Positions 1 to 64,000 of a stretch of 64,000 nucleotides of DNA are shown here, one piece after another. Position 1 is the first letter of the stretch; every line of letters starts with the position of its first letter. The DNA is from Lactiplantibacillus brownii (lineage in GTDB: Bacteria > Bacillota > Bacilli > Lactobacillales > Lactobacillaceae), in contig NZ_JAVCWF010000001.1 in the NCBI RefSeq assembly GCF_031085375.1, positions 2,418,001-2,482,000 of the forward strand, written 5' to 3'. Both the position numbers and the translations under genes were made by a program. The notes beneath the pieces were generated by a model, which ran no database searches, was not told the origin of the DNA, and was given only the letters and a program-made list of their open reading frames with translations.

Positions 1-2
1 AC

Positions 3-803
3 GAAGTTTTTGAACGCTTTGGCCCGGAGCTGGCAGACCTCGACATTGAAGTGACGATGTATGACCAACTTGGTTCTTGGTATTCGGATACGCCTGACTG
101 GGATGACCCAGCGATTAAAGCGACGTATTTGACTGAAGACTATTATCTGAGTGAAGTCGACGAGGTTCGACAGCTACTCGGCTACGATCATTTCTTTTTA
201 GCGGGGCATTCTTGGGGTGGTATGCTCGCCATGACCTACGCTGCGCAACATCAGGAACAACTCGCAGGTCTCATTATCATCAGTATGATCGATAATATTC
301 CGGATTACGTGACCCACATCAAAGCGATTCGTGCCGCCGAATTCTCACCGGCAGAAAATGCCTTCATGGCGGCTATTGAACGCCGAGGGCAGTGGTCAAA
401 TCCACATTATCGGCAGTTGATTGCTCACTTGTATCACGGTTATGTCAATCGTCGCCAACCAGCGATGATGTCTCATACGGTCGATATTCAGGCCAAACCC
501 GTCTACAACCATTTTCAAGGCGACAATGAATTTGTGGTTGAAGGTGACCTCGATCACTGGGACTTCTCTGAGCAATTAAAAACCATTCAGGTCCCCACGT
601 TGTTGTCGTTTGCAGATCACGAAACGATGCCGCTGACAACGGCTAAACGCATGCAACACAACATGCCAAATGCGCAACTGGTCGTGACCTCGGATAGCGG
701 TCATAACCACATGGTCGATAATCCAGTAGTCTTTTTTACTAACCTAAAAAATTACTTTTTAGATTTACGCCATGGCACCTTCAATCAAACTAAGGAGAAC
801 TAG
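3..803 (+). CDS. pepI: Proline iminopeptidase (S33 alpha/beta hydrolase), 5' end outside window
   Basis: Cytoplasmic serine peptidase that removes N-terminal proline from small peptides. The frame is open from base 3, so the window begins inside the gene and a GTG at 51 is only an internal codon. The nucleophile elbow GHSWGG is near the start. The catalytic Asp is probably in FADHETMP and the catalytic His in SGHNHMVDNP near the C-terminus, the usual order for this fold. About 266 residues are visible against roughly 300 in the family, so only a few dozen are missing. The stop is 3 bases before the next start, and the end of this gene (AAGGAG) supplies that gene's ribosome binding site. This links peptide hydrolysis with amino acid transport. 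The family call is firm; exact substrate preference is inferred. Confidence 0.88.
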   Translation, partial: EVFERFGPELADLDIEVTMYDQLGSWYSDTPDWDDPAIKATYLTEDYYLSEVDEVRQLLGYDHFFLAGHSWGGMLAMTYAAQHQEQLAGLIIISMIDNIPDYVTHIKAIRAAEFSPAENAFMAAIERRGQWSNPHYRQLIAHLYHGYVNRRQPAMMSHTVDIQAKPVYNHFQGDNEFVVEGDLDHWDFSEQLKTIQVPTLLSFADHETMPLTTAKRMQHNMPNAQLVVTSDSGHNHMVDNPVVFFTNLKNYFLDLRHGTFNQTKEN

Positions 804-806
804 CCA

Positions 807-2174
807 ATGGCAACTAATCAGATTCACAATGATCAAAATGCCAAACTTAGCGATTTTGGTTATAAACAGGAGCTCGACCGAACGTTATCGGTCAAAGACT
901 TAGTGGTGTACGGCTTGATCTTCATGGTGCCGATTGCTCCGATGGGAATTTATGGATCCGTCATTTCCGCGTCACGCGGCATGATTGCGCTCACTTACGC
1001 CATTGGGATGGTCGCTATGTTTTTTACTGCTTTGAGCTACGGTCAACTGTCACGTGCGTTCCCAATTGCCGGTTCAGTGTATGCTTATGCCAAACTTGGC
1101 ATTAATCAAACTATCGGTTTCTTATCCGGTTGGATGATTATTTTGGACTACATTTTCGTCCCAGCGTTGCTCTATATCATTTCGGCCAATTCGCTCAAAT
1201 CATTATTACCGACCGTCCCTACTTGGATCTGGTTAGTCATCTTCATCACGATCAATACCTTGATCAATGTCCGAGGCATTGAATTTACCGCCATTGCTAA
1301 TCGAATCTTCTTGATTGGGGAATTAATTGTGCTCGCCTTCTTTGTCATCATGGGCGTCTACGGTTTAATGCACGGCGTGGGTAACGGCTTTACTTTGAAA
1401 CCATTTTACGATGCCAAACAGTTCAATCTTAACTTTGTCATGACCGCAACTTCCGTGGCCGTCTTGAGTTTTCTAGGCTTTGACGGCATTAGCACCCTCG
1501 CTGAAGAAACCACTGGCGGCAACAAGACGGTGGGTCAAGGGATCATGTGGTCACTCATGATTGTCGGGATACTCTTTATCTTGCAAACTTATCTGGCCGC
1601 CTTAATTGTCCCTAATTGGCACTCATTTAGTGATTTAGATACAGCCTTTTACGTCGTGGCCGGTAAAGTCGGTGGCCCCTTTTTGATGTATTTGACCACC
1701 ATTGCCACGATCCTTTCCTGGGGATTTGCCAACGCCTTAGCCGCTCAGGCCGCAATTTCAAGAATTCTCTTCGGCATGTCACGTGACCATAATTTGCCTA
1801 AAGTTTTAGCTAAAGTTCATCCTAAATATAAAACACCCTATGTCAGCACGATTCTGGTCTCAGTGATTTCCTTGCTCGTTGGCCTAGCCTTTATGAACAA
1901 CAGTGGCGTTCTTTCTGAAATTGTGAATTGTGGTGCCCTGACGGCTTTTTTAGTCATCCATGTCGCCGTCATCAATCATTTTCTAATCAAAGAACGGTCC
2001 CACGATTATTGGCATCACCTGATTGTTCCCATTATCGGCTTTGCCGTCATCCTATTTGTCATGTTGAACTTAAACTTGCTTGCGAAAGAAATTGGGGGCA
2101 CTTGGCTAGTTATTGGGCTCATTTACTATAGTATTTTGCGATTGACACAGCGAAATACGGAAATGACTTTATAG
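807..2174 (+). CDS. APC-superfamily amino acid permease
   Basis: Integral membrane transporter of 455 residues with about 12 hydrophobic segments, as expected for the APC superfamily. The first helix carries the glycine-rich stretch typical of the substrate site, and FLGFDGISTLAEET about midway matches the conserved helix-6 region of the PuuP/YjeH-like branch. The substrate is probably an amino acid or polyamine and cannot be named from sequence. It is co-transcribed with the upstream iminopeptidase. The stop codon TAG lies inside a 9-bp direct repeat flanking the inserted element downstream, so the insertion landed exactly at the gene end without changing the protein. The original terminator now sits beyond the element. 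Confidence 0.88.
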   Translation: MATNQIHNDQNAKLSDFGYKQELDRTLSVKDLVVYGLIFMVPIAPMGIYGSVISASRGMIALTYAIGMVAMFFTALSYGQLSRAFPIAGSVYAYAKLGINQTIGFLSGWMIILDYIFVPALLYIISANSLKSLLPTVPTWIWLVIFITINTLINVRGIEFTAIANRIFLIGELIVLAFFVIMGVYGLMHGVGNGFTLKPFYDAKQFNLNFVMTATSVAVLSFLGFDGISTLAEETTGGNKTVGQGIMWSLMIVGILFILQTYLAALIVPNWHSFSDLDTAFYVVAGKVGGPFLMYLTTIATILSWGFANALAAQAAISRILFGMSRDHNLPKVLAKVHPKYKTPYVSTILVSVISLLVGLAFMNNSGVLSEIVNCGALTAFLVIHVAVINHFLIKERSHDYWHHLIVPIIGFAVILFVMLNLNLLAKEIGGTWLVIGLIYYSILRLTQRNTEMTL

Positions 2175-2712
2175 TTAAAGGTTGAAAGATTCAAAAGCAT
2201 CACAAATGTTGTCGTACCGGTAACCAGACTCACCTAAATTTAGCGCTCCGTCAGTCAAAATCGGTGTGCTGTGGGGGGCGGCGCCAGCCAAGGTACGGTC
2301 TGACGCCTCAATTCCAAGCCGATAAAACACGTCTTTGAATTGCCCCGCGAGATTAGTCAGCCAAGAACGCCGACTAATCTCGCCGACACTGCACACCGAT
2401 TTTGACTGACTCCGCTAACCGTAAATAACTACTGACTTAGCTGGAGGTTGTTGCTGATAGCATCGGACGTGCAGGTAGTGTTTGACCGGCGTTCTTTTGC
2501 CGGCCTTACACCACGGACGGTCCGGGAGATTTGCGGCTTTGGCAAAGTTTCCGGGCGAGGTTCAAGACGTTTCTATGGCTTGAACCGGTCCCTCGTCCGC
2601 ATGTTATCGGCAACAACCGGAAGCGGCAGTAGTCGACTAGTTTTCATTACCGGATTGTTGACGTAGTGGTGCAGACCGGCAATTTTTAACTTTCAACCTT
2701 TAGTTTATAGTT
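2168..2712. mobile_element. MITE-like non-autonomous insertion, copy 1, with target duplication
   Basis: The element spans about 2177-2703 (about 527 bp). Its ends are inverted repeats, AAAGGTTGAAAG on the left and CTTTCAACCTTTAG on the right. It is flanked by the 9-bp direct repeat TTTATAGTT at 2168-2176 and 2704-2712, read as a target-site duplication. An inverted, slightly shorter copy lies at 53946-54420. No convincing coding sequence is present; short open frames are by-products of the GC-rich palindromic sequence. The transposase family that mobilises it is not identifiable here. Confidence 0.85.
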
Positions 2713-2745
2713 AAAAACCGCATGACGAATTTCATGCGGTTTTTG
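2713..2745 (+). terminator. Terminator of the permease operon
   Basis: Inverted repeat CCGCATGA / TCATGCGG with a 5-base loop, flanked by A5 and T5. It lies right after the inserted element and would have directly followed the permease stop codon before the insertion. Confidence 0.8.
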
Positions 2746-2788
2746 CGTATTTGCTTCATGTCATCAGCTAAATGATCATCCTTTTTAA

Positions 2789-2817
2789 TTGCGTACGCGA
2801 AACGCGTACGTTAAAAT
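2789..2817 (+). promoter_or_regulatory. Toxin-antitoxin promoter with palindromic operator
   Basis: A -35 box TTGCGT (2789-2794), 17-bp spacer and -10 box TAAAAT (2812-2817) precede the antitoxin gene. The spacer is filled by a perfect 8-bp inverted repeat, CGTACGCG (2792-2799) and CGCGTACG (2803-2810), separated by AAA. This layout is expected for autorepression by a Phd/YefM antitoxin or its toxin complex. That the antitoxin binds here is inferred from position. Confidence 0.7.
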
Positions 2818-2844
2818 AACATTGAACAATTGGAGGTCAAAATA

Positions 2845-3105
2845 ATGCAAGAAACCTTTACACCCACTAGTGCACGTAAAGATCTATACCAAATTTTAAA
2901 GCATGTCGCACTTGACCATCAACCTGTCACGATTCAGCAAAAGGACGAAAATCTGGATACCGTCATTCTCAGTAAAAGTGATTATGACGCACTCCAAGAA
3001 ACCCTAACACTCGCAAGTGATGGGACTCTCGCCAAAGTTGCTGAACGTCAACACGATGCCTCAGGCGTAACCGCTATCGATGACCTTGACTGGAATAAAC
3101 TGTAA
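2845..3105 (+). CDS. Phd/YefM-family antitoxin
   Basis: An 86-residue protein with the N-terminal Phd/YefM DNA-binding fold: an early TPTSARKDLYQIL segment, then ILSKSDYDALQETL, which matches the usual VILS..DYEAL..TL pattern. The acidic C-terminal tail would neutralise the toxin. The ATG at 2845 is chosen over an in-frame TTG at 2830 because the ribosome binding site TGGAGG falls across that TTG. The stop overlaps the toxin start (TAATG), giving translational coupling. It probably represses its own promoter through the palindrome just upstream. Its function with the neighbouring toxin is supported by pairing, not by test. Confidence 0.85.
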   Translation: MQETFTPTSARKDLYQILKHVALDHQPVTIQQKDENLDTVILSKSDYDALQETLTLASDGTLAKVAERQHDASGVTAIDDLDWNKL

Positions 3106-3365
3106 TGTATACCGTTGTGATTAAAAACTCAGCAAAAGCTGATCTAAAAATGGGTAAAGAATCTCAGCTGGTGACCAACTTTCTCACGATCATTGCACAA
3201 CTCAAACAAGATCCTTATTTTCCTAACCAAAGTTTAGAAAAGTTGACACCACCGGCCTCAGGTCTATATTCACGCCGCTTAAACATTCACCATCGAGTCG
3301 TTTACACTATTGATCACAAAACTAAAACCGTTGTGATTTATTCTGCTTGGAATCACTACGCTTAA
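3105..3365 (+). CDS. YoeB/Txe-family mRNA interferase toxin
   Basis: An 86-residue RelE-superfamily toxin, predicted to cleave mRNA on the ribosome. The segment LEKLTPPASGLYSRRLNIHH and the following RVVYT correspond to the family's PLK..LSG.WSRRI...HRLVY region, which holds catalytic and ribosome-contacting residues. The C-terminus YSAWNHYA matches the family's ..ACRYHY ending, which includes the functional terminal His-Tyr. It overlaps the antitoxin by one base and ends at a strong bidirectional terminator. Length is normal (about 85) and nothing indicates decay, so the pair is probably active. Confidence 0.85.
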   Translation: MYTVVIKNSAKADLKMGKESQLVTNFLTIIAQLKQDPYFPNQSLEKLTPPASGLYSRRLNIHHRVVYTIDHKTKTVVIYSAWNHYA

Positions 3366-3374
3366 TCACCGCAC

Positions 3375-3424
3375 AAAACAAGCCCAGCACACTCAATCAT
3401 CGTTGAGGGCGCTGGGCTTGTTTT
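3375..3424. terminator. Bidirectional terminator between toxin and EAL genes
   Basis: A 14-bp stem, AAAACAAGCCCAGC with GCTGGGCTTGTTTT, around a 22-base loop that can itself pair partly. It has A- and T-tracts on both sides and lies between two convergent genes. Confidence 0.85.
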
Positions 3425-3427
3425 AGG

Positions 3428-4120
3428 TTATGCTAATTGTGCATCTTGTGGTAATTTCAATAATTGTGGTCGACTGAAATAGTAACCTTGCTTGAGCTTA
3501 ATTCCTAATTGCTTGCTCAATTGGTTGTCTTCATGATCCTCAATACCTTCTAGCACCATCCGCAAACCATACTCGCGGCTAATCGCATGCCAGAAATGAA
3601 TTTTCTTTTGAATATTCGGATCTTTAAATTGCTTGTTAAAGTTTTGCAACGCAAATTTCACTTCTGAAACTAATGGCAATAAGTCTTGGATTTCATTAAA
3701 ATAATTATCGCCAGTGCCGACATCATCCAGTGAAAGCTGCATGCCGCGATTGAGGAACGTTTTTAGCTGCGGCAATAATTCAGCAACCGTATACTTTTGT
3801 GGTCCGTCCTCTTCAGTTAGCTCAACAGTCAGCTTAGTTGGATAAAGTTGTTCTTGGCTCTTAATAATTGCCGCCGCAATGGAAGTCGTCATCAGCTGTT
3901 CACGGCTGACGTTAACCGAACAATAGCGCACTTTCAACGAAAGTACCCGCGTGGATTCTACTAAAAGATCCGCAATAATTTGTGGATCAATTGCCGAGAA
4001 TGATTCCGGTAAGCGCCAGCCCTCCGGTGTCCATTGCTTCATCAGTAATTCATACCCAAAGATTGACTTAGTATCAGTATTAATTTGTGGTTGTACGAAA
4101 TAACGATAAATTGGCTTCAA
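3428..4120 (-). CDS. Stand-alone EAL-domain protein (c-di-GMP phosphodiesterase-like)
   Basis: A soluble 230-residue protein consisting of a single EAL domain, which hydrolyses cyclic di-GMP when active. The signature positions are mostly kept: FGYELLMK (EAL motif as ELL), VNVSREQL (metal-binding Asn), ELTEEDGP, LDDVGTGDN (DDFGTG motif), VKFALQNF (catalytic Lys), LEGIED (EGVE motif) and KQGYYFSRPQ. It may therefore be catalytically competent, though the EAL and DDFGTG motifs are not canonical. A paralogue of the same length sits at 48648-49340 in an operon with a diguanylate cyclase. This copy is monocistronic and divergent from the NADH oxidase-like gene. Confidence 0.85.
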   Translation of the reverse strand: MKPIYRYFVQPQINTDTKSIFGYELLMKQWTPEGWRLPESFSAIDPQIIADLLVESTRVLSLKVRYCSVNVSREQLMTTSIAAAIIKSQEQLYPTKLTVELTEEDGPQKYTVAELLPQLKTFLNRGMQLSLDDVGTGDNYFNEIQDLLPLVSEVKFALQNFNKQFKDPNIQKKIHFWHAISREYGLRMVLEGIEDHEDNQLSKQLGIKLKQGYYFSRPQLLKLPQDAQLA

Positions 4121-4216
4121 TAAATTTATTCTCCTATAAAATGCGAACTAAAGGTTTAATTAAATTAACATTATACTATAATAAAGTAACTACTAGCAGA
4201 AAGAAAGGATTATTTT

Positions 4217-5572
4217 ATGAAAGTTGTTGTGATTGGATGCACCCATGCGGGTATCGCAGCGGTAACGCAAATTTTAAAAAATTATCCCCAAGCAGATATT
4301 ACCGTGTTTGAACGTCAAGCACAGATTTCCTACCTGTCATGTGCGACCTACTTACATATCAAAGGAACCGTCGAGACACTTTCAGATGCATTATACGCCG
4401 AACCGACCGACTTTGTGAAGCAAGGTGTTCATATGCAGATGCAACATGATGTGATTCGCGTCGATGCTAAGGACCATACGATTCTCGTTCAGAATTTAAC
4501 GACGAAAGCTATGACGACGGTGAGCTACGACAAGCTCATCATGGCAACCGGCTCCGTGACGGCGATTCCGGCCATCACCGGGATTGAGAATCCTAAGGTC
4601 ATGTTATGTAAGACTTACGACCAGGCTCACGATCTCTGTCAAAATACAGCCAATGTTAAACGGATTTTAATTGTTGGTGGTGGCTATGTCGGTGTCGAGC
4701 TTGCGGAAGGCTATGCGGATTCTGGGCATCAAGTTTTATTGATTCAGCAGCCTAGCCATTTGCTCAATGCCTATGTGGAACCTGAACTTTCGGAAGCGAT
4801 TGCCAAAGTCATTCGCGACCATGGCGTTCAAGTTGTCACGAATACAACGGTGACGGCCTTTAAGGAAACCGACACGGGCAGCCTTCTTGTCAAAACGGAT
4901 GATCAAGATTATGAAGTTGATATGGCCGCCATTAGCGCGGGGATTATCCCCCAAACGGACCTTTTGCAAGGTAAGGTGCGGATGACGCGCAACGGGGCAA
5001 TTGAAACGGATGACTACATGCAAACTTCGGACCCCGATATTTTGGCCGCTGGTGACTGTGCGCTCGTTCATTTCAATCCTACCGGCACAATGGTCTATGC
5101 GCCCCTCGCTTCGCACGCCGTTCGTCAAGGCGCACTGGCTGGCCTAAACGTTTTCAAACGACGCGTTCGGTCAATTGGCACGCAGGTTTCTACTGGGATG
5201 TATATTTTCAAACACACCGTTGCTTGTACCGGATTAACGTATGCAGCGGCTAAAGCGGCCAAATTTGCGGCTGCCAAAGTCAGCTATACCGCGCCCTATC
5301 GGCCAGATTTCATGCCGGATGCTTATCCGGTGACCGTTGAATTAATTTACGATCGCAATAATCGCAAGATTTTAGGCGCCCAGCTGATGAGTAAACACGA
5401 CGTTTCACAGTCGGCCAATGTGATCTCATCGCAAATTCAAAATGATAGTACGATTGATCAGCTGGCCTTTTTGGACATGCTATTTTCGCCCAATTTCAAT
5501 AATCCATTCGATTATCTGAACATCGTGGCACAAAAAGCGGTTGCTCAAGAAGACGGCTATCTACGGACTTAA
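4217..5572 (+). CDS. nox: NADH oxidase / CoA-disulfide-reductase-family flavoprotein
   Basis: A 451-residue FAD/NAD(P)H-dependent disulfide-reductase-family enzyme. The N-terminal dinucleotide fold starts VVVIGCTHAGIAAV. The peroxidatic Cys is in ISYLSCATY, where H2O-forming NADH oxidases and NADH peroxidases carry their single redox cysteine. A second fold, ILIVGGGYVGVELAEG, binds NADH, and ILAAGDCALV contacts FAD. A C-terminal dimerisation domain follows. In lactobacilli such enzymes regenerate NAD+ with oxygen. Whether it makes water, peroxide or acts on another disulfide cannot be decided here. The ATG at 4217 has AGAAAGGA upstream, and a -10-like TATAAT lies at 4177-4182. It is probably monocistronic. 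Confidence 0.85.
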   Translation: MKVVVIGCTHAGIAAVTQILKNYPQADITVFERQAQISYLSCATYLHIKGTVETLSDALYAEPTDFVKQGVHMQMQHDVIRVDAKDHTILVQNLTTKAMTTVSYDKLIMATGSVTAIPAITGIENPKVMLCKTYDQAHDLCQNTANVKRILIVGGGYVGVELAEGYADSGHQVLLIQQPSHLLNAYVEPELSEAIAKVIRDHGVQVVTNTTVTAFKETDTGSLLVKTDDQDYEVDMAAISAGIIPQTDLLQGKVRMTRNGAIETDDYMQTSDPDILAAGDCALVHFNPTGTMVYAPLASHAVRQGALAGLNVFKRRVRSIGTQVSTGMYIFKHTVACTGLTYAAAKAAKFAAAKVSYTAPYRPDFMPDAYPVTVELIYDRNNRKILGAQLMSKHDVSQSANVISSQIQNDSTIDQLAFLDMLFSPNFNNPFDYLNIVAQKAVAQEDGYLRT

Positions 5573-5594
5573 TTGGCCACTACAGTTAATTATC

Positions 5595-5638
5595 AAAAAG
5601 GATTGAGAAAAATTTCGAGCTTTTCTCAATCCTTTTTT
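5595..5638 (+). terminator. Terminator after NADH oxidase-like gene
   Basis: A long stem, AAAAAGGATTGAGAAAA with TTTTCTCAATCCTTTTTT, around a short loop, ending in six T. Confidence 0.88.
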
Positions 5639-5766
5639 GACGCCAAATTTTCCTCGTTCAAAAATTGACTTAACTGTCGGCGAGCACCCTTTTATTATTC
5701 ACTTTGATTGACGCAGTTTAAACCGACAGTTACCCTTGGTTTATCAATCATTTTGGAGGGATTTCC

Positions 5767-6723
5767 ATGCCAATCACACCTAGTCACGCTCAAGATGTCT
5801 GGAAGGATGTCGGCGAACATGTTCAATTCACCGTTTTAGCTTTGGACCGCCATAACCTTGATCACACCCGGGCCGTTTTCCAAGAATTTGCGGATCGTTC
5901 GCAAGCCATTATTCGCTCGTTACGCATTCGCGACGCCAAACCTGAAACTGGCACCCAACTCAAAGTAAGTATTGGTCTCAGTAACACTGCTTGGGAAACA
6001 CTCTTTCCTGGCGCACCCAAACCCAAAGAACTGACAACTTACACCACCTTAACTGGGGACCACTACCAGATGCCCGCAACTTCCGGTGACCTTTTCTTTC
6101 ATATAAGAGCCAGTAATGAGGCTATCGTCTACGAATGTCAAACTCAGTTTCGGCGAGTTTTAGACGAAGTCACCACCGTCATTGATGAAACCAAAGGCTT
6201 CCGCTATTTCGAAGGCCGGGCGATCATTGGCTTTATTGACGGTACCGAAGCCCCGGCCGTTGAAGACGCCGCCGATTACGCTCTCGTTGGGGATGAAGAC
6301 CGACAATTTGAAAATGGGTCCTACGCTTTTGCACAAAAATGGCAACATAATATGCCTGTTTGGGATCACATGAAAACAGAAGAACAAGAAAAAGCCGTTG
6401 GCCGTGAGAAGTTCAGTGATTTTGAACTAGCTGACAAAGATAAATTTAAGAACGCGCATAATGTCGCTTCAAAACTAGACATCAACGGCGTTGAACAAAA
6501 AATTGTTCGCATGAACGTGCCGTTTTCTGATCCAGCAGCTGGCAACACCGGGACTTATTTCATTGGCTATGCCCGCCACTGGACCGTTACTAAAGGGATG
6601 CTCCAAAACATGCTTGAACAGGATGATTTTCTGCTCAGCTTCTCGACGATTCTTTCAGGACAAATCTTCTTCATTCCATCTCGTGATTTACTGGCTAAAA
6701 TTGCTGCGGATGATTTTCATTAG
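5767..6723 (+). CDS. Dye-decolorizing (DyP-type) heme peroxidase
   Basis: A 318-residue heme peroxidase of the DyP/YfeX group, using H2O2 on aromatic or porphyrin substrates. The family motif is visible as GFIDGTEAP, placing the catalytic Asp at about residue 158. His 231 in FKNAHN is the likely proximal heme ligand and Arg 248 in KIVRMNVPF the distal arginine. There is no signal peptide, so it should act in the cytoplasm. The organism group does not make heme, so activity probably depends on imported heme. GGAGGG lies just upstream of the ATG. The gene has its own 190-bp upstream region and ends just before a dispersed repeat. Confidence 0.85.
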   Translation: MPITPSHAQDVWKDVGEHVQFTVLALDRHNLDHTRAVFQEFADRSQAIIRSLRIRDAKPETGTQLKVSIGLSNTAWETLFPGAPKPKELTTYTTLTGDHYQMPATSGDLFFHIRASNEAIVYECQTQFRRVLDEVTTVIDETKGFRYFEGRAIIGFIDGTEAPAVEDAADYALVGDEDRQFENGSYAFAQKWQHNMPVWDHMKTEEQEKAVGREKFSDFELADKDKFKNAHNVASKLDINGVEQKIVRMNVPFSDPAAGNTGTYFIGYARHWTVTKGMLQNMLEQDDFLLSFSTILSGQIFFIPSRDLLAKIAADDFH

Positions 6724-6769
6724 CTTCGTCAAAATAACTTGGTACCAGTGTATCGTAATTATAAATATC

Positions 6770-6900
6770 CGCTTAACTTGCCGTTCCGGTTGGTCTGGCT
6801 TGATGCTGGAACGTGGTGGCCACGTTTGTGAGCCAAGGTGCGGTCTCACAAGCCGGGCTTTTCCTAAGCCGGAAGCCCACCAGCAAAGGAAAATTTCATC
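6770..6900 (-). repeat. Dispersed repeat, 'A' half, at the right junction of the transposon
   Basis: Reads on the minus strand as the same sequence found at 47150-47402 and 26090-26212. Shared landmarks are AAGCCCGGCTTGTGAGACC, then a perfect GTGGCCAC palindrome inside ACGTGGCCACCACGTTCCAG, then GGCAAGTTAAGCG. In intact copies this half is preceded by GCTCAGTGGTGAAATTT. Here the match stops at GATGAAATTT (6900-6891), and the missing neighbouring half is found at 17681-17952. Confidence 0.85.
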
Positions 6901-6985
6901 AACTCTCTTGTCAACTTAGTGTAAGTAATATTGTAAATGATATTGATTCAAAATTAAGCAGTATGCATTTACTAATTATTTATAC

Positions 6986-7015
6986 AAAACGGACTCTGGT
7001 CAGCGAGTCCGTTTT
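6986..7015 (-). terminator. Terminator at the downstream end of the SOS cassette
   Basis: Stem AAAACGGACTC with GAGTCCGTTTT and an 8-base loop. It overlaps the stop codon of the 118-residue gene and lies about 85 bp inside the transposon end. Confidence 0.8.
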
Positions 7016-7370
7016 AGTTGTTTCTTTTAGCGTGTGAATGATAGCTTGTATTTGCATAGTAACCGTGCACGTTATCATTAATGATAGTTGCCCCGGGCCG
7101 GACAAGGTGATGGGTATCACGAAATTCTATGTTGAGCTGTGTATGTTTTTTTAAATCCACCAGAATCTCATAGTAAAGCTTATTATCGTGAGGTATTTCC
7201 AGTAGATCATGACTGTGCACCAATTTTTGCCCAGTACGTTGTGCCTGCAAAAAGAAGGTATAACAGTCAAACAAGTGGTTATCAACAATCAAGATATGAT
7301 AGCGCCAATGAGTTTGACGCAGAAAATATTGATCAAAATTTTGAATTAAAACCTTGGACTCTGACAACAT
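7014..7370 (-). CDS. Uncharacterised protein of the UmuC cassette
   Basis: A 118-residue protein that I do not recognise. The ATG at 7370 is chosen because GGAGGA lies 7 bases before it. Longer in-frame starts up to 7502 would run back into the polymerase gene. It is His-rich towards the C-terminus (DTHHLVRPG, SYHSHAKRNN) and has no signal peptide or membrane segment. It follows the polymerase gene by about 20 bases and is followed at once by a terminator, making it the last gene of the LexA-controlled operon. Small accessory genes after UmuC-like polymerases are common in lactobacilli, so a role in SOS mutagenesis is a contextual guess. Confidence 0.65.
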   Translation of the reverse strand: MLSESKVLIQNFDQYFLRQTHWRYHILIVDNHLFDCYTFFLQAQRTGQKLVHSHDLLEIPHDNKLYYEILVDLKKHTQLNIEFRDTHHLVRPGATIINDNVHGYYANTSYHSHAKRNN

Positions 7371-7389
7371 GTTTGTTTCCTCCATATAT

Positions 7390-8682
7390 TCAGGCTTGAT
7401 GACCCCCAACAAGTGTTGAACGGTCAATTGCGGTTCCCGCATTTGTCTTACTATAACCTCTAACAAGCGCTTTATAGCCATACCTAGATCGTATCTGGTC
7501 AATCGTATTTTCTAAGCGCAGATTAGCATCATGATGCTTAACATCTTCGAATAAGGATGTTTGAAAAGATGTGGGCTGACTAATTCGATTTACCCGGACA
7601 CCCAAATTGCGTAATGCATTACCTTGCCAACGATTCTCAAATAAATATTTAACTGTCCTAATCAAATCGTTTGTTTCGTTAGTAGGATCGATCTTGGTCT
7701 GGGTTGACCAGCCACTGTGTCCTTGACTATCTGGTTCAGAAAAGCCAACCGAAATGCCAATTATTTCACCTAATACGTTGTGCTTTCTTAGGCGAGTTGC
7801 TACTTGATCAGCGATTTCAAATAACACTGTTTCAATTTCTATTTGATTAGTGTAATCATGCATTAAGACCTGATTATTACCATAGCCACGATTATCAGCT
7901 CGTGGTACATAGCGTTTGGTTAAATCAGTATAATCAATACCCCAGCTGTGAAAGTAGAGTGCATCACCTAAAACTCCGAAGTTTTGCTTTAACTTTTTCC
8001 GATTACTGTGAGCTAAATCATAAATAGAGTGAATTCCTAGATTTTCAAGTTTTTTTGCTGTTCTGGAACCAATGGACCAAAAGTCGGTTAACGATCCAAT
8101 CCGCCAGAGCTTGCTTTCAACATCTTCATACCCCCAATAAGCGCGCCACGGTGCGCTTTCCTTAGCAGCATTATCCAAAGCTAGTTTAGCCATCAATGGA
8201 TTAGGCCCCATACCAACGGTGGTTATAATTCCAGTTTCTTGAAAAATCCTTTGCTGCACCTTAAACGCAATCTCGTCGTTAGTGCCAAAGAGTGCATGGC
8301 TATGCGTAAAATCAGCCAACAATTCATCAATCGAGTAAATAAAAGTATGCTGTTCATCAGTAAACTGCTGGATAATTTTACTAATTCGATAGTTTAAATG
8401 AATATAATCCGCCATATGTGGCTCTACGAGTTGAATATCCATGTCAAGCTTAATTTCATATTGACGTGTTCCCAGCTTTACACCATAATCGCGCTTGGTG
8501 TCCGGAGAAGCGGCCAAAATTAGACCACCTTGTGATTCAGATCGCGATAGAACTACAATTTTGGCTGCAAGCGGATATTCTCCGTGACGAATTGCTTCAG
8601 TACTGGCAAAAAAGCTCTTACAGTCAATACACATAATATCATGTACTGGTAACCTGGTTGGGTCATCCAAAGGCGTTGTCAT
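7390..8682 (-). CDS. Y-family DNA polymerase, UmuC/UvrX-like
   Basis: A 430-residue translesion polymerase. Metal-binding carboxylates are seen in IMCIDCKSFFAS (catalytic Asp, with the steric-gate aromatic in SFFAS) and FIYSIDELLADFT (YSIDE motif). A helix-hairpin-helix-like segment, WSIGSRTAKKLENLGIHSI, follows, and then the little-finger region. The start at 8682 (MTTPLDDP) has GGTGG 4-8 bases upstream and leaves a 20-bp overlap with the YolD-like gene; an ATG at 8700 is the alternative. It is predicted to be induced with yolD under LexA control for error-prone bypass of DNA damage. It is cargo of the transposon, not a conserved chromosomal DinB. Confidence 0.85.
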   Translation of the reverse strand: MTTPLDDPTRLPVHDIMCIDCKSFFASTEAIRHGEYPLAAKIVVLSRSESQGGLILAASPDTKRDYGVKLGTRQYEIKLDMDIQLVEPHMADYIHLNYRISKIIQQFTDEQHTFIYSIDELLADFTHSHALFGTNDEIAFKVQQRIFQETGIITTVGMGPNPLMAKLALDNAAKESAPWRAYWGYEDVESKLWRIGSLTDFWSIGSRTAKKLENLGIHSIYDLAHSNRKKLKQNFGVLGDALYFHSWGIDYTDLTKRYVPRADNRGYGNNQVLMHDYTNQIEIETVLFEIADQVATRLRKHNVLGEIIGISVGFSEPDSQGHSGWSTQTKIDPTNETNDLIRTVKYLFENRWQGNALRNLGVRVNRISQPTSFQTSLFEDVKHHDANLRLENTIDQIRSRYGYKALVRGYSKTNAGTAIDRSTLVGGHQA

Positions 8683-9058
8683 GTGACCACCACTTTCCAT
8701 CTCTAACTAATTCGACATGGCGTATATTATCCATTGGCTTTGCTGAAATTCTCCCATCATTCATTTTGAGATAGATGTTGTTAGCTTCAAAACCAACAAC
8801 TTCACCTATAAGTTCAGATTTTATAAGATTATTTTCTAATATATTAAATTGTAATCGGACTTCCAAATGATTTTGCCAACTAGCCTGCAAGGCTTTATCA
8901 ATAGCAATCTTGTCCACTTCTGGCTTAACCGGCGTCAGTTGCTCGCATTTTTGCTCGTCTTCAACATAAGTACTGGCATCTGATAAAATCCAGCCCATCC
9001 ATTTCATCATGCCACGATCATCATATAACCATTTCTCGCGTGGGACTGTACGTTCCAT
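8663..9058 (-). CDS. YolD-like protein (UmuC partner)
   Basis: A 131-residue protein with the YolD-like layout: an N-terminal RGMMKWMGW stretch with the conserved Arg-Gly-Met-Met-Lys-Trp and a C-terminal beta-rich domain. YolD-like proteins are encoded with UvrX/UmuC polymerases in Firmicutes and are regarded as UmuD-like partners, though the mechanism is unclear. It is the first gene of the SOS operon, with a LexA box about 30 bases upstream of its ATG, and it overlaps the polymerase gene by 20 bp, indicating coupled translation. Confidence 0.8.
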   Translation of the reverse strand: MERTVPREKWLYDDRGMMKWMGWILSDASTYVEDEQKCEQLTPVKPEVDKIAIDKALQASWQNHLEVRLQFNILENNLIKSELIGEVVGFEANNIYLKMNDGRISAKPMDNIRHVELVRDGKWWSHDNAFG

Positions 9059-9087
9059 GATTTCACCAACCTTTATAGCTCATTATA

Positions 9088-9101
9088 CGAACACACGTTC
9101 C
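9088..9101 (-). promoter_or_regulatory. LexA (SOS) box
   Basis: CGAACACACGTTCC matches the Gram-positive SOS box CGAACN4GTTCG at all but the last base. It lies 30 bp before the yolD-like start codon. LexA repression of the YolD/UmuC cassette is the natural reading. Confidence 0.8.
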
Positions 9102-9154
9102 TTTGTGCAAATTTTGTTTACCGTGTTAGATTTTAAAAAAATAAATTTCATCTG

Positions 9155-9208
9155 TTGACATTAAAGCAACAGGTGTTATGATATTACCTGTGCTTAATAA
9201 AGCAACAG
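9155..9208 (+). promoter_or_regulatory. Promoter and operator of the thiol-sensor cassette
   Basis: A perfect TTGACA (9155-9160), 16-bp spacer and TATGAT (9177-9182) precede the first SnoaL-like gene. Overlapping the -10 is a near-palindrome, AAGCAACAGGT (9164-9174) and ACCTGTGCTT (9186-9195), spaced by 11 bp. The motif AAAGCAACAG recurs as a direct repeat just downstream (9199-9208). The cassette's own Rrf2-type regulator is the likely ligand; this is inferred from location. Confidence 0.7.
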
Positions 9209-9226
9209 AAAACGAGGTAATTAATT

Positions 9227-9604
9227 ATGACAAACAAACAACGTGCTCTTGATTATATGAATGCTGTGTTCACCGAAAAGGATATGGATAAGGTTGAAAC
9301 CTTCTTCGGCAATGACTGGACTCAACATAATCCTTCTGTAAAGAATGGTATTCAAGCTTTACGTGACGTCTTAACTGACAATGAAATGAATTGGGAACCT
9401 AGTATCGTGATGGAAGAAGACGACATTGTTGCTGTGCACGGAAGATATACAAACTTCTTTGGCAAAACAGTGATTGCTGTTGATTTCTTTAGATTCGATG
9501 ACGATGGAAAGATCAATGAACATTGGGATGTTCTACAAGAAGAAGTTCCAGCTGAAAAAACTGCAAGTGGAAATGCGATGTTCCCAATTAGAGCAAGTCA
9601 TTAG
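9227..9604 (+). CDS. SnoaL-like (NTF2-fold) protein
   Basis: A 125-residue protein of the SnoaL-like polyketide-cyclase/NTF2 fold. Family features seen are the N-terminal ALDYMNAVFTEKDMDKVE helix, the DWTQHNPSV segment and the C-terminal FFRFDDDGKINEHWDVLQE strand. Such small proteins often accompany reductases in stress cassettes, but the reaction is unknown. It is first in the operon with the strong operator-covered promoter. GAGGTAATTAATT precedes the ATG. It differs from the two other SnoaL-like proteins of the cassette, which resemble each other closely. Confidence 0.8.
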   Translation: MTNKQRALDYMNAVFTEKDMDKVETFFGNDWTQHNPSVKNGIQALRDVLTDNEMNWEPSIVMEEDDIVAVHGRYTNFFGKTVIAVDFFRFDDDGKINEHWDVLQEEVPAEKTASGNAMFPIRASH

Positions 9605-9630
9605 AATAAATTTCAAGGAGGTATTTTTAT

Positions 9631-10065
9631 ATGAAGTATTCATATAAGGTCAGTGACGCAATCCATATCTTAGCCTATGTAAGTATTGTTCCTGCCGGAA
9701 ATCTTAGTAGCAATACTATTGCTGAAAGTATTGAGTCCAATTCAAGTGTCGTAAGACGTTTAATGTCTAACTTAAAAAATGCCGGTCTACTGGCCAGCAC
9801 GGTAGGTGCCGCAAAGCCACGGTTGGCGAAACCAGCTTCTGAAATTACATTGTTAGATGTTTTTAAAGCCGTTGAAACTAATCATGATATTCTTCATGTA
9901 GATCCTCATACTAATATGGACTGCCCAATTGGTGCTAACATCCAGAAAACATTAAATGACGCTTACGATCGAATTCAAAGCGCCACTGAAAAAGAAATGC
10001 AAAAAATTACGGTTCAAGAAATTATTGATGGTATTCAAAAGCGCCGTCAACAAGACATCTCATAA
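9631..10065 (+). CDS. Rrf2-family transcriptional regulator, single-Cys type
   Basis: A 144-residue winged-helix regulator. The HTH is seen around GNLSSNTIAESIESNSSVVR and VRRLMSNLKNAGLL. The wing carries TVGAAKPRLAKPASEITLLD, typical of Rrf2 proteins. Only one cysteine is present, in MDCPIG, not the three-Cys cluster of iron-sulfur members, so it more likely senses electrophiles or thiol oxidation than Fe-S status. GGAGG precedes the ATG. As second gene of the cassette it probably autoregulates through the palindrome at 9164-9195. Confidence 0.85.
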   Translation: MKYSYKVSDAIHILAYVSIVPAGNLSSNTIAESIESNSSVVRRLMSNLKNAGLLASTVGAAKPRLAKPASEITLLDVFKAVETNHDILHVDPHTNMDCPIGANIQKTLNDAYDRIQSATEKEMQKITVQEIIDGIQKRRQQDIS

Positions 10066-10095
10066 CAGATTAAACATTCAAAGGAGAAATTAATT

Positions 10096-10506
10096 ATGAC
10101 TACAGCTACTAAAACATTAAAAACATTCCTAGATTCAATCAATTCAATGGACATCGAAAAGGTTCAAGCCATGTTTGCAGATAACGTGACACAATTCGTA
10201 CCGTTTGCACCTGCAGGCACTCCAGACAAGATTTCTGGTAAAGAGAAAGTATCTCAAACCTTTGGTAGCCTACCTATGATGTTTAAGAACATGGACTACA
10301 GCAATATTGAGATTGTCGAAACAAATGAGGATAACTTTGCTATTGGCTTTGCCCACGCCGACGCAACTCTGGTTAATGATATGCCTTACGATCAAAATTA
10401 CGTTTTCTATGTAAAGACTAATGATGCTGGCCTAATTGAAGAATATCGTGAATATATGAATCCTGTTAAATTGAACGAAGCCATTTCACAATTATCAACA
10501 AAATAA
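10096..10506 (+). CDS. SnoaL-like protein, paralogue 1
   Basis: A 136-residue NTF2-fold protein. It begins with TLKTFLDSINSMDIEKVQ and contains FVPFAPAGTPDKISGKE and NYVFYVKTNDAGLIEEYREY, the usual pattern of SnoaL-like proteins of about 130 residues. The gene at 11840 encodes a protein about three-quarters identical by eye, so the two arose by duplication within the element. It lies in the Rrf2 operon, before the NmrA-like reductase. Function unknown; a role in handling reactive carbonyls or quinones is inferred from context. Confidence 0.8.
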   Translation: MTTATKTLKTFLDSINSMDIEKVQAMFADNVTQFVPFAPAGTPDKISGKEKVSQTFGSLPMMFKNMDYSNIEIVETNEDNFAIGFAHADATLVNDMPYDQNYVFYVKTNDAGLIEEYREYMNPVKLNEAISQLSTK

Positions 10507-10531
10507 TTAATAATATTAGGAGGATAAAAAT

Positions 10532-11395
10532 ATGAAATATGCTATTTCAGCAGCTACTGGTCACTTAGGTCAAGGTGTTATTCGACAGCTACAAAAATTA
10601 GTACCTGATACAGAAATCGTTGCTATCGTACGAAATAGTGAAAAAGCTAAGCAACTTTTACCAACCAACATTGAAGTACGCCAGGCCGATTATACAGACC
10701 AATCGGCCATGGAAAAAGCATTAACGAGTATTGATCGCTTACTCTTTATTTCTTCAGTGCCGAATGGCGATACTCCACGACAAAGTCAGCATGCCAATGT
10801 TATCAAAGCCGCCGAAAACGCGGGCGTTCAATATGTGGCTTATACAAGCTTCGCTAAAGCGGACACAGCGACCTCACCACTATCGGCAGATCATGTCGCA
10901 ACTGAAAAAATGATAAAAGAAAGCGGTTTGTCTTACTCGTTCCTGCGCAATGCTTGGTATTTGGAGAATGAGTCTGCGTACTTCAAAGCAGCACTAGCTG
11001 GTCAGAACGCTGTCTATGCTGCTGGAAATGGAAAGATTAGCTATGCACTTGAACGTGAATATGCAGAAGCTGCAGCTGACGTTTTAGTCACTAAAAATCC
11101 AAAAAGAGTCTATGAATTTGGTGGCCAACCAGCCACGTATCAAGATTTACAGGATGCTTTACGCAAGGCTACTAATAATTCATTCAGCTTTAAATCAGTA
11201 TCAGATGATGAATACTATCAGGGTTTGATTGACGCTGGTATGGACCAGCAATTTGCCAATGTATTGTTATCCATGCAAATTATGATGCGTGAGAACGAAT
11301 TAAACGTTAACTCAAATGATCTACCAGATGTATTGGGCCATCCAGTAGCATCACTTGCAGAGGCCGTTCAAGAAGTCATTAATGGACTAAAATAG
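10532..11395 (+). CDS. NmrA-like NAD(P)-binding reductase (QorB-like)
   Basis: A 287-residue atypical short-chain dehydrogenase. The N-terminal fold starts MKYAISAATGHLGQGVI, matching the [ST]GATGxLG dinucleotide motif in the NmrA/QorB variant. VAYTSFAKAD and SFLRNAWYLEN match the family. QorB-type members reduce quinones with NADPH. With neighbouring Rrf2 and HxlR regulators carrying potential sensor cysteines, a detoxifying quinone reductase is plausible. AGGAGG precedes the ATG. It ends 19 bases before the convergent HxlR gene. Confidence 0.82.
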   Translation: MKYAISAATGHLGQGVIRQLQKLVPDTEIVAIVRNSEKAKQLLPTNIEVRQADYTDQSAMEKALTSIDRLLFISSVPNGDTPRQSQHANVIKAAENAGVQYVAYTSFAKADTATSPLSADHVATEKMIKESGLSYSFLRNAWYLENESAYFKAALAGQNAVYAAGNGKISYALEREYAEAAADVLVTKNPKRVYEFGGQPATYQDLQDALRKATNNSFSFKSVSDDEYYQGLIDAGMDQQFANVLLSMQIMMRENELNVNSNDLPDVLGHPVASLAEAVQEVINGLK

Positions 11396-11414
11396 ACATT
11401 CATTGCTTTCAAGT

Positions 11415-11726
11415 TCATGAATGTTCCTCACGAACTTCGTGCCCCCAATCACCCAGAGCAAATAATGCTTGATCTAAATGACGCCCAATAGTTGTTAACC
11501 GGTATTCAACTTGTGGTGGTACTGAATCATACTGTTGTCGCACAATTATACCTAGTTTTTGCAGGCGTTTCAGCTCATTTGAAAGCGCAATTGGTGAGAT
11601 ACCAGTTACACGTCGCTGCAGCTCATTAAATCTAATTGACTCATCTTTTATGAGTTCCCAAATAATACGCAGGCACCATTTTCCTTGGATGATTTCCAAA
11701 GCAAATTTAGTATCACAATTTTCCAT
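11415..11726 (-). CDS. HxlR/DUF24-family regulator with N-terminal cysteine
   Basis: A 103-residue winged-helix regulator. The HxlR signature is visible as GKWCLRIIWEL, RFNELQRRVTGISPIAL and LKRLQKLGIIVRQ, with VEYRLT forming the wing. The ATG at 11726 is preferred over that at 11738 because GGAG sits 6 bases before it. The protein then begins MENC, placing a Cys at position 4, where redox sensors such as YodB and HypR carry their reactive N-terminal cysteine. It is transcribed away from the third SnoaL-like gene and probably controls it through the shared 113-bp region. Confidence 0.83.
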   Translation of the reverse strand: MENCDTKFALEIIQGKWCLRIIWELIKDESIRFNELQRRVTGISPIALSNELKRLQKLGIIVRQQYDSVPPQVEYRLTTIGRHLDQALFALGDWGHEVREEHS

Positions 11727-11767
11727 AATAGTCTCCATTTCTAACCCACTAAACTTTTTTTTAGTAC

Positions 11768-11796
11768 TTGTTCAACAAATAGCTACCATTTACAAT
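11768..11796 (+). promoter_or_regulatory. Promoter of the third SnoaL-like gene
   Basis: TTGTTC (11768-11773), 17-bp spacer, TACAAT (11791-11796), in the region divergent from the HxlR gene. Confidence 0.55.
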
Positions 11797-11839
11797 AAAA
11801 AACGTTCAAACAATCAGTCAAATTCAAGGAGGAATTACA

Positions 11840-12247
11840 ATGTCACAAGCAACTAAAACCTTAGAAAAATTCTTAAACTCAATTTCAAAGATGGATATCG
11901 AAAGCGTCCAAAACAGGTTCGCTAATAATGTTACTCAATTTGTTCCATTTGCTCCAGCTGGGACACCTGATAAAATCGAGGGTAAGGAAGCTGTTGCTAG
12001 CACTTTCGGTAGCTTACCACAAATGTTTAAGAACATGGACTACAGCAATGTTGAAATTATCGAAACAAATGATGATAATTTTGCAATTGGTTTTGCTCAT
12101 GCAGATGCTACCCTAGTTAACGATACGCCATATGATCAAAACTATGTTTTCTATGTCCGTACAAATAGTGATGGTTTAATTAGTGAATACCGCGAATATA
12201 TGAACCCGGTTAAACTGGGAGAAGCTATTGCTCAATTAACCAAGTAA
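11840..12247 (+). CDS. SnoaL-like protein, paralogue 2
   Basis: A 135-residue NTF2-fold protein, near-duplicate of the product of 10096-10506; long segments such as VTQFVPFAPAGTPDKI and FAIGFAHADATLVND are shared. It is divergent from the HxlR-type regulator, a classic arrangement for a target gene. AAGGAGG lies 7 bases before the ATG. The two copies flank the reductase and regulator genes, so each may serve a different regulator. Biochemical role unknown. Confidence 0.8.
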   Translation: MSQATKTLEKFLNSISKMDIESVQNRFANNVTQFVPFAPAGTPDKIEGKEAVASTFGSLPQMFKNMDYSNVEIIETNDDNFAIGFAHADATLVNDTPYDQNYVFYVRTNSDGLISEYREYMNPVKLGEAIAQLTK

Positions 12248-12271
12248 TTACTATAGCTTAAAGTAAGATGC

Positions 12272-12322
12272 AAAAAACGGAACAGGCACGCTCAAATGTG
12301 AGTATCTGCCTGTTCCGTTTTT
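12272..12322. terminator. Bidirectional terminator between cargo and recombinase genes
   Basis: Stem AAAAAACGGAACAGGCA with TGCCTGTTCCGTTTTT and a loop of about 18 bases. It separates the convergent SnoaL-like and tnpC-like genes. Confidence 0.85.
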
Positions 12323-12331
12323 ACTTCAAGT

Positions 12332-12811
12332 CTATTTTTCAGCGCAATTATGATTGTGAGATTTCAATAGCTCATCAACTAGATCGTCTGCACTAATCCC
12401 ATATAATCGCATTCTTCTTAAAATAGATAAGTTCATGAATAACAACTCGCTGCATTGCTTTTTGAGTGTTTTATTTTCATTGAAGTAACGCTGTTTTAAC
12501 ACTTCTGATTGCGATAACTTAGATTCAAGTTGATCAATTGTAGATTGCAATTGATTTATAGTTGCAAACTGATCAAGAGTATCTATTTTGATATCACCTC
12601 TGGAATCAGTAACGGTATAATTACTATCCCAAAGAGTACGATAAACTGGTAACGATAATGTCTGTCTTGTAATACCGGTCAGTTTGCTCAATGCTGCTGC
12701 CGTAAAGATATAGTCTTGACCATGAATACCTCGGACAGCGGCTAACGTATCTTTGACTAATTTCATATTTTTATTGCGAGTTGTATTCTGATAAGCATAT
12801 CTTTCAGTCAT
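12332..12811 (-). CDS. TnpC-like accessory protein of the transposon
   Basis: A 159-residue protein in the position of Tn554 TnpC, last gene of the recombinase operon. The N-terminal half has an HTH-like stretch, AALSKLTGITRQTLSLPVYR. The C-terminal half is a predicted coiled coil (TIDQLESKLSQSEVLKQRYF). Its ATG overlaps the stop of the third recombinase (ATGA), showing coupled translation. TnpC of Tn554 helps set orientation and efficiency of insertion; the same role here is inferred from order and size. Confidence 0.75.
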   Translation of the reverse strand: MTERYAYQNTTRNKNMKLVKDTLAAVRGIHGQDYIFTAAALSKLTGITRQTLSLPVYRTLWDSNYTVTDSRGDIKIDTLDQFATINQLQSTIDQLESKLSQSEVLKQRYFNENKTLKKQCSELLFMNLSILRRMRLYGISADDLVDELLKSHNHNCAEK

Positions 12812-14388
12812 AGTTCACCTCGTTGACGAGCAACTTTAATAATCACAGTTAATTTATCACGAATTTGTGTAACTTGATCAATTGTTAGTTTTCCACTGTA
12901 ATCGCTGGATTCAACAGTTGATAGTTTGACTTGCCAGTACGTTAACTCTTTTTCATAGGCTGGTAAGTATGCTTTATTAGGTCTGAACCACGGACAGAAA
13001 TAGCAGCAAAAGCGGAATGGAGTTCCATCGCGCTTACAATTATCGATATCTTCACAAATACCTAACCCTTTTTCTGAGTTAACTTCCGATAAACCATAAC
13101 AATTTTCATTAGTACTCAAATAGCTTGTTGTAGCAGCATTAAATTCAATAATTCTGGCCAGTGTTAATGGTACTTTGTCTGCATTTTGAGCAAGTTGCTT
13201 ATGAATATCCTTGCGTTCATGAGTATAGTTCTGAATCATTCTTTCATTTTTGTGGCCAGTTAACTTCATGATTTGTTCTTGCGTGTAATTAGGAACATAA
13301 AGCCGGTCTGTGATAGCATTATGGCGGAAGTAATGGGATGTCAGCTGTAAGGGGTGCGACTGAGTGTCGCGTAAATCAAGTAGCTTACAGAGTTCACGCA
13401 ATCGATTGTTTACGTATACCAGTGACATGTTTAAAATATGATGTTTGGTATTGTGAGCAATAAAAGTTATCTTTCCACCTTTGATGCCAAAGTGACCGGA
13501 CTCTGTAATAAACAATAAGTTCTCATTTAGTGTTGCACTACAGACATGGCCAATTTTTATTAATTCTTTTTGTTGCAGCTTAACTTGTCGAACTAAATCA
13601 ATGATATATTTTCCGTGATCCACATTGGTCACAGGGATTCGTTTTATTTCTGGGCGAGCAGTTGGTCCTTTTTGTTTATACATCGGAATTTCAAGAAAAT
13701 ATAAGTCTTCTAACTGTGAGATGCAATCAACTTTCATAGAAAGTACTTCATTAACTCTATTAGGAAACGAGCGAAGCATCCAATATAGTAATCGAAATGC
13801 TACTGGCATTACCACTGAATTACTCTGGAAAAAGGTATCTAGCTTTTTAGTAGCAGATTTAGGAATATATTTCTCTTCCGCAAATCGACGAGTTTGTCTG
13901 AATGGATTAATTTGTTTTACTGGTAATTCAAACGGAGATTCAACTAAATCAGCTATTTTAATAAAGAAATCTTGAATAGCACTGTATGAGAAGCTCTTAG
14001 TATTCCAACTGTCATCTGATAACATTAAATATTGTTCGTATGCATTGACGTGCCGATAACTTACACACTGAATCGAAATTTTTTCAAATTTCTCACTAAG
14101 CATGATCAAAAAGTCGGCTATTTTTAAGACTTTCTTTTGCGTTGTTCCTGGATTTCCAGGATTAAGTAACGCGTAATACTTAACAGTATCTCGATAAATC
14201 AATGGTACTTTATGAAAAGTAATCGTACAGGTACCTTTCATTGCTGAGCCACCATGAAGTTCAGAATAATACCAGGAATCATCTGAGAATGAGAACTCCC
14301 CGAAACTTGAGATAGTTCTTTTTAAATTCTGCTTGAGCCTTTTGTCTGAAAACGTACGTGGTTGATATTTTTGTGCTTGATTAGTCAT
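12808..14388 (-). CDS. Third tyrosine recombinase with Cys-rich tail
   Basis: A 526-residue phage-integrase-family protein. Catalytic residues are visible: Arg in RSFPNRVNEVL, His-x-x-Arg in SHYFRHNAIT, the second His in LTGHKNER and the Tyr nucleophile in MIQNYTHERKD. A C-terminal cluster of seven cysteines (from NCYGLSE to CCYFCPW) suggests a zinc-binding domain, also present in the preceding recombinase. It lies between tnpB and tnpC, whereas Tn554 itself has only tnpA and tnpB before tnpC. AAAGGAT precedes the ATG. All active-site positions are intact, so it is likely functional. Confidence 0.82.
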   Translation of the reverse strand: MTNQAQKYQPRTFSDKRLKQNLKRTISSFGEFSFSDDSWYYSELHGGSAMKGTCTITFHKVPLIYRDTVKYYALLNPGNPGTTQKKVLKIADFLIMLSEKFEKISIQCVSYRHVNAYEQYLMLSDDSWNTKSFSYSAIQDFFIKIADLVESPFELPVKQINPFRQTRRFAEEKYIPKSATKKLDTFFQSNSVVMPVAFRLLYWMLRSFPNRVNEVLSMKVDCISQLEDLYFLEIPMYKQKGPTARPEIKRIPVTNVDHGKYIIDLVRQVKLQQKELIKIGHVCSATLNENLLFITESGHFGIKGGKITFIAHNTKHHILNMSLVYVNNRLRELCKLLDLRDTQSHPLQLTSHYFRHNAITDRLYVPNYTQEQIMKLTGHKNERMIQNYTHERKDIHKQLAQNADKVPLTLARIIEFNAATTSYLSTNENCYGLSEVNSEKGLGICEDIDNCKRDGTPFRFCCYFCPWFRPNKAYLPAYEKELTYWQVKLSTVESSDYSGKLTIDQVTQIRDKLTVIIKVARQRGEL

Positions 14389-14395
14389 TTTGCAT

Positions 14396-16492
14396 CTATC
14401 CTTTTACATAGGCTTCTATTTTTTCGGTGATTTTATGGTAGGAGTGTAACAAAGTAACTTGTTGATCATAACCCTGTGCAGCAGGATCTAAATCATTTAC
14501 TAAGACTGTTTGCTGTTGGGCCAACTTTTTCCAAGTATCTAATTTCTGGCTACCAGTTAGTAATAGTGGGCAATTCACACAACTTTCGACAGCACAGGGA
14601 CCTAATTCCTCTGGTCGTGCGCAAAATCCTTGGCCATCTTTTGAAAGTCGATTAATTTTTTGAGGGTTTGCACCAACTAACAACGATTCTTTCATAAAAT
14701 TAAGTTCTCGCGAAGCAAGGTAGCCACCAGTAATATGCTCGGCCCTTGAGTCAGGCTGAAACATTTTAAAAACTTCTTGATCTAGCTGCGCTAAACGTCT
14801 ATCACGAATATCGTGATAGTATTGTCTGGTTGTTTTAACTTCACTATGGCCTAAAATATGGCTCACTTGTTCTAATGACGTTCCATTGCTAAGTAGCTCT
14901 GTAGCAAGTGTTTTTCGGCACTGATGAGTTGTGAAATACCACAATTTGTTGTGATATGTAATATTGTTTACTACAATGCATTTATTTACTTGCGCTTGAA
15001 AATCACCAGTACTTTGTGCAATTATTCGAGCACGAGACTGCCTGATGAAAATACTTTTAGTGTTAGCCTTTACTCGTAAAAGCTCCTTAGTCTGAATTTC
15101 TTGATTAATGAAGCCAGCAAGTACATCACTAATTGGAATGTCATGATTTGAGTCCTCATTATTTTTTGCACGTTGTTTGGCCGTTTTTCTTAACTGAAAC
15201 CGTAATACATATTTTTTAAGCTTAGAATTATACCAAAAATCATCAGTATTTAGTCTGATGGCCTCTGAAGCCCGTACACCGGTTGCAATTAACGTTAAGA
15301 AGATCACAAAGGCTTGAAGATCAAACGTTTGTAGCGCTATTAGTAGCCGGTTTACGACTTCCTCTGGAATTGCTTCATGAGAAGTCGTTTCACTTTTGGC
15401 GTTCAAAAATTTGATCATTCGGAATGGATTTGGCAGTGCTTTGTGATAATGTATTTCAGCAACATAATCAAAGAATAATCTCATCTCGGAAAACATACCT
15501 TGAATAGTTTTTCGCTTATATAGTGGTTGATTATCCTTGTTTTTTAAGCGTTTCAGATCCTGAATCAACACTCTAATATCAACGCTTCTCAGCTTTAAAA
15601 ACTCTTTTTCATGTAGGTATGCTAGGGTATTGGAAGCATTTTTAAAGCGGCGATATATTTTTAACGGTGTATCTCGATTATCAATTGCTTGCTGAATGTA
15701 TTTTTTTAAATCGGCTTGATAGATTTTGGGAGCATCATTGAAATTGATTGTTTGCACTTTTAAACGCAGCCCATTTTTAGTATATATTTTTAAGCATTCA
15801 CCACTTTGTGAGTAAATAAATCTCTTCTTTACGGCTTGATCAAGGCATTGTTGATGAACATGTTCATATATTTCTCTTAAATCTGCGCATAAATATTGGC
15901 CACCGCAAGTTGTTTCAAAACCAAGTAGTAACTTGGTAAATCTTCCCAATGTCATTGGCTGTGTTGCAATTGCTTCTTGGAACAGTCTAACCAGTACAGC
16001 TGAAAACTCTGGTTTAGCATACTGACAAATATCAGACTGTAACTCTTTACGATAATAGAGACGTTGCCCATTACTACTGGAGGGAATCAAAACTTTATAA
16101 GACTGTTCAATCATAGTTATAGCTCCCTCCATATTTGGCGCTTTAATAACTGACTTAAACCCCATGATACGAAATACTCGGATAAACTCAGCGTTAATAG
16201 CGTTTTCATTTTTCAATTCTATTAATCCTGCAACAAAGCTATGTGTGAGTAATCCGTTATAAGAAAGTATCAGGAGTGTTTCTAAATCAACTTCATGGTT
16301 AATAACGACATTTTGCATTTTTTGACCATCTAAGGTCTCCATACAGTCCAGTATCAATTCTTTCAATACCTCAAAATCAGCAATTTTGGTTATCAGGGCC
16401 AGTGAGGTCGTATTGATTGTAAGATGATATTTGAATAACCCAGTATCAGTAGCAGTGCAGTTATATAGCCTTATCTTGGTTAAATTATTCAT
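14396..16492 (-). CDS. Tyrosine recombinase, TnpB-like
   Basis: A 698-residue integrase-family recombinase, close to the roughly 630-690 of Tn554-type TnpB. The start ATG at 16492 has GGAGGA just upstream and overlaps the end of tnpA by 8 bases (ATGAATAA). An apparent longer frame up to 16639 only shadows tnpA. Catalytic residues: Arg in ATGVRASEAIRL, His-x-x-Arg in THQCRKTLATE, His in HILGHSEVKTT and Tyr in RQYYHDI. Near the C-terminus CARPEELGPC and SCVNCPLL form a Cys cluster. It acts with the other two recombinases on the transposon ends. Confidence 0.85.
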   Translation of the reverse strand: MNNLTKIRLYNCTATDTGLFKYHLTINTTSLALITKIADFEVLKELILDCMETLDGQKMQNVVINHEVDLETLLILSYNGLLTHSFVAGLIELKNENAINAEFIRVFRIMGFKSVIKAPNMEGAITMIEQSYKVLIPSSSNGQRLYYRKELQSDICQYAKPEFSAVLVRLFQEAIATQPMTLGRFTKLLLGFETTCGGQYLCADLREIYEHVHQQCLDQAVKKRFIYSQSGECLKIYTKNGLRLKVQTINFNDAPKIYQADLKKYIQQAIDNRDTPLKIYRRFKNASNTLAYLHEKEFLKLRSVDIRVLIQDLKRLKNKDNQPLYKRKTIQGMFSEMRLFFDYVAEIHYHKALPNPFRMIKFLNAKSETTSHEAIPEEVVNRLLIALQTFDLQAFVIFLTLIATGVRASEAIRLNTDDFWYNSKLKKYVLRFQLRKTAKQRAKNNEDSNHDIPISDVLAGFINQEIQTKELLRVKANTKSIFIRQSRARIIAQSTGDFQAQVNKCIVVNNITYHNKLWYFTTHQCRKTLATELLSNGTSLEQVSHILGHSEVKTTRQYYHDIRDRRLAQLDQEVFKMFQPDSRAEHITGGYLASRELNFMKESLLVGANPQKINRLSKDGQGFCARPEELGPCAVESCVNCPLLLTGSQKLDTWKKLAQQQTVLVNDLDPAAQGYDQQVTLLHSYHKITEKIEAYVKG

Positions 16493-17630
16493 ACCATTCC
16501 TCCAATGACAGGTCATAACGCTTTTGAAGACCCGATAAAATCTGTTGTTTTTGCTGTAGCGAGTACCGTTTAATATAGGGCTTCGTGCTGCGTTCTGACG
16601 ACCAGCCCATGTCTTCAAGAATAAAAGCCATCGTGACACCTGAATCTGGGTCGTTCCGCATCAATTCGATCAGTTTCTGCGCCCGGGTGCTGCGACCACT
16701 GTGAGTACGAAATAATTTTGGGTCAATACCACCGCGTCTGGCAGCACGCTTTAGTATGCTTAAGAAATTAGTGGGACTAACCGGATTTCCCCGATATGCA
16801 CCATGATAATTAACAAACAAATAGCCCGTATTCTTCGGAATCTTATTACGGACTTCTATAAGATACTCACTCAATAAGTGTGTCAAATCGGAGCTAATAT
16901 AATTGGTTCGATTACTTGTTTTGGCGTACGCTAAATTCTCGACGTTATTGTCACGTTCAACGGTTAATGATTTTTCATAACGGTCGAAATTATCAAGCTT
17001 TAACCCACATAGTTCTCCAATTCGCATTCCTGTTTCAATGCTGACAAGAAACATCGCTTTATCACGAATATTGGTAAAATGCTGACTTATTATAGTTATC
17101 TCTTCATTCGTATACCATTTAATATATTTTCTGGGTTCATGGTAATATACTCGGTTCAAAAACGTATTATCAATCTTATAATCATGTATTTGTCCATAAA
17201 GCATTTTTGTTTTGTTATAGTTTTGAGCATATCTTGTGGACGAGTGTAGAGATTTTGTAGGTGATTGTATTATTTCATGCTCTGATTCTAGCCATTTATA
17301 CAAATTTTTGATGGCCGTAAGATGTTTTTGTAATCCTTTGTAGGGTATCTGTGATTTGATCTGTGTCACTGGAGTTGAAGCAAAGATAAGTTGTTTCAAG
17401 TATTCTTCAATCGTTGATCTAGTAACGTCTTTTCGAAAGTCTAACTGGTACTTATCTAGAAACCTAAAAAAAGAGCAAATGCAGTAGGCATAGGCTTTTC
17501 CAGTTAGTGGACTGCGCATGCTTTCCCAGTCCAGCCACAATGCAACTGATGGAATTGGAATAGCATTACGCGTTACAACATATCTCACTTCAATGTCGTT
17601 AGTTGCTTTTTTCACCTGTATATTATTCAT
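16485..17630 (-). CDS. Tyrosine recombinase, TnpA-like
   Basis: A 381-residue recombinase, near the 361 of Tn554 TnpA, with a SAM-like N-terminal core-binding domain and a catalytic domain. Arg is in ETGMRIGELCGL, His-x-x-Arg in RTHSGRSTRAQ and Tyr in TKPYIKRYS. The usual second His is replaced by Trp in EDMGWSSERS, a substitution known in active members. AGGAG precedes the ATG at 17630. It is the first gene of a four-gene operon and lies only about 50 bp from the transposon end, so its promoter must overlap or abut the terminus. Confidence 0.85.
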   Translation of the reverse strand: MNNIQVKKATNDIEVRYVVTRNAIPIPSVALWLDWESMRSPLTGKAYAYCICSFFRFLDKYQLDFRKDVTRSTIEEYLKQLIFASTPVTQIKSQIPYKGLQKHLTAIKNLYKWLESEHEIIQSPTKSLHSSTRYAQNYNKTKMLYGQIHDYKIDNTFLNRVYYHEPRKYIKWYTNEEITIISQHFTNIRDKAMFLVSIETGMRIGELCGLKLDNFDRYEKSLTVERDNNVENLAYAKTSNRTNYISSDLTHLLSEYLIEVRNKIPKNTGYLFVNYHGAYRGNPVSPTNFLSILKRAARRGGIDPKLFRTHSGRSTRAQKLIELMRNDPDSGVTMAFILEDMGWSSERSTKPYIKRYSLQQKQQILSGLQKRYDLSLEEWYE

Positions 17631-17680
17631 TTATTTTCTCCTATTTTTGAATATCATATAACGTTCAGTAGTATAGAGAA

Positions 17681-17952
17681 CACCACTGAGCATCATCCAG
17701 CCCGCCCTGCACTAATCAGTGATCCTTAATATCAGGATACCTAGTCTATTAATATCACTTTGATCACAACTACTATTTAACGTCGGAGTGGACCAGCTCA
17801 TTTGCCGTGTCGAGACACTTAGCTGGGTGATTTACCCAGGTTAGTGTCTGGCCGACTTTTAAGACGTGGGTTTCGGCTTGAAAGCGCCCTGCAGACCGGT
17901 CTTTGGCTGCAGGTCTGCCTCACAGCAAACGAGCTGGTCCGCGGAGACGGAC
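17681..17952 (-). repeat. Dispersed repeat, 'B-D' half, at the left junction of the transposon
   Basis: On the minus strand this matches 46903-47154. Part B (17781-17952) is a foldback unit whose ends pair (GGACCAGCTCATTTGC with GCAAACGAGCTGGTCC) and which contains inner hairpins such as GCTGGGT/ACCCAGG. Part D ends GGCTGGATGATGCTCAGTGGTG at 17681. In the other copies the sequence continues with GAAATTT and the 'A' half; here the transposon intervenes. Confidence 0.82.
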
Positions 17953-17964
17953 AACTAATCAATG

Positions 17965-18016
17965 AAAAAAGCTAGCCTCAAACTCGGTCATGAAGACGAG
18001 TGATGCTAGCTTTTTT
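17965..18016 (-). terminator. Terminator of the beta-glucoside operon
   Basis: Outer stem AAAAAAGCTAGC with GCTAGCTTTTTT and inner stem ACTCG with CGAGT. It lies 30 bp after the GH1 stop codon. Confidence 0.85.
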
Positions 18017-18045
18017 CAGACGCTGTGTTCGAAGCAGCGCTGTTT

Positions 18046-20422
<2,377 letters not shown>

Positions 20423-20457
20423 TCATAAATTCCTCCAATAGCTATTGAAACTAGCTT

Positions 20458-21840
20458 TTAATGAGTCGATACTTTAGTCGTTGCGGTTGTCTCAGCAGCA
20501 TCAATAGCGTCATCGACATCATCCACTGATTGACCCTGTTCAATTTTCAAATTTTGACGATCTTGAACCCGAGCAAATGGGAACCAGATGGCACATGATA
20601 GCAACATCATCAATATTTGCCACAGCATAAACTTCCAACCTTGTGCACCACCGACAATCAACCCTGAAATAATTGCTGGCGTCGTCCACGGCACGGACAC
20701 CCCTGAAAGAACTGGTAAGATTCCCGTTGCCATCGCAGCGTATGTTAGCATACCCGTAGCTAGTGGTGCAATAATAAATGGTGGAATTAAAACGGGGTTT
20801 AAAACGATTGGTACCCCAAACATCAACGGTTCATTGATGTTAAAAAGAATTGGCCCAAATGCTAATTTACCCAAATCCTTGAACATTTTTGACTTGGCAA
20901 AAATTAACATGTAAAGTACCAGTCCGATCGTCATCCCAGAACCAGTAACTGTTACAAATTGGTCAATTAGTGGTTGCACAAACAAATGACCATGAGCTTG
21001 TAACGCGGCTTGTCCACCTTCTTGGAATAGTTTTACATTTTCAAGAGTTGTCGTCGTTAAAATTGGTCCCATAATTCCGCCAATCAAAACTGGCCCATGA
21101 ATCCCAAATGACCACAAGAATGAAATTAAGAAGATGTAGATGAATAAACCGGCAGCACTGTCTGTCATTCCTTGTAGTGGAATCTGAACAACTTTATAAA
21201 TTGCTTGAACCATCGTCATATGGAAAGCGCTATCAAAAATAATATAAATAAAGAACGCGCCAGTTAAAATAACACTGGCAGGAATTAAAGCGGTAAAAGC
21301 TCCAGAAACATTAGCAGGAACTTGTTCGGGTAGTTTGATACGAATATCACGCTTTAAGAACCAAGAATAGGTCCAACCAACTAGGACACCAAGGATAATC
21401 GCAGCAATCATTCCTTGACCACCTGTCCATGTTTTGTCGATCACGCCAGTAGCAACACCTAGTAACTTATTACCGGAAGCGTTCATCACATCTTTAGTGG
21501 GATTTAACGTGATGACGTATGCCGCTAACGCTAATATTCCGGCTGGTAATCCTTGGAAACCATCTTCATGTACCCACTGATAGGCAATTGCAAAAACAGC
21601 AATGATTGCCATTAAATCAAATGTTGCACCGGTAACCTGAGCGAACCATGGCGTCCAACCTGTTTTCATAAAGTATTCCGACACTGCTGGCACAGGGAAA
21701 TTAGATAATAGCAAGAAAATTGAACCAACAATAGTCAACGGCATCGTATAAATCAAACCGTTTTTCATTGAAGAAATAACTTTGGTGTTGGCAAACTTCA
21801 TCACTGCTGGTAAGAGTTTGTCATTCATCCACTTTTGCAT
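20458..21840 (-). CDS. PTS cellobiose/beta-glucoside EIIC permease
   Basis: A 460-residue lactose/cellobiose-type PTS permease (CelB/LicC-like), about 10 membrane helices, starting MQKWMNDKLLPAVMKFANTK. The conserved substrate region GPILFNINEPLMFGVPIVLN is complete. The tail after the last helix is hydrophilic and Asp/Thr-rich. No EIIA or EIIB gene is in the operon, so phosphoryl transfer must use components encoded elsewhere. It is first gene of the operon, behind a promoter overlapped by an 18-bp palindrome. AGGAGGC is 9 bases before the ATG. Confidence 0.9.
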   Translation of the reverse strand: MQKWMNDKLLPAVMKFANTKVISSMKNGLIYTMPLTIVGSIFLLLSNFPVPAVSEYFMKTGWTPWFAQVTGATFDLMAIIAVFAIAYQWVHEDGFQGLPAGILALAAYVITLNPTKDVMNASGNKLLGVATGVIDKTWTGGQGMIAAIILGVLVGWTYSWFLKRDIRIKLPEQVPANVSGAFTALIPASVILTGAFFIYIIFDSAFHMTMVQAIYKVVQIPLQGMTDSAAGLFIYIFLISFLWSFGIHGPVLIGGIMGPILTTTTLENVKLFQEGGQAALQAHGHLFVQPLIDQFVTVTGSGMTIGLVLYMLIFAKSKMFKDLGKLAFGPILFNINEPLMFGVPIVLNPVLIPPFIIAPLATGMLTYAAMATGILPVLSGVSVPWTTPAIISGLIVGGAQGWKFMLWQILMMLLSCAIWFPFARVQDRQNLKIEQGQSVDDVDDAIDAAETTATTKVSTH

Positions 21841-21874
21841 GTGTGTAGCCTCCTAAAATTTAGCATAATTCCAG

Positions 21875-21903
21875 TAAATAAAAACGTTTTTATTTTTGCT
21901 CAA
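21875..21903 (-). promoter_or_regulatory. Promoter and LacI-type operator of the beta-glucoside operon
   Basis: Read on the minus strand: TTGAGC (21903-21898), 17-bp spacer, TATTTA (21880-21875). The perfect 18-bp palindrome AATAAAAACGTTTTTATT (21877-21894), with the central CG typical of LacI/GalR operators, covers spacer and -10. The same core recurs before the regulator gene. Confidence 0.75.
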
Positions 21904-21917
21904 AACAACGAGAGACG

Positions 21918-22913
21918 TTAAGGCATCCCCGCCGACTCTCGCACCATAAACTGTCCAGTTAAAACTTGTTCACGGCCAGCCTGTTCACCGGCTAACATCG
22001 CGACCAGCTCATCGACCGCCAAACGACCCTGACGCACAATCGGATTACGAACAGTCGTTAAAGTTGGCTGAAAATAGCTGGCAATTTCAATGTCATCAAA
22101 ACCGACCACACTAAAATCATGCGGCACTTCATAACCTTCCGCGTTGAGCGCTTTGATGGCCCCAATCGCACTGAGATCATTTCCGGCTAAGAAGGCCGAA
22201 ACGTACGCGCCATCGGTTTCATGCAAATATCGTTTGACGGCATTGAACGAGGCGCCTTCTTCGAACAAGCCGCGTAAAATCACGGCTGAATCAGCTGCCA
22301 ACCCAGCATCCGTCAACGCTTGTTTGAACCCAGCTAGTCGCTCATGACTATCGCGATTATTATCATACCCAGCCAAAAAAGCCAGCCGTCGGTGACCTAG
22401 TTTGATCAGATATCGGGTCGCTTGATAACTTTCTTTGAATGAATCAAAGATAATACTGCTGAGTTGTGGCCCAGCAATCGGTCGATCCAACATAATCGTT
22501 GGCACGCCTTGCGTCATCAATTGATCCAAATCTGTCGCTTGAATGCGGTGGTCAAAAATAATCGCACCATCACAAGTATTTCCCAGCAACGCGTTCATTA
22601 AGGCCTCATGATTATTCGCCAAAGTGACCGTCATCCCATAATCTTTAGCCGCAACCGCATGCGAAATTGCTTCAACTAAAGTATAAAAATATGGCCCAGC
22701 AACACTATCCGTGAAAACCCCAATTTGGTTCGTCTGACCAGAGCGCAATTGTTTCCCCATCAAATTGGGCGAATAATTCAATTGCGCTGCCGCCGCTAAA
22801 ATTTTATCTCTAGTGCCTGGTTTGACGACATTCACGCCATTCAGCGCGTTTGAAACCGTTGATATTGAGACGTTCGCTAACTGCGCGACGTCTTTAATTG
22901 TTGCTTTTTTCAA
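21918..22913 (-). CDS. LacI/GalR-family repressor of the beta-glucoside operon
   Basis: A 331-residue regulator. The N-terminal HTH reads ATIKDVAQLANVSISTVSNAL, with the hinge helix near YSPNLMGKQLRSGQ. A periplasmic-binding-protein-like sugar domain follows (FLAGNDLSAIGAIKAL, VVGFDDIEIASYFQPTLTTV). It is transcribed in the same direction as the operon it precedes, with a separate promoter. Identical palindromic cores at 21877-21894 and 22929-22944 point to control of both the operon and itself. The inducer is probably a phosphorylated beta-glucoside; that is inferred. Confidence 0.9.
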   Translation of the reverse strand: MKKATIKDVAQLANVSISTVSNALNGVNVVKPGTRDKILAAAAQLNYSPNLMGKQLRSGQTNQIGVFTDSVAGPYFYTLVEAISHAVAAKDYGMTVTLANNHEALMNALLGNTCDGAIIFDHRIQATDLDQLMTQGVPTIMLDRPIAGPQLSSIIFDSFKESYQATRYLIKLGHRRLAFLAGYDNNRDSHERLAGFKQALTDAGLAADSAVILRGLFEEGASFNAVKRYLHETDGAYVSAFLAGNDLSAIGAIKALNAEGYEVPHDFSVVGFDDIEIASYFQPTLTTVRNPIVRQGRLAVDELVAMLAGEQAGREQVLTGQFMVRESAGMP

Positions 22914-22928
22914 ATTATCACCACTAAA

Positions 22929-22981
22929 ATAAAAACGTTTTTATCAATCATTATTGTATCCGTTTTCTCTTTGAAATGCAA
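22929..22981 (-). promoter_or_regulatory. Promoter and operator of the LacI-family gene
   Basis: On the minus strand TTGCAT (22981-22976), 17-bp spacer, TACAAT (22958-22953). Just downstream lies the palindrome ATAAAAACGTTTTTAT (22929-22944), so bound repressor would block the start of transcription. It shares its 16 central bases with the operon operator. Confidence 0.72.
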
Positions 22982-22986
22982 GCAAC

Positions 22987-23020
22987 AAAAAAGCCATTTC
23001 AGCACATTGGCCAAAATGAC
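22987..23020 (-). terminator. Terminator of the transporter/phosphodiesterase operon
   Basis: On the minus strand a stem GTCATTT/AAATGGC (with one G-T pair) is followed by six T. It lies just after the MFS stop codon. Confidence 0.6.
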
Positions 23021-23027
23021 GAAAAAA

Positions 23028-24275
23028 TTACTCTTTAGTTTTAGTCAAATGCGGCAATGATAGGAAAATAATCAAACCAACGAGGAACAATAGGCTTAAC
23101 GAAGCAGCGCCAATCGTTGATTTACCAGTTATTTGTGTCACAATTCCGACTAATACCGGCCCCATAACCGCGGAGAATTTTCCTAAAATATTATAAAAAC
23201 CGAAGAATTCACTTCCCGATTGTTTCGGAATCAAGCGGCCAAAGTAAGAACGGCTCAAGGCTTGAATGCCACCTTGGCTGGTCCCAACTAAGACAGCCAG
23301 AATCCAAAAATCGGTCACCGATTCCAATCGGAGCGCATACAGACAGATACCGAGGTAAATAATAATCCCTATGAGAATCCCCGTTCGAGTCGACGTTTTC
23401 TTGGCGATCCAACCATATAGAATCGAAAACGGAAACGCGACTAACTGGACAACTAATAGCACAATCATCAGTGTTGTGGTCGTAATTCCCATATCCATCC
23501 CAATTGAAGTCGCCATGGTGAAGATCGTATCGACTCCATCAATATAAAAGAAGTAAGCGACTAAAAACCAAGCGGCAGCACGATATTTTTTTATGTGCTT
23601 TAGCGTGGACCAAACTCGCTTAAAACTTGAACTTATCGGATGAGCGCTAGGTTTCAAGGCATAAACTTGGTGCACATTTTTCAACAACGGAATATAGAAA
23701 ATAATCCACCAAATAGCCGCTAAGACGAAGCTCCAACGGGCAACACCATAACTGGTTAGTTGACCAAACCCGCTCGTCAGTTGTAACACGAGGAACAGGA
23801 TAAAGGCCAAAACACCGCCAAGATAGCCGAAACCATAGCCATACGAAGAAATGCGATCCATTTCTTGGTTAGGCGCAACATCCGTTAGAAAACTATCATA
23901 AAATAAATTGCCACCGGAATACCCGATAATCGATAGAATATAGATGCCCAATAATAGTTTCCAAGCACTCGTTGGCGCCACACTCAGTCCTAACGTCATC
24001 AACATGCCCACCATCGAGAAAATATTGAGCAACCGCTTTTTAGCTTTGGGATAATCAGCTAAGGCCCCCAGTACTGGCGCCAAGATCGAGACTAATAAGG
24101 TCCCAATACTATTGGCGTAACCCCAATAAGCCGTCGCGTTCGCCGCCGAAACCCCATTACCTTGCGCAATGGCTTTAAAGTAAACCGGCAGTACCGCCGT
24201 CGTAACGATAATACCATAACCTGAATTCGCCCAATCGTAAAAGATCCAGCTCCATTGCGATTTGTTAAACTTCAT
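23028..24275 (-). CDS. MFS transporter, UMF1/Atg22-like family
   Basis: A 415-residue membrane protein with about 12 hydrophobic segments. The start, KSQWSWIFYDWANSGYG, and later GGIQALSRSYFGRLIP are hallmarks of the UMF1 (Atg22-like) MFS group, proposed in several bacteria to export or import small metabolites. Its ATG overlaps the stop of the phosphodiesterase gene (ATGA), so the two are translationally coupled. A transported product or substrate of that enzyme is possible. Substrate unknown. Confidence 0.83.
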   Translation of the reverse strand: MKFNKSQWSWIFYDWANSGYGIIVTTAVLPVYFKAIAQGNGVSAANATAYWGYANSIGTLLVSILAPVLGALADYPKAKKRLLNIFSMVGMLMTLGLSVAPTSAWKLLLGIYILSIIGYSGGNLFYDSFLTDVAPNQEMDRISSYGYGFGYLGGVLAFILFLVLQLTSGFGQLTSYGVARWSFVLAAIWWIIFYIPLLKNVHQVYALKPSAHPISSSFKRVWSTLKHIKKYRAAAWFLVAYFFYIDGVDTIFTMATSIGMDMGITTTTLMIVLLVVQLVAFPFSILYGWIAKKTSTRTGILIGIIIYLGICLYALRLESVTDFWILAVLVGTSQGGIQALSRSYFGRLIPKQSGSEFFGFYNILGKFSAVMGPVLVGIVTQITGKSTIGAASLSLLFLVGLIIFLSLPHLTKTKE

Positions 24276-25573
24276 TCGCGGTCCTCCTTAAAAATCCCAT
24301 CCAAGCACTTACCGGGCATAGGACCGTCAAAATGTAACCCTAGTAACCGCGCAAAAGTTGGTGCTTCATCCACTAAGTTAGCGCGCTCGATGCGCGCACC
24401 CGCTTTGACGGCTGGACCGTTGACTAACAAAGTCGTTTGATAATCCGGCTTAGTTGGATCATAACCGTGTACCCCGTGATAGCGATCAGGTTGGCCCAGA
24501 GTAGCTGGATGAACAGGTTCCACCACGAGTGGTCGCCGACTCTCATCCGTAAAGTAATACCCTTCCTTGGCTTCCACCATTAAGGTACAGGCCGGATCAG
24601 CGCCACGTTTCGCCGCTTGTTCCCCAGTAATGGCAGTTTCAACACCTTCAACTTCAGCCACCAATTTTTTCAATTTGGCGAGTTCATCAAAGTTACGGGT
24701 ATAAATGTAGGTCGACCCGTCCGCCGTTTTAGCCATCACTGTCCAGTCATCTTCAAACGTTTGGTCTTGGCGTGGCGTTAACCAGCCCTTTTGAGCAAAT
24801 AAAGTATTCAAATGAATCATGTGCGTCACGTTAATTTGATAATGATCGCCTAAGATCACAAAATTAGTCTCCGCAAAAGTCCCGGCTCGTTTGGTCGCAT
24901 CAATCAACTGACCTACATGGTGATCCAACCGATGCAACGCTGCCATTGCTTCCTTTGACCGCACGCCATACCGATGCCGCATACTGTCCATGTCAACCAA
25001 GTGAATCATGGTCAAATTAGGCTTTTTGTGCACCAAAGTGTCGACTGCACAGGCGGTAATAAACTCATCCAATTGCGGTTGTTTAATCCCATGCCGCAAA
25101 TGACCGTATTTTTGATTCATTTTCAATAAAAATAACGGTGAGCTGGCTTTCAACGAAACCAACACTTGATTCGTCCAAATGCGATTAGGAAAGATTTCGG
25201 CTAAATTATATGTAATCTTGCTGCCAGCCGTTACTGGCCACAAAAACGCTGCCGTGGTCATTTTTTGTTGCCGAGCTAAATCGTATAATGTCGGAACTTT
25301 GACATCCTTTTGATACCAATACCAATCTGGTGACCGTCGTTCTGGTTGGATTTTAGTATTGTTCACAATCCCGTGAACTCGCGGATACTGGCCGGTGATG
25401 ATGGTCGTATGCGAAGGATAGGTCAAAGTGGGATAGATGCCTGTCACCGATTTGACCCAGGCGCCACCGTTCATTAAATTATTTAATACGGGTAACGCTG
25501 CTTGATGTTCTCGCAAATCACGAAAACCGAGCGCATCTAACGAAATAATCACTAAATGCTGATTTGTTGCCAT
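24272..25573 (-). CDS. Type I phosphodiesterase / nucleotide pyrophosphatase family protein
   Basis: A 433-residue alkaline-phosphatase-superfamily metalloenzyme. Metal ligand Asp is in VIISLDALG and the Thr nucleophile in TLTYPSHTT. Further ligands are in HLVDMDSMRHRYG (Asp, His), LGDHYQ (Asp-His) and YHGVHGYDP (His). This pattern matches NPP-type phosphodiesterases or pyrophosphatases. No signal peptide is evident, so the enzyme is probably intracellular despite relatives that are secreted. It is first gene of a two-gene operon with the UMF1 transporter. The natural substrate is unknown. Confidence 0.85.
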   Translation of the reverse strand: MATNQHLVIISLDALGFRDLREHQAALPVLNNLMNGGAWVKSVTGIYPTLTYPSHTTIITGQYPRVHGIVNNTKIQPERRSPDWYWYQKDVKVPTLYDLARQQKMTTAAFLWPVTAGSKITYNLAEIFPNRIWTNQVLVSLKASSPLFLLKMNQKYGHLRHGIKQPQLDEFITACAVDTLVHKKPNLTMIHLVDMDSMRHRYGVRSKEAMAALHRLDHHVGQLIDATKRAGTFAETNFVILGDHYQINVTHMIHLNTLFAQKGWLTPRQDQTFEDDWTVMAKTADGSTYIYTRNFDELAKLKKLVAEVEGVETAITGEQAAKRGADPACTLMVEAKEGYYFTDESRRPLVVEPVHPATLGQPDRYHGVHGYDPTKPDYQTTLLVNGPAVKAGARIERANLVDEAPTFARLLGLHFDGPMPGKCLDGIFKEDRE

Positions 25574-25663
25574 GGTTACCGCCCCTTTTTCATCTTAATT
25601 GCTGTCATGTTCAGTTAAATCACTTCATGCTAATTAGTTGAGCCGATTAAATGATACTTTAAA

Positions 25664-25693
25664 ATTATACCGCAGAACTTAACTGAATGTCAG
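25664..25693 (-). promoter_or_regulatory. Promoter of the phosphodiesterase operon
   Basis: On the minus strand CTGACA (25693-25688), 18-bp spacer, TATAAT (25669-25664). It lies about 90 bp before the start codon. Confidence 0.6.
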
Positions 25694-25905
25694 ACGGACC
25701 TTTTCATCGTGTCGGCATGGGTATGTACTTGCCGCCTTACCGGTCGGTTCGTTTAGGGTGGAAACGTCATGAATCGCTTTTGAGCCACAAAGCGGTCTCA
25801 AACGTCGATTTTTGACTAACCGCGGCAAAATTCTCCGCGCTAAGTCAAACGCCACGGCTGAGCCCGAAATGACCCGACCTCTCGGCTAAATCGACTCAAC
25901 ATAGT
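25694..25905. repeat. Structured GC-rich intergenic unit
   Basis: No gene is seen between 25574 and 26264. This part contains a strong hairpin, TTTGACTAACCGCGG with CCGCGCTAAGTCAAA (12 of 15 positions pair). It also has TTTTGAGCC...GCGGTCTCAAA, which resembles the GTGAGCC...GCGGTCTCACA core of the dispersed 'A' repeat. It may be a diverged relative of that family; no second copy was found in the window. Confidence 0.5.
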
Positions 25906-26056
25906 CATCCCCTCAGTTTTGAGAAAGGACAAAGCTTCTTTGAATTCTCTCTATACTTAGAAATCACCATGCTGTGCCAATGACCATTAATTCCCCCTAC
26001 CGAAAAAATTTGACACCCACGACCGGGTTTCAATTCGACTGAATAACACGATTTAA

Positions 26057-26212
26057 CGAAGGGCGGGCTGGATGATGCTCAGTGGTGAAATTTCTCTTTG
26101 CTGGCGAATTTCCAGCTTAGAGAAAGCCCGGCTTGTGAGACCGCCCTTTGGCTCACAAACGTGGCCACCACGTTCCAGCATCAAGCCAGACCAACCGAAG
26201 TGGCAAGTTTAG
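26057..26212 (+). repeat. Dispersed repeat, uninterrupted 'D-A' copy
   Basis: Runs from GGGCGGGCTGGATGATGCTC through GTGAAATTTCTCTTTGCTGG to AAGCCCGGCTTGTGAGACC, the GTGGCCAC core and GGCAAGTTTAGC. It is the simplest intact reference for the site interrupted by the transposon at 6.9/17.7 kb. The 'B' part is absent here. Confidence 0.8.
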
Positions 26213-26222
26213 CAATCCCAGC

Positions 26223-26253
26223 AAAAAAAGCCCAAGTACGCAACTTGGGCTTT
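26223..26253 (-). terminator. Terminator of the esterase gene
   Basis: Stem AAAGCCCAAGT with ACTTGGGCTTT and a short loop, followed on the minus strand by a run of T. It is placed just after the esterase stop codon. Confidence 0.88.
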
Positions 26254-26264
26254 GGGGGTTAGAC

Positions 26265-27095
26265 TTAGTTTTCATCGTGCAAATAACCTTGTAACTGTAA
26301 CCAACGAATCGCTAATGGCGCCCAGTGCGCCGCTTGATCGTTCAGATACTTAGTTTTATGTGGCTTTTTTGTCACGTGGTTAGCTAAAGCTAGCCCGTGA
26401 ATGCCAGAGCCAAATAAATGATACTCGGTTTCAATGCCTAATTGCATTAACCGTTGCACGTATATCATTGAATTTATCGGTGGGACTAATTCGTCCGTCA
26501 CCGTTTGCCAAACAAAGGCGGGCTTGCTTTGCGGACTTAATAACTTCTGCGCCGCAAACAAGGTTGGGTCGATCGTAACTTTATCACGTTCGGCGACACT
26601 CGTCGGAAAGCCAGCCGTTAAATCGATCACTGGATAACCCAGAATCGTCGCCGCATGTTGACCGGCAAACTGATCGAGTTGATACTTCGCACTCAATTCA
26701 GGATTGGTCGCAATCCCATTATAAGTGGCAACCACGTGACCACCCGCCGAAAAGCCAGCGAGAATAATGCGGTCAGGATCAATATGGCGACTAGGAGCTT
26801 GCTTTGTGACCCAGTCAATGGTTTTCCCCAACTGTTGAAAGGCCCATGGATAAACTTTGCTCGTCGGCGTTTCAAGCTGATAGTTCAAAACGATCGCATG
26901 CATCCCTTCCGCCAAAAATCGCATGGCGATGGGTGCTTCTTCACGCCCTGAATGGTAAGTAAAGCCCCCACCAGGACAAATAATGATTACTGGATAATTC
27001 ACCGTTTCACCAAAATCTGAAATCTGATCCAACCAATAGGCCGTGACTTTAAAAGGATGTTCCTTCGTCACTAATGTTTGTTGTTCAACTTGCAT
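26265..27095 (-). CDS. HSL-like alpha/beta-hydrolase (esterase)
   Basis: A 276-residue carboxylesterase of the hormone-sensitive-lipase-like branch. The oxyanion-hole segment is IICPGGGFTYHSG and the nucleophile elbow is AGFSAGGHV. The acid residue probably lies in TVTDELVPP and the catalytic His in GSGIHGLALA. No signal peptide. It appears to be the counterpart of the short-chain acyl esterase Cest-2923 type of L. plantarum (recalled, not compared). It is divergent from a GntR-family gene, with a candidate operator between them, so it is probably under that regulator. Confidence 0.82.
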   Translation of the reverse strand: MQVEQQTLVTKEHPFKVTAYWLDQISDFGETVNYPVIIICPGGGFTYHSGREEAPIAMRFLAEGMHAIVLNYQLETPTSKVYPWAFQQLGKTIDWVTKQAPSRHIDPDRIILAGFSAGGHVVATYNGIATNPELSAKYQLDQFAGQHAATILGYPVIDLTAGFPTSVAERDKVTIDPTLFAAQKLLSPQSKPAFVWQTVTDELVPPINSMIYVQRLMQLGIETEYHLFGSGIHGLALANHVTKKPHKTKYLNDQAAHWAPLAIRWLQLQGYLHDEN

Positions 27096-27203
27096 GTTTG
27101 TTATCCCCCATTATTGAAGTTTGTTCATACCCCGAACTGACCTGCCCCATTACTGTTTACGCTTACATTATAAAGAGGAGAACCCCCTTCTGTCAATTTT
27201 GTT

Positions 27204-27227
27204 CGAATAAATAATTTAATTTGTTCG
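27204..27227. promoter_or_regulatory. Candidate GntR operator between esterase and regulator genes
   Basis: Imperfect inverted repeat CGAATAAA (27204-27211) and TTTGTTCG (27220-27227) with an 8-bp spacer, in the divergent region. The half-site TTTRTTCGRA recurs at 28152-28163 and 58482-58493. Confidence 0.5.
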
Positions 27228-27297
27228 GATATTTATCACAAGTTAGCTATATTTTGTTATAATGGGGCTAATAATTAAGCGTATGAAGGTGACAACT

Positions 27298-28020
27298 ATG
27301 ACTAATAGTAGTTTTGAAACGATTTATCAAACTTTAAGAGAACGAATTTTAAAAGGAAAATACAGCATTAAAATGCGTCTTCCCATCGAAGACGATTTGA
27401 TTACGGAATTCGCTAGCAGTCGTTATGCAGTCCGTAAGGCCATCAAGAAATTAGCACAAGATGGCTTAGTTTATAGTGTTAAGGGACGTGGCGTCGTCTT
27501 ATTGGAACACAATCCACAAACCCAACAATTTAATTTAAATTTGGGTGAATTGACTGGCATTCATGCCAGCGATCCTGATCGCTCATTTGATTACAAAACC
27601 GATCTGGTCAGCTTCAAACAGCTCATTGTGGATCAGGCGCTCAGCCAACAAAGTGCCTTTGAGGTCGGCATACCGGTGTACGCCATCCAGAGAGTCCGTT
27701 CCATTAATGGCACTCGCGCAGTGATTGATATCAACTACTTTAATGCCCAATTGATTCCCGGCATCACGCCGACTATCGCTAAAACCTCGATTTACGATTA
27801 CATTCAAAAACAACTCAAGATTAAAATTGCAGTCGTTAAACGAATGTTACGCGTTGATTCAGTTAAACCAGTGGATACCGATAACCTTGCTTTAGGTGAA
27901 AATAACTGTGTCGGTAATATGATCAGCATTGCTTTTAATGACTCTGGACGCCAATTTGAATATACTGAATCGCACTATATTCCAAATGAACTCGTCTTTA
28001 CCCAACTGATTCGTAACTAA
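27298..28020 (+). CDS. GntR-family regulator with UTRA ligand domain
   Basis: A 240-residue regulator of the HutC subfamily. The N-terminal winged helix is seen in SFETIYQTLRERILKGKY, MRLPIEDDLITEFASSRYAV and VRKAIKKLAQDGLVYSVKGRG. A UTRA effector-binding domain follows (VYAIQRVRSINGTRAVIDIN and SIYDYIQKQ). The ATG at 27298 is chosen because AAGGTG sits upstream; an in-frame ATG at 27262 would add residues unlike the family. UTRA domains usually bind sugar phosphates or related metabolites. It probably regulates itself and the divergent esterase gene, and perhaps the small RNA gene downstream. Confidence 0.85.
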   Translation: MTNSSFETIYQTLRERILKGKYSIKMRLPIEDDLITEFASSRYAVRKAIKKLAQDGLVYSVKGRGVVLLEHNPQTQQFNLNLGELTGIHASDPDRSFDYKTDLVSFKQLIVDQALSQQSAFEVGIPVYAIQRVRSINGTRAVIDINYFNAQLIPGITPTIAKTSIYDYIQKQLKIKIAVVKRMLRVDSVKPVDTDNLALGENNCVGNMISIAFNDSGRQFEYTESHYIPNELVFTQLIRN

Positions 28021-28040
28021 ACCTTACCAACTGAATTTTA

Positions 28041-28070
28041 CCCAGCCATCTAAAAATGGCTGGGCTTTTT
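28041..28070 (+). terminator. Terminator after the GntR gene
   Basis: Stem CCCAGCCAT with ATGGCTGGG, loop CTAAAA, then a T-run. Confidence 0.88.
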
Positions 28071-28165
28071 GTGTCTCCGGCTTGTGGTTGACCCATTCGT
28101 CACCGCTTTATAATAAATAGACCATATTGATTCACATTACTACTAAAGATATGTTCGAACAAATA

Positions 28166-28193
28166 TTGACAATTTAACAGATTTGTTTATAAT
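28166..28193 (+). promoter_or_regulatory. Strong promoter of a probable small RNA gene
   Basis: Consensus boxes TTGACA (28166-28171) and TATAAT (28188-28193) with a 16-bp spacer. Just upstream, TGTTCGAACA (28152-28161) is a perfect palindrome carrying the same half-site as the candidate GntR operator. No protein-coding gene on this strand follows. Confidence 0.75.
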
Positions 28194-28199
28194 AATAAT

Positions 28200-28350
28200 T
28201 ATAAAAGCTAATGGGGGTTAGCCTTTGTACCGTTTAACACACAACGTTAACGGTTCGATAATTCGGTGCCAAGGAATTAGGCGTGGTCACTAGGAGTAAA
28301 ACTAAAAATAGCCGCTGAGCAGCTAGGTGTTCAGCGACTATTTTTGTGTT
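28200..28350 (+). ncRNA. Probable structured small RNA (about 150 nt)
   Basis: A transcript starting near 28200 would form hairpin GCTAA-TGGGGG-TTAGC, then ACCGTTTAAC/GTTAACGGT (one bulged T), then GTGCC/GGCGT. It would end at an intrinsic terminator (AAAAATAG..CGCTGA with TCAGCG..CTATTTTT, 28304-28345). Only very short frames occur (8 and 11 codons), the second with a weak ribosome binding site. The convergent adhesin gene ends at 28378, so an antisense effect on its 3' end is possible only with readthrough. I do not recognise a known RNA family. Confidence 0.6.
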
Positions 28351-28377
28351 TTAAACTTTACCTGCTAACTTGATCCT

Positions 28378-31300
28378 TTACCGTTGTTCGCGCCGACGAC
28401 GCAATCGCATGCCACCGAACAAGCCAACCATCGTCAAGGCTAAGAGACCCCAAATATCCGTTGGCCGTTGCTCACTAGTTTGTGGTAACGTCCGCGCAGT
28501 CGTTAAGGGTTGTAAAGACTGTCGACTTGAGACGTGTTGCTTGGCAACTGGTGCGGTCAACCGAATCGTCGTACGACTTGGTTGAATACGTGCTGCCATT
28601 GCCACTGGCTTAGTCATTGCAGTTGACTGGCTAGTTAACCGTTGTGCTGGCATCGCCGCGGACTTCACTGAAACTGGCGTTAATTTAGCGGTTGGCCGAC
28701 TCGTCTTAGTGGTCAAATGACTCAATTTAGCGGTTGGACGGTTGGTCTTAGCCGTGACGTGCGTCATTTTAGCGGCTGGACGTTTAGTCGTCTTGGTCGT
28801 CATTGGCGACGACTGTGTTGGCTTAGTTGTTGATCCAGTAGTGGTTGACTGGCGTTGTTCAGGTTCATAATAGAACGCTACGGTCGTCGCAGAATCAGTA
28901 TAGTGACCCCGAATCGTTTCAGGTTCATTGGCAACTAACCGGTAACCGGCAATCTTAGGTGCCGCCACATCATAAGGTGCCGCGAACTTCCCAGTCATTT
29001 CCGTCCCTGGCTTAACGGTTTGATCCGTCTTTGCCAAATAATATTTAACGTTGACACGCCCACTCGTCTGCTGATAAGTGATGGTCTGCATCAAGTCGGG
29101 ACTCGTTTCGGTAACCGTGGTTGCTGGCACTTGAGTCATATCCGCACGATAATCCGCAATAACTGGCGCCGTCAAGGCTTCAAAGGTCGTTGTCCCAACT
29201 GGCTTCCAAGTCGTGTATTGAACCGTCCCAGTGACCGCATCACGAACCGCTTCACGTGTAAATTCAATCGTCCGTGTCACGGTTGGCGCAGCCATTTTAC
29301 CATCCGCGTACTTAAATTGAACCGTTTGCTTAACCGCATGGGTCAAGTCAACACCAGCTGGTAATGTTTCACCAGGCTTCAAGGTTACCAAAGTATGGCT
29401 AAACATCACCCGATAAGCGAGAATTGGCGCAGCTGAAGTAAAGGCGGCATTATTTTCTGGATAACCATTATGAGCTAATTGATAGCCCTTAGCTTCATAA
29501 CCGGCAATCGCACTCTTGGTTGGATCTGGTAACGTCCCTTGATAAGGTACCGTTATCGTGGTCTGACCAATACTCTTATTTGTCACCGCGTCCACATAAT
29601 TAATGACTCGAGTGACCGTGACTGGCGCATAATCATAAACGATCGTGCCCTTGAGAAGAGGCAACGTCCCACTCATTGCGGCACTATTTGACCCCATTTG
29701 CTTGAAGACGTAATTCCCGATCGTTGCTGGCGTGGTTGTATAAGGATCACCAACATTCCCGTGAATTTGTTCAGGCGCCACAATTGGCTCATTGTCTGGA
29801 TCAAGATATTCGACGGTCATTCCACCGGCGACCACGGGATTCTTAACAAATTGCAGGTCAACTTCTTGTGGATTTTGTAAATAAGTCCCAGTCGAGGCAC
29901 TACTCTCGTTTGGTAAAAATTGATAACCAGGTAACGTGGTATAACTTTCAAAATTGTACTTGTCCCCAATCTTAGGACTCGTCGTGCTAATCAATGGCTT
30001 GATCAACTTGCCAGTATCATGATCGATTAGACCGACATCAACAGTTGGCGCAGTTTGCCAATTAGCAGCCTGGTAAATCATGCTGTCATAGGTAAATTGA
30101 ACACTGCCAGGATAATAAAGATTAATGTCATCCTTCACATTACCAGTTGAATTGGCCGTGCCGACAAAACCATAAGTAAACCAGTTGGCATTCGCAACAG
30201 CTTGATAAGGTGTTGGAATTTCAAACTCATCATGGCCTAAATAGGTCAACGGCGTTTCAGTCGCGGCGTACTTAGTCGTGTCCGTCCCGTTCCAAGTTTC
30301 CTCATAATGGGACGATAAATCTTCACCTTCAAGTCCAATGATTGGCGTTGGCGTGAAGACAGCCGGTTGACCAATGACGATATTGACTGCTTGTGATAAG
30401 GTTTGATTTTCACCAACCGCACTCACTTGAGCCGCTTTGGTGAAACCTTTCAATGGTGAAAAGTCTGTCAATGAATCATCACTAAAGTTAAATATCTTTG
30501 GAAAACCATTCCGTGTGACATCATTATTATCAATGCTCGTCAACCATGGTCCTAACATTGCCAATTGCGCATTGGTCATCCCTTTAGAGTTTTGCTGATA
30601 AACATAGGTCGTGGTTTGACCATCTAGTTGAACTTCATTAATTTGACTAGGATCAATTTCAGTTAATGGTTTCAGATTAGCCGCACTCATATCAACAAGA
30701 CCAATCGTGATATTACTAAAGCGTAGTGGAATCAGTGGTGTAAAATCAATCGTTGGATCTTGAATATTGACATTCATATTAATCAAAGTCGTCTTTGGCA
30801 AGTACTGTAGATATTGCATGCCTGCAAAGCTATCAGTCACGTTGACATAACCATCAGTCCCCAGTCCCAGCGACGTGCCATTAAAGTTACGAATCTCACC
30901 GACCGTAATCGGACCAGTGACCCCTAACGCTTGCTGAACCGCAGTTTCCATATTTGCGTCGCCAAATGTCACAACAGTTGCATCAGGAACCGTCGTTGCT
31001 TGTGAGCTAGCCGTGCTAGTGGTACTCGTAGCCGCTGAAGTGGCGGTTGAAGTCGTCCCACTAGTTATTGAGCTGGCACTGGTTGCCGTACTGCCAACCG
31101 AAGTAGCGGCTGACCCAGTTGTGGCCGTCGTGACCATCGTACTGGTCGCAGCAGATGTAGTGCTCGTGGCCGTTGAAGCGGCACTCGTTGTTGTCGCGGT
31201 GCTAGCCGTAGACGCTGCAGTAACTGAACTGGTTGCCGCCGACGTCGTTGAACTAGCACTGGTTGTCTTTGAAGCTGGTGCAGAACTCATTGCCGTTGAG

Positions 31301-31602
31301 CCCACACTCGCGGTCGTACTGGTCGCCGCGCTAGCCGTCGTTGATACCGGCGCACTAGTTGCTGCGGTACTCCCCGCTGACGTTGGTGTCTTAGCCGTCG
31401 TCGCGGTAGTGGTTGACGTCACGACCGTTGTCGTAGGTGTTGTCTCAGCCGCTTTAGCCGTGACTGGCTTGACCATTAGAGCTGCCCCTAAAGCACTAGT
31501 CCCAATCACGGCAATTAATGCTGTACACCACTTCTTACCAGATTTATAAAGACGATAATGATTTCGAACCATTCTTGTTCGTTGTAATTGCTTGAACCGC
31601 AT
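28378..31602 (-). CDS. LPxTG-anchored MucBP-repeat adhesin
   Basis: A 1074-residue surface protein. The N-terminus has a KxYKxGKxW-type signal (HYRLYKSGKKWCTA...). A Thr/Ser/Ala-rich low-complexity stretch of about 170 residues follows, then a domain with a short leucine-rich-like part. After this come MucBP-type repeats (VNYVDAVTNKSIGQ, VKYYLAKTDQTVKPG), a Thr/Lys-rich spacer and the sorting signal LPQTSEQ with a hydrophobic segment and RLRRRREQR. It is anchored to the wall by sortase and probably binds mucin or other host/plant glycans. The ATG at 31602 has GAGGAG 8 bases before it. A paralogue, broken by a stop codon, lies directly upstream. Confidence 0.88.
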   Translation of the reverse strand: MRFKQLQRTRMVRNHYRLYKSGKKWCTALIAVIGTSALGAALMVKPVTAKAAETTPTTTVVTSTTTATTAKTPTSAGSTAATSAPVSTTASAATSTTASVGSTAMSSAPASKTTSASSTTSAATSSVTAASTASTATTTSAASTATSTTSAATSTMVTTATTGSAATSVGSTATSASSITSGTTSTATSAATSTTSTASSQATTVPDATVVTFGDANMETAVQQALGVTGPITVGEIRNFNGTSLGLGTDGYVNVTDSFAGMQYLQYLPKTTLINMNVNIQDPTIDFTPLIPLRFSNITIGLVDMSAANLKPLTEIDPSQINEVQLDGQTTTYVYQQNSKGMTNAQLAMLGPWLTSIDNNDVTRNGFPKIFNFSDDSLTDFSPLKGFTKAAQVSAVGENQTLSQAVNIVIGQPAVFTPTPIIGLEGEDLSSHYEETWNGTDTTKYAATETPLTYLGHDEFEIPTPYQAVANANWFTYGFVGTANSTGNVKDDINLYYPGSVQFTYDSMIYQAANWQTAPTVDVGLIDHDTGKLIKPLISTTSPKIGDKYNFESYTTLPGYQFLPNESSASTGTYLQNPQEVDLQFVKNPVVAGGMTVEYLDPDNEPIVAPEQIHGNVGDPYTTTPATIGNYVFKQMGSNSAAMSGTLPLLKGTIVYDYAPVTVTRVINYVDAVTNKSIGQTTITVPYQGTLPDPTKSAIAGYEAKGYQLAHNGYPENNAAFTSAAPILAYRVMFSHTLVTLKPGETLPAGVDLTHAVKQTVQFKYADGKMAAPTVTRTIEFTREAVRDAVTGTVQYTTWKPVGTTTFEALTAPVIADYRADMTQVPATTVTETSPDLMQTITYQQTSGRVNVKYYLAKTDQTVKPGTEMTGKFAAPYDVAAPKIAGYRLVANEPETIRGHYTDSATTVAFYYEPEQRQSTTTGSTTKPTQSSPMTTKTTKRPAAKMTHVTAKTNRPTAKLSHLTTKTSRPTAKLTPVSVKSAAMPAQRLTSQSTAMTKPVAMAARIQPSRTTIRLTAPVAKQHVSSRQSLQPLTTARTLPQTSEQRPTDIWGLLALTMVGLFGGMRLRRRREQR

Positions 31603-31643
31603 CTTAAACACTCCTCTTGTTTAATGATGACTTAAAATAACTT

Positions 31644-34600
31644 TTATAAAATTTTATGCTTACGCAAACCACCGAGTAACCCGAATATTGTCAACCCTAG
31701 CAATCCCCAAATCGTCTTAGGTTGTTGCTCACTCGTTTGTGGCAATTTTTCTTTAGTCATTGGCACTGGCAACTGTTTAGTCGTCCGCAAGTGTTGCTGA
31801 CTAGTCAATTTGACTGATGTCGACGCTTGAGACGTTGGCTTAATCATTGCCGGTTGTGTCATGACCGTTGTTCCTGATTTAACTGATTTCGTCGCAATCG
31901 ACCTTACTGGTTGAACGACTGGCTTAACTAGTTTAGTCGGTGTGACCTTTTTAACTGGTTGCTCAACTGAATGAGCTGATTTAACCGGTGTGAAGGTTGC
32001 AACTGAACGAGTCTCTGGCTTGGTCCATTTAACTGATGTTAACTTCTTGGCCGGTGTGCCCTGCTTAGCTGGCGTAACTTTTTTAGCCGGTGTTGGCCGT
32101 TTAGCTGGTTTTTTAACCGGCGTTGTCGTTGTGGTTGAATGCACTGGCAGATAGTAGAACGTCACGGTCGCGTCAGTCGTTGCATAATGCCCCATCATTT
32201 CTGAACTCTGGGTTGCTAATGTATAGCCTTTAATCGCTGGTGCAGTGATTTGATAAGGTTGACCGACAATCCCAGTGAGCACACTCATTGGCGCTAACGC
32301 TTGCTTCGTCCCAGCCAAATAATAATTGACCGTGACTTTGCTAAGTGCTGGCCGATAGACAACGGTTTCAGTGCTGTCAGCACTAGTTGCGGTAACCGGC
32401 ATGGTGTTAATTTGAGCCAAGTCAGGTTGATAACCCGTAATCATTGGTGATGGCACTGCTGGTAAACTTGCCGCACCCATCGCTGTCCAATTCGAATAGG
32501 TTGTCGCAGCCGTCACGCGATCAATCGTCGCCGTTCTCGTAAACATCACTTGTTGTGTCACGCTTGGCGCCGCCGTTTGACCGTCAGCGTAGTGATAAGT
32601 AATCGTTCGAGTGACTGGATGACTTAAACTCATGCCAGTTGGTAACGTGTCGCCAACTTTTAATTGATCAATCCGATGAGCTAAAGCCACGGTATAAGTT
32701 TTAGTCAACGTTGCCGAATCAAAGACTGAACCCGTCGCTGGAAAATCGTTGCTAACTAAGCGATAACCAGCGGCTTCATAGCCTTGAATAGCTGCTAAAG
32801 TTGGATTCTGAGCGGCACTTTGATACGCGCCAGTTAGTGTGGTACTCGTCAAAGTCTTGCCAGTCGTCGTATCAACGTAATTAATGATCCGGTTAACGGC
32901 GTCCGGCACATATTCATAAGTAACCGTACCAGCCGCTAATGCTAAAGTCCCCGTTGCTGGTGTGCTTGTTGGCAAAACTTGCCGATAAGTGTAATGCGCC
33001 ACGGTTGCCGGTGTGGTGGTATAAGGATCACCAACATTACCTTTAATCATGGTTGCTGGTGCAATAATCTTGCCATCTGGATCAACGTAATTTACCGTAA
33101 TGCCACCCGCAGGTACCGCCTTTTCAAAGACGAAGCTTAAGGTTTGTGGTGCTTGCATGTAATGACCAGTAGTGGTGCTGCTTGCCTTTGGTAAGAAAGT
33201 GTAGCCAGCGACTCGTGCCAAATTAGAAAAGTCATAACTGTCACCAATCTTAGGACTCGTCTTAGTCATCGCAGTAGCAATCGGTTGATCGGCTTGATCA
33301 ACAAAGTTCAACGTGACACTTGGCGCAATCTCCCAATTGACAGCTTGGTAAACCATCACATCGTAAACAAACTGAACCCCGTCAGGATAAGTGATGCCAA
33401 TGTAACCAGTTGAATTGGCAGCCGTATAAGGCACACCATGTAACCCATAAGAGAACCAATTACCATTGTTATAGACCGTTGGAATCTCAAACTCACCATT
33501 GCCTAAAGAGACTAACGGCGTTTGTTTCATTAATTGCGTAGCCGTAACTTCCGACCCACTCCAAGTCGTTGCATACCTAGAAGTCAGGTTTTCACCTTCA
33601 ATCCCAGTCAACGGTGTCGCCGTAAAGTCAGCTGGTTGACCAATAACCATGGGTACTGGTTGCGAAACATCGATCGATTGACCACCAACAATAATATAAA
33701 CTGGTTTCTTAAAGTCCCTTAGAGAACTGAGGTCAGTCAATGACCCGTCACTAAAGTCCATCCGTTTACTAGTCAAATCATTGTTGTCAATCGCCGTCAA
33801 CCATGGCGCCAATTGCGCGAGTTGAGCATTCGTCAACCCATTTGGATTATGTTGATAACCCCCACCGCGGAACACACTGGCCAAATTAACGAAACTAATG
33901 GTACTTGGATCAATTTGTGTCAACGGTTCTAGGTTAGCTTCGGACATTTCGATCATCGAAACGGCTAATTCATTGAAGTGATCTGGAATCAGTGGCGTTA
34001 AATCAATCCCTGGATTGATTTATTGCGTCACTAAAGTAACCGTTGTGGTACTTGGCAAGTACTGCAAATCTTGCATCCCGGCTAAAGTCCCCGTAACTAT
34101 GATTGGACTATAATCAATCCCGACGTAGAAGACACTGCCTTTAAAGTTTCGAATATCACCAACAGTTACCTCACCAGTGACACCCAAGTCTGTTTGAAAG
34201 GCGGCTTCGATGCCCGGATCACCAAAGGTCACGACCGTACTGTCTGGCACTGTTGCGGCAGTTGTTGTCGCACTGGCCGTACTCGTTGCGGTACTCGTAA
34301 CAGGATTAGTCGCACTCGTTGCTGCTGAAGCGGAGCTCGTTACGGCGCTAGTTGTTGCACTCGTAACCGTTGACGTGTTGCTGGTTGTCGCACTAGTTGC
34401 CATGCTGGTTGCTGAAACTGGCGTCGCACTAGTTTGGCCGCTCATAACACTGCTGTTAGCACCCGCGCTCGTCGCCGCTGAAATGGTTCCAGCACGGGCC
34501 GCAACGGATGTCTGGTTGGAAGCGACACTAACTGGTGCCGTGTCGGTCGCTGCTGCACTTGAGTTGACTGTCTTAGTGCTTGCAGCACTGGTCACCGAAG

Positions 34601-34835
34601 CACTTGAAGCTGCCGTACTCGTTGCTGCTGCACTAGTAACTAATGTTGTTGTGGTACCCGTATTAGTCGTTGCAGTGGTCGCAGCAGTTGCCGTTACAGG
34701 CTGCATGAATAACGCAGCCCCTAATAAGCTGCCACCAACCAAAGTGACCAAAGCGGTACACCACTTTTTACCTGATTTATATAATAAATAATGCGTTTTA
34801 GTTAAATTAGTTCGTTGTAATTGCTTTAAACGCAT
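31644..34835 (-). pseudogene. MucBP-repeat adhesin interrupted by an in-frame TAA
   Basis: This is a paralogue of the adjacent adhesin, with the same signal (KTHYLLYKSGKKW), Ser/Thr/Ala-rich region and LPQTSEQ anchor. The frame is continuous from 34835 to 31644 except for one TAA at 34022-34020, falling after STTTVTLVTQ. The next codons (INPGIDLTPLIP) align with the intact paralogue (PTIDFTPLIP), so no bases are lost. Without readthrough, a 271-residue secreted fragment would be made and the anchor lost. A downstream start (33956) would lack a signal. It is a recent nonsense mutation or a sequencing error, as the rest of the gene shows no decay. Confidence 0.82.
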
Positions 34836-35572
34836 TCTGAACGCCCCTTTTTCAAATAACCCGAAAAGGCGCCCTCAAGCAGCTATTAGTAGTTACTCGA
34901 TGGCGACCTTTAATTAACACTTTTTATTAAATCTCCCAAAATGACTTCCCATTTCGGGAGAACTGCTACCGACCAATCAGTCGGCGCATCTCATCAAAGA
35001 CTTGCTGAATAACTAAAACAATTTATTCAATCACGATCATAAAACTTTCGACCTGCAAGTCCTGATTGCAACTTAGGTGTAACATGGTCTGTTTTGGACA
35101 ACAATTTCCTTCCCTAGAATACTAACTAAAGTAGCACTTCACCCTAACACCACGGTTAGTAAGCTTTCCTTAGTCGGCAATGCCAATTATCAATATATTT
35201 ATAACGGGTGATTCAATTCCCAGGGTCGCTTTACGCCCACAGACATTTTAGCCATCGCTAAATTAATATCACATTCCTTTCTCAATGGCATTTATGCGCT
35301 ATCCGTTCTTTTAACCAGACGGATACGCACACCAGATTATTCAGATTCTTTACATAAAATTATTCCAGTAAACTGATTTGATAAGTTTGACGGTCAAACT
35401 ATTTTCGAAATTTAGCGAATAATCCCTGAAATCACTTTGTAATGCTTGCTGGCTCGCCAAATCATTATTATACTAATAATCGTAAAAGTGATTTATTGTA
35501 ATCGATATTTACTAAGAATGAATCTCGTTTATGAATAGTGGGGGTCAAGGAGTCACTTTACATTGGGGGATT
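34836..35572. other. Long non-coding region upstream of the interrupted adhesin
   Basis: No gene is supported in these 737 bases. On the minus strand a TATAAT (35471-35466) lacks a good -35. A hairpin TCTCCC/GGGAGA (near 34947-34976) lies about 110 bp before the adhesin start. A long 5' leader is possible, but its transcript start cannot be fixed. Confidence 0.4.
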
Positions 35573-35610
35573 AAAAAATGAGATTGGGCTTAGCGTCCAA
35601 TCTCATTTTA
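35573..35610 (-). terminator. Terminator of the choice-of-anchor-A gene
   Basis: Stem AAAATGAGATTGG with CCAATCTCATTTT and a 9-base loop, with T-run on the minus strand. Confidence 0.85.
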
Positions 35611-35655
35611 TTTGTCTATTTTAGGCTTAAAGTATGCCACATTTTAAAACTATTA

Positions 35656-37956
35656 CTAATTCTGATGCTTCCGACGACGACTACCCACAGCACCTAACGT
35701 TAGACCACCGGCTAAAATGAGTCCTAACAGTGCAGCCAACGAATTTGGTTGTTCATCAGTTTGTGGTAAGCGCTCGCCTTTGGCAACTTTCACAGCCGCT
35801 TCAACCCGCGCCTTCAAAGCTTCCAAACGTTGAACTAACGCTGTGTCACCCTTAGCTTGAGCGACTTTAATGGCTTCATCAATCTTAGTCAAAAGTACGT
35901 CATCAACTTTGACTTGATCACGATTAGAATCGTCCAAAGTCTCTTCGAAAATCTCTTCTAAGGCTTCCTCTTCAGCTTCAGTTCCTGGTTCGGCCTCAAT
36001 CTCATCAATTTCTTCGATTTCATTGGCTTCTTCAGAATCATCGACATCAGGTTCGTCAATCGTGTCGCCATCTTCGTCAACAGCTGGCAATTCCGCATCA
36101 ATACCAGGTTCTCCTGGCGTATCCGTTCCTGGCAGCTCTGCATCAATACCGGGTTTCCCTGGCGTATCCGTTCCTGGCATGTCAACGTCGATACCGGGTT
36201 TCCCTGGCGTATCTGTTCCTGGCATGTCAACATCGATACCGGGTTTCCCTGGCGTATCTGTTCCTGGCATGTCAACATCAATACCGGGTTTCCCTGGCGT
36301 ATCTGTTCCTGGCATATCAACATCAATACCAGGTTTCCCTGGGATATCGTAGTCTCCTTCATCAGGATCAGGTTCTAGCGCTGGCTCATCAGGATCAGTT
36401 TCATTATCCACATTGTCTTGTAAATCCCAACGGTGCGTTTCACCTCTAACATTCACTTTATCTGCAATAATGTTACCATCTAAGTTTTGGTTAGCCGTTA
36501 CTTCAGCTGCTGGTGCCAAAACGCTCCCTTGGAAAACGGCATTAAAATCAACTTTGCCAGTAACTTGTTTATCGCTAGCAGTGGAATCATAGAAGTTCCA
36601 GAGCAAATGATTATCCCCGAAGTATTCCGTTTCATGACTGTTTCGTTCTGAACCATCATCATAGATAATCTTGATTGCAGAATTAACATTATAATCCGTA
36701 GCGCCTTCCGTATCGACATTAATGATCACCGTGTTACCATCTTTATCCGCTGATAAACCACTGATGGTTAATGGCGTATTGCCAGCCAAAACGTCGGCCG
36801 TCAAATTAATCACGATACGGCCATCTTTATCCGGTTGTAAGTCGCTAACGTCGATAACCCGCTTATTCATGTCTTCGAAATCACTATTGGTATAGCTCTT
36901 GACGGGTGTCTGTTCACTTAAACTGGCACTCAACTTTTCCAACTTCGCAAATTCTTTATCAAAATCAATATAAACGTTACCATTTTTATCTTGATAAACT
37001 TCTTCGGCTAACAAATGATCAATATCGACCCCATTAATTTTAGGACGCTTAGGGTTACTGATATCGATCGCAACATCCTCGCCAAAGATTACTTTGTTGA
37101 CACGGGTATCTCCAGCTGAAACGAAGGAGCTGCTGGCAATGTTAGTCACATTTTGAATGTAAGAAATATCTTTATCCAATAATTCTTCAATAATATTCGT
37201 CCCAAAGTTGACGTTACCAATTAAATTACCCACGGCAACGTTCCCATTTGTATGGGTGCCTAGGTCAGCTTCACGGGCAAAAATATGAAATTGTGAAGAA
37301 ATTCCAAGAATGTTGTGCAAATCAGGATAGTCATCTTCAACGGTGCCACCATCTTTAACCGCATCATTGGCAGTTGGTGTCACAGCTGACTTAGTCAAGC
37401 TTGCCCGTGTCGCTTGTACTTTTGTGGGTGTCGCTGAAGTTTCAGTCGTTGTCTGATCCGTGGCTGCTGACTCAGTAGTATTAGTATTTTGATCAGTCGT
37501 TTCACTAGTTGATTGGTCAGTTGAAGAAGTTTGATCAGCTAAATCATCGTTAGTTACCGTGCTCTCATCACCATCAGAACTGGATGGCTCAGTAGCTTGG
37601 TTTTTAGTCGTTGACTGCGTCTTTTCCTGTGTTGCTGTTGCCGAAGTCGTTGCGGTCGTTGAATCAGCACTTGATTCTGACTTGGCCGAACTAGCATCAG
37701 AATCACCAGTTACTGTCTGTGATTGACTGTCACTAGCCGCAGTAGGCTGAGCAGCAGACGATTTTAAAAGTTGTGACTTACTATTCGATGATGACGCCGT
37801 CTGACTTGAACTAGTGTCACTAGCTTGTGTATCAGTCGCAGCCGTATCCGCGTTGGCAATGACGGTTGACGTCCCTAAAGTTAACAAAACTGCACAAGCA
37901 AAGGCCCAGCGACGACCAATCTTGTACATCTTAAAATTTGTTCGTTTACTTTCCAT
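35656..37956 (-). CDS. LPxTG-anchored choice-of-anchor-A surface protein with tandem repeats
   Basis: A 766-residue surface protein. A KxYKxGKxW-type signal (FKMYKIGRRWAFACAVLL) leads into a Ser/Thr/Gln/Asp-rich region to about residue 200. The choice-of-anchor-A domain follows, recognised by the start LHNILGISSQFHIFAREADL and the end FQGSVLAPAAEVT..NLDGNIIADKV. A spacer of tandem 15-residue units (PGKPGIDVDMPGTDT and variants) and an acidic region follow, then LPQTDEQ and the membrane anchor. Domains of this type are thought to be adhesive. It is monocistronic with its own terminator. The repeat number probably sets how far the domain projects from the wall. Confidence 0.87.
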   Translation of the reverse strand: MESKRTNFKMYKIGRRWAFACAVLLTLGTSTVIANADTAATDTQASDTSSSQTASSSNSKSQLLKSSAAQPTAASDSQSQTVTGDSDASSAKSESSADSTTATTSATATQEKTQSTTKNQATEPSSSDGDESTVTNDDLADQTSSTDQSTSETTDQNTNTTESAATDQTTTETSATPTKVQATRASLTKSAVTPTANDAVKDGGTVEDDYPDLHNILGISSQFHIFAREADLGTHTNGNVAVGNLIGNVNFGTNIIEELLDKDISYIQNVTNIASSSFVSAGDTRVNKVIFGEDVAIDISNPKRPKINGVDIDHLLAEEVYQDKNGNVYIDFDKEFAKLEKLSASLSEQTPVKSYTNSDFEDMNKRVIDVSDLQPDKDGRIVINLTADVLAGNTPLTISGLSADKDGNTVIINVDTEGATDYNVNSAIKIIYDDGSERNSHETEYFGDNHLLWNFYDSTASDKQVTGKVDFNAVFQGSVLAPAAEVTANQNLDGNIIADKVNVRGETHRWDLQDNVDNETDPDEPALEPDPDEGDYDIPGKPGIDVDMPGTDTPGKPGIDVDMPGTDTPGKPGIDVDMPGTDTPGKPGIDVDMPGTDTPGKPGIDAELPGTDTPGEPGIDAELPAVDEDGDTIDEPDVDDSEEANEIEEIDEIEAEPGTEAEEEALEEIFEETLDDSNRDQVKVDDVLLTKIDEAIKVAQAKGDTALVQRLEALKARVEAAVKVAKGERLPQTDEQPNSLAALLGLILAGGLTLGAVGSRRRKHQN
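36101..36349 (-). repeat. 45-bp in-frame tandem repeat in the surface protein gene
   Basis: About five and a half units of 45 bp begin at 36101, 36146, 36191, 36236, 36281 and 36326. The central units are almost identical in DNA, while the outer ones differ. Each encodes PGKPGIDVDMPGTDT or a variant with AEL for VDM. Confidence 0.93.
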
Positions 37957-38178
37957 AATATCCCACCTAAAAATTCATTTATTCCTTAATATTTCCTTAA
38001 TTCACTTCTATTTTCACGCTTTTCAAGTGAACAATCAACACCAACAAATGAATTTTTTAACTAAAATCATAAAATTTTTAAATGTTTGAAACGTTGTTAT
38101 AGCAATTGTTTAAGCTGTTTACTAGTTGTTTTACTTGTCCACAAACAATTCAATCAGCATTAAATACTTATACTTTTA

Positions 38179-38613
38179 ATGATGCAAACTTTTAATTGTA
38201 TTTCATTACCAAACAGAATACTTTCTGTCCAATTAGCCTTGACAAAATACGACCTCACCGAAACGCGCTTCATTATCCTGATGTTTCTGTTGCGTGCAGA
38301 TGACCAACAACTCACGCCAGCCGTGATTGCCACTAAATTAGGTGCAACCCGCGCTACTGTCAGTAAAATTTTGAAACGTTTAATTGCCAACGATTGGGTC
38401 GTCAAAACCAATTCTGTTAAGGACAAGCGTTCCGTTTTGATCCAACTGACCTCTGCTGGTGAAGCAGTCCTGCACACCTTTTTACCCCACAATTTCGAAG
38501 CCGTAAAAACCATTATGGCACCATTCTCTACTTCAGAAATTGCGACCTTAACCAAGTTACTGCACAAAGTTAATCAAGGGTCCCAAAAATCAAACTCAGA
38601 AAAGAGTCATTAA
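38179..38613 (+). CDS. MarR-family regulator
   Basis: A 144-residue winged-helix protein. The recognition region reads LTPAVIATKLGATRATVSKI, followed by LKRLIANDWVVKTNSVKDKR, whose D-K-R is the MarR wing signature, and a C-terminal dimerisation helix. It is followed after one base by a rhodanese-like gene, which it may control. No clear ribosome binding site precedes the ATG at 38179; a second ATG follows directly. Confidence 0.85.
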   Translation: MMQTFNCISLPNRILSVQLALTKYDLTETRFIILMFLLRADDQQLTPAVIATKLGATRATVSKILKRLIANDWVVKTNSVKDKRSVLIQLTSAGEAVLHTFLPHNFEAVKTIMAPFSTSEIATLTKLLHKVNQGSQKSNSEKSH

Positions 38614-38614
38614 C

Positions 38615-38983
38615 ATGGAAAAAGCTAAAATTGATTTCTTAAAAACTACTCTCAGTCTCTACATTGATCACACCACGGTCCTAGCTAAGCTTCAACAGCC
38701 CAATTCAGAATTCGTCATTTTGGACGTTCGTAATGCCCCTGCTGCCATTAAAAAGGACCAGATCAAGGGTGCCATAGCGATGCCAGCCAAAGATTTGGGC
38801 TCACGGCTATCCGAATTAGATCATCGAAAAACTTACGTGGTTTATGATTGGACGGCGGGCACGACCCTTGGCAAAGTTGCGCTCCTGACCTTGCTATCTG
38901 CCGACTTCAAAGCATACGAACTTTCCTGCGCACTTGAAGGCTGGAAAGGGATGCACTTGCCTATTGAAGCCCTCTCGATTTAA
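38615..38983 (+). CDS. Rhodanese-like protein lacking the catalytic cysteine
   Basis: A 122-residue single-domain rhodanese homologue. The fold is recognisable from FVILDVRNAPAAIKKDQIKG, AIAMPAKDL and the C-terminal LEGWKGMHLPIE. In the active-site loop, where active rhodaneses have a Cys after the VVY strand, this protein has Asp (VVYDWTAGTT). Sulfur transfer is therefore unlikely, and a binding or regulatory role is more probable. It follows the MarR-family gene by one base, so the two are co-transcribed. Confidence 0.8.
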   Translation: MEKAKIDFLKTTLSLYIDHTTVLAKLQQPNSEFVILDVRNAPAAIKKDQIKGAIAMPAKDLGSRLSELDHRKTYVVYDWTAGTTLGKVALLTLLSADFKAYELSCALEGWKGMHLPIEALSI

Positions 38984-38986
38984 GTC

Positions 38987-39029
38987 AAAAATGGTGCCGC
39001 GAAAGACAAACCTTCGCAGCACCATTTTA
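38987..39029. terminator. Terminator between rhodanese-like and rsgA genes
   Basis: Stem AAAAATGGTGC-CGCGAA with TTCGC-A-GCACCATTTT. It is shared by the two convergent genes. Confidence 0.82.
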
Positions 39030-39043
39030 TTTTCTAACTGAAA

Positions 39044-40114
39044 TTACTTGCGGTTATTCTTAGCTTTTGCTTGCCGAACCACTTGTTTCATTTCATTTTT
39101 ACTGCCAAACATGCGATCAATCTTCGCTTGTTCACGTTGTCGCGCGTTCAATCCATCATAGGCCATTTCACGTTGTAGTTTCTGATAGCTTTCAAATCGT
39201 TCAGTCGTCAACGTTCCGGACTGAATGGCGGCTTGAACCGCACATCCCGGTTCACTCGTATGGGTACAATTTCGGAACTTGCATTGTGTTGCTAATGTCG
39301 CAATATCCGCAAAGGTCCGTTCTAAATCACCCGTATAAAGTTGTAACTCCCGCATTCCGGGTGTATCGATCACAATACCACCCGTTGGTAAAACTAATAA
39401 TTGCCGAAAAGTCGTGGCATGGCGCCCTTTATCGTCGTCGGCCCGAATCGTTTTCGTTGCCAATACCGTTTGTCCCATCAATCGATTGATCAGGGTTGAC
39501 TTACCAACCCCCGAAGAACCCACAAACGCGACCGTGCGACCAGCCGGGACTTGTGCGACGACCTTGTCATACCCCGCGCCTGTTTTGGCGGAGCAAACAA
39601 TGACGTCTACACCCATGCTCACTTCTGATAGCGCCGCGAGCTTGGCTGGCAAATCATCACACAGATCCGCTTTCGTTAACACAATGACCGGCATAGCTTG
39701 ACTATCCCACGCCATCGTCAAATAACGCTCCATTCGTCGCACATTAAAATCAGCATTGAGTGACATGCAAATAAAAATGGTATCCACATTCGCCGCAATC
39801 ACCTGACCAGCCTTTCGGTCACCAACGGCCTCCCGTGCAAGCACACTCTGGCGTGGCAAGACTTGATGAATCACCGCAATGTCCGCAGATAAAGTGACCA
39901 AGGCCCAATCCCCTACAGCTGGGAAACTGGTCGGATCTGTGTTCTCGTGGGCAAATTTGCCCGCAACCGTCGCTTGTCGTTCACCTTGGGTTGTGACAAT
40001 CCGATATAAGTTATGATGTTGTTCGGTCACTCGTGCTAATGCTAAACCCTTAGCTGTCTTGCCTGCTTGTTCAAAATTGGCGTTTAAGCCATAGTTTACT
40101 AAATTAATTGTCAA
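39044..40114 (-). CDS. rsgA: RsgA-type ribosome-associated GTPase (paralogue)
   Basis: A 356-residue circularly permuted GTPase that helps late 30S subunit maturation. An OB fold comes first, then G4 in VLTKADLC, G5 in IVCSAKTGAGYD, G1 in FVGSSGVGKSTLINRL, G3 in VIDTPGMREL and the zinc site CKFRNCTHTSEPGC. The length is greater than the usual 290-300 of Firmicute RsgA and fits the longer YjeQ-like type, so this is probably a second copy beside a housekeeping one. It is monocistronic. Confidence 0.85.
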   Translation of the reverse strand: MTINLVNYGLNANFEQAGKTAKGLALARVTEQHHNLYRIVTTQGERQATVAGKFAHENTDPTSFPAVGDWALVTLSADIAVIHQVLPRQSVLAREAVGDRKAGQVIAANVDTIFICMSLNADFNVRRMERYLTMAWDSQAMPVIVLTKADLCDDLPAKLAALSEVSMGVDVIVCSAKTGAGYDKVVAQVPAGRTVAFVGSSGVGKSTLINRLMGQTVLATKTIRADDDKGRHATTFRQLLVLPTGGIVIDTPGMRELQLYTGDLERTFADIATLATQCKFRNCTHTSEPGCAVQAAIQSGTLTTERFESYQKLQREMAYDGLNARQREQAKIDRMFGSKNEMKQVVRQAKAKNNRK

Positions 40115-40406
40115 TTTTATTAAATCCTTTCATCGATCAGTTGCCCTCACAGCTGGACAAAAAAGCACACAGCACCACGGCTGTACGCTAAACGAACTAG
40201 GGCCATTTGTCCTAGTCAACCGTTTAACCAGCATTTGGGTACACTAAACAAAGCTGAGGCTTTCTCAGCAATTTTCGGTACTAAAATGAGATGGTTATTT
40301 AACGGCCGACATAGGCAGCTCCTCTAAGATTTAATAGTTACAAATTAACATGTGACTCATTGCTTGTCAATACTATGGGTAGGTGCTAGCCATGCTTGCT
40401 GAAGAT

Positions 40407-41462
40407 TCAACTCTCCAGTCGCATTTTGGATTGATCAATCATCACATATTTGTTTAAGTCAGCTTGTACGATATTCAATTGCTCTAAACGAATCAACAAC
40501 TGTGCAACAATTGATTCTAATCGCTCGATTGAATTCAAAATTGCGACGTTTTCATCTCGATAATCGCCGCCTAATTTGATTACATGGCGAACGACCCAAT
40601 CCGATACATCATAATTGTCAAAAGATGCCTTATTTTCAATCACTTCTGCCAGGTAGTAACAAATATAGCTTGCTTCTAATTTTGTCAATTCACTATAGCC
40701 TAAATAATCGCCACCTTTGATGTTCTGAATTTTAAATTTCGTGAACAATCCGCCAAAATGATCTAAATAGGGCACTAACTGTTCTAACTTCGCTTGTTGC
40801 TGTTTTTTTCGAATACAACTCGCTTGCTCAGGATTTTTCCGAATAGTCGCCACCAATTCATGAACAACCTCAGATGTATTAAAACGTGCATCAATATCAA
40901 AGCGATTCAAAAACGCTAATTCTTTTAGATTAATCTGAAAGGGATTGCTGCCTATTAACTCTACCGGACTAATTGGCAGGCCCAACTGTACAAATTGCTT
41001 GATTTTCTTGCTCCAGGAACTTTCATCTAACTTTATAAAGGCCTTGACGGCTTTAGGTACCGGCATACCATTCCGATACATGGCTAAGATTTCATCAGTT
41101 CCCCCAAACTCTTGGTCAATGACCTGGACAAACTGACTAATGCTCTTTTCAGATAACACAAGCTGTTGTTTAAAATGAGTAATTCCCAATTTTTGAATAT
41201 TTCCAGTTTTAACATCTATAAATGAAAACTGCTCTTTCAGACTTCGATGACATTTATCACACCTCAAACGACCCGTGAAATCTGCATCATAGCTAACTGT
41301 GACAAGTTTCCAGTTGAAACAATTATTCAGTGCAGTGGTTAATGCGCGATTCGTCATTTGGGTCTTCAAATTTTCTAACAGACAAGCACTCTGTGTCGAG
41401 GACAAACTTGGTAACAAGTGCTGTGGCACATTCGAGCTTAAGTTATTGTCTTTTGCAGTCAT
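40407..41462 (-). CDS. Uncharacterised protein with a CxxCH motif
   Basis: A 351-residue protein that I do not recognise. LRCDKCHRSLKEQF near residue 70, followed by KLGITHFKQQL, could form a small metal-binding site (Cys-x2-Cys plus His). The rest is mostly helical and soluble, with a basic KKQQQAKLEQLVPYL segment in the middle and no signal peptide. It is monocistronic, and no neighbour suggests a role. Base composition is a little more AT-rich than the flanking genes. A nucleic-acid-related function is possible but unsupported. Confidence 0.6.
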   Translation of the reverse strand: MTAKDNNLSSNVPQHLLPSLSSTQSACLLENLKTQMTNRALTTALNNCFNWKLVTVSYDADFTGRLRCDKCHRSLKEQFSFIDVKTGNIQKLGITHFKQQLVLSEKSISQFVQVIDQEFGGTDEILAMYRNGMPVPKAVKAFIKLDESSWSKKIKQFVQLGLPISPVELIGSNPFQINLKELAFLNRFDIDARFNTSEVVHELVATIRKNPEQASCIRKKQQQAKLEQLVPYLDHFGGLFTKFKIQNIKGGDYLGYSELTKLEASYICYYLAEVIENKASFDNYDVSDWVVRHVIKLGGDYRDENVAILNSIERLESIVAQLLIRLEQLNIVQADLNKYVMIDQSKMRLES

Positions 41463-41570
41463 TTGAATTTTCCATCCGCTTCATTAAAGTAACACCAATT
41501 ACGATAGCATGTTACTTCATAAGCAACTATCAAATTTGCGTAAACTTTATCCCAAATAAGAATTACCATT

Positions 41571-41606
41571 AAAAATAGCCAGCAGTGCACCTAAACACTA
41601 CTGACT
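41571..41606 (-). terminator. Terminator of the ROK gene
   Basis: On the minus strand AGTCAGTAGTG pairs with GCACTGCTGGCT (with G-T pairs), followed by ATTTTT. Confidence 0.7.
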
Positions 41607-41632
41607 AATCACTTTAAGCTGACAAAAAGATC

Positions 41633-42517
41633 CTAACCCAAATCCGGATAGCTCTGCTCAAAATCAACGGCAGCGCCCCGTAAATTTGCTTCATCCGTAT
41701 AAACACACGGCACGACATCGGGTTTGAGTGAGGCAATCTTCACTTGCGCTCGAATCTTTTCAATTTCGGTTTCAATCCCAGGAATCAAGGCCGGATTGTT
41801 GGAAACGCCCCCACCAAGCACGATTTTCTCTGGATCAAAGCTGTATTGAATATTGTAAATGGCTGTTGCTAAAGTCCGATAGATCGTCTGGACTTCTTTT
41901 CCAGCGGCCTCATCACCATTCGACGCCAATTCAAATAATTGCTTCCCATCAATTGGCGCCGCTTGCGGATTAGAAGCCTGATAACGCCGCAAAGCATTCG
42001 GAACGGTGCCGAGCTCACTGACCGTATGCGTTGCCGTCGCCATAGTGAACCCGAACTCCCCACCGAATAAGTGGGCACCGTGCCAGATTCGATGATTAAT
42101 GATGATCGAACCCCCAACACCTGTTCCAACCACGAAAAAGGCTAAACTATTCGCACCGGCACCAGCACCACTGTCCAGTTCTGCAAGTGCCGCACAATTC
42201 GCATCATTTTCCATGCTAACGGGCAAGCCAAACTTTGCCGACAACTCCTGCTGAATCTTAAAATTATGAATGTAAGGTATTGCACTGGCCCCACCAATAA
42301 TTCCCGTTTGCTTGTCGACCGCGCCGGGGGCACTGATGCCGACCCCCACAATTGGGGCCATTGCTTTCATTTTTTCAACTTCACTAGTCAGTAAGTCGAA
42401 AAAGTCCGTCAAATTTTTAGGGGTTGTGATAGCGTGATGCTCCTGTAACGCATGTCCATCCCAAATCGCAAACTTAATCGACGTCCCACCAATATCCACT
42501 AATCCTAATGATTGCAT
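41633..42517 (-). CDS. ROK-family glucokinase-like protein
   Basis: A 294-residue ROK protein with no N-terminal HTH, so a kinase and not a repressor. The phosphate loop is LVDIGGTSIKFAIWD, the catalytic Asp is in MENDANCAALAEL, and VVGTGVGGSIIIN and HLFGGEFGF follow. The zinc-site cysteines of classic glucokinases are absent. The substrate is probably a hexose or amino sugar. It has its own ribosome binding site (GGAGG) and terminator. It is distinct from the ROK kinase in the beta-glucoside operon. Confidence 0.82.
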   Translation of the reverse strand: MQSLGLVDIGGTSIKFAIWDGHALQEHHAITTPKNLTDFFDLLTSEVEKMKAMAPIVGVGISAPGAVDKQTGIIGGASAIPYIHNFKIQQELSAKFGLPVSMENDANCAALAELDSGAGAGANSLAFFVVGTGVGGSIIINHRIWHGAHLFGGEFGFTMATATHTVSELGTVPNALRRYQASNPQAAPIDGKQLFELASNGDEAAGKEVQTIYRTLATAIYNIQYSFDPEKIVLGGGVSNNPALIPGIETEIEKIRAQVKIASLKPDVVPCVYTDEANLRGAAVDFEQSYPDLG

Positions 42518-42667
42518 TTACTATTCCTCCGCTATTCGCTCAATCTTTGGCTGCACTTAGTTGGCACCGCTTTCTTTATTGAAATTGTATCATTAATTCA
42601 CCCTTAGATTCAGGGCTTTTCACAAAAAGTAATCGCTCAATCGCTTTATCAGACTATTATGGTTACA

Positions 42668-42718
42668 AAAAAGCCAGCTTCCGAGCGGCCTTAACCGTTT
42701 CGAAAACTAGCTTCAAAT
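42668..42718 (-). terminator. Terminator of the DUF2798 gene
   Basis: On the minus strand AGCTAGTTTTCGAA..CGG pairs with CCGCTCGGAAGCTGGCT (several G-T pairs), then TTTTTT. Confidence 0.65.
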
Positions 42719-42730
42719 CGTGCTATTTTT

Positions 42731-43237
42731 TTAATCTTCGTCTTCAACTGCTGAAGGTTGATCCCGTTTAGCAGTAGCTTGTTGCATCTTACCTAACACG
42801 CCGCGAGCGATTGGCCCAACGATAATGAGTTGTAAGGGTAAGGCAACAATCAAGTTAAAAATCCAAGTATGACCATAGGTAGCTAATACGTGCCCACCGG
42901 CCAACTTACCTTCCACCGCAATCCCAAAGAGGGACATGCAAGTTACCATGCCAAGAACCATTAAAACTGAGATCGTGATCCCAATTAAAACCGTCTTTTT
43001 CCGCATGTAATCATTAATGATATATTTGAAAGCTAATCCTTTTGCAATTGGTCCCACGACCAACAGATCTAAAATGATTGCTACGACTAAACCTAGCGGA
43101 TAACCGCTCAAAATTGCCAAGATCAAACCATTGCTGAAGCCTTGCGCCATTGCAACATTATACGCAGTCATGACAAACACCATCAAACCCGCCATAATCG
43201 CCGTGAACACAACTTCTTCTTTTAAATTACGTGGCAT
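42731..43237 (-). CDS. DUF2798 family membrane protein (two-repeat)
   Basis: A 168-residue membrane protein with four hydrophobic segments, arranged as two copies of the DUF2798 unit. Each ends with a similar motif: LLVVGPIAKGLAFK and LIIVGPIARGVLGK. The C-terminal tail is acidic (SAVEDED). Function is unknown for the family. It is monocistronic, with a putative terminator. No partner gene is apparent. Confidence 0.75.
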   Translation of the reverse strand: MPRNLKEEVVFTAIMAGLMVFVMTAYNVAMAQGFSNGLILAILSGYPLGLVVAIILDLLVVGPIAKGLAFKYIINDYMRKKTVLIGITISVLMVLGMVTCMSLFGIAVEGKLAGGHVLATYGHTWIFNLIVALPLQLIIVGPIARGVLGKMQQATAKRDQPSAVEDED

Positions 43238-43350
43238 TGTTCTTACCTCTTCCTAGATTTAGTTTCGAGTGTTCACTATAGCACTTTCAACTTGCGGTTC
43301 GTAAGTAACAATTAGATGACAAATTATAGAACGGTTACATTTTTGAACGA

Positions 43351-43381
43351 AAAAAGATCAGAACTGGTTTAGCCCTGATCC
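43351..43381 (-). terminator. Terminator of the cytochrome b5-like gene
   Basis: On the minus strand GATCAGG pairs with CTGATC around a loop of about 15 bases, followed by TTTTTT. Confidence 0.72.
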
Positions 43382-43418
43382 GATATTGATTGGTATTCAG
43401 TTATTAGCGACAGGCCGA

Positions 43419-43658
43419 CTAATCCACATACTTTCCAATCACTGGCAACTTTTTCAAAACACCGCGCCCATGTGGTGAATGATTATCGATCACCGCAGTT
43501 AATTCTTGGCCGGCTAAATTACCATGGTGCTTGCCTGCAGCCCAAGCGTCGACACCAGTGACATCATAGACGACACCGGCAACCGCCACATAAGCTGGCT
43601 GCCCATTTTGACCATCAAATTTGGCCAATTCACTTTTATTAAAAGTTGCTTCACTCAT
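43419..43658 (-). CDS. Cytochrome b5-like heme/steroid-binding domain protein
   Basis: A 79-residue single-domain protein with the cytochrome b5-like signature: a starting TFNKSELAKFDGQNGQPAYV, VVYDVTGVDAW, a candidate axial His in GKHHGNLAG and another in NHSPHG. The ATG at 43658 has AGGAG 9 bases before it. It is soluble and has no membrane segment. Whether it binds heme in an organism that must import heme is open; related bacterial proteins may bind other small ligands. It has its own terminator. Confidence 0.78.
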   Translation of the reverse strand: MSEATFNKSELAKFDGQNGQPAYVAVAGVVYDVTGVDAWAAGKHHGNLAGQELTAVIDNHSPHGRGVLKKLPVIGKYVD

Positions 43659-43661
43659 CAC

Positions 43662-44304
43662 GAATCACTCCTATTCAATTTACGCTAATAGTAAACTGAA
43701 CTGCCAAACAAAAGCAAGTAATTCGTTTTCAATCTTCACTCTCTGCAGCCATGGTTAACCTAACAAAACTAACGAAAATGGTCAGGATTCACCGTTACTG
43801 ACGTCCCCAAACGCCGGCATTATCCCTTGATGAACAGACCAGTTTCGACAGCGATAACCACCCCCCACGGGTTTAATCGCTCGATCGGAAGCCCTAACCT
43901 TTTGACCGCAACGAATCTAGTTTTTGACTTGCAGACTCACTAAGAGTCATCATGAACTCTCGATAATCAAGTCCGATTAATGCTGCCACATTAAGTTATT
44001 TTAGCCTAGATTCCTCACTAAAATTCGGTTCAATGATTATCGATTTGTTTTGTGAAAAATGGGTCACAAAACTTGACCAACGTCGTTTTCTCAAAAATGC
44101 CGTTGCCCCAGAATGCGCTATCACTAACGCAAAAACCTCAGCCACTTGCTATCCGATCATCAACTGATATCGACCACTAGCCGGTTACATCTAAACACCC
44201 CGTTCGATTGCCGGCTGGCTGATTAGCCTGACTGGATGATATTGCTATCGCCCAAGCGCTTCACTGATCTCATGACATTCCCATTCGTCACCCCAATGCT
44301 TGGG
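43662..44304. other. Intergenic region, no gene seen
   Basis: These 643 bases contain frequent stops in all frames and no supported gene, RNA or repeat copy. They could be a decayed gene remnant, but I could not match any part to a protein family. Confidence 0.5.
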
Positions 44305-44844
44305 TCAACACAGTTGAATTTGTAACGGCGGACCTACCGTCGCTATCTGATGATTCGCCGCTGGATCTAGCGTCAGACTGGTTTTAACATTGCCTTCCGG
44401 CGCTATCCGGTGAGTCGCTGTAAAGAACAAGGCCTGCATCCGAGCATAGACCCGTAGAATCCGACGTGGAACAGTCGCTTTGGGTCGCCGTAAATGAGGT
44501 GCCGCTAAAGTCATGGTGGCGATTTCTTGACCAACTTGAACTTGCTCACCTAATTTAACCGTTAAGTGAAACGATGTCACGGCCACATTGACCATTGCCA
44601 CACCTAGACGGATCAAAACTTCCAGCCCATTTAACGTCCGAAAGTATAACCGATGCTGCTTTTTGGCAATTTGTGTGACTCGTCCTGCTGCCGGCGCCAC
44701 GATACGATCAGTTTGGGGCAAGACTCGCGCCGTTGCCAACCGCATGCCACACGAAAGGACCGTGTCGGCAACCGTTGTCAAACTGATCTTTCGACCAGCG
44801 ACCGGTGCCACGACCGGAATTAAACTGCTCGTTGTTACTGGCAT
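44305..44844 (-). CDS. PTS EIIA(Glc)-like protein with the phosphorylated His replaced
   Basis: A 179-residue homologue of the crr-type EIIA domain. The fold is clear from IPVVAPVAGRKISLTTVAD, RIVAPAAGRVTQIAKKQHRL and the LTVKLGEQVQVGQEIATMTL ending. The first active-site His is kept (KKQHRL). The phosphorylated His of the LIHxGIDTV motif is Arg (VLIRLGVAMV), so it cannot take phosphate from HPr at the normal residue. About 45 extra basic C-terminal residues follow. The ATG at 44844 has AAGGAAG upstream. No PTS permease gene is adjacent. It is probably a degenerate or regulatory EIIA. Confidence 0.78.
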   Translation of the reverse strand: MPVTTSSLIPVVAPVAGRKISLTTVADTVLSCGMRLATARVLPQTDRIVAPAAGRVTQIAKKQHRLYFRTLNGLEVLIRLGVAMVNVAVTSFHLTVKLGEQVQVGQEIATMTLAAPHLRRPKATVPRRILRVYARMQALFFTATHRIAPEGNVKTSLTLDPAANHQIATVGPPLQIQLC

Positions 44845-45259
44845 GCTTTCCACTTCCTTAAGTCCTTAAAACGACGTTCAGTTGACAATATTTCGTTCAA
44901 ATCCAAGTGCTTTGCCAACTTGCTCACAAATTGATTGACCTGACTTTCCCTTTAATATTAGTTAAATACGTTGATTGTTATCCTTTTCAACTCCGACTTT
45001 ACCATATTATGCACAAAATATCAGAACTATTTAACTGATTCAGTAAGGTTTACACTTGTTAACGCTAGTTCATAAAAACAATTAACAAACGATGCTCATT
45101 TAATGCCCGTCAGACCGGCAATCATGTTAGTTATCTCGCTAAACGCACCTCCCCTAAAAACTCACTAATTTTCGCCCGTATGCTTCTGAAATTATATTAT
45201 TTATGACTGACCCAGCGTACAATGAGTCTGGTTTTAGAAATCGAAAGGTGGTCCGCAAC

Positions 45260-46822
45260 ATGGATAAAGATAAACGGCAACATAAATTAATTGAATATGC
45301 CAACGGTCCGTCACTAGAAGAAATCAACGGAAAAATCGAAGTACCCAAAAACATTGGTTTCTGGCGCACCTTATTTGCGTACTCCGGGCCCGGTGCCTTA
45401 GTTGCCGTCGGTTATATGGACCCTGGGAACTGGTCAACCTCAATTACTGGTGGTCAAAACTTTCAGTATTTATTAATGTCTGTTATCTTAATGTCAAGTT
45501 TGATTGCGATGCTTCTGCAGTACATGGCAGCTAAACTTGGCATCGTGACCCAGATGGATTTGGCACAGGCGATTCGTGCCCGTACCAGTAAAACATTGGG
45601 AATTGTCTTATGGATTCTGACTGAATTTGCGATTATGGCAACCGATATCGCTGAAGTTATCGGGGCAGCCATCGCACTTTACTTACTATTCCACATTCCG
45701 TTAGTCATTGCGGTATTCATAACCGTCTTTGATGTGTTATTACTATTATTATTAACTAAAATTGGTTTCCGAAAAATTGAAGCCATTGTTGTTTGTTTGA
45801 TTTTAGTCATTCTACTCGTTTTTGCTTATGAAGTTGCTTTGTCTGATCCTAACTGGGGAGCTGTCTTTAAGGGCTTTATCCCAACCAGTGAAACTTTTTC
45901 CAATGATCGCACCGTTGCTGGGATGACACCCATGAGCGGGGCCTTAGGGATTATTGGCGCAACTGTGATGCCACATAACTTGTACTTACACTCCGCGATT
46001 TCGCAAACTCGGAAAATTGATCACAAAGATGCTGATGATGTTGCCCGAACCGTAAAATTTGCCAGCTTGGATTCTAACATTCAGCTGACAGCCGCCTTCT
46101 TCGTCAACGCGTTACTCCTCATCATGGGGGTAGCGGTCTTCAAGACCGGTGCCGTTAAAGACCCCTCATTCTTCGGGTTGTATCAAGCGTTATCTAACAC
46201 TTCAACCTTAAGTAACGGCGTCTTAATTGATGTTGCCCGTTCCGGCGTGTTATCTGCCTTATTTGCGGTCGCTCTACTCGCTTCTGGACAAAACTCGACC
46301 ATTACCGGGACACTAACCGGACAAGTAATCATGGAAGGTTTCGTGCACATGCGGATGCCATTATGGCTACGACGCTTGGTCACCCGACTACTATCCGTCA
46401 TTCCCGTTTTGATCTGTGTCATGTTAACCAGTGGTAAATCAGCCATTGCTGAACATGAGGCCCTAAATAATTTGATGAATAATTCGCAGGTTTTCTTGGC
46501 GTTCGCCCTACCATTCTCAATGCTACCGTTGCTCATGATGACCGACAGTGCTGCGGAAATGGGCAAACGTTTCAAGAATGCTTTCTGGATCAAGGGACTC
46601 GGCTGGTTATCTGTCGTCGGCCTGACCGGTTTAAACTTAATTGGCCTGCCATCACAAGTTGAAGGCTTCTTCGGCAACAATCCTACCAAGGGCCAACTTG
46701 GTATTGCTGATACCATTGCTTGGCTATTAATTGCGGCTATCATTGCCTTACTTGCTTGGACCATTGTTGAGTTATATCGTGGCAACCAACGCCATATCGC
46801 ACAACAAGCTGCTAACGATTAG
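45260..46822 (+). CDS. mntH: Nramp-family Mn(II)/Fe(II) importer MntH
   Basis: A 520-residue proton-coupled divalent metal importer with 11 or more helices. Helix 1 carries the metal-binding DPGNW (in GYMDPGNWST) and helix 6 the MPHNLYLHSA motif; both are complete. Lactobacilli of this group accumulate millimolar Mn(II) against superoxide. The ATG at 45260 is preferred over that at 45203 because AAAGGTGG lies 8 bases before it. Upstream is a 415-bp region with a -10-like TATATT (45194-45199). No clear riboswitch was recognised, and a metal-responsive repressor site could not be identified. Confidence 0.9.
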   Translation: MDKDKRQHKLIEYANGPSLEEINGKIEVPKNIGFWRTLFAYSGPGALVAVGYMDPGNWSTSITGGQNFQYLLMSVILMSSLIAMLLQYMAAKLGIVTQMDLAQAIRARTSKTLGIVLWILTEFAIMATDIAEVIGAAIALYLLFHIPLVIAVFITVFDVLLLLLLTKIGFRKIEAIVVCLILVILLVFAYEVALSDPNWGAVFKGFIPTSETFSNDRTVAGMTPMSGALGIIGATVMPHNLYLHSAISQTRKIDHKDADDVARTVKFASLDSNIQLTAAFFVNALLLIMGVAVFKTGAVKDPSFFGLYQALSNTSTLSNGVLIDVARSGVLSALFAVALLASGQNSTITGTLTGQVIMEGFVHMRMPLWLRRLVTRLLSVIPVLICVMLTSGKSAIAEHEALNNLMNNSQVFLAFALPFSMLPLLMMTDSAAEMGKRFKNAFWIKGLGWLSVVGLTGLNLIGLPSQVEGFFGNNPTKGQLGIADTIAWLLIAAIIALLAWTIVELYRGNQRHIAQQAAND

Positions 46823-46826
46823 TCTT

Positions 46827-46889
46827 AAAAAAGATAATGTCATTCTAACTCCTTCACTTTGGGGTTGTAGACTGGCATTATCTTTTTTT
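46827..46889 (+). terminator. Terminator of mntH
   Basis: Long stem AAAAAAGATAATG with CATTATCTTTTTTT plus inner pairing AACTCC/GGGGTT. It starts just after the stop codon. Confidence 0.85.
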
Positions 46890-46902
46890 GTTTTTAGCTG
46901 TT

Positions 46903-47402
46903 CGTCTCCGTGGACCAGCACGTTCGCTGTGAGGCAGACCTGCAGCCAAAAAACGGTCTGCAGGGCGCTTTCAAGCCGAAAGCCCACGTCTTAAAAGTCG
47001 GCCAGACACTAACCTGGGAAAATCACCCAGCTAAGTGTCTCGACACGGCGAACGAACTGGTCCACTCCGACGTCAAACAGTGGCAGTAATCAAAAGCCAA
47101 TTGGTATCAGGACTACTAATTAGCGCAGGGCGGGCTGGATGATGCTCAGTGGTGAAATTTTTCAGAGTGTGAGGTCCAACGGGTTGCTCCTGAGCATTGC
47201 CCAACCGTCACAATTACTCGGTGGTTTTCCGAGTGGTTGTGACGGTGTAGCAAGCGGAGGAAGCAGTTGGACCGAACACGTTTCAACTGCTGGTGGGTTT
47301 CCAGCTTAGGAAAAGCCCGGCTTGTGAGACCGCACTATGGCTCACAAACGTGGCCACCACGTTCCAGCATCAGTCCAGACCAACCGGAGCGGCAAGTTAA
47401 GC
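46903..47402 (+). repeat. Full composite 'B-D-A' dispersed repeat with a nested insertion
   Basis: Part B (46903-47072) is the inverted counterpart of 17781-17952, part D starts near 47124 (GGGCGGGCTGGATGATGCTC), and part A runs from GTGAAATTT (47152) to GGCAAGTTAAGCG. Part A is itself interrupted by a 116-bp palindromic unit at 47165-47280. No gene is supported between 46890 and 47497. Confidence 0.82.
47160..47285. mobile_element. 116-bp palindromic MITE-like element with 5-bp target duplication
   Basis: The element at 47165-47280 is flanked by direct repeats TTTCA (47160-47164 and 47281-47285). Its ends pair: GTGTGAGGTCCAAC with GTTGGACCGAACAC (12 of 14 positions). The centre forms a second hairpin, CCGTCACAA..CTCGG with CCGAG..TTGTGACGG. 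The surrounding repeat reads through in the copies at 6.9 and 26.1 kb, which lack this unit. Confidence 0.7.
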
Positions 47403-47497
47403 GACCGCTTTTAAACATGACCGCTACAACACGCCAGACTAAAAACACCGAAAAAAAGACCACCTAACATCAATAATGAGTTAGTTGATCTTGAGAT

Positions 47498-48628
47498 TTA
47501 ATCTGTCGTAATTTGCATCCGCCCATTCCGTTTCGAATGGTATAAATTCTGATCGACGCGGTTATAGAAATCAATCGGTGTCGCATCTTCTTTTGACAAC
47601 GCTGAAACCCCAACGGAAATTGTAATTGGAATCTGTTGATTCCCAAAATTCACACCGAGATGATTCAACGCTAAGAAAATCTGTCGCACGATTGTTTCAG
47701 TGCTCGCTAAATCGTAACCGGGGAACAGAATGTTAAATTCCTCACCACCGGTTCGATACAACGTTACCTTTTCGTCGTTCGCATCGATGACCGTTTGCAC
47801 AACATCGGTCACGTGTTGCAATACTCGGTCACCAGCTAAATGGCCATAAGTATCATTAACATGCTTAAAGTGATCAATATCGAACATCATCATCGACAAT
47901 TTTAAGTTGTTTTTTGAACTGTCCTCAAAGAGATATTTGATTTCGCCGGTATACGCCGCAAAGTTCTCCGTTTGCGTGAGCGCATCGTGGCTGGCAAATT
48001 GGGCCAACCGCAACTTAAACTCACTATCACGTGTCAACATGCTGACGTAAGCGTACAGTAAAATTTCAAAGATGACTAAATAAACCCATTCTTGCCAGAA
48101 CGTATTCCAGTCCAAACTAAATTTAACCTTCATCCACAACCATAAAACGCCGCCATACGGAATACCCGCGCACAAATAATAGATCCAAGCGTGCGCCTTA
48201 CCCTGAAAATGAATCCGAATATAGTTCATCGTCCAGAATAACGCCACCATCGTAATGGCGTACCCCCACGATTCCCAATAAGTGATCGATTGGTTGAAAA
48301 CCATGTACACTAAGACCACCGGAAACAGGAAATAGTATGGAATATGAATATTCAAAAAATAACCGCAAAAAATCAGCGCAATCAATTGAAAGTTCATAAA
48401 CTGCCAAGAATCCGATTGCCCAACGATCAAGGTCTGCAAGCTAAACACGAATACCAGCATGTACAAGACCCCATGCCAAGAATTGACAACATCGTCATCA
48501 ATATTAATATGATGGGCATGAAAAAACGCAGTGATCCAATTAAATAGCACCCAGTATAACGTTAACACGCCGAGGATGAAGAAAATGCTGGTTACAAATG
48601 GCGGTACCCGCCAATAAGCCCATGTCAT
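47498..48628 (-). CDS. Membrane-bound diguanylate cyclase (GGDEF)
   Basis: A 376-residue protein with about seven N-terminal hydrophobic segments (residues 10-205) and a C-terminal GGDEF domain. The active site is YRTGGEEFNILF (GGEEF, competent). The metal-binding Asp is in MMFDIDHFKHVNDTYGH. The inhibitory RxxD site upstream of the motif is not present (DANDEKV in that place), so product inhibition may be absent. It makes c-di-GMP from GTP, with the membrane part as probable sensor. It follows an EAL gene by 19 bp in the same operon, so synthesis and breakdown are encoded together. Confidence 0.88.
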   Translation of the reverse strand: MTWAYWRVPPFVTSIFFILGVLTLYWVLFNWITAFFHAHHINIDDDVVNSWHGVLYMLVFVFSLQTLIVGQSDSWQFMNFQLIALIFCGYFLNIHIPYYFLFPVVLVYMVFNQSITYWESWGYAITMVALFWTMNYIRIHFQGKAHAWIYYLCAGIPYGGVLWLWMKVKFSLDWNTFWQEWVYLVIFEILLYAYVSMLTRDSEFKLRLAQFASHDALTQTENFAAYTGEIKYLFEDSSKNNLKLSMMMFDIDHFKHVNDTYGHLAGDRVLQHVTDVVQTVIDANDEKVTLYRTGGEEFNILFPGYDLASTETIVRQIFLALNHLGVNFGNQQIPITISVGVSALSKEDATPIDFYNRVDQNLYHSKRNGRMQITTD

Positions 48629-48647
48629 ATGTCGTTATCCTTCCCGG

Positions 48648-49340
48648 TTATTGACCATCCTGCTGTGACTCTGCACGCCGATCAGGACATTTCACGACCA
48701 ACTGAGGTTTACCATAAAGGTAGCCCTGATGGAGATCAATGCCTAATGTCCGAGCAATTTCCTGGTCATGTGCATCTTCCACACCTTCCAAAATGAAGTC
48801 GAGGTGATACTGTAACGCGACCGTGTGCCAAAAAGATAAGGCAGTCGGAATTTGATCGGCTTTGCCACTCATCCGTAAATTCTGCATGGCAAATTTGATT
48901 TGGTCAACAAACGGTAATAATGGCTCCACATTATCAAAGGTATTGGAGCCCGTCCCAACATCATCAATACTTAATTTAATCCCGTATTGATGAAATAAAA
49001 CACTATATTTTTGAATTTCGGCTAAGGTTGGATTTTCAGTTAATTCAATCGTTAACGCCGCCGGATTTAACCGTTTTTTTAAATAAATAATGGTGCCAAG
49101 CATCAAGTCGTCTTCTGCCTGTTCACGATTCAAATTAAGGGCTAAGACTTGATTAGTTGCTTTAGTTGATAATTGTAAGGCTAATTCTTCGAGTAGATGG
49201 ACCTGTTTAGTTAGTGGCAATTCCGTGAAAGTTGCTGGAACTGCCCAGCGACCATGGGTTTCTTTGCGTAACAACAGTTCATATCCAAAAACGGATTTTT
49301 GGCTCTGATCAACTTGTGGTTGAACAAAAAAGCGATACAT
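48648..49340 (-). CDS. EAL-domain protein (c-di-GMP phosphodiesterase-like), operon partner of the cyclase
   Basis: A soluble 230-residue single EAL domain. FGYELLLRKE (ELL in place of EAL), LNLNREQAEDD, ELTENPTL, IDDVGTGSN, IKFAMQNL, LEGVED and HQGYLYGKPQ cover the catalytic positions, so hydrolysis of c-di-GMP is plausible. It is the same length as the protein of 3428-4120 and clearly paralogous. First gene of a two-gene operon with the GGDEF protein. The start at 49340 gives the same N-terminal layout (YRFFVQPQ) as the paralogue. Confidence 0.86.
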   Translation of the reverse strand: MYRFFVQPQVDQSQKSVFGYELLLRKETHGRWAVPATFTELPLTKQVHLLEELALQLSTKATNQVLALNLNREQAEDDLMLGTIIYLKKRLNPAALTIELTENPTLAEIQKYSVLFHQYGIKLSIDDVGTGSNTFDNVEPLLPFVDQIKFAMQNLRMSGKADQIPTALSFWHTVALQYHLDFILEGVEDAHDQEIARTLGIDLHQGYLYGKPQLVVKCPDRRAESQQDGQ

Positions 49341-49483
49341 CTGATAAAAGACCTCGTTTCAACGCTTGATTTATGTCAATATAATTTAACTAATCAACAT
49401 GCTTCTTAGTATAGCCTTTTAATTCTTAAATATCGACACTTAATGTCCAATTTGACCGGAAAAATAGCCTTTTTTAAGCAAAT

Positions 49484-50074
49484 TTAACCCGCAATATTGC
49501 CGCCCAGTAAGGTTCCCATCAAAAAAGTGATCAATGCCGTTGCGACGCCAACCAAAACATTTCGCAAAATGACTTTCGGTAATGAGACTGCGGCATGCTG
49601 TGCGCTCACAGTGGCATTTAGGCTCAATGCCACCACCATGGCTAAAATCGTATTCACTAAGCGCCACGCGGGCGTCGACAAACTAATGGCAAGTAGCGGA
49701 ATCAAAGCCCCCAAGATAAATGAGACAAACGATGTCGCCGCGGCATGTAATGGATTCAGCAAATCAATCTCTCGCAATCGCGTTTGGGTCAAATCAGCCC
49801 CAGTTGTGTGACCCAATTTGCTTAACTGCACCTCTTTTTGTGCACTGACTGACACATACTCCCCGCCGGCCATCGAACAGGCACCGGCTAACATGCCAGA
49901 AATACCACTAATAAATAGCGTCGTTGCACTCAAATCTGCGCCAACTGCCCCCAGCACGATCCCTGAAACTGAAATAATGCCATCATTTGCGCCTAAAATT
50001 CCTGCTCGTAACACGTTCAACCGATCCCAAAAGTGAAAATACCGATCCTGCCAAGCTTTAATTGTCGTTAACAT
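49484..50074 (-). CDS. VIT1/CCC1-family transporter
   Basis: A 196-residue membrane protein of the vacuolar iron transporter family. The first helix region carries RAGILGANDGIISVSGIVLG, the second GMLAGACSMAGGEYVSVSAQKE (conserved Met-Ala-x-Gly-Glu-Tyr-Val-Ser), and three more hydrophobic segments follow. Members move Fe(II) or Mn(II). The ATG at 50074 is chosen because GAGGGAG precedes it and the family start fits. It lies after nrdG in the same direction with a gap of about 80 bp. Lengths in bacteria are about 190-240, so it is complete. Confidence 0.83.
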   Translation of the reverse strand: MLTTIKAWQDRYFHFWDRLNVLRAGILGANDGIISVSGIVLGAVGADLSATTLFISGISGMLAGACSMAGGEYVSVSAQKEVQLSKLGHTTGADLTQTRLREIDLLNPLHAAATSFVSFILGALIPLLAISLSTPAWRLVNTILAMVVALSLNATVSAQHAAVSLPKVILRNVLVGVATALITFLMGTLLGGNIAG

Positions 50075-50156
50075 GTTCAAAAAGACTCCCTCAATCACTA
50101 ATTTTTGATAAAAAAACAGCGTATGACGTTCAGCCACACACTGCGGTGGAACTTAT

Positions 50157-50705
50157 TTAGCGTTTTAATTTATCCCAGATCACCACATCGCCACGCGCTA
50201 ACGACTTAGGCACATCAATGATCCGTTGATTGGCGCTACCACGAAACTGTAGTGTCAGATCCATCTGATCTTCTAAAAAGCGACCATCAACCAAAATATC
50301 GATTAGTGATAACATTTTTAATTTATCATCAGAATCCTTCAACAATTCATCCCAGGTATAACCAGACCAAGACCAGATATCCTTGTCATGACCGAATTCT
50401 GCCCGTACCCGTTCACAGATTCGAATCGCAACTTGCGTATTCAAGAACGGTTCTCCACCGAGTAATGTCAAGCCTTGAACGTAATCTTGACTTAAATCCG
50501 TGATAATCTGATCTTCTAATTCTTGTGTATAGGGCTGACCATAGTGAAAATTCTGTGCAGCCACGTTGTAGCAGCCTGGACAATGAAACGGACAACCGCT
50601 CAAATATAAACTACAGCGGACCCCTTCACCATCGACAAAATTAAAGGCTTTGTAATCAGCGACATATTGTTCACTTAAGTCCTCTGCCAACCATTCTTTC
50701 GGCAT
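50157..50705 (-). CDS. nrdG: Anaerobic ribonucleotide reductase activase NrdG
   Basis: A 182-residue radical SAM enzyme that generates the glycyl radical on NrdD. The iron-sulfur Cys motif is CPFHCPGC (CxxxCxxC) in LYLSGCPFHCPGCYN; GGEPFLN is the SAM-binding motif. The start at 50705 (MPKEW) overlaps nrdD by 35 bases and has AAAGGA upstream; 50726 (MKGPNN) is an alternative. It is downstream of and coupled to nrdD, and complete in length for the short NrdG type. Confidence 0.9.
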   Translation of the reverse strand: MPKEWLAEDLSEQYVADYKAFNFVDGEGVRCSLYLSGCPFHCPGCYNVAAQNFHYGQPYTQELEDQIITDLSQDYVQGLTLLGGEPFLNTQVAIRICERVRAEFGHDKDIWSWSGYTWDELLKDSDDKLKMLSLIDILVDGRFLEDQMDLTLQFRGSANQRIIDVPKSLARGDVVIWDKLKR

Positions 50706-52893
50706 CGGATTGTTTGGTCCTTTCATAGCGCGCGGCATTCTTAATCATCTCCGGAGACATATTTTTTTGACGTGAAGCAATTTCAACATGACGACCATGC
50801 ACCATCGGCCGTTGTTGGGGGTTACCTAGATAACCACAAGTCCGCTTCACCACATCACAATACTTGGGGTCATGGTTACCACATTGTGGGCACACGAACC
50901 CGCGGGCCGTTGCCTTAAACTCACCCTTGAAACCACATTTAAAGCATTGATCAATCGACGTGTTCGTTCCTAAATAACCCACGTGATCATAAGCCCAATC
51001 CCAAACTGCCTCTAAGGCCTTCGGATTTTGAGTTAAGTTTGGATATTCACAGTAATGGATAAAGCCGCCGGAAGCATATTGTGGGAATCGTTCTTCCATC
51101 GTCAACTTTTCAAATGGCGAAGGATGTTTCCGAACATCATAATGAAAACTATTTGTGTAGTATTCCTTGTCCGTAATATCCGGAATACGGCCAAACTTCT
51201 GAATATCATCACGACAGAACGTATCCGTCAATGATTCAGCCGGCGTTGAATACAAGCTGTAATGATAGCCACTTGCCTTAGCCCATTCGGCGCACTTGTC
51301 ACGCAACCGTTTAACGACTGTTTCTGCAAAATCGAGGGCTTCGGTATTATGCTCCCAGTTTGGTCCGAAAAAGGTCGTGCAGACTTCATAGATTCCGATA
51401 TAACCCAGTGAAATCGTGGCCCGTTCATGTTTAAACAAGTCGTCAACATTGCCACCCGCGGGCAAGCGTTTGCCAAAGGCACCATACATATACAGCAACG
51501 GCGCGTTTTCTGGTTGTGCTTCTTTCGTCCGTTCGATGCGGTAGGCCAGGGCTTGATGACAGGTCTGCATCCGTTCGTCAAAGATTTCCCAGAATAACTG
51601 GCGATCCCCATGTGCGGATAACGCGATTCGTGGCAAGTTAACCGTGACGACGCCCAAATTCATGCGCCCAGAGTTCACTTCCACGCCATGCTCATCACGC
51701 CATCCTTGTAAAAATGACCGACAGCCCATCGGCGTTTTAAAGCTCCCCGTTAATGATTTGATTTTATCGTACATTAAAAGATCGGGGTACATCCGCTTAG
51801 TCGAGCATTCAATAGCGAGCGTTTTAATATCATAATTGGGATCATCAGGCGCCAAATTCAAGCCACGCTTAATCGTAAAAATAAGTTTTGGAAAAATGGC
51901 AGTACGTCGTTCTTTACCAAGACCTTTAATCCGAATCTGTAAAATAGCCCGTTGAATCTCACGTTCAATCCAACCCGTCCCCAGACCGAAATTAACCGTG
52001 GTAAATGGCGTTTGGCCTTGAGAAGAGTACAAAGTATTGATTTCATATTCCAACGCTTGCATGGCGTCGTAAATGTCTTTTTTCGTTTTAGTCTGTGCAT
52101 AAGCTTGCCGTTTGTCCACCGCGACCCACTTCTCAGCATCAGCTAAATGTTTTTGATAATTAATTTCAGCATAGGGTGCCAACAATTGATCGACCCGATT
52201 AGCTGAACAGCCACCATATTGAAGTGACGCGACGTTGGCGATGATTTGGGCCATTTGGGCCGTCGCCGTTTGAATTGAGCGTGGTGACGCCACTTCGGCA
52301 TTACCAATCTTATAACCATTCTTAAACATACCGTCAAAATCAATCAGACAGCAATTCGTTTCAGGTGTCACGGGTGAATAATCCAGGTCATGCCAATGCA
52401 AATCACCACGAAGATGCGCCTTGGCAACTACATCTGGTAGCATCTTCAAGCCAATCGCCCGACTAGCCGCCCCCGCTTCCAAATCGCGTTGCGTATTAAA
52501 AACATTGCTATCTTTGTTCGCATTTTCGTGAACAACACTGGCATCCCGATTAAATAGCTTCTCAATTCGTTCACGAACATTCGTTGCGGCCGAAAATCGG
52601 GCCTGTTCCGCAATAAAATAATCTTGATAGGCTTTGGCGGCGGACACTAAATCTAAGTCCGTCAAGATTTTGATCAATGCTGGCCGTAATTCACGCGTTT
52701 CAATGACGGTCGTCTGTTGGTAATGAGCCACTAAGGCTTGTTTGACCGCAGTTTGTTCCGCAGCGTTTAAAGCTAACTGATCCAAAACAAAATTAAGCTT
52801 ATACGGATGAAATTTAGTCTGCGTGCCGCCCCGTTTAATGACCGGTAATGGCCGCAATTGTTCTAAAAGTTCCGTTGTGTCGGTTGTTAACAT
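50671..52893 (-). CDS. nrdD: Anaerobic ribonucleoside-triphosphate reductase NrdD
   Basis: A 740-residue class III ribonucleotide reductase making deoxynucleotides without oxygen. The N-terminal ATP-cone is seen in VIKRGGTQTKFHPYKLNFVL. The catalytic barrel spans the middle, the zinc site is CFKCGFKG..CPQCG near the C-terminus, and the radical glycine is in KRTCGYLGNP. The ATG at 52893 has GTGGGG about 6 bases upstream; in-frame starts at 52899 and 52905 are less likely. It forms an operon with nrdG. Two NrdR-box-like palindromes upstream indicate NrdR control. Confidence 0.93.
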   Translation of the reverse strand: MLTTDTTELLEQLRPLPVIKRGGTQTKFHPYKLNFVLDQLALNAAEQTAVKQALVAHYQQTTVIETRELRPALIKILTDLDLVSAAKAYQDYFIAEQARFSAATNVRERIEKLFNRDASVVHENANKDSNVFNTQRDLEAGAASRAIGLKMLPDVVAKAHLRGDLHWHDLDYSPVTPETNCCLIDFDGMFKNGYKIGNAEVASPRSIQTATAQMAQIIANVASLQYGGCSANRVDQLLAPYAEINYQKHLADAEKWVAVDKRQAYAQTKTKKDIYDAMQALEYEINTLYSSQGQTPFTTVNFGLGTGWIEREIQRAILQIRIKGLGKERRTAIFPKLIFTIKRGLNLAPDDPNYDIKTLAIECSTKRMYPDLLMYDKIKSLTGSFKTPMGCRSFLQGWRDEHGVEVNSGRMNLGVVTVNLPRIALSAHGDRQLFWEIFDERMQTCHQALAYRIERTKEAQPENAPLLYMYGAFGKRLPAGGNVDDLFKHERATISLGYIGIYEVCTTFFGPNWEHNTEALDFAETVVKRLRDKCAEWAKASGYHYSLYSTPAESLTDTFCRDDIQKFGRIPDITDKEYYTNSFHYDVRKHPSPFEKLTMEERFPQYASGGFIHYCEYPNLTQNPKALEAVWDWAYDHVGYLGTNTSIDQCFKCGFKGEFKATARGFVCPQCGNHDPKYCDVVKRTCGYLGNPQQRPMVHGRHVEIASRQKNMSPEMIKNAARYERTKQSDAERMVGRGLK

Positions 52894-52968
52894 GTGCATC
52901 CCCACTTTTTAATCACTTTGCGCAAATGGTCCAGCGGCACAACCAATTGTGCTACCCGTTTGCTTTCA

Positions 52969-53014
52969 ATACTATATATAGTAGCTCATTTTTAAGAAAC
53001 TGCCTATATGGTGT
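52969..53014 (-). promoter_or_regulatory. Paired NrdR boxes before nrdD
   Basis: ATACTATATATAGTAG (52969-52984) matches the NrdR box core. A second, weaker palindrome, CTGCCTATATGGTGTT, is centred near 53007, about 31 bp away, the usual three-turn spacing of NrdR box pairs. Confidence 0.75.
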
Positions 53015-53330
53015 TATTGCCTGGTTAGGTAGCCAACAGCGATATTAACAACGTTTTCCGCGCTTATAATTAGCCAAAAAATTTGTTTTATATCAATCGA
53101 TTGATAGATTTGGAATAATTAATTGATGACTTGAACGACCAGTCAGATGCGGACAGTGTCGCGATTTCATCATTATTTTCAAGCAAAGTTGCAACATAAT
53201 CAATTGGTCAAAATTGAGTGATTAGCAATTTACTCGTAAACGGTAAGTTTTTTTGCCTCAATGACTCACGGTAAACTTAAATTTATTTATAAAGCGCAGC
53301 ATTTCGGTTTCGATTACGACAAGCTTCATC
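53015..53330. other. Intergenic region, no gene seen
   Basis: An AT-rich stretch between nrdD and the lipoprotein gene. No coding frame, RNA or copy of the window's repeats is supported here. Confidence 0.5.
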
Positions 53331-53379
53331 TATAATGAGAGTTTGAGAGAACAAGAGTCGTGAGTGAAGCACTCCGACT
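53331..53379 (+). promoter_or_regulatory. -10 box and 5'-UTR hairpin before the lipoprotein gene
   Basis: TATAAT lies at 53331-53336, with only a weak -35 (TTTCGA). In the leader AGTCG-T-GAGTG pairs with CACTC-CGACT (53356-53379, 3-base loop), directly before the ribosome binding site GGAGGAG. The hairpin may influence mRNA stability or translation. Confidence 0.5.
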
Positions 53380-53394
53380 TTGGAGGAGATTAGC

Positions 53395-53886
53395 ATGAAA
53401 AGAGTAAGGGGACTATTGGGCATCGCGCTGATTCTAAGCATTGGCTTAGCCGGATGTCAGTCAGCAACCGGTGGGAATGGCGCGGCTGACAAACAAGTCA
53501 GCTCGGCGACTCCCACGATTAGCGCTGTGAGCAAGGTGCGCACAACGGATTACCTTGGCCGTTGGGTCAATTCATCTGAACGTTTAGCCTTATATTTAGA
53601 TGCGAACCAACGCTTGGCTTTATTTCAGAGCGGGCACACCACCATTAAAGGCAATTTCAATTTAAAACTAGCGAAAAACAATCAGGCCACTTTGACACAA
53701 GCCAGTTTAGGCCAATCAACCTTAGCCTTGACGGACGCCACCAATATGACGTTAAAAACCGCTCATCAAACCATTCAGTTAACGAAAGACACCGGTTGGA
53801 GTCCGCAGCACAGTAAACTGCCGGCAACGACTAAGGTCGCTTTACAGGGGGCTTCCTTAATCCGCAATACCCCTTTGAAGCCTTAA
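53395..53886 (+). CDS. Small secreted lipoprotein, function unknown
   Basis: A 163-residue lipoprotein. The signal peptide MKRVRGLLGIALILSIG ends in the lipobox LAGCQS, so it is anchored to the outer face of the membrane through Cys 22 or so. The mature part is Ala/Thr/Ser/Gln-rich with a short structured portion (TTDYLGRWVNSSERLALYLD) of a kind seen in small lactobacillus lipoproteins. No family can be named. The ATG at 53395 has GGAGGAG upstream; an in-frame ATG at 53380 lies before it. It is monocistronic, with its own terminator. Confidence 0.75.
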   Translation: MKRVRGLLGIALILSIGLAGCQSATGGNGAADKQVSSATPTISAVSKVRTTDYLGRWVNSSERLALYLDANQRLALFQSGHTTIKGNFNLKLAKNNQATLTQASLGQSTLALTDATNMTLKTAHQTIQLTKDTGWSPQHSKLPATTKVALQGASLIRNTPLKP

Positions 53887-53892
53887 CGATTT

Positions 53893-53936
53893 AAAAGACC
53901 CACAGCCCATAAACTTGGGAGTTGTGGGCCTTTTTT
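53893..53936 (+). terminator. Terminator of the lipoprotein gene
   Basis: Stem GACCCACA-G-CCC with GGG-AGT-TGTGGGCC followed by six T. The second MITE-like element begins 10 bp later. Confidence 0.8.
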
Positions 53937-53937
53937 A

Positions 53938-54428
53938 TTAACCAACTAAAGGTTGAAAGTTAAAAATTGCCGGTCTGCACCACTACGTCAACAATCCGGT
54001 AATGAAAACTAGTCGACTACTGCCGCTTCCGGTTGTTGCCGATAACATGCGGACGAGGGACCGTCCGTGGTGTAAGGCCGGCAAAAGAACGCCGGTCAAA
54101 CACTACCTGCACGTCCGATGCTATCAGCAACAACCTCCAGCTAAGTCAGTAGTTATTTACGGTTAGCGGAGTCAGTCAAAATCGGTGTGCAGTGTCGGCG
54201 AGATTAATCGGCGTTCTTGGCTGACTAATCTCGCGGGGCAATTCAAAGACGTGTTTTATCGGCTTGGAATTGAGGCGTCAGACCGTACCTTGGCTGGCGC
54301 CGTCCCCCACAGCACACCGATTTTGATTGACGGAGCGCTAAATTTAGGTAAGTCTACTTTAGGCTTATGGGTTACCGGTACTACAACATTTGTGATGCTT
54401 TTGAGTCTTTCAACCTTTAGTTAACCAA
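53938..54428. mobile_element. MITE-like non-autonomous insertion, copy 2, with target duplication
   Basis: Element 53946-54420 (475 bp) with perfect 14-bp inverted ends CTAAAGGTTGAAAG / CTTTCAACCTTTAG and 8-bp direct repeats TTAACCAA at 53938-53945 and 54421-54428. It is inverted relative to the 2.2-kb copy and lacks 68 bp present there, the lost segment being bounded by GGACCG direct repeats. It also has a short insertion (about 15 bp) near 54353-54370. The 622-bp interval between the neighbouring genes holds a terminator and this element. Confidence 0.88.
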
Positions 54429-54508
54429 AAAGTCAGCTTTCACTTTAAGTGCATTTTACAAAATTTAATTGTAGACTTGACATAGGTTCAAGAAAGGGGT
54501 TCCATTTC

Positions 54509-55066
54509 ATGACAAAATATATTGCTGAGATTAAACCATTAAACGCTGATAAGATTGGGACTGCGGCGCATGGGCAAGCCACTTTTGACTTAACTGCCGA
54601 TCACTTGACCATTGACATTACCATGCATGATACGCCGGCAAACACCCAACATTGGGAACATTTCCATGGCTTTCCAACTGAAAAAGCGGCTCAAGTTGCG
54701 GGTCCCGCGCAAGACGCGAACGGTGACGGCTACATTGACCTGCCAGAAACTGAACCAGTTTCCGGGACGACCATGGTTCCCTTCAACGATGATCCAGCCG
54801 CAATGGACATTCCAAACGATAAGTACCCTGTGGCGGATAAGAACGGTGATTATCATTACACACGTGTCGTTTCGCTTGCCGACCTCACTAAAAAATTCAA
54901 GGCCGCATTTAACGATACTGACTTGAACTTGGCTCAACGCGTTGTCTACGTTCACGGCGTACCTGATAGTGTTAACTTACCCGCGACCGTTGCCGGTGCT
55001 GTTGGACCCTACGATGCTCACGTAACCTTACCAATTGCCGCTGGAAAAATCATTAAAGTTGATTAG
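54509..55066 (+). CDS. Uncharacterised protein with an EF-hand-like loop
   Basis: A 185-residue soluble protein with no signal peptide. I cannot assign a function. The segment THDTPANTQHWEHFHG-like region (HWEHFHGF) is His-rich. DANGDGYIDLPE (around residue 68) fits an EF-hand/dockerin calcium loop. The N-terminal ATFDLTADHLTIDITMHDT resembles beta-sandwich CHRD-like strands, a weak resemblance only. The ATG at 54509 has AAAGGGG 9 bases upstream. It is monocistronic between the MITE copy and a terminator. A cytoplasmic metal-binding role is a guess. Confidence 0.65.
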   Translation: MTKYIAEIKPLNADKIGTAAHGQATFDLTADHLTIDITMHDTPANTQHWEHFHGFPTEKAAQVAGPAQDANGDGYIDLPETEPVSGTTMVPFNDDPAAMDIPNDKYPVADKNGDYHYTRVVSLADLTKKFKAAFNDTDLNLAQRVVYVHGVPDSVNLPATVAGAVGPYDAHVTLPIAAGKIIKVD

Positions 55067-55087
55067 AATCAGTTAACGCTAAAAAAA

Positions 55088-55133
55088 CAAAATGGTTAGC
55101 CCAATTTCAATTAGAATTTGGGCTAACCATTTT
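55088..55133. terminator. Bidirectional terminator
   Basis: Stem AAAATGGTTAGCCCAA with TTGGGCTAACCATTTTT. It is shared by the converging gene ending at 55066 and the M20 deacylase gene ending at 55162. Confidence 0.88.
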
Positions 55134-55161
55134 TCTATGAGTACAACGACAAAAAGTTCTT

Positions 55162-56307
55162 TTATTGCAGATAACTAACGAATAAGTTTTCATAGAGCTT
55201 GATAAAATCAAGATACAGCTGTTTATCAATATTTTCATTAACTTGGTGCGGTGTGTCATTACCGGGGCCAAACATGATAAATGGAAAATCACTGGACTTC
55301 CCCTTCAATAAGTTTGACGCATCCGTCACCGCTGGAATGGCCACCTTTGGAATCGGCTGACCAGCATAGGTCGCGCCAATTTTAGCCGCTAAGTTGCTTA
55401 ATCTAGTGTCCATGGGTGCTTGGACTGGATTCTGCGACATAAAGACAGTCATTGTTAAGTGGGCACCTTTAGCATTCTGCTGATCAACTAACTTTTGTAA
55501 CGTTGCAATGGCAGTATCGTTGTCGAATTCTGGAATGGACCGAATATTTAGCTCCGTTTCCGCCTTGGCGGGAATTGAATTCACTTGATTACCGCCTTGC
55601 AAAACAGTGGCATTAAAGACAAGTTTACCCAACAAGTCACTTTGCCGATCACTATCACGAAAAGCGTGATTGGCTTGATTCAGTAAATCAATCAACGGAT
55701 CTAACGCATTGTAACCTTGTTCTGGCATCGAACTATGCGCAGCTTTACCGGCGGATTCAATTCGAATATCGATTGATCCTTTCTGGGCAAAGGCAATGTT
55801 GTAGCCAGACGGTTCACCAATCAGCAGTGCATCGACATCTTGCATCGTCCCCGCCTCATAGAACTTCTGTGAGCCAGTTTCACCGACTTCTTCGGCAACC
55901 GTCGCCATCAATCGAATCCGGCCCTTAGTCAAGGTGTGCGCGGCATTGATTTCAATCATGGCAATGACCATCGCGGCCAAGCCACCCTTCATATCCGTCG
56001 CACCACGACCATAGAGCTTGCCACCCTTAGCCGTCAATTGAAACGGATCCGTATCCCACTGCTTGAGGTCGCCAGGTGTCACGACATCCATGTGTCCAGA
56101 AATTCCTAAAACTGAGCCACCACTCCCAATTTCGGCAACTAAATTACTACGCGTGGCGCTTAGTGGCATTAACTCAGCTTTAATTCCATGATCAGCAAAC
56201 AACCGCTGTAAGTACTGAGCTACTTCTGTTTCATCATCATTAACGGATTTAATTTTAACTAAATCAGCAAAAATTTGAACTTTTTCGGCATTACTAAATA
56301 CTGACAT
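55162..56307 (-). CDS. M20-family metallo-deacylase (ArgE/DapE-like)
   Basis: A 381-residue cytoplasmic zinc amidohydrolase. Zinc ligand His and catalytic Asp are in ISGHMDVV. The bridging Asp is in GRGATDMKGG, the catalytic Glu and a ligand in TVAEEVGETG, and the dimer-domain and later ligand residues in HSSMPEQG and GPGNDTPHQVNE. The family includes succinyl-diaminopimelate desuccinylase and acetylornithine deacetylase; the first fits best, but the substrate is not proved. The ATG at 56307 has AAAGGGTG upstream and the expected family start; a longer frame to 56367 is less likely. Confidence 0.83.
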   Translation of the reverse strand: MSVFSNAEKVQIFADLVKIKSVNDDETEVAQYLQRLFADHGIKAELMPLSATRSNLVAEIGSGGSVLGISGHMDVVTPGDLKQWDTDPFQLTAKGGKLYGRGATDMKGGLAAMVIAMIEINAAHTLTKGRIRLMATVAEEVGETGSQKFYEAGTMQDVDALLIGEPSGYNIAFAQKGSIDIRIESAGKAAHSSMPEQGYNALDPLIDLLNQANHAFRDSDRQSDLLGKLVFNATVLQGGNQVNSIPAKAETELNIRSIPEFDNDTAIATLQKLVDQQNAKGAHLTMTVFMSQNPVQAPMDTRLSNLAAKIGATYAGQPIPKVAIPAVTDASNLLKGKSSDFPFIMFGPGNDTPHQVNENIDKQLYLDFIKLYENLFVSYLQ

Positions 56308-56395
56308 CGACACATCACCCTTTCTATATAAAGTTATCTTAACGCACATTTCAGTGACATTGGGCAAATCACGTTCGCAAAAAAAATGGCAACCT

Positions 56396-56429
56396 AAAAT
56401 GAGCCCGGAAATTTTTCCAAGCTCATCTT
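56396..56429 (-). terminator. Terminator of the PTS gene
   Basis: On the minus strand GATGAGC pairs with GCTCATT (AT-rich loop), followed by TTT. It lies between the PTS stop and the deacylase gene. Confidence 0.7.
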
Positions 56430-56437
56430 ATTAAAAA

Positions 56438-58420
56438 TTATTTTGCCGCGTCTAACTTTGGCGTTTTATTTTTAGCTAACATTTTATCTGAGAATCCAAA
56501 TAAGAAAACCAGTACGGTTGAAATAATTAACGTCCCATAATGTGAAATCAAATAGCCATAGAAATTACTGCCAATACCAACATTCGGCGTAATGAAGGCC
56601 GGAAAACCAATCAAGGAACCGGAAAGCGCGTAGTTATTGACTCGTAACAGACCGGTAATCAATCCACCAAAGGCACTCCCAATGCTGGCCCAAACGAAGA
56701 CTCGCTTATATTTCAAGTTAACCCCGTATAAAGCCGGTTCAGTGACCCCGCAAAACGCTGAAACTGCGGCGGCCAGTGAGATTTCTTTTAACTTCTTATC
56801 TTTCGACTTCAGGAAGACTGCTAGAACGGCACCGCCTTGAGCAACCATCGTCACAGACAAGATAGCATTCAAGTAGCTATGACCATTGGTGGCAATATCG
56901 TTGATGACGATTGGAATGAGTCCCCAATGTAATCCGAAGATGACCATCGTTTGATATAATCCCCCAATGACGAATCCTGATAGTGCTGGACTAAAGTTGT
57001 AGATGGCCAAGATGCCGTCAGCTAAACCTTTACTGATAACAGTAATGATTGGGCCAACGCCAACCAGCACGATCACACTTAAAATCAAAGCCTCTAAAAT
57101 TGGAATGAAGACGCTCCGTAAATAAAGTGGAATGACTTTTTTTAAGAATTTTTCCACGTACGCCCCCAACCAAGCCGCCACGATAATTGGGAAGACTGAG
57201 GCTGAATAAGAGACTAAATGTGTCGGGATGCCGAGAAATGAGATCTGGGCGGTTGCTGCCTTACCAGCTGCCGCGATAATCTGCGGATAGATCAAGATCC
57301 CCCCGACGATTGCTAAAACAATCGGATCCGAACCGAGCTTTTTTGCCGCCGTGAAGCCTAAAATAACTGGCAAGAAATAGAAGGTCGCATCACCAATGGC
57401 ATTTAAGACCATGTACGTGCCACTTGTCGTACTTAATACTTTGAATCCAGTCAAGGCCGCCAGAATCCCTTTCAGAATCCCAGAGCCGGCTAAAATCCCG
57501 ATGACCGGAATCATGGACGCCGTCATAACCCCAATGATATTCCCAAAACCATGTTGGATCAGTTCCAAAATATTTTGTGGGTGTTGCTTCTTTGCAGCGG
57601 CAGTCGTGTCCGCAACGGCTTGCTTAGTCGCATCATCATCCGCAAATTGTGACCCTAACTGGGCAATGACCGCGTCATACACATCGTTGACCGCGGGACC
57701 AATCACGACTTGATACTGGCCGCTACCCTTGGTCACATCAATCACACCATCTAGTCCGCTGATCACCGCTGTATTGGCGATACTTTCATCCTTTAAATAA
57801 AAACGTAGTCGCGTAATACAATGAATCAAACTTTTGATATTAGCTGGCCCACCGACATTCTTAATGATGTCATGCGCCAATTGATCATACTTGCCATCAC
57901 CAACCGGTTCATCCGCTGGTTGCGAGGATGCCGCTGGCTTTGCCTTACCTGTCACCATAGCCACAGAATCACCCGCAGCGACCGCTTGATCGACTTCATT
58001 TAAAAATAATTGATAACCCATTGCGGCCGTGTTCGTGATAACGGTAATAATTGTGGTAGCTTTGCCAGCTTTTTTAACACTGGCCAGATCCATGGTTGCC
58101 ATCGCTTGCCCAGCAGTGACTTGGTCACCCAATTTAACCATGATCTGATATGGCTTGCCGGCTAATTCGACCGTATCGATACCCATGTGTACCAGCACTT
58201 CCATGCCGTCAGCCGTCTTGACCCCAATCGCGTGTTTCGTACTCGCAATCATGGTTATGGCACCACTCACCGGCGCACTGATTTTGCCATCGCTTGGTTC
58301 AATGCCAAACCCTTTCCCCATCAGCCCTTTTGAAAAAACTGGATCGTGAATCACACTCAGTGGCACTAACTCCCCCGCGACCGGTGCAGTCACAGTTGTT
58401 TGCTTTAACTTCGCTGCCAT
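56438..58420 (-). CDS. PTS sugar transporter EIIA-EIIB-EIIC fusion
   Basis: A 660-residue single-chain PTS permease of the glucose/sucrose/trehalose superfamily in the order A-B-C. EIIA: TVTAPVAGELVPLS, phospho-His in EVLVHMGIDTV. EIIB: phospho-Cys in LIHCITRLRFYL. EIIC: about ten helices from residue 280 on. The sugar may be a beta-glucoside, sucrose or trehalose; it cannot be told here. No phospho-glycosidase gene is beside it. Its upstream region holds a GntR-type inverted repeat resembling that at 27.2 kb. GGGGAGG is 8 bases before the ATG. Confidence 0.88.
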   Translation of the reverse strand: MAAKLKQTTVTAPVAGELVPLSVIHDPVFSKGLMGKGFGIEPSDGKISAPVSGAITMIASTKHAIGVKTADGMEVLVHMGIDTVELAGKPYQIMVKLGDQVTAGQAMATMDLASVKKAGKATTIITVITNTAAMGYQLFLNEVDQAVAAGDSVAMVTGKAKPAASSQPADEPVGDGKYDQLAHDIIKNVGGPANIKSLIHCITRLRFYLKDESIANTAVISGLDGVIDVTKGSGQYQVVIGPAVNDVYDAVIAQLGSQFADDDATKQAVADTTAAAKKQHPQNILELIQHGFGNIIGVMTASMIPVIGILAGSGILKGILAALTGFKVLSTTSGTYMVLNAIGDATFYFLPVILGFTAAKKLGSDPIVLAIVGGILIYPQIIAAAGKAATAQISFLGIPTHLVSYSASVFPIIVAAWLGAYVEKFLKKVIPLYLRSVFIPILEALILSVIVLVGVGPIITVISKGLADGILAIYNFSPALSGFVIGGLYQTMVIFGLHWGLIPIVINDIATNGHSYLNAILSVTMVAQGGAVLAVFLKSKDKKLKEISLAAAVSAFCGVTEPALYGVNLKYKRVFVWASIGSAFGGLITGLLRVNNYALSGSLIGFPAFITPNVGIGSNFYGYLISHYGTLIISTVLVFLFGFSDKMLAKNKTPKLDAAK

Positions 58421-58466
58421 TATTTGAACCTCCCCATCGATTTGTTGACGCTTACAATTATTAATG

Positions 58467-58491
58467 CGAATAAAAATTAATAATTTATTCG
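58467..58491. promoter_or_regulatory. Candidate GntR-type operator upstream of the PTS gene
   Basis: CGAATAAA (58467-58474) and TTTATTCG (58484-58491) form a perfect inverted repeat with a 9-bp spacer, about 50 bp before the PTS start. The half-site resembles the one at 27204-27227. The rest of the 324-bp gap (58421-58744) holds AT-rich sequence, with no other gene seen. Confidence 0.5.
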
Positions 58492-58744
58492 AACTTATTA
58501 ATATAAATATATTTTACTGGTCTATTTCGTTAATTGAAAGCAAAACCGATGTTTTTTATTGATAGATAAATTAACCTACATCATAATTTCAAACCAATTA
58601 ACCTCAAAACGCTCTGCAATAGTATTCTATCGAACCACCTTTCACAAGAGAAGAAAAGTGACATTTTTGATTGTAAGGATAACTAACAATTATTACCATC
58701 TAAAAAAGGTATTCAGCTATTAGGCCAAATACCAAAAACCACAA

Positions 58745-60331
58745 CTATTCGTTGTCAATCTTAACACGATCTTTTTTTAATTCTAGATCATACCAGCCAA
58801 ATAATCGTTGAAAGTTCACTACTACTCGTTCAAATGAAAAAGTACTTAGTAACAATAAGCATGGCAAATATTGAATCAAATACCGACTACGACCACCTTC
58901 AAACAAAAGTAAAAACATAAATCCACCAACCATTGACAACCGCAACATCTGGATTAAATCTCGACGCGGACCAAAACCGAGCGCAATAATGACCAATAAC
59001 ACAATCCACCAAAGCTGTGCTGCAAATCGAAAATCAGCAATGTGTCTGCCATATAAATAAATGTAATTTTTTAGTTTGTTACTAATGCCATGCTGATTTG
59101 GTTTTTGATTTTCACGAAAGAAATGACCTTCTTTCAACCAACCAAAAGTACCATCCGCGGTATTATTACGTTGTTTCATAATCAGAAACTTGAAATAGCC
59201 CCAACCACCCAACTTTTGTAAACGCCTTTTGAGCATTCTAATTGAGTAATCAGTCTTCTGCTTTTCTGTTGGTAGCACTGCCATTTCAATCGCTTGTTTC
59301 TCACTATAGCCACCCTCACCATAGACTCCCATCGCCATAAAGTGAATGGCGGGAATTGAACGTGAATAGTCTAATTTAATATAAGTTTGATTTTGAACTT
59401 TATCATTGACTATTTTATAAGTTAGACCCGCACTATCTACAATTAACACCAGCATAGCCAAAATTGTAAACACCCCACGACTTGTGAAATGTTTTCTTTG
59501 AACCAACCAAGCCAAAAGCTCAATAATGACAATGGCAATGACTGGAATAATTGATGATGGTTTCATAAAATATGTCAAAGTCACGAAGATGGCAAAAGCA
59601 ACTGTCGCTGTTCCACGCAGCCACAAGGGCATCGTTGCCTTGCGCATTACAAAGTAACATAATAAGAAACCAGAAACGAGCGGCAAGACCCAAGCATCAG
59701 TATACGGCATAATAATACTTGGAAAAACAGCTAACCAACCAGCATGTAGATACATCGCTGCACCAAGCGCCCGTGGTTGTACAATTACAACACTCAATAG
59801 ATTAAAAATTACCGATAAATCAACAAAAAATAGGGTAACATAATCAAAAAAAAGCCACGATGCTTGTCCACTAATTTCAGACAACCAATGCATAAATAAC
59901 ATAATTGGCATGTTGTTTTGGTTCAAACTATAGTAAGCAGTAACACCAATCTCTTGTACGTGTTTAGCACTCGTCGCAGCGTAGTGTAACATACCAGCAT
60001 CGAATCCACTTACAGGATGAACGTAAGTCACGAAAAACACTTGACCAGCCAAGACGAATAATAATAGGATGCTTCCGGTAATCAATTGATGTGTCACAAA
60101 AATACTGACCAGACTAGCATGCACTCGTGGATAAGCATAATTCATAATCAGGATTGCCAGAATACCAATAACCAACCCACTTGTCATCATTGTTGTACTA
60201 GTCCCAAAAGTTGCATTATCCCCAATAATAATATTAGACGAAGTCAACGCAAAAAAAAGCATTAGAAAGAACAAGACCCGCCAAGCCAGATTAATTGTAG
60301 ACTGACTAAAATTATAAAACTTACGCATCAT
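58745..60331 (-). CDS. Multispanning GT-C-like membrane protein of the XrtG operon
   Basis: A 528-residue polytopic membrane protein with about 12 hydrophobic segments, corresponding to the integral membrane family regularly found with XrtG in Firmicutes (recalled as TIGR03766). Its layout resembles GT-C glycosyltransferases or polysaccharide-synthesis permeases. It may use lipid-linked sugar at the outer face; a catalytic Asp pair could not be assigned. The start ATG at 60331 (or 60328) overlaps the end of the pterin-synthase-like gene and has AGGA just upstream. It is last in the operon. Confidence 0.78.
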   Translation of the reverse strand: MMRKFYNFSQSTINLAWRVLFFLMLFFALTSSNIIIGDNATFGTSTTMMTSGLVIGILAILIMNYAYPRVHASLVSIFVTHQLITGSILLLFVLAGQVFFVTYVHPVSGFDAGMLHYAATSAKHVQEIGVTAYYSLNQNNMPIMLFMHWLSEISGQASWLFFDYVTLFFVDLSVIFNLLSVVIVQPRALGAAMYLHAGWLAVFPSIIMPYTDAWVLPLVSGFLLCYFVMRKATMPLWLRGTATVAFAIFVTLTYFMKPSSIIPVIAIVIIELLAWLVQRKHFTSRGVFTILAMLVLIVDSAGLTYKIVNDKVQNQTYIKLDYSRSIPAIHFMAMGVYGEGGYSEKQAIEMAVLPTEKQKTDYSIRMLKRRLQKLGGWGYFKFLIMKQRNNTADGTFGWLKEGHFFRENQKPNQHGISNKLKNYIYLYGRHIADFRFAAQLWWIVLLVIIALGFGPRRDLIQMLRLSMVGGFMFLLLFEGGRSRYLIQYLPCLLLLSTFSFERVVVNFQRLFGWYDLELKKDRVKIDNE

Positions 60332-60755
60332 TGTTTCCTGACTTTTGTTGTTCAGTATCAACCTCTTGTTCAGTTGGAAATTTCCGCTCAGTCACGTCAA
60401 TACAAAACGATCGCGTGGGTGAATCGCTGACTTCAATTCGCAAAAGTACCGCATTGTTTTGGCGTAAAATACCATCAATATTGTCAAAAAGATATTCGGT
60501 CACATTTTCCACAGTTGGATTAATGACCTTGAACTCTGGTAAATCATTTAAAAACTTACCAGATAACCCATCAATAGCTTTATTCAGCGACTTCTCGATG
60601 TCAAAAAAAGAAACCATCCCTTCAAACACATGCAACTCACAAATGATTTCCCAAGTATGATTGTGTTTCTTACCCGTTCCTGACTTCCAACGGACTGCAT
60701 GACTCGCATTAACATAAGATTTAATTTTATATGAACGTTGTTTAGCCATCCTCAT
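60321..60755 (-). CDS. 6-pyruvoyl-tetrahydropterin-synthase-like protein of the XrtG operon
   Basis: A 144-residue member of the PTPS/QueD fold, of the subgroup associated with XrtG (recalled as TIGR03112). Metal-binding His are present: VNASHAVRW (first His) and KKHNHTWEI (HxH). Later family motifs GMVSFFDIEKS and NPTVENVTEYL are also kept. The catalytic Cys found between these His in true PTPS is absent, so the pterin reaction is doubtful. The ATG overlaps the glycosyltransferase stop (ATGA); 60749 is an alternative start. Its role in a surface-glycan system is not known. Confidence 0.8.
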   Translation of the reverse strand: MRMAKQRSYKIKSYVNASHAVRWKSGTGKKHNHTWEIICELHVFEGMVSFFDIEKSLNKAIDGLSGKFLNDLPEFKVINPTVENVTEYLFDNIDGILRQNNAVLLRIEVSDSPTRSFCIDVTERKFPTEQEVDTEQQKSGNNDA

Positions 60756-62110
60756 TTTCCTCTCTTATCTCGACGACGCTGTTCACGAATCGTTTCAACA
60801 TCATCCCGGACAACACTCTTTAATTGTGACATTTCCTGACCGAAGCCACGCATTTGCCAAGTCGCCCTCGTCGTCATTGCATTAATGATTCCAACTAAGC
60901 GAATCCACGAACTGACAAACATATAAAACGGCAATGTCAAAGTTATCCACCATAAATGCAAATAGTAACGACGCTCACCAGGATATTTAAGTAGCAACAC
61001 ACCCACACTGAGATAATTAATTACAGCGACAAATACATAAAGTGCATAGATCAATAAATAGGAAAGCAGCATCACCAATGAAGAATAACCAAAGGCAATC
61101 AACACAAAACTGGCAAAAGTCCAAATCATCCTTGGAAAACTAAAAGTGTGATCAATCATTACCCGTCGGATTAAAAAGTTATTAAAGAAACGCTTCAGAC
61201 TCGCCGATCGATTCATATAGTTTTGGGTGACTTCCATTTCACCTCGTTGCCACCGTTGCCGTTGCGTATATAACTCCCCCATACCAGAGATTGGCTCGAT
61301 ATAAAAAATCGCATCCGCACAAATGACAACCTTTTTCCCCAGGCGCGTTCGAATCTGAAAGGTCATGTCAGTATCCTCCCCAATCGTATCAATATCATAA
61401 AGGAAGGTCTGCATAAGAACTTCGCGACGAAAAGCCGAAAAAGCCCCTGACATCGTAAATAGTTGATCACGTGAAGATTCAATCGTCCGACCAGAAAGAA
61501 AGGCCTGCGCATATTCATAATATTCATTTTTAGCAAGAAACTTATGCCACTTGCCCTTAATCCCATCAATCAATGCCCGTTTAGGTAAAATTGCGCCAGT
61601 CATGGCCGCAATGCTGAGATCATTTTCAAATCGCAAGACCATATTTTTAACCGCATTCGGTTCCAGCAAACCATCACTATCAATATTGATAATATAGGTC
61701 CCAATGCTTTCATAAATCGCGGTATTCAAAGCCCGTGCTTTACCTTGATCAGTATTAACATACCGTAAGATCAATTCTGGAAAAGTATTTTGTGCACGGG
61801 CATAGGCACCAAAACTGTCATCTGTACTTTTATTGTTAGCTAACACAATCTGCATGGCCTTTTTTGAATAAGTCTGATTATTGATCGATTCAATACATTC
61901 AAAGAGCGTATCTTCTGAATTATGAACCGGCACAATAATCGTTACCCAAGGCCATTTACCTGGCGGGATTAACTTTGGCTCATGTTTGTGCATCCGCATC
62001 AACTTAATCGTCGATACGATTGCTGGAATGATTTCCACGACAATTGGGATTAGCGCCCAAGTGATCCAGAAACCCATTCTGGTCAGTGCTAGATTAATCC
62101 AGTACATCAC
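60752..62110 (-). CDS. Processive family-2 glycosyltransferase of the XrtG operon
   Basis: A 452-residue membrane-bound GT2. One N-terminal helix precedes the cytosolic catalytic domain: VTIIVPVHNSEDTLFECIES, DxD at about 144-146 (INIDSDG), GED at about 244-246 (TIGEDTDMTF) and QRQRW at about 283-287. These are the D, D, Q(Q)RW signature of processive enzymes such as cellulose and hyaluronan synthases. Three to four C-terminal helices form the likely channel. No PilZ domain is visible. It is the XrtG-associated GT2 (recalled as TIGR03111). It overlaps xrtG by 4 bases. Confidence 0.87.
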   Translation of the reverse strand: MMYWINLALTRMGFWITWALIPIVVEIIPAIVSTIKLMRMHKHEPKLIPPGKWPWVTIIVPVHNSEDTLFECIESINNQTYSKKAMQIVLANNKSTDDSFGAYARAQNTFPELILRYVNTDQGKARALNTAIYESIGTYIINIDSDGLLEPNAVKNMVLRFENDLSIAAMTGAILPKRALIDGIKGKWHKFLAKNEYYEYAQAFLSGRTIESSRDQLFTMSGAFSAFRREVLMQTFLYDIDTIGEDTDMTFQIRTRLGKKVVICADAIFYIEPISGMGELYTQRQRWQRGEMEVTQNYMNRSASLKRFFNNFLIRRVMIDHTFSFPRMIWTFASFVLIAFGYSSLVMLLSYLLIYALYVFVAVINYLSVGVLLLKYPGERRYYLHLWWITLTLPFYMFVSSWIRLVGIINAMTTRATWQMRGFGQEMSQLKSVVRDDVETIREQRRRDKRGK

Positions 62111-62706
62111 AACTTATCGTGCCTCCAATCCAGAAATTCTCGATAGATTCCACGTGCCAACTGTGAATAAGTAAAAACGTTGTAATACAAGGCAATCACT
62201 AAAACGTAAAACACCAGTCGTCCAATGATTGAATGGGCAATAAAGAACGTTTCACCACCGCCAAAATGCACGATAACAATCACAACAACCAACCGTAAAA
62301 CATTAATCAAGTAAATATAAACTAGGCCAAAAAGGCCATAGAACACTTTTTCTTTGCGTTCATACATCGGGAAAAACGCCACCAAAGCAATAAACGCACA
62401 GGTTTCAATAATTCCAGAACATTCATAATCAATTGACATCATGACCGCATTTTGACCATTACCGATGTAAACAAGTCCAGATTTAAACAGGACAGTGCAC
62501 CAATTCGTGATATCACTGAATAGGGCCACACCATGGATAACTGCATGGGTGAAAAACCACACCCAATACGGCCGACTAATCGCTGAAAGGATAAAGAAAA
62601 GTCCAGCACTCCCAATAATAAATAAATAAGCGGAAAGCTGGGCTCGCTTTAGCACTGACAGGACGTAAAGCCATACTACAGTTCCCAGTATGATAGTTAC
62701 GTTCAT
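62107..62706 (-). CDS. xrtG: Exosortase XrtG
   Basis: A 199-residue integral membrane cysteine protease/transpeptidase of the Firmicute exosortase family (recalled as TIGR03110), with about six helices. The exosortase triad is in place: Cys 96 in DYECSGIIET, Arg 138 in INVLRLVVV and His 158 in FFIAHSIIGR. The enzyme is predicted to cut the C-terminal tripartite signal of a substrate and join it to an acceptor. The best substrate is the protein encoded directly upstream. Its stop overlaps the glycosyltransferase start. Confidence 0.88.
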   Translation of the reverse strand: MNVTIILGTVVWLYVLSVLKRAQLSAYLFIIGSAGLFFILSAISRPYWVWFFTHAVIHGVALFSDITNWCTVLFKSGLVYIGNGQNAVMMSIDYECSGIIETCAFIALVAFFPMYERKEKVFYGLFGLVYIYLINVLRLVVVIVIVHFGGGETFFIAHSIIGRLVFYVLVIALYYNVFTYSQLARGIYREFLDWRHDKL

Positions 62707-62752
62707 TTCACATCAGTCCTATTAATTAACTTGTCAAACATTGTAATCCAAA

Positions 62753-64000
62753 TTACTTACCACTCATTCGACGTCCTTTACGCGTCAATAGACCAGCTTT
62801 GCGAAGCCGATAATAACCAAATCCCACAATGGCAACACCAATACCAGAAATCAAGATCGGCCCTGTTGACCCACCGGCCACTGTGACTTTCTGACTCGTA
62901 ATGTTTGGGTTGTACATCGTAATTGTTTGCCCTGTCATCGAAGATACACCAAGCTTACCCAAACTAACTTTAAACTCAGCAATATTATACCCATCTTTAC
63001 TGGAAACATAGCCAGTCCCAACATCAATGCCTTGGTCGTCAGCCTGGTTATCGGCACCTTTAAAGGTAACCTTTTGCGCACTGCCCTCAGCGACCTGAGA
63101 GCTCGGCATGTCTTTGGACCAAACATAAACTTTTTTACCACCAATATCGAAGTCATAATCACCATAGCCTGGCACAGTACCATACTTCATGACAACATAG
63201 ACATAAACAGCATCGCCATCACTTACCATGGCAAACTTACCACTATCGTATTGACCACCTGTCAGTGTGACATTCTTCCAGTCAGCAAATTTACCATCGA
63301 TCACAATATTCAGATTATCATTATCGTTATTTGCATTGCCATCCGTGGTCGTGGTGTCTTTCGAACTAGAATCCGCTTTACCATCAATGACCCCGGCAGC
63401 CGTTGAGCTAGAGCTGACACTACTGCTAGAGCTACTTGAAACAACACTACTACTGGTGCTACTACTGCTTGAAGCGGCACTACTACTATCACTACCTGAA
63501 TTTCCCATTGAGGTCACCGTTGTCGTAGCTGCATTACTCCCAATATTAGGGTTAGTGAAAGAGGCTTGTTTTCCGACAACTGTGCCATTAAGTCCAAATG
63601 ACTTCAGGTTGACTCTAAATTCGCCATAATTATTTTTACCATCATTCATCACATAACCGTTACCCACTGTGCCGTACTGTGTGCCATCATAGTCGGACCC
63701 ACCAGTGACCGTAACCGCTTTGGTTTTACCACTGTCAACACTAGTATCGCTCAACCATGCATGATAAGTTTTACCATTGATTATAAAAATATAATCACCA
63801 TGTGTTGGCACATTACCATTTTGCATTTTGACATACACATTGAGGTAACGACCATTATCAACTAATGCGGTTGACCCGTTATAACCATTAGTCAATGTCG
63901 CGCCACTCCAGTCCGAGAACTGACCATCAATTGAAATGGCTGAACTCGTACTGTTGGCTGCCGACGAAGCGGCATTAACCGTCGTCGGTCCCGTTAGCGT
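62753..64000 (-). CDS. Firmicu-CTERM-like surface protein, substrate of XrtG, 5' end outside window
   Basis: The frame is open to the right edge, with 415 residues visible. The first visible residues, TLTGPTTVNAASSAANS, look like the end of a signal peptide. Two related domains follow, each starting IDGxFxDW (ISIDGQFSDWSG and IVIDGKFADWKN), reminiscent of CBM9/DOMON-like carbohydrate-binding folds. Between them is a Ser-rich linker with runs of up to seven Ser. The C-terminus ends in a glycine, a single hydrophobic helix (PILISGIGVAIVGFGYYRL) and a basic tail, the Firmicu-CTERM pattern. It lies 46 bp upstream of xrtG in the same direction. Confidence 0.82.
   Translation of the reverse strand, partial: TLTGPTTVNAASSAANSTSSAISIDGQFSDWSGATLTNGYNGSTALVDNGRYLNVYVKMQNGNVPTHGDYIFIINGKTYHAWLSDTSVDSGKTKAVTVTGGSDYDGTQYGTVGNGYVMNDGKNNYGEFRVNLKSFGLNGTVVGKQASFTNPNIGSNAATTTVTSMGNSGSDSSSAASSSSSTSSSVVSSSSSSSVSSSSTAAGVIDGKADSSSKDTTTTDGNANNDNDNLNIVIDGKFADWKNVTLTGGQYDSGKFAMVSDGDAVYVYVVMKYGTVPGYGDYDFDIGGKKVYVWSKDMPSSQVAEGSAQKVTFKGADNQADDQGIDVGTGYVSSKDGYNIAEFKVSLGKLGVSSMTGQTITMYNPNITSQKVTVAGGSTGPILISGIGVAIVGFGYYRLRKAGLLTRKGRRMSGK

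Follow-up and report, generated by a model that had tools for sequence, protein, structure and literature searches.

A five-gene exosortase G locus of Lactobacillaceae as a candidate surface-polysaccharide system, linked in some relatives to c-di-GMP genes

The closest described systems to the locus analysed here are the PEP-CTERM/exosortase (EpsH) system, the gts operon of Lactobacillus acidophilus and the XrtG set named in NCBIfam. According to the parts of the 2006 report consulted (PMC1569441), the PEP-CTERM/exosortase system is absent from Firmicutes, and substrates number 1 to 65 per genome (median 8); floc formation is connected with a PEP-CTERM gene in the available portion of PMC9850573. 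The L. acidophilus operon includes, in the sections of PMC6123363 on which we draw, an EAL-type c-di-GMP receptor, and raised DgcA led to more exopolysaccharide and co-aggregation. The XrtG set has been named and is functionally blank. A search of the open-licence PMC literature, a scope outside which subscription papers and preprints fall, found no functional study of XrtG, in agreement with the preliminary description of this DNA, which had called substrate, glycan and reaction undescribed. The sole paper in that literature containing both 'exosortase' and 'XrtG' (PMC12854382) reports, in the part used here, that transcripts of an L. plantarum XrtG system (CTERM, Xrt and two glycosyltransferases) are over-expressed in interferon-inducing, also self-aggregating, strains; this is an association with expression and not a test of the system. 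An exosortase G-associated GT2 is listed in a table on Levilactobacillus brevis in the accessible part of PMC8951740.

Here we analyse an XrtG operon in a window of 64,000 nucleotides (the whole stretch of DNA under study) from a Lactobacillaceae assembly of 3.35 Mb in 11 contigs. We give an even chance to the reading that the locus is a dedicated surface-polysaccharide system, in which XrtG would sort a CBM9-like protein and which would be under c-di-GMP control where the corresponding genes are linked. The results provide a compact and testable proposal, namely a c-di-GMP-linked synthase with an exosortase-sorted CBM9-like partner.

Gene layout and protein families

The preliminary description had placed a five-gene XrtG operon at 58745..64000, and all five ORFs were present there, intact and on the minus strand. 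The gene for the Firmicu-CTERM protein (62753..64000) extends 60 bases beyond the window end; completed from the contig of its own genome (L002:6754-8061), it encodes 435 aa, the first 20 codons lying beyond the window end. After a gap of 46 bp follow xrtG (62107..62706, 199 aa), the gene for a GT2 processive-type synthase (60752..62110, 452 aa, GTG start), that for a PTPS-like protein (60321..60755, 144 aa) and that for a GT-C glycosyltransferase (58745..60361), which has 538 aa from a TTG start at 60361 or 528 aa from an ATG at 60331. The overlaps of 4-11 bp previously assigned to the last four genes were found for XrtG/GT2 (4 bp), GT2/PTPS (4 bp) and, with the ATG start, PTPS/GT-C (11 bp); with the TTG start this last overlap is 41 bp, outside that range. 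A terminator-like hairpin lies 3' of the last gene (58708..58733, minus strand) as a consensus match without enrichment over shuffles, the scan having returned 2 sites against a shuffle mean of 5.3, fewer than in shuffled sequence.

The NCBIfam models named in the preliminary description all matched above their curated cut-offs: TIGR04145 for the CTERM protein (210.6 bits, cut-off 50, in two stretches), TIGR03110 for XrtG (252.3, cut-off 102.75), TIGR03111 for the GT2 (683.5, cut-off 363.95), TIGR03112 for the PTPS-like protein (125.4, cut-off 69.35) and TIGR03766 for the GT-C protein (719.1, cut-off 500). Judged by these matches, the operon is a regular member of the named XrtG set and, as a gene find, ordinary.

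The N-terminus of the CTERM protein resembles a signal peptide when judged by eye. It is followed by two copies of a CBM9-like domain, the first at 63503..63937 (minus; TIGR04145 match to positions 1-166 of 191, 75.1 bits) and the second at 62876..63319 (minus). The sorting motif GGSTGP (62858..62875, minus), with its Thr at residue 399 of 435, stands ahead of a tail made up of a hydrophobic membrane helix and a basic C-terminus (62756..62857, minus); motif, helix and basic tail, together with the TIGR04145 score, place the protein among the Firmicu-CTERM proteins. CBM9 is among the top fold matches for the domain, which has conserved aromatic columns as candidates for sugar-binding residues. 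Many of the related proteins have a single domain and a length of about 217-270 aa.

Conservation of the motif was surveyed in 90 CTERM ORFs, of which 82 contained it, using a pattern that required the first Gly and Thr or Ser at the fourth place. The first Gly is thus present in 82/82 by construction. Thr occupies place four in 81 of the 82 located tails, although Ser was permitted, and at the free places of the pattern Gly follows the Thr in 77 and Pro is found in 68. One counted motif is spurious (GQTTAF, L030:8591). Most of the eight ORFs lacking the motif look fragmentary, and L030:9038-10000 carries SGSTGP, which the pattern missed. Gly and Thr are invariant in 49/49 rows of tail alignment A2, the rows of which were taken from pattern-found tails and share this bias. 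Alignments A2, A3 and A4 contain 48, 39 and 21 of 74, 63 and 69 references, respectively, plus the window's own sequence.

The predicted catalytic codons of xrtG (all minus strand) specify C96 (62419-62421), R138 (62293-62295) and H158 (62233-62235). These residues, which we take to be the catalytic Cys, Arg and His of an exosortase, had been described as intact, and proved invariant in all 28 aligned proteins. XrtG matched the exosortase/archaeosortase signature TIGR04178 with 64.4 bits and scored 23.6 bits with Pfam Exosortase_EpsH PF09721, just below the gathering score of 25.7. The best named locus is that of Lactiplantibacillus nangangensis, with an XrtG 87% identical to ours, and on this ground we take the host to be a Lactiplantibacillus-like species. 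No solved structure related to XrtG by sequence was found.

The GT2 belongs to the processive family TIGR03111 both by score and by its DxD/ED/QxxRW motifs. Each of the motifs DSD (144-146), ED (245-246) and QRQRW (283-287) is kept by no fewer than 74 of 76 proteins (those above 550 bits, from 96 hits), which bears out the earlier statement that DSD, GED and QRQRW are intact. A profile of the family matched BcsA in the region 49-363 and hyaluronan synthase in the region 118-290; other GT2 catalytic domains match more strongly. A synthase of the c-di-GMP-activated BcsA type with a C-terminal PilZ domain was considered and rejected, since a Pfam scan found PilZ absent from the window's GT2. The only PilZ match in the genome (G000:C1:366835-367137) lies in a 685-aa frame distant from the operon.

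The PTPS-like protein scored 50.1 bits with PF01242, against 22.4, and is a member of the PTPS/QueD fold family. The His triad, which we assume binds zinc, is conserved in 63, 63 and 64 of 64 proteins (one per locus, above 100 bits, from 67 hits). PTPS/QueD catalysis uses a Cys and an Asp-His pair. Assignment as an active enzyme of this kind was rejected: the Asp-His pair is replaced by Ser65-Gly66 in the window protein (Gly in 62/64), and the Cys position is occupied by Ser25, the six commonest letters at this position (60/64) including no Cys. What it retains may be a pocket suited to a guanine-like pterin. The last protein of the operon is a GT-C glycosyltransferase by fold match, and D121, a candidate for the catalytic acidic residue of the first outer loop, is invariant in 40/40; no solved relative was found by sequence.

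Co-occurrence of the five genes among genomes

We surveyed 151 genomes sampled evenly across the Lactobacillaceae. XrtG matches were obtained in 27 genomes, representing 13 of 40 genera. The GT2 model at E 1e-100 marked the same 27, one of them (G075) below the cut-off and with internal stops. The CTERM model likewise marked these 27, 26 of them above the cut-off (G104 below, with 47.7 bits), plus a single 19.8-bit match elsewhere. This identity of the three sets supports a tight bond between XrtG, CTERM protein and GT2. PTPS matches were present in 26 of the 27, 24 being above the cut-off and the gene being in pieces in G112 and G128; the PTPS matches outside the XrtG genomes were G019, whose contig stops within the GT2 gene, and a fragment in G083. 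For GT-C, 24 of the 27 genomes exceed the cut-off; G007 and G112 have the gene in split frames, and G020 has no match. G019 and G127 exceed it too, and weaker GT-C-like matches are widespread. Stops or splits among the 27 affect XrtG in G057; GT2 in G057 and G075; CTERM in G057, G145 and one domain of G076; PTPS in G057, G112 and G128; and GT-C in G007, G057, G112, G125 and G145.

The genome of the window contains one XrtG and one CTERM gene, with a single CTERM tail (next best E 0.63). Because of this, and of the co-occurrence, XrtG gives the impression of an enzyme with one substrate that is bound up with a single synthase. Archaeosortase A has been proposed to transfer its substrate to a membrane lipid, and XrtG might similarly only cleave and pass the protein to such a lipid, the polysaccharide being a non-covalent, CBM9-bound partner. 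The TIGR04178 match is in line with this, and the CBM9-like fold, which allows a non-covalent link to a polysaccharide as well as a covalent one, would supply the binding; a common lipid alone, however, does not demand pairing with a dedicated GT2, as seen in 27/27 genomes. We consider this alternative unlikely, though a serious one.

Gene order was examined in 81 loci, the best 80 of 209 confirmed places and our own locus. The order CTERM-XrtG-GT2-PTPS-GT-C predominates, and some loci have moved, inverted or missing members. Three Levilactobacillus-type genomes have two XrtG systems (L013/L036, L014/L034 and L039/L064), each accompanied by one or more CTERM genes of its own. One XrtG cassette has as neighbours (L084:7624-11830) another synthase-like GT2, a protein of 696 aa whose N-terminus resembles a signal sequence, and a protein with a degenerate GGDEF domain. 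In an Agathobacter and a Eubacterium MAG a PF10131 'PTPS_related' membrane protein takes the place of GT-C directly after the PTPS-like gene; in the former (L076:4226-7063) the XrtG-type GT2 and a domain of the sulfatase superfamily (PF00884) form one fused protein, an arrangement reminiscent of phosphoglycerol transferases such as LtaS. Lachnospira (Eubacterium) eligens has, by annotation, the same order as this clostridial variant. In this variant GT2 and PTPS are separated by a gene of about 360 aa that gave no Pfam hit (L076:7082-8158, L080:11993-13099), and E. eligens has a hypothetical protein at this position. The replacement of GT-C and the sulfatase-domain fusion are hints of a decorated polymer and of a lasting partnership between the PTPS-like protein and large membrane transferases.

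Linkage to c-di-GMP genes

Of the 81 loci, 16 have a GGDEF gene and 11 an EAL-cluster gene at a distance of up to about 10 kb from XrtG, together 21 loci; 60 loci show neither. The EAL set is one BLAST cluster, which further EAL genes may escape and some members of which are degenerate, and the counts include near-duplicates (L054/L055 from one species; L058/L059, both Enterococcus). In two Enterococcus loci GT-C, EAL, GGDEF and CTERM genes form a close or overlapping run on the same strand. The operon run of Ligilactobacillus saerimneri has GGDEF at its start and EAL at its end, two Limosilactobacillus loci have EAL inside the run, and a Streptococcaceae MAG starts its run with GGDEF, EAL, CTERM and XrtG. 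In G112 (Lactobacillaceae) EAL and GGDEF directly precede CTERM, with PTPS and GT-C broken. A contig labelled as an archaeal MAG (L068), which looks Firmicute, carries EAL and GGDEF with the five-gene set. The Lactococcus lactis plasmid pBV60, typed as conjugative, encodes, in this order, a diguanylate cyclase, an EAL protein, CTERM, XrtG, GT2, PTPS-like protein and GT-C. Since one L. lactis genome of a strain other than the pBV60 host gave no GGDEF, EAL or PilZ match among the matches listed, the plasmid cassette may carry its own c-di-GMP signalling, and a c-di-GMP receptor may be among its seven genes.

Among the matches listed, GGDEF occurs in 25/27 XrtG genomes against 43/124 others (Fisher P 2.8e-8) and EAL in 25/27 against 31/124 (P 4.9e-11), tests that ignore kinship and genome size. 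Eight of the 27 genomes have a GGDEF gene no more than 10 kb from XrtG, versus 0.65 expected (Poisson P 4.6e-7, among the matches listed); the eight include a degenerate domain in G110 (30 bits) and omit G015, for which two contigs would have to be adjacent. This proximity test is less exposed to kinship and genome size than the whole-genome counts.

In the genome of the window, with 7 GGDEF and 6 EAL matches among those listed, a cyclase is near the operon and not inside it, the nearest c-di-GMP genes, which the preliminary description leaves unmentioned, being outside 58745..64000. GGDEF and EAL domains are located at 47513-47995 and 48705-49328, about 13-15 kb from xrtG, and another EAL domain at 3467-4096, all on the minus strand. 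Between the CTERM and GGDEF genes two opposite-strand genes (L002:8520-9964), presumably def-like and ApbE-like, have relatives near xrtG in L003-L005. Adjoining the GGDEF gene, L002:11582-15064 encodes an LPXTG surface protein of 1160 aa that bears a KxYKxGKxW signal and matches the internalin-J model below its cut-off.

The link may also be incidental, both kinds of gene residing in variable islands, for surface or biofilm functions, in lactobacilli that are larger and free-living. This would fit the 60 unlinked loci and two XrtG genomes without c-di-GMP genes among the matches listed, namely G010, with recognisable CTERM, XrtG, PTPS and GT-C genes and a stop-free GT2 match, and G145, which has a split GT-C and a stop in the CTERM frame. 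It would also fit the weak clustering of the linkage label on a quick XrtG tree of 82 rows with long branches flagged: the label changes 17 times, at least nine of them forced by starred branches, and 21 of 500 shuffles were as low. Gains and losses being inseparable on this tree, it fits the recurrent loss of a single old linkage as well as it fits recurrent gain. Overlapping placement inside the operon in several genera and the seven-gene cassette of pBV60 argue against coincidence, which we judge to be improbable, slightly more so than transfer to a lipid.

Proposed function and comparison with known systems

In the preliminary reading, gene order suggested that XrtG cleaves the CTERM tail and joins or releases the protein with a polysaccharide made by the GT2. 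Of this reading our results support the family assignments, the intact active sites and the bond between XrtG, CTERM protein and GT2. Sequence gives the protein families and their co-occurrence, the conserved residues and the motif, the fold matches and the gene linkage; from these we infer the reactions, acceptors, sugars and c-di-GMP control of a surface-polysaccharide system as follows. The GT2 would polymerise, and probably extrude, a homopolysaccharide, like BcsA, PgaC and hyaluronan synthase, and the GT-C protein, acting outside with polyprenyl-phosphate sugars, would modify the polysaccharide or its anchor. The CTERM protein would be secreted and retained through its C-terminal helix. 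XrtG would then use C96, R138 and H158 to cut within GGSTGP, the likeliest bond being that between Thr and Gly, and would hand the cut protein to a nucleophile of the same system, a glycan or glycolipid, while the CBM9-like domains would retain the polysaccharide on the cell. In loci with linked cyclase and phosphodiesterase genes, the synthase would be switched by c-di-GMP.

A glycoprotein reading, in which GT-C and GT2 glycosylate the CTERM protein directly (for instance on a Ser-rich linker) and XrtG releases it, has little to recommend it, given that many relatives are single-domain proteins and that the GT2 resembles processive synthases along its whole length. Most doubtful of all is the boldest form of the proposal, according to which XrtG couples its one CBM9-like substrate covalently, through the Thr in GGST-GP, to the polysaccharide that its own GT2 makes, and the catalytically dead PTPS-like protein is a c-di-GMP or guanine-nucleotide sensor that switches the synthase, an idea made conceivable by the pBV60 cassette. 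What the exosortase attaches its substrate to can be tested in the laboratory, because the system is small, with one substrate gene and one synthase, and is available in food bacteria and as a plasmid cassette. If the c-di-GMP link is true, it names a c-di-GMP output in lactobacilli.

Among synthases, BcsA, PgaC and hyaluronan synthase combine a GT2 domain having DxD, ED and QxxRW with membrane helices, as does the window's GT2, and profiles match; the latter nevertheless falls far short of the PgaC/IcaA model (113.9 bits, cut-off 422.3). The PTPS-like protein shares with PTPS/QueD three His, a T-x-E-N motif and an acidic residue, presumed here to be zinc ligands, motif and pterin anchor, respectively, but lacks the catalytic Cys and Asp-His. 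The GT-C protein compares with ArnT and other GT-C transferases at the level of fold, not of sequence. In the gts operon (dgcA, pdeA, PdeB), a BcsA/PgaC-like GT2 is linked with GGDEF and EAL proteins, as in XrtG loci, according to the portion of PMC6123363 used; the words 'exosortase' and '6-pyruvoyl' are absent from its main text, and the two are likened by description, not by sequence. The EpsH system, as presented in the consulted parts of PMC1569441, shares with the XrtG system a C-terminal motif followed by a helix and basic tail, a membrane protein with a conserved sortase-like residue triad, and ties to exopolysaccharide genes, whereas here there is one substrate gene, a Gram-positive cell and the motif GGSTGP. 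The NCBIfam XrtG system, whose five TIGR models include no c-di-GMP genes, is substantially the same as that of the window, which has all five proteins above cut-off and the usual gene order.
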